Virus record (IMG/VR): IMGVR_UViG_3300025652_000606
Coordinates: 1-22,602 of that record
Strand: one strand, 5' to 3'
DNA: 22,602 nucleotides
From: a virus
The position numbers and the translations under genes were made by a program. Shown piece after piece: positions 1-22,602 of the stretch. The notes under the pieces were generated by a model that did not search any database, was not told the origin of the DNA, and saw nothing but the letters and a program-made list of their open reading frames with translations. Positions within the stretch are counted from its first letter, which is position 1. Each line of letters begins with the position of its first letter.

Positions 1-132
1 TTCTTTAGGATTAGGTTTGTACGGCTCAGGTTCAAAACTTTCTGCTGTTCTTAAAGTGTTTTTGAACAATTTAATTAGTCTTTCTTCCGCAAGAAATCGA
101 CCGTAATCTGTTGTGCTTAGATTGTCTGCCAT
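1..132 (-). CDS. Partial head-region protein, start present, C-terminus outside window
   Basis: An ATG at 132-130 opens a frame that stays open to the left edge, giving 44 residues that start MADNLSTTDYGRF and end with a proline- and glutamate-rich stretch. I do not recognise it. It lies 35 bp downstream of the portal gene on the same strand. In T7-like and many other podoviruses the scaffold or another capsid-assembly protein follows the portal, so a head-assembly role is plausible by position only. No clear Shine-Dalgarno sequence precedes the start; the upstream stretch is T-rich. The gene continues beyond the window, so its length and function cannot be judged. Confidence 0.6.
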   Translation of the reverse strand, partial: MADNLSTTDYGRFLAEERLIKLFKNTLRTAESFEPEPYKPNPKE

Positions 133-167
133 ATTAAAAAATAGTATAGATCCAAATAGCAGAGCTA

Positions 168-2258
168 TCACTGCTGCATTCCTTGAGTCTGTACCTGACC
201 CATTTGAGCTGGTGCAGTACCTACGCGGCCTATTTGCGCGTTCTGTGCTTGCTGTACAGCGAACTGATATTGTCCAGCGTACTTCTGAAGACGAGCAGCA
301 AAAGCTTCATCTTCTTGCAAACGTTGCTGAATGTCTTGCTGCTGGCTGTACTGCTGAATAACTTGTAAAGCCGCTTGAGCGCCACTTGGACGCGCTGGAA
401 CTTCGATACCTGCATAAATTTTAGATAAGTCATCTGTAATATCCTTAAGTAGTTTTTCCTGTGCAACCTCAATGGGTTCAAGAACACCATCGGCAAGCAC
501 TGGATCAACTGAACCTGCTATCAATGTTAGCAAGTTATCTACATTTATCCTTCCGTTGCGATCTAGCTGTAGAAGGGAAACCATTTGATTTAGTTTGTTT
601 TCCTGCTTCTCTGGGTCTGTGTTCAGAACATCGTAGCTAATTGTAACATCGAAGTTCTCATCAGCGTTCCCCTTGTTAAACGTCTGCGGATCAGGTACAC
701 CAGTAACCCTAAAGAATATCTGGTCAGGCCCGAACCTTTGAAAGCAACGGTAGCACTGCGATATAACCTCAGCGGAATGGCTAAGGAACTTATCTACTAA
801 AAACTGCTTCCTAATCTGTGAGATTGGAGATACTTCATCTAGGCCAACAAGCCTATCTGCTTGCTGCTCCATTGTCTTTTCCATCTCAAGTGAACCCTGG
901 TTGTACGGAGGCGTAGGCCCAAAATCTATATCGCCTTTACGACGATAAGGAACGTACCTTCCTGGCCCCCAGTCCGTAGGAGCCTGTCCTACTGGGTGTA
1001 AAATTGGAGGGACGGTGGCAAGGCTATTCCTGTCGATACGGCTATCACGTTCTATCTTTACTTGTTGCTGTATTCCTTTGAGTAGACTTGGGACAGTCAT
1101 CGTGTCGTACAGTCGCTTGCTGTCTTCAGATAGCTTAGTAACTACTACTGGGTAATCTTCGTAGCCGTTAAGCAACTCAAACTTTGCGTACCCAGGAATG
1201 TCACCATCACCACTGAACTCCTTGTGGAATACTGTGCAGTATATCCCTTCAGAGCCGTCCTCCTTATCAACTAAACGTTGAAATCCATAAACTATTTCTA
1301 TTAGCTCTTCAGCTTCGTAAGCATTATCGGTAAGACTTAGTGACCGACGACCTTCCTGCTCACGCTCGATAGAATCTATATTAACCCCACGGTAACGATC
1401 AATAACGTGTTCTACAAAATCTTCGTCCCATCCATCGGTAGCTATTTTATTTTCTAGCTCCTGTGCCGTGTAGTACGTTTTCCAAAAACAGTAAGGTGCT
1501 CGCTGTGGATCGGTAACATACGGAGGGAAGATAAAGTCCCCATCTGGAGCTAACGTCTTTACCTCTGGTGCATTTACCTGACGGCGTACAACTGGCAACT
1601 CAGCAGATCCAACGTCCGCCAGTTCAGCTAGTGCGTTCTTTGCTCGCTTAACTGTAACGCCATCAAAGGTCTGTTGCAGCATAGCTACCATCTGGTCTTC
1701 GTTCTGACCCGAAAGGATCATCTCAGCCAGCTCAGGGCTTACCTGGGCTATCTGGTTAAGATCTAGCCTCTGAAGGAACTTCCTATCCTCTGAGTGCCAT
1801 CCTACGTAGCTTATAAGCAATCCACGCTCTAGCAAGTAATTAGCCCCTAGCTCCATCTCACGATTAAAACGAGAAATGTACCCAGAGGAAATCATCCACT
1901 TAAGGAAGTTAGAAACTATCTTAGCTCTGCCTACATCCTGAACCTCTACTGGGAAAGCCCTAATATTAGCCCTAGACAAAGAAGCCATAAACAGGGATAC
2001 AAGCCTAGTAATTCGCTCATCAATAACATGACTCTCCATGTCAGATGCACCCTCCCAGGGGAAAGCATCAGCACCGTGCTTACGAAGGTCTCTGCTCTTT
2101 CCAGGCCACCAATTACGGCGCTCGTCATAACTCTCTCTGCACAAATCAAAGTACGCCTCAAGCTCAACCACTGATTGGTCGTAGGCGTACCGAAGGGAAT
2201 TGATGTCTGGCTCAGCACTAACGTAGGTTAGTGACTCTGAAACTGAATCACTCTGCAT
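168..2258 (-). CDS. Portal protein (P22-size class)
   Basis: This 696-residue protein lies directly after the terminase block, where podovirus portals are found. The portal is the dodecameric ring at one capsid vertex through which terminase packages DNA. Its length is close to P22-type portals (about 725 aa) and larger than T7 gp8 (about 536 aa). The N-terminal third is charged and aromatic-rich (ERRNWWPGKS near residue 48, then an FPWEGASDMESHVIDERI-like segment), a pattern I associate with portals of environmental podoviruses. The last 65 or so residues are very glutamine-rich and helical, as in the portal barrel. AAAGG lies 8 nt before the ATG. The start overlaps the end of the upstream 75-aa gene by 11 bp, suggesting translational coupling. 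Identification rests on length, composition and context, not on a search. Confidence 0.85.
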   Translation of the reverse strand: MQSDSVSESLTYVSAEPDINSLRYAYDQSVVELEAYFDLCRESYDERRNWWPGKSRDLRKHGADAFPWEGASDMESHVIDERITRLVSLFMASLSRANIRAFPVEVQDVGRAKIVSNFLKWMISSGYISRFNREMELGANYLLERGLLISYVGWHSEDRKFLQRLDLNQIAQVSPELAEMILSGQNEDQMVAMLQQTFDGVTVKRAKNALAELADVGSAELPVVRRQVNAPEVKTLAPDGDFIFPPYVTDPQRAPYCFWKTYYTAQELENKIATDGWDEDFVEHVIDRYRGVNIDSIEREQEGRRSLSLTDNAYEAEELIEIVYGFQRLVDKEDGSEGIYCTVFHKEFSGDGDIPGYAKFELLNGYEDYPVVVTKLSEDSKRLYDTMTVPSLLKGIQQQVKIERDSRIDRNSLATVPPILHPVGQAPTDWGPGRYVPYRRKGDIDFGPTPPYNQGSLEMEKTMEQQADRLVGLDEVSPISQIRKQFLVDKFLSHSAEVISQCYRCFQRFGPDQIFFRVTGVPDPQTFNKGNADENFDVTISYDVLNTDPEKQENKLNQMVSLLQLDRNGRINVDNLLTLIAGSVDPVLADGVLEPIEVAQEKLLKDITDDLSKIYAGIEVPARPSGAQAALQVIQQYSQQQDIQQRLQEDEAFAARLQKYAGQYQFAVQQAQNAQIGRVGTAPAQMGQVQTQGMQQ

Positions 2259-2475
2259 AAAATCTGCCTTTAATATCTTCTAGAAGGTGGTTTACGTACC
2301 ACTTATGAACACCTATTCTATCACACAATTCTGATGGGGGTATATCTTGTTGATCTTCGCCCTTAATAGTCCTAACAAATATTTCCCAAGCAAGAAGTCT
2401 ATCGACCTGCTCATCTATAAATGCCTTGTCTACAACTAGGTTACGCAACGTATCTGTAGCTTCGTCCTCTAACAT
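2248..2475 (-). CDS. Small HTH-like protein between terminase and portal
   Basis: This is a 75-residue acidic protein. Its C-terminal half (PSELCDRIGVHKWYVNHLLE) reads like a short helix-turn-helix: helix, turn with IGVHK, recognition-like helix. I do not recognise the family. The ATG at 2475 lies inside the end of the upstream gene (35 bp overlap) and the stop lies inside the start of the portal gene (11 bp overlap), so it is sandwiched in a coupled late operon. It could be a small DNA-binding packaging accessory, but only the position and the weak HTH pattern support that. Confidence 0.75.
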   Translation of the reverse strand: MLEDEATDTLRNLVVDKAFIDEQVDRLLAWEIFVRTIKGEDQQDIPPSELCDRIGVHKWYVNHLLEDIKGRFYAE

Positions 2476-2812
2476 CTTCTATCATTTCAATGGTTATTGT
2501 CTTTCCCTTCATCTTGCCCTTGTATCTCCTAGGGATAACCACAGGTACTTTCATCTTGATCTCGTCTATGTAAGCAAATACATAGCTAGGGTTAGGAGCT
2601 TCTGCCAGTACCTTGCCTTTGAAGTGCTTAGGAACAATCTCTTCGATGTACATACAGTCAACTAAAATCTTCTGACCTTCTTCATTTACCCAAGTGTTCC
2701 TGCCCTTGCCTGTAAGCATTTCAGCAGATAACTTTCGTTTAGCTAGGTTAAGAAACGAATCAAAGCTTGATTCGAACCTATCTGCAATTTTAGTTAGTTT
2801 TACTTTAGCCAT
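2441..2812 (-). CDS. Hypothetical basic late protein
   Basis: This is a 123-residue lysine-rich protein with no family I recognise. It begins MAKVKLTKIADRFESSF and has a basic patch with alternating Lys/Gly (RRYKGKMKGKTITIEMIED) near residues 94-113, followed by a short beta-prone end. The start follows the large terminase stop by 2 bp, so it is probably translated by reinitiation or coupling. It overlaps the next small gene by 35 bp. A role in head assembly or DNA packaging is a guess from location only. No membrane segment or metal-binding motif is visible. Confidence 0.8.
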   Translation of the reverse strand: MAKVKLTKIADRFESSFDSFLNLAKRKLSAEMLTGKGRNTWVNEEGQKILVDCMYIEEIVPKHFKGKVLAEAPNPSYVFAYIDEIKMKVPVVIPRRYKGKMKGKTITIEMIEDVRGRSYRYVA

Positions 2813-2814
2813 AT

Positions 2815-4473
2815 CTAATATCCTGATCCTATGCGGGTTGTCATCATGCTTCGAGAAAGTACGTGGTCAGGGCCATCGCCTCCATTCGCCATTCGCAAAT
2901 AACGAATAATATCAAAGAAGTCCTTTAGCGGCTCATCAGCCTTACCTGAAGCGTTGTAGTTAATTAAAGAGTCTATTAGGTTTCCGCAGTCCTCATGCAC
3001 GTAGCACCTAGGTCTGTTAGCGGAATCTATTGGTACGTTTGGATTGTAGCTGAACCATTCGTCTATAGCACTAATGCCTATCTCTTCCATTCTGCCATCT
3101 GAAGGAATAAAGGTCATTCCACAATCATCGAACTCAGTGAACAAGTCATCGTTGTCGGAGTTCTCCTTAGCAAAGTACCGACTATCACCTATACGCTCAA
3201 ATACTTCTATCTCAATGTCATCCTCTATCTCCTCGAACAGATCAACGTACCCCTGTATGTTGTACCCTATCTTCTTTGATGCTGGCCCATAACGCCACTT
3301 AGGATCACCGAACACTGCCCATTCTCCGTAGTAGTCCCTGTCAGGCCACTCCTTACGGATGTACACGTCTCCCATTTCGTTTACCGCTGCCCATATAGCC
3401 ACGTAGTTCCTAGCTCCTGCTGGGTCAACTACCTGATAGCAAGTATACCTATGCTGGTCAGATATGTCAGGGAAGGACATACCGTACTTATTAGGCTCGT
3501 CATTTAATACGTTAACCTCAGTGTTAAACAAGGGCAACAAAGAAGTCATGCTCTTAACGGGTATACCGTAAGCACGTACTAGTATCTCTTCTTCTGGTCT
3601 GCCTCTAAGGTCTTTAGCTATACGCTCATAACCACCAAAGGGGTTCTCATCTGAGTGCAGGTACACCACTGAGGCATCCCTAGATGGGCTGTACTGCTTG
3701 ATAGGGACTTCTTTATCTATAAGTACACCAGTACGAGTCTTAAGCGTTTCTACGTCCTTTAAGTACTCTGCCACAAAAGGAGTATAACCATCAATAGGAG
3801 TAAAGCCTATACCCATCTTAGCGTCCCTAGTAGCAAGTCGGAACCTAAGGGTATTTACCAATGAGGCATCACCTAGGTACTCATCTAGCCACGCACCTAC
3901 ATTTAAGCCATTAGCATCAGGGAAACCGAACTCAAAGCCCTCTAAGATAGTCTGGTTGTTGCTGTACTGCGTGTACGTCTTGAAGTCTACACGGGTACGG
4001 GTATCAGGGAAGATAAAGCTCTTAGCCGTAAACCCGTTTTGCATACTGTAATTAATGTACCCCTCGATGCTCTTAGTCTTCTTCTTGAACTCCTTAGGCA
4101 TCATCTCCCATATAGCTGCTTGCTGCACCTTAATGGAAGTATCCTCGTTCTGGGAAAAGCATACTAAGTGACCATCATTGCTTTCAGTCACTGCTTCCAT
4201 TACAATCTTTGCGAACCCAGTGGTCTTGCCTGATCTGTTACCACCAAGAACCAAGCACTCGTTGTAATCTTGCAACCCCTCCTTGATTCTTTCCCATCCA
4301 GGTAGGTTAAACCCATGACGAATAGGATCGTCCTCAGATGCCTTAATCCTGCTCTCATGAGCCTTGTGTAGCTCCTTAAGAAGATTAAGGTTATTCTCGT
4401 ACAGCCAGACAATTTCCTCTGCTGTAGGAGGAGTCAGAAGGGGATGTTCAGTAAACTTAATTATTTGTCCAAT
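2815..4473 (-). CDS. Terminase large subunit, apparently with ATT start
   Basis: This is the packaging motor: ATPase plus headful or cleaving nuclease. In the 552-aa model, Walker A is GGNRSGKTT at residues 77-85 and Walker B is VGAWLDEYLGD with D197-E198. The RNase H-like nuclease domain opens with VVDPAGARNY (D350) and has a later acidic position at IGDSRYF (about D430). The only standard-type start (TTG at 4275) would leave just 10 residues before Walker A, although 66 more in-frame codons of good coding sequence (for example LTPPTAEEIVWLYENNLN) lie upstream. No ATG, GTG or TTG occurs in that stretch. The frame is bounded by TAG at 4476-4474, and the next codon is ATT, preceded by GAGGA at 5-6 nt spacing. 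I therefore place the start at ATT 4473; an ATA or ATT 9-12 nt downstream is an alternative. It overlaps the upstream gene by 17 bp. Confidence 0.85.
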   Translation of the reverse strand: MGQIIKFTEHPLLTPPTAEEIVWLYENNLNLLKELHKAHESRIKASEDDPIRHGFNLPGWERIKEGLQDYNECLVLGGNRSGKTTGFAKIVMEAVTESNDGHLVCFSQNEDTSIKVQQAAIWEMMPKEFKKKTKSIEGYINYSMQNGFTAKSFIFPDTRTRVDFKTYTQYSNNQTILEGFEFGFPDANGLNVGAWLDEYLGDASLVNTLRFRLATRDAKMGIGFTPIDGYTPFVAEYLKDVETLKTRTGVLIDKEVPIKQYSPSRDASVVYLHSDENPFGGYERIAKDLRGRPEEEILVRAYGIPVKSMTSLLPLFNTEVNVLNDEPNKYGMSFPDISDQHRYTCYQVVDPAGARNYVAIWAAVNEMGDVYIRKEWPDRDYYGEWAVFGDPKWRYGPASKKIGYNIQGYVDLFEEIEDDIEIEVFERIGDSRYFAKENSDNDDLFTEFDDCGMTFIPSDGRMEEIGISAIDEWFSYNPNVPIDSANRPRCYVHEDCGNLIDSLINYNASGKADEPLKDFFDIIRYLRMANGGDGPDHVLSRSMMTTRIGSGY

Positions 4474-4675
4474 CTATTTCCTCTAGCTCCTGCATGGACT
4501 TCTTAGCAACTAAGGCCAATAAGACAGCTAGGTTTTCCTGGAAGTGCTCGTCATCCATTTTATTAAAAACATCGTACTCGAATCCATCCTCTGTAACAGT
4601 AGCAACTAAAACAGCTTGCCACCCTGGAGTAATAGTGTCTAAGCACTTATGAACTAAATCTGGGTTATTGTTCAT
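4457..4675 (-). CDS. Small acidic late protein
   Basis: This is a 72-residue acidic protein (MNNNPDLVHKCLDTITPG...) with no recognised domain. It is predicted mostly helical in the second half, with a leucine/alanine-rich segment (ENLAVLLALVAKK) that looks like an amphipathic helix rather than a membrane span. The ATG overlaps the stop of the upstream 68-aa gene in a TAATG arrangement. Its end overlaps the proposed ATT start of the large terminase, and its GAGGA-containing codons appear to serve as the terminase ribosome binding site. Terminase expression may therefore depend on translation of this gene. Function unknown. Confidence 0.75.
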   Translation of the reverse strand: MNNNPDLVHKCLDTITPGWQAVLVATVTEDGFEYDVFNKMDDEHFQENLAVLLALVAKKSMQELEEIDWTNN

Positions 4676-4881
4676 TAAATAATTCTTGTTATGTCGTGCT
4701 TAATGGGATCACTTTTAAATGGCTTGCCTTCAATTCTAGAATCTTTGTTTCCACCTCTAAATCTACTTTCGTACTCTTGTACATCTGTGCAAAAAGGCTC
4801 CTTAGGACGGAATACCCTATTGTAACCTTCGTAAAACTTGTCCCAGTTAGACACCCTATTTCTGTCGCCTTTACCGTTCAT
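4675..4881 (-). CDS. Small conserved-looking phage protein (MNGKGDRNR type)
   Basis: This 68-residue basic protein begins MNGKGDRNRVSNWDKFYEGY. I associate MNGKGDxxR N-termini with small uncharacterised proteins seen in many phages, often near packaging genes. No function is known to me. The gene contains one cysteine and many Arg/Lys/Asp residues and has no membrane segment. It is coupled to the next gene by a TAATG overlap at 4675. A weak purine-rich GGAAG lies about 13 nt upstream of its start. The 68 bp separating it from the upstream gene contain only frames of 12-13 codons that I do not regard as genes. Confidence 0.75.
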   Translation of the reverse strand: MNGKGDRNRVSNWDKFYEGYNRVFRPKEPFCTDVQEYESRFRGGNKDSRIEGKPFKSDPIKHDITRII

Positions 4882-4949
4882 TCTTTATTTATATCTTCCT
4901 TAAGTCCGTTCGTACATCATACTGCATGAAGTTCGATTGGACATCAATT

Positions 4950-5528
4950 TTACTCTTCTGTCTCATGTACTACATCCGCAGGTATAGCATCATTAGCAAT
5001 CTGGTTTCTTGCCTTTTCCATTAACTCCCTGTAGTCCTCGTCAGTGTAAACCTTTTCCTCACGGTTAATACTCGTAGCTTCACCCCTAGCCAATAAAGCC
5101 TCTCTAGCTGAGTTAGCCTTAGCTATACTAATATCCTTAATGTCCTTAAAGGTAGGCTTAATCTCACCTGAGTCCATGTCCTCACGTACCTTCTGAACCA
5201 TATCTTCCTCTAAGGAACTAATATGCAGATAAGAATAAGACGCTAATTGACCGCCTAGTTCTCTCCATTTGCCTAAGTGGTCAGCGTAAGTAGCTAGTAC
5301 CCTAACAATAGTATTCCTCTTAAACCCGTACTTACGTACTAGCTGAGTCTGAGTCTTGCCACTAGCACTAAGGAACAATATCTTAGCTGCTTTCTCAGGA
5401 TCATATCTTTCTAATGCCTTAACACCATCAAGCTCAGAACTCTTAACGAACTCCTTGATCTTTTCATCTATGTCAGATAAAAGCTTTTCCTTGATTAATT
5501 CTTGCTGCACGTTATCCTTATTGCACAT
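4950..5528 (-). CDS. Terminase small subunit-like HTH protein
   Basis: In this 192-aa model (ATG at 5528), residues about 56-80 read SGKTQTQLVRKYGFKRNTIV, a clear helix-turn-helix of the kind found in phage small terminases. The flanks are charged helical segments, which would suit oligomerisation. It is the first gene of the leftward late operon and lies upstream of the large terminase, as expected for a small terminase subunit. That subunit binds the packaging site and hands DNA to the motor. No Shine-Dalgarno sequence precedes the ATG, where the sequence is an AT run. A TTG at 5579 would add 17 residues and also lacks a good site, so the true start is uncertain. A transcriptional regulator is the main alternative. 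Confidence 0.7.
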   Translation of the reverse strand: MCNKDNVQQELIKEKLLSDIDEKIKEFVKSSELDGVKALERYDPEKAAKILFLSASGKTQTQLVRKYGFKRNTIVRVLATYADHLGKWRELGGQLASYSYLHISSLEEDMVQKVREDMDSGEIKPTFKDIKDISIAKANSAREALLARGEATSINREEKVYTDEDYRELMEKARNQIANDAIPADVVHETEE

Positions 5529-5558
5529 TATTATAATTATGTCAAGCAATACGTACCG

Positions 5559-5598
5559 TAAACCCCTTGAGTGCAACAATTTTTAAAGGGGTGGTTTA
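5559..5598. repeat. Imperfect inverted repeat upstream of the late operon
   Basis: TAAACCCCTT (5559-5568) is the complement of AAGGG (5586-5590) plus GTTTA (5594-5598), with a 3-nt GTG bulge. This gives a 10-bp interrupted stem around a 17-nt loop. On the minus strand it lies just upstream of the ATG of the small-terminase-like gene, and inside the frame if the TTG start is used. It could be an operator or an mRNA leader hairpin. There is no T-run positioned for a terminator on either strand. Confidence 0.45.
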
Positions 5599-5719
5599 TG
5601 TATATATAATAACAGCTGCACTCGCACGTGAACCCCCTCCCCCCTCTATTAAAGCGCGCACGCGCACCAGGTATTAAGGGGGAATTTTATCAAGAAGCGA
5701 ATTTTGTTTCTGGATTGGG

Positions 5720-5784
5720 GATTCATTCCAAGGTGATTCATTCGCTGGGTTTAGTTTAGGGGGTATCAATTCGTTACCAATTCG
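5720..5784. repeat. Short direct repeats (GATTCATTC and CAATTCG)
   Basis: GATTCATTC occurs at 5720-5728 and 5735-5743 (15-bp period). CAATTCG occurs at 5767-5773 and 5778-5784 (11-bp period, near one helical turn). Related GATTC and AATTC words recur up to about 6006, including GAATC...GATTC as an inverted pair at 5836-5858. The spacing resembles iterons or operator arrays, but copies are few and short. Confidence 0.45.
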
Positions 5785-5982
5785 CTTAACTCCTTTGGTC
5801 TTTTCCCCTTCACTGCGTTTGGATTGTACAGTATTGAATCAATTCAGTCAACCGATTCTAAAGTTTTTTGCTTAAAATCGTTATTTGTAAATTGCCTTTA
5901 TTCAAGTACTTACAGATTCGCCTAAAAATAATTGAAAATAATTATCGCCATCTTTCCCCAATTTGGTAGATTTTTGGCGTTT

Positions 5983-6009
5983 TCAATTAATTCAATCAAT
6001 TCAATCTAT
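5983..6009 (+). repeat. Three tandem 9-bp repeats directly before the first early gene
   Basis: TCAATTAAT, TCAATCAAT and TCAATCTAT follow each other without gaps at 5983-6009 and end 7 bp before the ATG at 6017. No Shine-Dalgarno sequence is visible for this gene, so the repeats occupy the place of its translation initiation region. They may be protein-binding sites or part of the AT-rich repeat field upstream. Confidence 0.6.
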
Positions 6010-6016
6010 CATCACC

Positions 6017-6268
6017 ATGAATCACCAAGAAAAAAAACTCGGATCGGAAAAACTCGGATTGCAAATTAGGCAGGTAGGGCTAGACCTTGAGGAAAAAAAA
6101 GAAATCTTTGAAACTCTTTTAGAGTGTGAAATTTTAACAGAGGGCGAATTGAGGTTGGTTTGTCACGTCGCTGGAAATACCCTTGAGACAGCTCGCGCAG
6201 TACTTTACTCAAAATTGGGTTTCAATTCTCTTTCCCAATGGAAAGAAGAAGAGGAATCAATGATTTAA
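6017..6268 (+). CDS. Small acidic early protein, first gene of the early operon
   Basis: This is an 83-residue, lysine- and glutamate-rich, probably all-helical protein (MNHQEKKLGSEKLG...). I do not recognise the family. I chose the ATG at 6017 over an in-frame TTG at 5963 because the extra 18 residues are Ile/Gln-rich and overlap the tandem repeats. It also shares an ATCACCATG start context with the next gene. No Shine-Dalgarno sequence is visible, so initiation may be leaderless or depend on the AT-rich leader. Being first in the early operon, it is a candidate regulator or host-takeover protein, by position only. Confidence 0.65.
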   Translation: MNHQEKKLGSEKLGLQIRQVGLDLEEKKEIFETLLECEILTEGELRLVCHVAGNTLETARAVLYSKLGFNSLSQWKEEEESMI

Positions 6269-6296
6269 AACCACTAACACAGAGGAGATTATCACC

Positions 6297-6902
6297 ATGA
6301 AAAAAACCATCACAAAAACAGAAGACAAAACAATCCGCTTGAATCTCAACCACTGGTTTAGGGTTTCAAGTTTAGAGAATCGCCACAGTGGCGCTAATTG
6401 GTACGCTGACGCTCGTAAATTCACCATTGAAACTGCGGAAAAATTCGGTGTGGATCGATACAAAGTTGCGGCCGTTGTCAGTTCCCTCTCTCCCAATAAT
6501 AAATGGGAGAGAAACAAGATTGACGCCATCGCAGTGATCAACGCATGGCAAGCTGGACTTGATGCGGATAGCGTGAAAGTCTGTACTTATGGCGCGAATA
6601 AGCGCAGAGCATTTAGAATTCTAGATGGGGAATTGATTGCGGAAACATCACCAAAAACTCACGCATTCGCCATGAATATCGCGCATCTTTCGGAATCTCA
6701 TATTACGATTGATAAATGGCATATCCGCGCTTGCCTATGTTCTCCAGATCAAGGCATCGTTGATACTGTGGAGACCATCACCGCAAAGCAGTACAGACGA
6801 ATTGAGCGAATAACGGCGGAAATTGCGCGTGATCATGGGTACAAAGGATTCGAATTCCAGGCCATCTTATGGGTAACGATCAAGGAAGTTTGGGGCCGAT
6901 AG
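6297..6902 (+). CDS. Phage protein resembling DUF7178; possible HhH-type fold
   Basis: This 201-residue protein starts 11 nt after a GAGGAG site. Its pattern NWYADARKFTIETAEKFG, VAAVVSSLSPNNKW, and later HITIDKWHIRACL matches my recollection of the phage DUF7178 family, whose function is unknown. The layout of a helical region followed by a (I/V)D-x-W/H-x-R segment recalls helix-hairpin-helix DNA glycosylases, where an aspartate after a hairpin is catalytic. This is a resemblance only, and I cannot identify a catalytic lysine with confidence. It is the second gene of the early operon, before the lysis pair. Codon usage looks slightly different from the central operon. A base-modification, base-removal or nuclease role would be speculative. 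Confidence 0.8.
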   Translation: MKKTITKTEDKTIRLNLNHWFRVSSLENRHSGANWYADARKFTIETAEKFGVDRYKVAAVVSSLSPNNKWERNKIDAIAVINAWQAGLDADSVKVCTYGANKRRAFRILDGELIAETSPKTHAFAMNIAHLSESHITIDKWHIRACLCSPDQGIVDTVETITAKQYRRIERITAEIARDHGYKGFEFQAILWVTIKEVWGR

Positions 6903-6934
6903 TCACAAACCACAAAAACAAAGGAGAAAACAAC

Positions 6935-7165
6935 ATGGATCCACTATTGAAACAGACACAGAAAGACGTTGCCAAGCACTACGCACGTAAGATAGACCTT
7001 GCGGGATTGGCAGAACTAGAGGCAATTGATAAAAAAATTGAACGACACTATAACAACGGCACGCTAAGCGCTGAGGATTTCGGCAAGCTATCCGTCCGAA
7101 CCATGGAGGAGATTTGTAGGTATCCATCAGAGCAAGAAGCAAATCAATGGGGGGAGCTGGATTAA
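6935..7165 (+). CDS. Small helical early protein
   Basis: This 76-residue charged protein starts MDPLLKQTQKDVAKHY and is probably all-helical with no membrane span or cysteine motif. The ATG at 6935 is preceded by AAGGAG at a good distance, which decides the start against an upstream in-frame codon at 6869 inside the previous gene. Its TAA overlaps the ATG of the following 29-aa membrane peptide (TAATG). I do not recognise a family. Confidence 0.7.
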   Translation: MDPLLKQTQKDVAKHYARKIDLAGLAELEAIDKKIERHYNNGTLSAEDFGKLSVRTMEEICRYPSEQEANQWGELD

Positions 7166-7254
7166 TGGACACTGAAACGATACGAATCATAGCAGGGGCG
7201 ATTGTCCTTGCATCACTACTGGCAACAAAACTACAGGAAAGGAAAAGCAAATGA
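7165..7254 (+). CDS. 29-aa single-span membrane peptide, holin or holin-like candidate
   Basis: The ATG at 7165 opens a 29-codon frame ending in TGA at 7252-7254. The peptide has a short N-terminus (MDTETIR), one hydrophobic stretch (IIAGAIVLASLLAT, residues 8-21) and a positively charged tail (KLQERKSK). This gives a strongly positive C-terminal end typical of tiny membrane peptides. It is coupled on both sides: TAATG with the upstream gene and ATGA with the transglycosylase. GGGGGAG lies 7-13 nt upstream of the start. A pore-forming holin or pinholin next to a peptidoglycan enzyme is the natural reading. It is very short for a holin, so a regulator of lysis is an alternative. It is easily missed by gene finders with a length cut-off. 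Confidence 0.65.
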   Translation: MDTETIRIIAGAIVLASLLATKLQERKSK

Positions 7255-7622
7255 TTGATTGGATATTATTACTGACTGCACTGATAGCGGTCGAATCGAG
7301 CGGAGATCCTAACGCAATAGGAGATAATGGGAAAGCTTATGGATGCTTGCAACTGCACTCAGCATACGTACAGGACGCAGCAGAGTACGCTAGGCAAGAT
7401 TGGACGCACGAAGACGCATTCGATCCCGAAAAATCGAAGCAAATCGTTAGGGCGTACATGGCGAGATACGCAACAGAGCGTAGACTAGTCAGAACTCCGA
7501 CATATGAGGACATTTCAAGAATCCACAATGGAGGCCCTATGGGGTTTAGAAAATCAGCTACAGATAAGTACTGGCAGAAAGTGAAGAAAAAGCTTGAACA
7601 GCTAGGGGTGCAGGGTCTTTAA
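7251..7622 (+). CDS. Lytic transglycosylase-like endolysin
   Basis: This 123-residue lysozyme-fold enzyme cleaves peptidoglycan. The SLT/goose-lysozyme-like hallmarks are present in order: catalytic Glu in ALIAVESSGDP (E15), the KAYGCLQLH segment (residues 28-36), and RIHNGGPMG (90-98) before the final helix with the TDKYWQKV pattern. The N-terminal hydrophobic stretch (WILLLTALIAV) is the catalytic helix of the fold; it might also act as a weak membrane anchor. The start overlaps the stop of the 29-aa membrane peptide by ATGA. It lies in the early-direction operon rather than among virion genes, which suggests an endolysin for host lysis, not a tail-borne enzyme. The catalytic domain fills the whole protein, with no cell-wall-binding domain. 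Confidence 0.85.
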   Translation: MIDWILLLTALIAVESSGDPNAIGDNGKAYGCLQLHSAYVQDAAEYARQDWTHEDAFDPEKSKQIVRAYMARYATERRLVRTPTYEDISRIHNGGPMGFRKSATDKYWQKVKKKLEQLGVQGL

Positions 7623-7659
7623 TGGCATCTTCACTAACAAAATAAACATAACAATACGC

Positions 7660-7962
7660 ATGAAAAACAAAACACACACACACAAGGCACTCGAAGGAGT
7701 GCTTACAGACATAGAGGAGATCCGAAAGGATGTAACGAGTGGCGAGAGAGTATTTGCAGATATGCAGCTCGATCATTTAACTAGAACTGTAAGGTCTATC
7801 CAACGGGAACAGCTCCCAATGGACGTGGACGACGCAAAGGCCGAGGGATTATCTTACGCATACAACGACGCTGCCGACAATCTCAACAGCTTATCCGCTA
7901 GGATTTACGACATATGCTCGCCAGGCATCTGCTCGCCAGGAGAGTGCAATACCACGCCATGA
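7660..7962 (+). CDS. Hypothetical early protein with C-terminal CSPG repeat
   Basis: This is a 100-residue protein, helical and charged through residue 85. It ends in a short cysteine- and proline-containing tail in which ICSPG occurs twice, encoded by a 15-bp tandem duplication. The N-terminus carries a Thr/His alternation (MKNKTHTHKALEG). The family is unknown to me. The gene follows a 37-bp gap after the transglycosylase and is ATGA-coupled to the next gene. Confidence 0.7.
   Translation: MKNKTHTHKALEGVLTDIEEIRKDVTSGERVFADMQLDHLTRTVRSIQREQLPMDVDDAKAEGLSYAYNDAADNLNSLSARIYDICSPGICSPGECNTTP
7911..7940 (+). repeat. 15-bp tandem duplication within the 100-aa gene
   Basis: CATATGCTCGCCAGG (7911-7925) is followed immediately by CATCTGCTCGCCAGG (7926-7940), with a single mismatch. 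It adds five residues (ICSPG) to the C-terminus of the encoded protein and looks like a recent slippage event. Confidence 0.75.
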
Positions 7963-8144
7963 GCAAGTGTTATTACAGCGAGTGGAATCAGGGCAGCCTA
8001 TCGAGAAACCTTATGGTTGACGAGGAGTTACCCGAAACAGATGATACGATCTGGCCAGAAAAACCTGAAGGAATTTTGGCAGATCTTTTAGATAGAATAA
8101 ACATGGAGTACCAAGAAATCATAAAACAAAATGAAACCAAATAA
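7959..8144 (+). CDS. Small acidic early protein
   Basis: This is a 61-residue acidic protein starting MSKCYYSEWNQGSLSR; family not recognised. I chose the ATG at 7959 because it overlaps the preceding TGA (ATGA), as many gene pairs in this operon do. An in-frame upstream codon at 7914 would place the start inside the tandem duplication of the previous gene. It overlaps the next gene by 14 bp. No membrane segment or catalytic motif is visible. Confidence 0.65.
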   Translation: MSKCYYSEWNQGSLSRNLMVDEELPETDDTIWPEKPEGILADLLDRINMEYQEIIKQNETK

Positions 8145-8376
8145 TACAATAGAAGTAAAAGTAGAAGACGTACGCTTTGACGTGCAAATGGATGGAGACT
8201 GCCCACAAGATATGTTCGCTGATGGGGTATGGCTCGTTGGCTCTGTTCAGGAGCTATCGTGCGTACTAGACCCTAAGGTCTACGATGCAATCGAAGAGGC
8301 AGCACGGCAAGAAATCATAGAGAGGCAGTACGATGGTGCCATTGAGAGATACATGGAGGAGTGCATAGGATCATGA
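8131..8376 (+). CDS. Small acidic early protein
   Basis: This is an 81-residue acidic protein (MKPNNTIEVKVEDVRFDVQM...) with a beta-prone N-terminal half, then a helical, arginine/glutamate-rich C-terminal half. Function unknown. It begins inside the end of the upstream gene (14 bp overlap) and ends in an ATGA overlap with the next gene, so it belongs to the coupled string 7660-9180. Confidence 0.7.
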   Translation: MKPNNTIEVKVEDVRFDVQMDGDCPQDMFADGVWLVGSVQELSCVLDPKVYDAIEEAARQEIIERQYDGAIERYMEECIGS

Positions 8377-8801
8377 CTAAAGAACAGAAAGAAAATATAC
8401 AGAAACAGAGTATGTGCTACGCTGATGTTAGCAGTGCGTACTACCTAGGAAAGCAGTTCGCCCTTAAGTACGGGAGTCAAGTGCTAGGCACAAGCTCTAC
8501 ACCATTCGGAGCGAAGCAGGCTAAGAACCGACTTCAAAACCAGCTTGGCGTAAAGGGCGTAAAGGTTGTACCACTAGAGAAGGTGGTGCAGGATCATAGA
8601 GAACTGATGGAAGGCCCATGCGGTAAGAAGATCATGAGGGCAGTCGGTCAAGAAAAATACGATGCTGAAGTCCAGAGGATAGCCGATCTCCTGAACCCAG
8701 TCAACGATAGCGAAATGGAGGCCGTTAAGGAGGTAGCATTGGACAACCTTATGAAGAAGGCAGTAATAGAAGCCATACCATGGGGGACACTAGTAAGATA
8801 G
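8373..8801 (+). CDS. Hypothetical early protein
   Basis: This is a 142-residue mixed-charge protein starting MTKEQKENIQKQS. The ATG at 8373 overlaps the previous TGA and is downstream of GGAGGAG; a GTG at 8361 in frame is less likely. The middle (LGTSSTPFGAKQAKNRLQNQ) is basic and the C-terminal half helical. I recognise no domain. It sits in the block of small genes before the structured leader and helicase. Confidence 0.75.
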   Translation: MTKEQKENIQKQSMCYADVSSAYYLGKQFALKYGSQVLGTSSTPFGAKQAKNRLQNQLGVKGVKVVPLEKVVQDHRELMEGPCGKKIMRAVGQEKYDAEVQRIADLLNPVNDSEMEAVKEVALDNLMKKAVIEAIPWGTLVR

Positions 8802-9052
8802 TTATGAAGTACAACACAGAAAAAATACGCGCACTAGGCATAGATCCTAGTGACCTGAGAACTTCCCTGTACTGCCACTGGGAGATGGAGAAGCTGGACT
8901 ATCACCTAGACAGGATGGTTTCCTACTTGATTGAGAACAGGTTACCACACGCACTGTCCCGTATAGTGATTGATGAGATCGAGGAAGGCAAGGATGAGCT
9001 AAGGAAGATCTTCGATTACTTGTACAAAAAGGAGGGTCGGCTTGACAAATGA
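8780..9052 (+). CDS. Small helical early protein
   Basis: This is a 90-residue protein from the ATG at 8780 (preceded by AGAAG at 7 nt), or 82 residues from a second ATG at 8804, just after the previous stop. The choice is not decided by the sequence. The body (EMEKLDYHLDRMVSYL, then EIEEGKDELRKIFDYLYKK) is strongly helical and acidic. Function unknown. Its TGA overlaps the next ATG (ATGA at 9049). Confidence 0.7.
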   Translation: MGDTSKIVMKYNTEKIRALGIDPSDLRTSLYCHWEMEKLDYHLDRMVSYLIENRLPHALSRIVIDEIEEGKDELRKIFDYLYKKEGRLDK

Positions 9053-9180
9053 AGAAAGTTTGTCCAATTCCTTTCTGCGGTAGTAATACCATCAAAGATA
9101 GTTGCACCCTTGCCTTGAAATCAGGCGTACCTAGTGGTACAAGGGACATCGGTTACCAGAACTCGCCCGTCTGGTTGTAA
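9049..9180 (+). CDS. 43-aa cysteine-containing small ORF, possible leader peptide
   Basis: This frame is ATGA-coupled to the preceding gene and runs 43 codons. The N-terminus VCPIPFCGSNTIKDSC has three cysteines and a CP..FCGS pattern that faintly recalls Lar-type or zinc-ribbon peptides, but a full four-ligand site is absent. GGAGG lies 12 nt upstream. The frame runs through strongly base-paired RNA (hairpin with GTAA loop 9079-9090; three-way junction 9107-9145; hairpin 9155-9175). It may therefore be a translated leader peptide, a true small gene, or a chance frame over structured RNA. Confidence 0.45.
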   Translation: MKKVCPIPFCGSNTIKDSCTLALKSGVPSGTRDIGYQNSPVWL

Positions 9181-9332
9181 AAAGGATTGCGAAAGCAATG
9201 GCTAATGCCTGACCAAAGAGGATCATAGTGACGTACCGAGTCCTCTCAGGCACCAGCTCTACATTGACTCATTACAGGGATCAAGGATAGAATGGTTAGT
9301 CCCTTGTAGGGGCTAATTGTACCCAGATACAA
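9079..9332 (+). ncRNA. Multi-helix structured RNA leader upstream of the helicase
   Basis: On the plus strand, many perfect helices are visible: GGTA/TACC with GTAA loop (9079-9090); a linker-free three-way junction (CCCTT 9107-9111 with AAGGG 9141-9145, enclosing 9112-9126 and 9127-9140); ACCAGA/TCTGGT (9155-9160 with 9170-9175); ATTGC-GAAA-GCAAT (9186-9199); a 12-position stem 9201-9212/9246-9257 with 10 pairs; an inner stem 9218-9224/9238-9245 with one bulge; TAGTCCC/GGGGCTA (9297-9303/9309-9315); and TTGTA/TACAA (9317-9332). A 10-nt long-range helix, TACAAGGGAC (9138-9147) with GTCCCTTGTA (9299-9308), competes with two of these. There is no U-run. I do not recognise the class. Confidence 0.55.
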
Positions 9333-9366
9333 CGATCTATTAAGGGATTAGAGGACAGATTAAACT

Positions 9367-10722
9367 ATGGGATTAACGATAGAACAACAGCACGTGATGG
9401 ACTGTATGCTTACTGGCAGACAGGGCAGTAGACTAATATGCTTTGGGTCAGCGGGTACAGGTAAGTCATTTCTGATAAAAGAAATAGTTAAGACATTCGA
9501 TTGCTCGATCTTAGCAGCACCAACTGGCAGAGCAGCTACTATCATTGGAGGCAGTACAATACATAAGTTGTTCGGGATACCATCAACTCATCCAATCAAT
9601 CCAGACTTCAAGGAGCAGCCAGTACACAGGCAGAGGTTCAACGATCCATCTTGCAGGTACTTCGGAGGACAACGCAAAGAAGTTCTGAAGCACTGCTCGT
9701 GGATTATATTGGATGAGATTGGTATGGTAAGATGCGATCACCTTGACTTCATTGAAGCAGCGTTACGTAAAGCTCGTGGATCTTTCGAGCCATTCGGAGG
9801 AGCTAAGATTCTGTGCGTTGGAGATGTCGGCCAGCTTCCACCAGTTGCCCAGGGCAGAGATGCTAGTACATTAAAACGTTACGGTTACAAGGCTCCGTTT
9901 GGATTATTCCAGAGCAATGTACTGAACACTGACTTTCATCAGGTCAGTCTTACAAAAGTAATACGCCAGGAAAATCCTATCGAGGCTAACATCTTGAACA
10001 GAATTAGAGTGGGTGCTCAGACCAGAATAGATATTGACTATCTGAATACACGTGTGCAAGCACCTGATAGTAAAGCAGTTATACTGACTCCACTCAGGAA
10101 GATACGTGACGATATCAATAAGAAAAAACTTAATGACTTACAAGGAAGGCTATTGTGTTTTTCCGCCACTCGAACTGGATCGTTCAAGAAGAAGCGAGAC
10201 AAGGATCTTCCTATCGAAGAGAAGATATACTTGAAAGATTATTGTCGTGTAGTTGTGAAAGCAAACATGACCTATAAGGTGATGGGAGTTACGCAAAGGA
10301 TTGTGAACGGAGACACTGGTACGTTTTATGGAGTTGATAAGCGTGGCCGTATGATTATTCACAGGGACTCCGACAACAGCATGATTTACCTAAAGCCTAA
10401 GAAGTACCAAGACAGTACGCCCAAGGTTACGATTGAGGATGGAGAGGAAAAGGTTACCGACGAGAGCAAGGGTCAGTACATTCAATTCCCTATCCAGCTA
10501 GGGTACAGCATGACGATCCACTCCAGCCAAGGAAGTACGCTGAACAAGGTACATCTACAGCTACCAAGGCAAGTACCTATGGCTCCAGGTCTAACTTACA
10601 CAGCCTTATCTAGAATCAAATCGTTCTCTGACTTGACATTATCCAGAGATCTGCAAATGTACGATATATGGAGCGACGTTTCCGCTTCTTTTCACCATCA
10701 ACAGTACGAGTTTAGTTACTAG
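9367..10722 (+). CDS. Pif1/RecD-like SF1 DNA helicase
   Basis: This 451-residue enzyme should be an ATP-driven 5'-3' helicase of the Pif1/RecD/Dda superfamily 1B group, acting in phage replication or recombination. The motifs appear in order: Walker A GSAGTGKS (27-34), APTGRAA (51-57), the Pif1-typical STIHKLFGI (63-71), DEIGM Walker B (116-120), GDVGQLPPV motif III (152-160), the UvrD_C_2-type motif YSMTIHSSQGSTL (380-392) and YTALSRIKS motif VI (411-419). A short insertion (about 260-370) carries basic and beta-rich segments. GAGGAC lies 10 nt before the ATG, at the end of a structured leader, so translation may be regulated. The next gene is the ssDNA-binding protein. No primase or polymerase domain is fused. 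Confidence 0.93.
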   Translation: MGLTIEQQHVMDCMLTGRQGSRLICFGSAGTGKSFLIKEIVKTFDCSILAAPTGRAATIIGGSTIHKLFGIPSTHPINPDFKEQPVHRQRFNDPSCRYFGGQRKEVLKHCSWIILDEIGMVRCDHLDFIEAALRKARGSFEPFGGAKILCVGDVGQLPPVAQGRDASTLKRYGYKAPFGLFQSNVLNTDFHQVSLTKVIRQENPIEANILNRIRVGAQTRIDIDYLNTRVQAPDSKAVILTPLRKIRDDINKKKLNDLQGRLLCFSATRTGSFKKKRDKDLPIEEKIYLKDYCRVVVKANMTYKVMGVTQRIVNGDTGTFYGVDKRGRMIIHRDSDNSMIYLKPKKYQDSTPKVTIEDGEEKVTDESKGQYIQFPIQLGYSMTIHSSQGSTLNKVHLQLPRQVPMAPGLTYTALSRIKSFSDLTLSRDLQMYDIWSDVSASFHHQQYEFSY

Positions 10723-10748
10723 TACATAACAAGAAACCAATAAAACAT

Positions 10749-11489
10749 ATGAGAGACACACGATACTGGAAAAAAGACAACGCAAAGGGAGGTTACTGGA
10801 GTAAATGCCGTGACCAAATAAGCAATGAGCAAGCCAATGACGGTAGAGTACTACACAAGTACACTAAGCCTTCACCTGGCGAGAGATGGCAGTACACTAC
10901 AGATAAACTGTTCGGTAATATCGAGTCCGTTTACATCGACAACGGAATGTACGGTGAGGTTCTAAACATAGGACTTCAGAACGATCAAGGAGTAGATGTA
11001 CTTAGCGTACCTGTATGGAAAGACAAAGCCAACGGTAAGTTAGCTGTTGATTTCAAGGGGATCGCTAAGAAAATTCCTAACATCTCTGTTCATTCTCCTT
11101 TGAGTGCAGCTACTTGGATAAACTCTAAGGGAGCTTACACGTTCAAAGATCCACAGGGGAATGAGCGTACAATCGTACCTATCTACATCACGATGCAGCA
11201 AGGTGGAGCTAACGTTGCTTCAGCGTTCCCTTATGAGGACGGTAAGTACGTTGGAGTTCCTGAAGCAGATTCTGCTAAGATCGGGGACAAGACGTACTTC
11301 GACTTCTCTAAGCAGAACGACTTCTTCGTGGACACAGTTAATCGCTTCATCCAAGATAATCAATCTGTCTTTGAGGAACGTAAGGCTAATCGCTCCGCGA
11401 CTCCTGCTGAACAGGAAAGTCAAGAGCCTAAGAACATTCCTGTCACAGCTAATGCTGCTGACGATAGCGACGACGATCTACCGTGGTAA
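10749..11489 (+). CDS. Single-stranded DNA-binding protein
   Basis: This 246-residue protein lies directly after the helicase. The first 200 residues are beta-rich with scattered aromatic residues, as in OB-fold proteins. The C-terminus is a disordered, acidic tail ending DDSDDDLPW, the hallmark of phage and bacterial SSBs whose acidic tip recruits partner enzymes. It would coat ssDNA exposed by the neighbouring helicase. Its length is similar to T7 gp2.5 (232 aa), although the sequence is not obviously that family. Identification depends mainly on the acidic aromatic-ended tail and the context. Confidence 0.8.
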   Translation: MRDTRYWKKDNAKGGYWSKCRDQISNEQANDGRVLHKYTKPSPGERWQYTTDKLFGNIESVYIDNGMYGEVLNIGLQNDQGVDVLSVPVWKDKANGKLAVDFKGIAKKIPNISVHSPLSAATWINSKGAYTFKDPQGNERTIVPIYITMQQGGANVASAFPYEDGKYVGVPEADSAKIGDKTYFDFSKQNDFFVDTVNRFIQDNQSVFEERKANRSATPAEQESQEPKNIPVTANAADDSDDDLPW

Positions 11490-11491
11490 GT

Positions 11492-11911
11492 ATGAGTGAA
11501 ACTAAATGGATTCAGGGGAAGCTTGTTAAGCAGGTGTACAAAGATTCTGCTAACAACTTCCAACTTGAGCGTAAAGATGGTTCAACATTCGGCCTCATAT
11601 ACAAAGGTTCTCCTCTCAGTAAATACGAGAGGGGGACTGAGGTGTACGCTACTGACGCTAGTCTGTACATAGACGGTAAGGTTAAGGTGTACAAGACAGA
11701 TGACCCACCTAAGTTCAAGTTCAAGGAAGACACTACAACCTGCATTGATAGCCAGGGTGAAGTCCAGCCAACTCCAACGGTACGTGAACTCACTACCGAA
11801 GAGCTTACGCTCGCTGGAATTGAGCTGTTGTTAGTCAACTCGCTTGACATAGAGGTTCAACAAGTTAGGGTACTTATTCAGGAACTAGCTTTCAAGAAAC
11901 TTTCTGTATAG
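11492..11911 (+). CDS. Hypothetical protein, possibly beta-barrel, next to SSB
   Basis: This is a 139-residue protein. The N-terminal 75 residues are beta-rich with regularly spaced Lys/Tyr (KLVKQVYKDSANNFQLERK, later GTEVYATDASLYIDGK), which could form a small OB-like barrel. The C-terminal part after a Pro/Thr linker is helical (ELTTEELTLAGIELLLVN). I chose the ATG at 11492, 2 bp after the SSB stop, over a GTG at 11483. It may work with the SSB and helicase, but this is inferred only from adjacency. Family not recognised. Confidence 0.7.
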   Translation: MSETKWIQGKLVKQVYKDSANNFQLERKDGSTFGLIYKGSPLSKYERGTEVYATDASLYIDGKVKVYKTDDPPKFKFKEDTTTCIDSQGEVQPTPTVRELTTEELTLAGIELLLVNSLDIEVQQVRVLIQELAFKKLSV

Positions 11912-11914
11912 CGT

Positions 11915-12562
11915 ATGTCAAAAGTGTTAGCCATCGGGGATTTGCATGAGCCTTTTTGCTTAGACAAATACCTCAGGTTCTGTAAGAACGTGGATCGTAA
12001 AGCTGGATGCAACAAAGTTGTACTGATCGGTGATGTCATCGACAACCATTACAGCAGCTACCACGAGACAGACCCCGATGGCTACTCTGCTGGCGAAGAA
12101 CTAGACAGGGCCATACAGAGAATAGGTAAGTGGTACAGGGCTTTCCCTGAGGCTTACGTTTGTATAGGAAACCACGATAGGCTAGTCCATCGCAAGGCTT
12201 ACACAGCAGGAATATCTAAACGCTGGGTCAGAGATTACAGTGAAGTCCTTGATGCTCCTGGCTGGGAGTTCGTTGAGAGCGTTACGATAGACAACGTAGT
12301 GTACTGTCATGGAGATGGCAAGAAAGCTATTCAAAGAGCCAAGCAGGATATGCAATCAGTTGTACAGGGACACTACCATTCTGAGTGCTACGTTCAGTGG
12401 CATACGGGAGCTAAGTGTAAAGTGTTCGGTATGCAGCTAGGATCTGGGATAGACAAGGACAGTTACGCTATGGCTTACGGAAAGTACGGCCCTCATCCAG
12501 CTATAGGATGCGGAGTAGTGCAGCACGGTAAGGTAGCTACTAATTATTTAATGGAATTATGA
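11915..12562 (+). CDS. Calcineurin-like metallophosphoesterase
   Basis: This 215-residue protein has the complete two-metal phosphoesterase signature in order: GDLH (D9, H11), GDVIDNH (D40 and N44-H45), GNHD (residues 85-88), HGDG (132-135) and GHYH (152-155). Such enzymes hydrolyse phosphomonoesters or diesters; relatives include Mre11/SbcD nucleases, protein phosphatases and cyclic-nucleotide esterases. The compact single domain has no cap or SbcD C-terminal extension, so the substrate cannot be named. It starts 3 bp after the previous gene and overlaps the next (Nmad1-like) by ATGA, within the DNA-metabolism part of the operon. A role in nucleic-acid or nucleotide processing is the preferred inference. 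Confidence 0.9.
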   Translation: MSKVLAIGDLHEPFCLDKYLRFCKNVDRKAGCNKVVLIGDVIDNHYSSYHETDPDGYSAGEELDRAIQRIGKWYRAFPEAYVCIGNHDRLVHRKAYTAGISKRWVRDYSEVLDAPGWEFVESVTIDNVVYCHGDGKKAIQRAKQDMQSVVQGHYHSECYVQWHTGAKCKVFGMQLGSGIDKDSYAMAYGKYGPHPAIGCGVVQHGKVATNYLMEL

Positions 12563-12888
12563 CAAAAGAAAAGTTTGAAGAATTCACTAAGAGTTTATTC
12601 TCTAAAATGTCCAATGTACTAAAGGACAAGAACAACGACTACACCGCAATGAGCACTGACGCTTTCGCTAACTTTGAGCAAGCTAGGGAGTACGGAGTAG
12701 ATCCTCTTATCGGACTGTGCGTTCGTATGGGAGACAAGATAAAGAGAGTGCAGACGTTCTGCAAAACTAAATCCCTAGCAGTGGAAGACGAGCACGTTGA
12801 GGATGCCTTCGAGGATATCATCGGGTACTGCACAATAGCTTTAGCAATGATTAAAGAAAAAAAAGAAAACCATATTGATTACCCATGA
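12559..12888 (+). CDS. Nmad1/DUF1599-like protein
   Basis: This is a 109-residue all-helical protein. The pattern KNNDYTAMSTDAFANFE, then IGLCVRMGDKIKRV and later VEDEHVEDAFEDIIGYCTIAL matches what I recall of DUF1599, also called nucleotide modification associated domain 1 (PF07659). This family was proposed from comparative genomics to act in modified-nucleotide systems of phages. Its conserved acidic and DK residues resemble MazG/dUTPase-like all-alpha nucleotide binders. Coupled translation (ATGA) with the metallophosphoesterase suggests the two may act in one pathway. No other base-modification enzyme is visible in the window, so the role is uncertain. Confidence 0.75.
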   Translation: MTKEKFEEFTKSLFSKMSNVLKDKNNDYTAMSTDAFANFEQAREYGVDPLIGLCVRMGDKIKRVQTFCKTKSLAVEDEHVEDAFEDIIGYCTIALAMIKEKKENHIDYP

Positions 12889-13097
12889 ACGAAGACACCT
12901 GTCAAAATTGCAACTGCAACCTAAACCAAGGGTACGTGCTTACCTTTAAGACCCCAAACAAAACGTGTACTGTGGCATTAGACGATGTTGATATGATGCT
13001 GCATGAGGTCTTGGATGAACTTGTTACCCCAGCAATAGAGGGAGTAGGGTACTCCGTAAAGCCAGGACACTTAGATATTTTTTACAGAGAAGAATGA
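12885..13097 (+). CDS. Small cysteine-containing acidic protein
   Basis: This is a 70-residue protein beginning MNEDTCQNCNCNLNQGY, with a CxxCxC cluster at residues 6-11 and a fourth cysteine near residue 28. This could bind one metal ion, but a standard zinc-finger spacing is not seen. The rest is acidic and mixed alpha/beta. It is joined by ATGA overlaps to genes on both sides. Family unknown. Confidence 0.7.
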   Translation: MNEDTCQNCNCNLNQGYVLTFKTPNKTCTVALDDVDMMLHEVLDELVTPAIEGVGYSVKPGHLDIFYREE

Positions 13098-13438
13098 TTC
13101 AAGAACAGTTTAAAGAATTAGCACTACAGGTGAAAGAGATGCTCTCATCTGATTCAGGGTACGTAAAAGAAAGCGTAGCCCCTATGATTGGTGGTGGCTT
13201 TACTGGCGATCTAATGCCAGTGGGCTATCACGTTTTTCCAGCAAGGCAGGTATGCAGAACTGAGCTAGGAAAAACTCTAATGGATGACGTAACTATGTTT
13301 CACCAAAAGGTAATAGACATAGACGATGATAACACTGTGATCGTGTACGCTGAGTCATCTCTCCTGCCTAATGAAACCATTCGGATTCTTGAGATCTGGA
13401 TGCAGAGATTCTTAGAGGAGACAATGTACGAGCTATGA
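13094..13438 (+). CDS. Hypothetical early protein
   Basis: This is a 114-residue protein with helical ends and a glycine-rich middle (PMIGGGFTGDLMPVGYHVFP) of mixed hydrophobic character. I recognise no family or catalytic motif. It is linked by ATGA overlaps to its upstream and downstream neighbours, within the string 12559-13671, so it is probably translated together with the Nmad1-like protein and the nuclease. Confidence 0.7.
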   Translation: MIQEQFKELALQVKEMLSSDSGYVKESVAPMIGGGFTGDLMPVGYHVFPARQVCRTELGKTLMDDVTMFHQKVIDIDDDNTVIVYAESSLLPNETIRILEIWMQRFLEETMYEL

Positions 13439-13671
13439 AGAAGCTAACAGTCAGTGAGGTGTCAGAAGCAATTGAGTTGCTGACTGCTGCTCAGACTTTT
13501 CAAAGTCAGGTAGATGTAATAACGGCCAAGATCACTAGACTGATGGGTGGGGTTAAAGATGACTTGATCCACGAGCTAGTAGACCAAGCTGTTCTCAACA
13601 AAGAATCCGTTGAATGGATTGTTGAGGAGGTACAGAGCTGGGAAAAGTACAGGCAAGAGCTAAAGCTTTGA
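13435..13671 (+). CDS. Small helical protein upstream of the nuclease
   Basis: This is a 78-residue all-helical protein (MKKLTVSEVSEAIELLTAAQ...) with heptad-like hydrophobic spacing that could form a coiled coil. Function unknown. Its TGA overlaps a TTG (TTGA) that is probably the start of the following PD-(D/E)XK nuclease, so the two may be made in fixed ratio and could be partners. Confidence 0.7.
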   Translation: MKKLTVSEVSEAIELLTAAQTFQSQVDVITAKITRLMGGVKDDLIHELVDQAVLNKESVEWIVEEVQSWEKYRQELKL

Positions 13672-14174
13672 TTGAGATAAAGACAACTGAGTCCCAAAGA
13701 AATAAGGCTAAAGAGTTAGCTGAAGAAATGGGATCGCTTAATCACTCTATGCTCAGGGGTGGCGGAAACATTAGAGGGCTTCTAGCAGAGATTGCTTACG
13801 CTGATAAGTTCGGGCTACAGATTGCCAGCACGTACAACTACGATCTTCTGACAAAAAAGGGGAAGCGAGTAGACGTAAAGAGCAAGGGTGGATGGCAAGT
13901 CCCACAGCCTCACCATTGGGTAGCAGTTGAAAGAAGATTTGAACAAGACTGCGACTTTTACGTATTTGCTAGGGTCAGAAAAGACTTAGAGCTAATCTGG
14001 CTACTAGGGTGGATGCCAACTATAGAGTTCAGAAGAACGGCATTACACTTTCCTCCAGGAACACAAGATCCTGACGATCCTTCATTCAGAAATAAGTTAG
14101 ACAATCTTCAAATGAGAAACAGAGACCTTAGACAATTTGATGAGAAACACAGAACTAATTTACCAAGAGCTTGA
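13668..14174 (+). CDS. PD-(D/E)XK-type nuclease, TTG start
   Basis: In this 168-residue protein, GLLAEIAYADKFG supplies the helix glutamate (E41). It is followed by YDLLTKKGKRVDVKSKGG, in which D59 and the D69-V70-K71 triad form the PD-(D/E)XK active site. A beta-rich segment with tryptophans (HHWVAVERR, ELIWLLGW) completes a restriction-endonuclease-like fold. Probable roles are an exonuclease or Holliday-junction-type resolvase in phage recombination or host DNA degradation. The start is TTG, overlapping the previous TGA. The first in-frame ATG is 20 codons later and would still keep the active site. It overlaps the next gene by 35 bp. Confidence 0.75.
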   Translation: MIEIKTTESQRNKAKELAEEMGSLNHSMLRGGGNIRGLLAEIAYADKFGLQIASTYNYDLLTKKGKRVDVKSKGGWQVPQPHHWVAVERRFEQDCDFYVFARVRKDLELIWLLGWMPTIEFRRTALHFPPGTQDPDDPSFRNKLDNLQMRNRDLRQFDEKHRTNLPRA

Positions 14175-14460
14175 GGTAAAAGAATGGCCCCTTCTAAAAG
14201 TAGGAGACGAAAAGTTCTTTGGTTACGTTCTTTCAATGGGAGTAATGCCTAATGATTTTTGCGAAGTTCGGGAATTTAACGATATGCGACAATATGTTGA
14301 CTTTGGATATAGAGATGGATACGAGAGGTACATTTTGCCTAACAATAAAAAACTCAGAAAGGATCTATTGAGATATTTATGGGACAACATGGAGGTAGAA
14401 GTATACTCCAAGTTATGGATTTATAAATTAGAAAACGGGTATAAGGTAGATTTGCCGTAG
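14140..14460 (+). CDS. Hypothetical early protein
   Basis: This is a 106-residue protein rich in aromatic residues, especially tyrosine (VDFGYRDGYERYILP, later YSKLWIYKLENGYKVDLP). I know no family for it. The ATG at 14140 lies inside the end of the nuclease gene in another frame. The sequence suggests an alpha/beta fold with a beta hairpin at the C-terminus. It sits between two nucleases, which hints at DNA processing but proves nothing. Confidence 0.7.
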   Translation: MRNTELIYQELEVKEWPLLKVGDEKFFGYVLSMGVMPNDFCEVREFNDMRQYVDFGYRDGYERYILPNNKKLRKDLLRYLWDNMEVEVYSKLWIYKLENGYKVDLP

Positions 14461-14469
14461 TAATCCAAC

Positions 14470-14898
14470 ATGAACAAGCTTAAACAGTCCGAGATCAAAT
14501 CATTCAGAGAGGAACTCCTAATCCAACAAGGAGGAAGAGATCCTATTACAGGATTGCAGATCAAAGATGCGGTCTTAGACCACGATCATGTCTCAGGACA
14601 CGTCAGATGCGTTCTACAGCGTGAAGTCAATTCATTCGAGGGTAAGGTATGGAATGCGTACAAACGCTTTATACGGCCTCTGGGAGCCTCTTATGAGGAT
14701 GTCCTGATTTCTATCATAGAATACTGGGGTAAAGATTACTCAGAAAATCCTATCCATCCTAAGCACAGAACAGACACAGACAAGGTAGTCAGGGAGTACA
14801 GGCGTAGGATCAATAGAGCTAAAAGACCTCAGACAAAAGAGAAGTACAGAGTCCTGATAAGGGAGTTGACAAAGAAGCCAGAATCACTACAGTCCTAA
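14470..14898 (+). CDS. Endonuclease VII-like HNH/His-Me finger nuclease
   Basis: In this 142-residue protein, DPITGLQIKDAVLDHDHVSG followed by HVRCVLQREVNSFEGK (residues 24-59) matches the core of the recombination endonuclease VII family: the LDHDH catalytic/metal motif (36-40), G-x-V-R (43-46) and the late Asn (54). The enzyme would cut Holliday junctions and branched DNA before packaging. The two pairs of zinc-binding cysteines of T4 endonuclease VII are absent: only one Cys is present, and the position before DPITG has none. The zinc site is therefore lost or replaced. The C-terminal half is basic and arginine-rich (YRRRINRAKRPQTKEKYR). Confidence 0.8.
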   Translation: MNKLKQSEIKSFREELLIQQGGRDPITGLQIKDAVLDHDHVSGHVRCVLQREVNSFEGKVWNAYKRFIRPLGASYEDVLISIIEYWGKDYSENPIHPKHRTDTDKVVREYRRRINRAKRPQTKEKYRVLIRELTKKPESLQS

Positions 14899-14900
14899 TC

Positions 14901-15095
14901 ATGTCAGAAGAACCTACCATTTCGTACCAAGACTTATCCCAAGCAGTCAATATTATAGACCTGGCTGCTAAACGTGGAGCATTCCACGGCAAAGAACTTT
15001 CCGTTGTTGGATCTCTTAGAGATAGAATAGAAGAGTTTCTATCATCTAAAGAGGAAGAAGAAATTATCCCTCCCGATACATCAGATCCAGAGTGA
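14901..15095 (+). CDS. Small acidic protein, last gene of the early operon
   Basis: This is a 64-residue protein whose core (LSQAVNIIDLAAKRGAFHG, then ELSVVGSLRDRIEEFL) resembles a small helical protein I have seen annotated as hypothetical in many T4-like and marine phages. Function unknown. The tail is very acidic (KEEEEIIPPDTSDPE). It starts 2 bp after the endonuclease VII-like gene and ends 26 bp before the terminator stem. Confidence 0.75.
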   Translation: MSEEPTISYQDLSQAVNIIDLAAKRGAFHGKELSVVGSLRDRIEEFLSSKEEEEIIPPDTSDPE

Positions 15096-15121
15096 TCTGC
15101 TCTCCGCACGCATGGCACCTC

Positions 15122-15158
15122 AAGGGCAGTGGGCTTAAAAACCTGCTGCCCTTTTTTT
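15122..15158 (+). terminator. Intrinsic terminator ending the early operon
   Basis: AAGGGCAG (15122-15129) pairs with CTGCCCTT (15146-15153), with further inner GG/CC pairing. The T-run 15152-15158 follows on the plus strand, a classic rho-independent terminator. The opposite strand has no T-run after the stem. The T-run overlaps the stop codon of the converging 1227-aa gene (TAA at 15159-15157). Confidence 0.9.
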
Positions 15159-18100
15159 ATCTTCTTGAATTCCTAAGAGCTTCAGCCCTTACCTTACCAG
15201 AAATAACTTTCCTTTTCCAAAGGTCTATTATCTCTCCCCTAGAAGCATTATTGTTCTTAAGGTACTGAACTTTTTCTACATTAGTAAGGCCCATTAAGGT
15301 TCTTTCTCGTATACTAATGTTTTTCTTCTCGATGAACTCCTGCTCCTTTTGGTAGTTCTCTAGTCTTCTTCTAATCTCAGGGTCTTCAATAGCTCTGATT
15401 GCTCTATCCTTTGATATTTCAGGGTCAAGATCTTCGTAAAGTTCCCTAATGTTTTTCGCCTTTGTGGCCTCAAAATTCTCATACCCTAATCCACTTGAGA
15501 TTCTGAGCAAATCCTTGGAGGATACCCCAGCTTCCTTCTTCATAATAGTGAAGATTTCATTCTCACTAAATCCTAATGTCTGAAGGTTTTTGTAGTGCTT
15601 AGCAATCTTGTCATAACTTTGCTTGGCCTGTGCGTTAGATCTTTGGTAGGCTGCCTGTAGGTCTGCATCCTGAAGCTCTTCTGCATCTTTGTAAAATCTT
15701 CTTTTGGTTTCCTGTAAGTTTTTTACAGAATCCATTATGTTGAACCTAGCTTGCTGTTTATTGTCTACAGCGTTTACACGAAGTCCAAAAGCTCTCTTTG
15801 TCAGATCGCCTACATCGTACTTACCCTTTCCCTCAAGGGCTTCTTCCCACTTCTTAGCCTCTCTAAGAGTGGGTGGAGTAAGCAATTCCTTAAACAAGTA
15901 CATCGCTCTTTCTTCTGCTCCGTAATCCTCTTGGCTTTCTAAGATATTTCCGAAGTCATCCTTGTTAGCGATTGCATTAAGCAAAGGTCTTACAACAAGT
16001 CCACCATCAGTACCGAACTGGTCAACTACGTACTTAGTAATTGCATCTGGGTCTCCAGACAAACCAGCCTTTATAGCATCACGAATAATAGCCTGAGGAA
16101 CCAAGTAAGATGGGTCTGCGTACCTGGACTTAGAGCGATCCTCATTCATTGTAGCAACGAGAGTTTTACCTCTGTCCCAAGGATTAGCTATCGTCTCTTG
16201 GTACGCTTGTTTTTCTTCATCTGTTTCTAAAGTAGTCTCATCCTTGCCCTTAAAGACATTCACTGCTCCAGTAGCTGCTGCTGTACTTCCACCAACTACT
16301 CCAATAACAGCACCAAGTCTTTTCAGTCCCTCTAGTCTCATTGCAGCCTGATCTGCTTTAGTGAGTTTTGATGGATCTATACCAAGGTTTCTTCCGAACT
16401 CGCCCTTAAGCATTTGATCGGCGTACTTAACTTGGTTGTAAACGTTTCTGAAAGTTTCTAGTGTAAAAGAAATGTACGGGTTTATGGCTGCTTTACGGCT
16501 AAGGAACTTAGCAGCACCACTAACTCTTTCGTAATTAGGAAAGGTATCATTTGTGAAGTTAGCAGCTAGGCGTTTAGCACTCTGCTCATCTAACCCAGGA
16601 AACATCTTAGAGATAGAGTCCTGATTGCTCTTCCACAGTGCGTACCTGTACGTGCTATCAGGTGCAGAGTAAACCTTGCCTAATGGATCAATGATCTTTT
16701 TCAGTGGCTTAAAGGAACCTTCAAAAGCATTACGTATATCTGATGCCTCAACGTTCTGATTTATGATACCTAAGGAAACTGCATCTTGGTAGTCATCTAA
16801 GAACGCCTTCCTGTCTCCGAGAACTCTTTGAATACCTGGTATCTTAGACAAAGCCTTAAAGTCTCCAGCGACTACCTGAGTGCCTCTACCAACGTTCTTA
16901 AAGTAACGACCTCTAGGCATAATACCATTAGAGAGAGTCAACCCAATACCAGACACAAGCTGAGTGGCGTAAGCTGGTGCATTACCCAATACGTTCTTGG
17001 CCTTAACAAATCCACTAATGCTATCCCAGGTCTTGTTAAAGTTATCCCGTTGCTTTGCTACTCTAGGACGTACCTTTTCTAAGGCTATCTCGAACTCAAT
17101 TGGAACATAAATATTGGAGTCATCAATAGTTTTAAGATTAAGCTTCTCTAAGTCCTCAGGAACCATTTCACCTGGACGTAGACGAACGCCAACTCCAGAC
17201 CTCTGAACATAATCAAGTATAGCCTGATCTTCCTTAGCAGCCTGTCTTAACCTAGCAGTGCCACTTAGTGTACCAAAAACCTTCTCGCTTGGATCTTTTA
17301 TTTCACCAAGATATAGTTTTTCTTGCTCTCCTGGCTCACGCAGTTTTTTAAGTGATCCTTGAAAAGATTGAGGAACGTACCCTACTTCTTTGTTTTTTTG
17401 AGACCTTGCACTTACGTTTTCTAGGCTTTTAAGATGCTCTCCAGCCTGAACCATAGCGGATTCCTTGCCTATCCTTGAAGGAACCTCTTTCTTGTTTTTT
17501 ATAGCTTCAGATATTTCTTCTCTGTTCTTTTTTATAATTGAATCAGCTATTTCTTCTTGAGCTTTTCGCCTTTGAGCAGGGCTACGCACAAAGTTTTTAT
17601 CAGTAAAAATTCTGTACTCTCTTTTAAGGTATTTATTTTCTTCTATGCTTTGGCGTATTGTGCTTGATAGCCTTTCTCTTTCTTTTGAATCTAAGGCCCT
17701 ATAAAAATCTGCGTCTATTAACTGAGCAAGTTCCTCTTGAATAGGAGCCATCTCATCCTTGAACTTTCTAAGGTCAGCAGCAATATCATTCAGCGATGAG
17801 TCAAGGTCAGCTTGACCAGTAAGGAATTGGTCAATCTTATCTTTAGCAGATGGATCTCTTTTCAACTTACTTTCTATAGTAGATCTAATCTTGTCTGCTG
17901 TTGCTTCTAGCCCATCAGCTTCCTTCCTGATTCTTTCTAAATCTAAATCAAGCTCTCTTCCGATACCAGCACTAGGAGCAATCCTAGAAACAGTACGCTT
18001 TGCTAGTCCAACTAAACCCTTAGCAGACTTAGGAAAGTTTTCTACAATATCACCTTTAGCCAAGGCTCCAGTAGCAACTTGAGAAACTGCTTTTTCTGGG

Positions 18101-18840
18101 TCTGCTGCATTAAGTAAGGGATCTACAACATTCTTAGCATCTCTATCTCCCCTGTTGTACGCCCTAGTAAGCTCATCTTGATTCTTTCCAGCGAACTTAG
18201 CATAAGATCTGGATAACGCCTCACCACCTGCACCTAATGCTCCACCAAGCAAAGTTCCAGTTATACCTGCTCTAATAAGTTCTTCTTGAGTAGGAAGTCT
18301 ACCTTCAATAGATCCTTCAATAAGTTGTGCAGCAGGAGCACTACCAGCACCTATAGCAGCATTAGCTAAAGCAGCTTTACCAACCCTAGTAGCGAACTTA
18401 CCACCCTTAGCAATCTTAGAACCTGGAATAAAATTAAGAAGAGTATCACTAACAACCCTCCCCCAACTAATATCTCCATCAGGGTTCTCAATTTCTTGAG
18501 CAGCTAAACTTCCTGTGATACCACCACTAATAGCTCCAATTACATAACCTGTACCAGCTCCTATAGCTGTACCAACAACGGGAACGGCGGAGCCTAATGC
18601 ACCACCTGCTGCTGCTCCAGCGTACTTAGCACCCTCTGCAATAGCTACCTCTGCACCAAGTGCCGATGCAGTCCTGCCTAAAGACCCAGAAGTTTCATCT
18701 TTAGGTTCAGGCTTAGAGGGAAGCTTTTTTTGATTATATTGTTTTTTAACATAATCAATAAGTTCTTGCTCTGAAGTTCCTTCTGGGTACTGTACTGTAA
18801 CAGTGCTACCATCGGGAAGAGAAAGTGTAGCTGTAGGCAT
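15157..18840 (-). CDS. Large internal virion (ejection-type) protein
   Basis: This 1227-residue protein is the last of the right-hand late block. Residues 5-34 (LSLPDGSTVTVQYPEGTSEQ and on) form the small N-terminal module with a DG...YPEGTSxxEL pattern seen in many T7-like internal proteins. Residues 58-116 are an Ala/Gly-rich hydrophobic region, and a second such segment lies near 839-860. Between them are long charged helical stretches (about 270-480). This architecture fits podovirus ejection proteins such as T7 gp16 (1318 aa), which leave the head and form a channel across the envelope. No transglycosylase domain is seen; that activity is encoded separately in the early operon. The stop codon lies in the early terminator's T-run. 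Confidence 0.75.
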   Translation of the reverse strand: MPTATLSLPDGSTVTVQYPEGTSEQELIDYVKKQYNQKKLPSKPEPKDETSGSLGRTASALGAEVAIAEGAKYAGAAAGGALGSAVPVVGTAIGAGTGYVIGAISGGITGSLAAQEIENPDGDISWGRVVSDTLLNFIPGSKIAKGGKFATRVGKAALANAAIGAGSAPAAQLIEGSIEGRLPTQEELIRAGITGTLLGGALGAGGEALSRSYAKFAGKNQDELTRAYNRGDRDAKNVVDPLLNAADPEKAVSQVATGALAKGDIVENFPKSAKGLVGLAKRTVSRIAPSAGIGRELDLDLERIRKEADGLEATADKIRSTIESKLKRDPSAKDKIDQFLTGQADLDSSLNDIAADLRKFKDEMAPIQEELAQLIDADFYRALDSKERERLSSTIRQSIEENKYLKREYRIFTDKNFVRSPAQRRKAQEEIADSIIKKNREEISEAIKNKKEVPSRIGKESAMVQAGEHLKSLENVSARSQKNKEVGYVPQSFQGSLKKLREPGEQEKLYLGEIKDPSEKVFGTLSGTARLRQAAKEDQAILDYVQRSGVGVRLRPGEMVPEDLEKLNLKTIDDSNIYVPIEFEIALEKVRPRVAKQRDNFNKTWDSISGFVKAKNVLGNAPAYATQLVSGIGLTLSNGIMPRGRYFKNVGRGTQVVAGDFKALSKIPGIQRVLGDRKAFLDDYQDAVSLGIINQNVEASDIRNAFEGSFKPLKKIIDPLGKVYSAPDSTYRYALWKSNQDSISKMFPGLDEQSAKRLAANFTNDTFPNYERVSGAAKFLSRKAAINPYISFTLETFRNVYNQVKYADQMLKGEFGRNLGIDPSKLTKADQAAMRLEGLKRLGAVIGVVGGSTAAATGAVNVFKGKDETTLETDEEKQAYQETIANPWDRGKTLVATMNEDRSKSRYADPSYLVPQAIIRDAIKAGLSGDPDAITKYVVDQFGTDGGLVVRPLLNAIANKDDFGNILESQEDYGAEERAMYLFKELLTPPTLREAKKWEEALEGKGKYDVGDLTKRAFGLRVNAVDNKQQARFNIMDSVKNLQETKRRFYKDAEELQDADLQAAYQRSNAQAKQSYDKIAKHYKNLQTLGFSENEIFTIMKKEAGVSSKDLLRISSGLGYENFEATKAKNIRELYEDLDPEISKDRAIRAIEDPEIRRRLENYQKEQEFIEKKNISIRERTLMGLTNVEKVQYLKNNNASRGEIIDLWKRKVISGKVRAEALRNSRR

Positions 18841-18863
18841 TTAAAGATTATGGGTTTAAACAA

Positions 18864-20042
18864 TTATTTTTTAGCAATTAAACCTTCAACTTTTTTAGAA
18901 AGTTCTTTTTGTTCTTCTTCTGTTAAGGGCTTATTAGCATATTTTGGAGCAAAGTTTTCTACAATAAATCTAAAAAGAGGACTTCTTATCCTGCCAGATT
19001 CATCATAAATAGATCCTCTTTCATCTATAGAAACTTCACGTTGTTTTGGTGCTGGAGTAGAAGAAGTCTGTTCAACAGCAGGTTCTGGTTTTGGCTCTGG
19101 TTTTGGTTTTGATTGATCTGGGTCTTGAATAAGGTTACCGTCTTCGTCTTTCATTATCCTAACTTCAGCATCACCAGTTTTTCCTTCTGCTGTTTGAAGA
19201 TTTCCAACATTAATCCCAACAAGAGCTTTTGCGCTTTCAACATCTTCCATGCTTACCATTTCGCCACCAACTTTAGCACCTACAGCATTAAGCATTCTAA
19301 TAGCAGCTCCATCCTCACCATTATTAAAAAGATCTTCAATCTCTTTAAAATAACCATTCAGCCCTTTTATATCCCTTAATCTAGCAGTAAGTGCATTATT
19401 AGGATCTTGAGGAACAGTAAACATTCCTTTGTATTGTCCGTTTGCAGTAATGGCATAAGCTCCATTACCTAATTTTATTGTTTTAACTTTATCAGGAGAT
19501 TGTTTTGCTTTAATATCAATAAAATCCTGAATCTGATTTGGGGCCATTAAGTTAGCTTGCTCTGCGGTAAGTTGATAATCTTTGTCTTGAGATAAGCCAA
19601 CAATAGCACTAGAAAAAGCCTTATCACCCTCAACCTTTCTTTCAGCAGTTTGAATATCATATACTCCTTTGGCAAGTAATTGAGATTCCCTTGCAATTCT
19701 TCTTTGACGATCTGCAAATTCACGCTCTGATGTAATAACATCATTAGCTAGTTGAACAGCCTTTCTGGGATCACCAATAAGCTTTAGAATCTCATCAGCA
19801 TTTGCGTTTGTACCAAACCTTGCCTGAAACTCTGGTTTCGCCAACAAGGGCTCAATCATTTTTTTAGCAGCTTCATTCAATTCTTTTTTCTCTATTTTTT
19901 CCTTTTGCTTTTGAAGACCTGACTGAATAGCACCAATCATTTGCTGATTAGCCTGAGCTTTAATAGCAGCTATCTGTGGGAGTGCTGAGTAATCTCTGCG
20001 TAATGCGTTAAGATTTAATGGAGTTCTTGATTTAAGTGCCAT
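18864..20042 (-). CDS. Virion or internal protein with Pro/Lys/Glu linker
   Basis: This is a 392-residue protein with a helical, charged N-terminal 150 residues (KQKEKIEKKELNEAAKKM, then REFADRQRRIARES). A middle region of mixed structure follows, then a low-complexity proline linker (QSKPKPEPKPEPAVEQ, residues about 310-326) and a short C-terminal helical domain. I recognise no family. Its place between a repeat-bearing virion protein and the large ejection protein parallels T7 gp14/gp15, so an internal core protein is a reasonable guess. It is visibly more AT-rich with A/T-ending codons, and GTAC words are nearly absent (one seen). This differs from the left part of the window. Confidence 0.65.
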   Translation of the reverse strand: MALKSRTPLNLNALRRDYSALPQIAAIKAQANQQMIGAIQSGLQKQKEKIEKKELNEAAKKMIEPLLAKPEFQARFGTNANADEILKLIGDPRKAVQLANDVITSEREFADRQRRIARESQLLAKGVYDIQTAERKVEGDKAFSSAIVGLSQDKDYQLTAEQANLMAPNQIQDFIDIKAKQSPDKVKTIKLGNGAYAITANGQYKGMFTVPQDPNNALTARLRDIKGLNGYFKEIEDLFNNGEDGAAIRMLNAVGAKVGGEMVSMEDVESAKALVGINVGNLQTAEGKTGDAEVRIMKDEDGNLIQDPDQSKPKPEPKPEPAVEQTSSTPAPKQREVSIDERGSIYDESGRIRSPLFRFIVENFAPKYANKPLTEEEQKELSKKVEGLIAKK

Positions 20043-20078
20043 AATTATATTACTTTTAATTTTTAGTCCCCAGAGCTA

Positions 20079-22052
20079 TTAGCTAATTCCAAGTTTTTTC
20101 TTGCCATACCCAATACCAAAGTCTAAAAGACCTCCAACAACTGGGCCAGCAAATTCAGCAGCAAGTTGCTTGTCTCCTGAATCTCTAATTGCTTCAGCTC
20201 TTTGAGTACTTTGTATTAAACTTAATCTGTTACCTATATCTGTTCCAGAAACATTAAGTAAAGCATTAGGATCTATTCCAATATTAGGAGCTATTTGACT
20301 ATAAATACCACCCTCAATATCTGCCATTAGTCCAGCAGTAGCTCTTTGCTGACCAAGAAGATTGCTTGCAAGTTGCAAGTTTACGTTCTTTTGTTCGGCC
20401 CGTTGTCTTCCAGCAAGCATTTCACTAATGTTTCCTAGCCCTCGCCCTCCAGATACAGCTTGTCCGTAACCAGCCTGAGTAGCATCGCGACTTTCAAGAA
20501 AAGATAACGGCCCCATTTTCCTTTCAGCTTCTGCCCCCTGCATTTCAGACCTGCGAGCAAGTGATTGCATCAGTGGGCTTTGAGCATCACGTACTGCACC
20601 AGTAATTTGGCCGTAAAGATCAGTAGCAAACCCTGCTTGCTGAGGAGCAATCTCTCTATCTAATGCTATTACCTCTTCGGCGAACTCTTTAGGTGCTCCA
20701 GATTTTATTGTGCTTACGGCTTCTGGGAAAATATCCTGCAACTGTCCTGGAGTGATCTCTCCTCTGTCAGAAAGGGTAGTAATTAAACCAACGATGCCAG
20801 ATGTCTCAAGTATTTCGGTAATTTCACCTGAAGATAACCCAGAGCCACCTCCAATATTTACTGAAACATTACCTCCTGCACCACCTTGACCTCCAGTAGA
20901 GCTAACATCTGTACTTACTGGGCCTGTTGTAACTGCACCACCAGTAAGGGTTGTTGCTCCAGTAGTAAGCGAAGTATCTCCAGTGGACACGTCACCTCCA
21001 TAAAGGTCACCTCCAGTTAATGTACTGTCACCCCCAGTTAATGTTGTGGCTCCTGTACTAACATTGGTATCTCCACCAGTAAGGGTTGTGTCTCCTATTT
21101 CAGAAGTAGATGAAGCGTCTGAGGTGCCACCTGTTGCGGTGGATGAACTCGTCTGGGTTGTGCCGCCAGAAGATACAAGCATCCCATTTTCGTATTGCTT
21201 CCCGTCAAATTCTCCTGTAAAATTAGGATCAAGTCCCTCATCTATAAGTCCGTTTAATTCTGCGTCTGTCATATTTACTGGCCCCACTACGTCTTGTTGA
21301 TTTCTAGACTCTAAACCTAGTGCATTTGCTAAATTTCTAATTCCAACTCCTTGATTAATTAATTCTTGGGCTCTTTCAGCCATTCCTTCTGGAATAAAAA
21401 CACCAGTACCAGGGGGAAACTCCATCATTCCACCACCACCAGTTGTTGTTTCTGGCAGGTCAATTCCTTCACCAGTTGCTGAATTTACTGAACTACTATC
21501 AGTACTAGTGGTAGTATCAGTACTACTATTAATATTAGTATTGCTACTAGCATCAGTAGTATTGCTGCTATTATCCACAGGAGCGCCTGACTCGTCCACA
21601 AGTTCTGGAACAAAACCTGGCGTACCTGTACCTATTGTAGATTGTCCTGACTGTCTCCTTATTTCATTAATCCTTGCTAGTTCATCAATTGTAACAACCC
21701 TTGAGTTTTCTCCAATTCCAATTCTTATCCCTGGAATCGTTCCTATTTGTTCACCAGCTTCATTGCGTTGAACAATAGTAACAGGTGTACCCATTTGTTG
21801 TTCATCTGTGCCACTATAAATACCGTCAGCTATCCCATCTCCATCTTGGTCTTCGTAGCTTCCCTTTGACATTTCAGAAGCTCTAATACCAATTAGATCT
21901 AAAAAACCTCCAAGATCACCTAGACGACCTAAAGATGTCCCACTAAATATTCCAAAAGGATTTTCAAAAAATGGCTCCCTTTCGTACCCGTAAAGCTCTT
22001 CAAACTCTTCGTCGGTAAGATCTTCGTAGTCGTCTTCGTAATCGTTTGCCAT
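20079..22052 (-). CDS. Virion protein with Ca-binding-like loop and TG-repeat region
   Basis: This is a 657-residue protein. The N-terminus is extremely acidic and Tyr/Glu-rich (MANDYEDDYEDLTDEEFEEL). Residues 68-76 read DQDGDGIAD, the DxDxDGxxD loop of dockerin/thrombospondin-type Ca sites. A Ser/Thr/Asn-rich linker (about 160-195) and a TTLTGGD-type repeat region (322-384) follow. The C-terminal 250 residues are helical with Gln/Ala-rich segments and a final glycine-rich hydrophobic stretch (VVGGLLDFGIGYG), which may touch the membrane. AAGGA sits 6 nt before the ATG. It lies between the tail fibre and internal proteins, so it is probably a virion or ejection protein. No family is recognised. 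Confidence 0.7.
   Translation of the reverse strand: MANDYEDDYEDLTDEEFEELYGYEREPFFENPFGIFSGTSLGRLGDLGGFLDLIGIRASEMSKGSYEDQDGDGIADGIYSGTDEQQMGTPVTIVQRNEAGEQIGTIPGIRIGIGENSRVVTIDELARINEIRRQSGQSTIGTGTPGFVPELVDESGAPVDNSSNTTDASSNTNINSSTDTTTSTDSSSVNSATGEGIDLPETTTGGGGMMEFPPGTGVFIPEGMAERAQELINQGVGIRNLANALGLESRNQQDVVGPVNMTDAELNGLIDEGLDPNFTGEFDGKQYENGMLVSSGGTTQTSSSTATGGTSDASSTSEIGDTTLTGGDTNVSTGATTLTGGDSTLTGGDLYGGDVSTGDTSLTTGATTLTGGAVTTGPVSTDVSSTGGQGGAGGNVSVNIGGGSGLSSGEITEILETSGIVGLITTLSDRGEITPGQLQDIFPEAVSTIKSGAPKEFAEEVIALDREIAPQQAGFATDLYGQITGAVRDAQSPLMQSLARRSEMQGAEAERKMGPLSFLESRDATQAGYGQAVSGGRGLGNISEMLAGRQRAEQKNVNLQLASNLLGQQRATAGLMADIEGGIYSQIAPNIGIDPNALLNVSGTDIGNRLSLIQSTQRAEAIRDSGDKQLAAEFAGPVVGGLLDFGIGYGKKKLGIS
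20901..21089 (-). repeat. Coding repeat (TTLTGGD / STG) in the 657-aa protein
   Basis: In protein order the motif TTLTGGD or a variant (STLTGGD, TTLTGGA) appears at least four times between residues 322 and 373. It is interspersed with VSTG, TSLTTGA and GPVSTDVSSTGG, so the region is mostly Thr, Ser, Gly and Asp. The DNA copies are similar but not identical. It probably forms a flexible or beta-roll-like spacer. Confidence 0.75.
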
Positions 22053-22062
22053 CTTTATCCTT

Positions 22063-22602
22063 CTAGTGTAGGGCTACCCAAGCTCCACCAGCATATCCAT
22101 AGAATTTGCTAGCCGTTGTATTGTAAATCATTTCTCCATTAACGGGAGAAGATATTGCATTCATCTGCGTAGTAGTCATACGTGGCATGATTACACCACC
22201 CGTTGTAGAAGAGATTTCTGTTCTGCCATCTCCTCTTACTGTAAATTTGTCAGCACTATTAGCATTAAATTTTAACCAGTAACCGCCTGTTAGAGATCCA
22301 GTTCCTGCGTGGGTTGCTTGTATAATGCCAGCGTCGGACTCAAAGTTTGTTCCACTGCTATTTATTACAATGCCTTTGCTAGTATTTGAGGAACCAACAA
22401 CATTGACTTCTACATCTCCAGCTACCGTTAATAGGCGACTTGGCGACGCAGTTCCAATACCTACGTTTCCACCATCAGGCTGAAGGGCTAAGGATTGTGC
22501 GCCTGTTTCAGCGTTGTTAGTTGATTGGATTGTAGAGTATTGAGCAACGCCACTTTCAAAATATGAGCCAAGAACTAATCGTTGGTCGGTGTTGTCTATA
22601 CC
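22063..22602 (-). CDS. Tail fibre/appendage protein, C-terminal part
   Basis: The frame is open from the right edge to TAG at 22065-22063, giving the last 179 residues of a larger protein. It contains LQPDGGNVGIGTASPSRLL, a motif common in phage tail fibres and adhesins. It ends with the PVNGEMIYNTTASKFYGYAG plus AWVALH pattern typical of the C-terminus of many tail-fibre-like and marine phage proteins. Its function would be receptor binding or shaft formation. It lies just upstream (10 bp) of the 657-aa gene and is co-transcribed with it. No intramolecular chaperone domain is seen after the repeat region. Confidence 0.8.
   Translation of the reverse strand, partial: GIDNTDQRLVLGSYFESGVAQYSTIQSTNNAETGAQSLALQPDGGNVGIGTASPSRLLTVAGDVEVNVVGSSNTSKGIVINSSGTNFESDAGIIQATHAGTGSLTGGYWLKFNANSADKFTVRGDGRTEISSTTGGVIMPRMTTTQMNAISSPVNGEMIYNTTASKFYGYAGGAWVALH

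Follow-up and report, generated by a model that had tools for sequence, protein, structure and literature searches.

A conserved structured RNA absent from Rfam precedes the Dda/PIF1-like helicase gene of an uncultured phage group

The gp32 protein of bacteriophage T4 represses its own mRNA through a pseudoknot in the leader (PMC3014915). In phages and marine samples, comparative genomics has revealed orphan structured RNAs that lie before specific genes, among them manA, wcaG, and PhotoRC-II (PMC2864571). The RNA described here is closest in kind to these orphan phage and marine motifs, to which it is similar in each of these respects. It was located in the window, by which we mean the whole stretch of DNA that was analysed: 22,602 nucleotides of virus DNA from IMG/VR record IMGVR_UViG_3300025652_000606. 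A reading of this DNA from the letters and open reading frames, hereafter the sequence-only reading, had proposed an unrecognised phage RNA, either cis-regulatory or trans-acting, just before the helicase gene. Comparison with shuffled sequences, searches of Rfam, and compensatory changes in related phages all support this proposal. The result is an RNA family that is new to Rfam, is supported by covariation, and, throughout a group of phages known without cultivation, occupies a fixed place ahead of the main replication helicase.

The 22.6-kb record consists of a plus-strand early block, from approximately 6 to 15 kb, flanked by minus-strand genes that include the terminase. The structured RNA sits within the early block, between the stop codon of ORF 8780-9052 and the helicase ORF, 9367-10722, both of which are on the plus strand. 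The upstream ORF is a conserved neighbour that encodes a 90-residue protein; it had no PHROG or Pfam match. The downstream gene encodes a Dda/PIF1-like SF1B helicase (phrog_325, E = 1.3e-56; Pfam PIF1, E = 2.7e-21). ARAGORN detected no tRNA or tmRNA in the 22.6-kb window. The early module that contains the Dda helicase (window 8361-14898) is largely missing from relatives identified by their terminase. The nearest named relative, Phage C75C1, has a DnaB-like replication module instead.

A search with the helicase yielded 23 IMG/VR loci, of which 18 had enough upstream sequence for analysis. The RNA unit, comprising a core and 3' hairpins (9107-9358, plus strand), was present at all 18, on the same strand as the helicase gene and 7 to 108 bases upstream of its ATG. 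The borders of the unit are sharp: the flanks on both sides differ in length and sequence by tens of bases while the unit is kept. On the upstream side, the relatives have one of two unrelated 5' segments, only one of which contains the GGUA-GUAA-UACC hairpin found at 9079-9090 of the window. This hairpin is thus a lineage-specific addition outside the core. On the downstream side, five to six relatives (L012, L014-L016, L019) have a spacer between RNA and helicase that is 50-100 nt longer, together with a different Shine-Dalgarno (SD) sequence, AAGGA. The core is strongly conserved among relatives, unpaired bases included. Moreover, the RNA is more conserved than the fourfold-degenerate sites of the helicase gene in the two relatives compared: identity to the window was 88% versus 58% in L015, and 77% versus 50% in L019.

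Two further hairpins were observed between the RNA and the helicase in some relatives. The first, of 30 bases (CCGCCGATAAG..CTTATGGGCGG), occurs at L014:4939-4968, L018:43-72, and L019:4902-4931. It is present in a single copy per record, its placement in L014 differs from that in L018 and L019, and it looks like a mobile or recombining element. The second, ACTTCTTA...TAAGAAGT, has a variable loop and, in the long-spacer relatives (L012, L014, L015, L016, L018, and L019), precedes the helicase SD close to the ATG; it is absent from the window.

To look for the RNA in other settings, three patterns, each taken from a different part of it, were used together with one gapped pattern and a covariance model. 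Neither the four sequence patterns nor the covariance model found it in any context away from the helicase, and only these phages were matched. Pattern matches in two jumbo phages (L043 and L044) were judged to be due to chance, the anchor words being the sole shared part. Phages related by their terminase, at approximately 80% identity or below and represented by contigs of 20-39 kb that are in many cases incomplete, had neither the RNA nor this helicase, and the same was true of Phage C75C1 (75%), whose record has a DnaB-like helicase. No homologue was found in bacterial genomes using one exact pattern and the helicase profile, nor among GenBank phages and plasmids. Separately, an unrelated 38-kb phage contains only the first ~31 codons of the helicase (L042:5001-5093) followed by other sequence, and does not carry the RNA. 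This helicase fragment is a recombination trace.

Covariation was evaluated using a sequence-only MAFFT alignment of 13 distinct rows (A3). In this alignment, 97.7% of the cells were paired, as compared to 31-45% in register-slid controls. Eight pairs had changed on both sides, as compared to 2.1 for shuffles and 0-3 when the registers were slid. Aligning one indel by hand added the pair 9155/9175, giving nine compensatory pairs across helices P4, P5, P7, and P7b; compensatory changes thus occur in helices that the sequence-only reading had named. When every possible helix was scanned without regard to that reading's model, P7b ranked first, P7 second, and P5 third. When the same scan was applied to coding DNA of the helicase, it yielded at most one helix per scanned segment with two or more covarying pairs. 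Because a control segment can thus yield one such helix, a single one would not have been convincing, and weight was placed on the occurrence of several compatible helices. Mapped on the helicase tree, the exchange in P5, at 9188/9197, requires four changes or more, although this tree is weakly resolved and recombination is possible. Overall, evolution has preserved a structured RNA at this locus, with a conserved secondary structure that has covariation support.

The alignment also identified the functional strand and the nature of the region. The 33 G-U cells, versus a single A-C cell, establish that the plus strand is the functional RNA strand, as had been proposed from the window. The relatives differ by indels that are located in loops and junctions and that disrupt every reading frame, so the region is non-coding. 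It is extremely unlikely that the segment is coding or decayed coding sequence whose structure arose by chance. The window does contain an ORF for 43 residues, 9049-9180, which overlaps the stop codon of the upstream gene (ATGA); in most relatives, however, it is truncated or no longer in frame, in six it lacks a start codon, it gave no family match, and the frame-breaking indels in loops likewise oppose the coding reading. The broken frames in the relatives largely refute the coding reading. The first ~20 codons of the ORF (MKKVCPI...) occur in one lineage only and are truncated in several members. The ORF is possibly a leader peptide, although a chance occurrence is more likely.

Folding energies were less informative. 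For 9049-9370, the z-score was -3.23 and none of 100 shuffled sequences folded as well, a result that agrees with the structure proposed from the window. For the unit itself, 9107-9358, the values were -2.5 on the plus strand and -2.0 on the minus strand. The folding energy of the region is therefore only moderately unusual (z of -2.5 to -3.2). Throughout the whole record, 11 of 374 sliding 240-base windows and strands had z-scores of -2.98 or lower, including coding DNA at 11401-12120. In view of values of -3.2 to -3.8 in several coding windows of this phage, folding energy alone is no proof of a functional RNA, and the original assertion that such a density of helices is unusual was not confirmed. 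Nowhere in the record is folding stronger than in the coding segment at 11401-12120, where both strands at 11881 have z-scores of about -3.4 to -3.8.

The helices named in the sequence-only reading are all in the sequence: the hairpin at 9079-9090 (GUAA, 9083-9086), the junction at 9107-9145, the hairpin at 9186-9199 (GAAA, 9191-9194), and the stem 9201-9212/9246-9257 with its inner stem, 9218-9222/9241-9245. The three-way junction consists of P1 (9107-9111/9141-9145), P2 (9112-9126), and P3 (9127-9140), and is 100% paired in 14 sequences. Its stems are invariant and so provide no covariation, while its loops differ in length and sequence. The junction had been described as linker-free, which is correct for the window; in 7 of 14 relatives, however, a single base (G or A) links P1 and P2. 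P2 is capped by a 7-nt loop, U(G/U)A(A/G)A(U/A)C, that agrees with UGxRA, the consensus of the T-loop, a motif that serves tertiary contacts (PMC7583486). Specifically, all 14 sequences have a 7-nt loop opening with U-(U/G)-N-R-A and closed by a Watson-Crick pair. By sequence, the P2 loop is thus a T-loop motif, and it presumably has a tertiary role.

The remainder of the core contains the helices that covary. In P4 (9155-9159/9171-9175), C-G is replaced by U-A at 9157/9173, and 9155/9175 occurs as A-U, G-U, or U-A. In P5 (9186-9199), the strands are AUUGC/GCAAU or AUCGC/GCGAU, reflecting the U-A/C-G exchange at 9188/9197. Ten of 14 sequences have GAAA as the loop of P5; the rest have GUUU, AUUU, ACA, or AUU. 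With the GUAA hairpin at 9079-9090 missing in 6 of 14 (L004, L013-L016, and L019), the initial emphasis on GNRA loops was not borne out in the relatives. The long stem formed by P7 (9207-9212/9246-9251) and P7b (9218-9222/9241-9245) spans 9207-9251 and contains six pairs with compensatory changes; P7b is closed by the near-invariant loop AUAGUGACGUACCGAGU. Further 3', P9 (9295-9317) is a strong hairpin, GUUAG(U/C)(C/U)CC/GGGGCUAA(U/C), that is 100% paired after hand alignment and varies at three positions, solely between G-C and G-U. P8a (9258-9261/9288-9291) and the short hairpin P10 (9325-9338, AGAU/AUCU) are invariant. Like P1, P2, and P3, these two helices are neither supported nor opposed by covariation. 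A further helix, P8b, is broken in L014 with no compensating change, and covariation gives it no support.

The segment containing P8a also contains a promoter-like sequence, TTGACT-18-TAGAAT (9264-9293). We consider it quite unlikely that the locus is mainly a DNA element, such as an internal promoter or operator or a replication origin before the helicase operon, in which the hairpins are incidental. The block that contains the promoter-like sequence is almost invariant, its P8b helix has no covariation support, and non-coding DNA adjoining a helicase gene is a plausible site for an origin. Nevertheless, the compensatory changes in P4, P5, P7, and P7b and the excess of G-U over A-C cells show selection on pairing of the plus-strand RNA. 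Moreover, the promoter match is at chance level. Its -35 element is conserved but its spacer and -10 element are not: the spacer is 19 in L005 and the -10 element is TAGACG in L019. A sigma-70 promoter at 9264-9293 was rejected as an account of the whole and retained as a rival for the 3' third, for which alone the DNA-element reading may hold.

Searches of Rfam 15 yielded no match at the gathering score in the window; with the threshold relaxed to E ≤ 5, neither the region nor L015 had a match. In L019, the only match was a sub-threshold one to nse_sRNA, outside the unit and on the minus strand. Thus, none of the Rfam families, including group I and II introns, riboswitches, and ribozymes, was matched in three diverged members, consistent with the original statement that the RNA belongs to no known family. 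The RNA family is absent from Rfam and is new within a known kind of RNA. These results also bear on whether the RNA is catalytic, either self-cleaving or a degenerate self-splicing element, and processes the operon mRNA. Its size, its T-loop, its potential to form a pseudoknot, and a core whose unpaired bases are near-invariant would suit a ribozyme, and tRNA-linked HDV-like ribozymes occur in phages (PMC10879173). We nonetheless regard catalysis as improbable: no ribozyme or intron family was matched at E up to 5 in the three diverged members, the topology of P7/P7b does not fit the HDV-like nested double pseudoknot, and there is no tRNA nearby.

A second pairing is possible between UCGGU at 9149-9153 and ACCGA at 9235-9239, the latter located in the near-invariant loop of P7b. 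This candidate long-range pairing is invariant and may represent a pseudoknot or part of a longer helix. Indeed, it extends to an alternative helix, 9143-9153/9235-9244, whose formation excludes P1 and P7b. The alternative helix is 100% pairable in all sequences. Changes on its 3' side are only between C and U opposite an invariant G, and no sequence has a double change. When each form was imposed in turn, the energies were similar, usually within about 3 kcal/mol, with either form being the lower. Because the same strands can form mutually exclusive helices of near-equal energy, the data suggest an RNA built to switch between two forms. The two helices supply a directly testable mechanism. 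More speculatively, and with a rather low probability in our estimation, the RNA could represent a new class of effector-sensing or catalytic phage RNA in which the two invariant, mutually exclusive helices couple the domain containing the T-loop and three-way junction to the onset of helicase synthesis, as a replication switch.

The best explanation of the locus, to which we assign about an even chance, is a bistable, cis-acting 5' leader that controls expression of the helicase. The cis reading is based on the fixed position of the RNA before the helicase and on the SD-like sequence, AGAGGA (9350-9355), in that 9 of 14 sequences have the helicase SD inside the 3' end of the RNA unit. The position at 18 of 18 loci, on the same strand, is that of a cis leader but is not independent of synteny: the whole module is syntenic, and vertical inheritance of a replication module would equally produce this adjacency. 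The synteny, the variable spacer, and the inconsistent SD pairing all weaken the cis reading. The predicted probability of SD pairing ranged from 0.15 to 1.0, being intermediate and inconsistent among sequences. No conserved SD-masking platform was found, and SD masking was rejected as a conserved mechanism. The SD-like sequence is complementary to 9241-9246. As judged by eye, 9240-9246 can pair perfectly with 9350-9356 in the window, and the pairing is restored in L015 and L016 but poor in L002 and L014, so it is not claimed.

The main rival to the cis leader is a noncoding phage RNA that acts in trans on RNAs or proteins of the host or phage. Such an RNA would merely be encoded between two early genes, and would be excised from the operon transcript or transcribed from a promoter of its own. 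We consider a trans-acting RNA possible but the less probable of the two. The sharp borders at 9107-9358 between flanks that vary by tens of bases, the high conservation of the core including its unpaired bases, and the lack of a conserved tie to the helicase SD are as expected of such an RNA. On the other hand, the RNA was never found apart from the helicase, there is no convincing promoter upstream, and there is no terminator downstream, no intrinsic terminator having been detected on the plus strand. If it is trans-acting, this would be a conserved phage noncoding RNA.

As a cis-acting leader, the RNA would be the structured 5' end of the early operon mRNA in this phage clade and would act on the helicase gene. 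Its fold would be a compact domain comprising the three-way junction with its T-loop hairpin, P4, P5, the long P7/P7b stem, and the UCGGU/ACCGA pairing. Strands 9143-9153 and 9235-9244 could then re-pair into the alternative helix, displacing P1 and P7b. An effector would select one of the forms. By analogy with T4 gp32, the likeliest effector is one of the phage's replication proteins, for example the helicase in an autogenous role, although a metabolite or ion is possible. The output would be an altered presentation of the helicase start region by the 3' part of the RNA, or altered processing of the mRNA.

The RNA shares individual features with several known systems. The 7-nt loop of P2 fits the T-loop consensus, as in the T-arm of tRNA and Stem I of the T-box (PMC7583486); this motif is all that is shared, as the RNA has no T-box or tRNA features and no Rfam or ARAGORN match. 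Like the HDV-like theta ribozymes of phages (PMC10879173), it is a phage-encoded structured RNA in non-coding DNA; unlike them, it has no tRNA neighbour, a different helix topology, and no family match. It differs from manA, wcaG, and PhotoRC-II in structure and sequence, there being no Rfam match, and in being linked to a helicase, whereas theirs are genes of metabolism and photosynthesis (PMC2864571). Finally, like the T4 gene 32 leader, it would be a structured, probably pseudoknotted, phage mRNA leader directly before a DNA-replication gene (PMC3014915). The T4 operator is a small pseudoknot that has an A+U-rich tail and lies 67 nt upstream of the start codon (PMC3014915), whereas the present RNA extends over ~250 nt, contains at least eight helices, and is only a putative target of protein binding. 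If the RNA is indeed a leader switch, it would stand beside the T4 gene 32 operator as a rare phage case of structured-RNA control of a replication protein.
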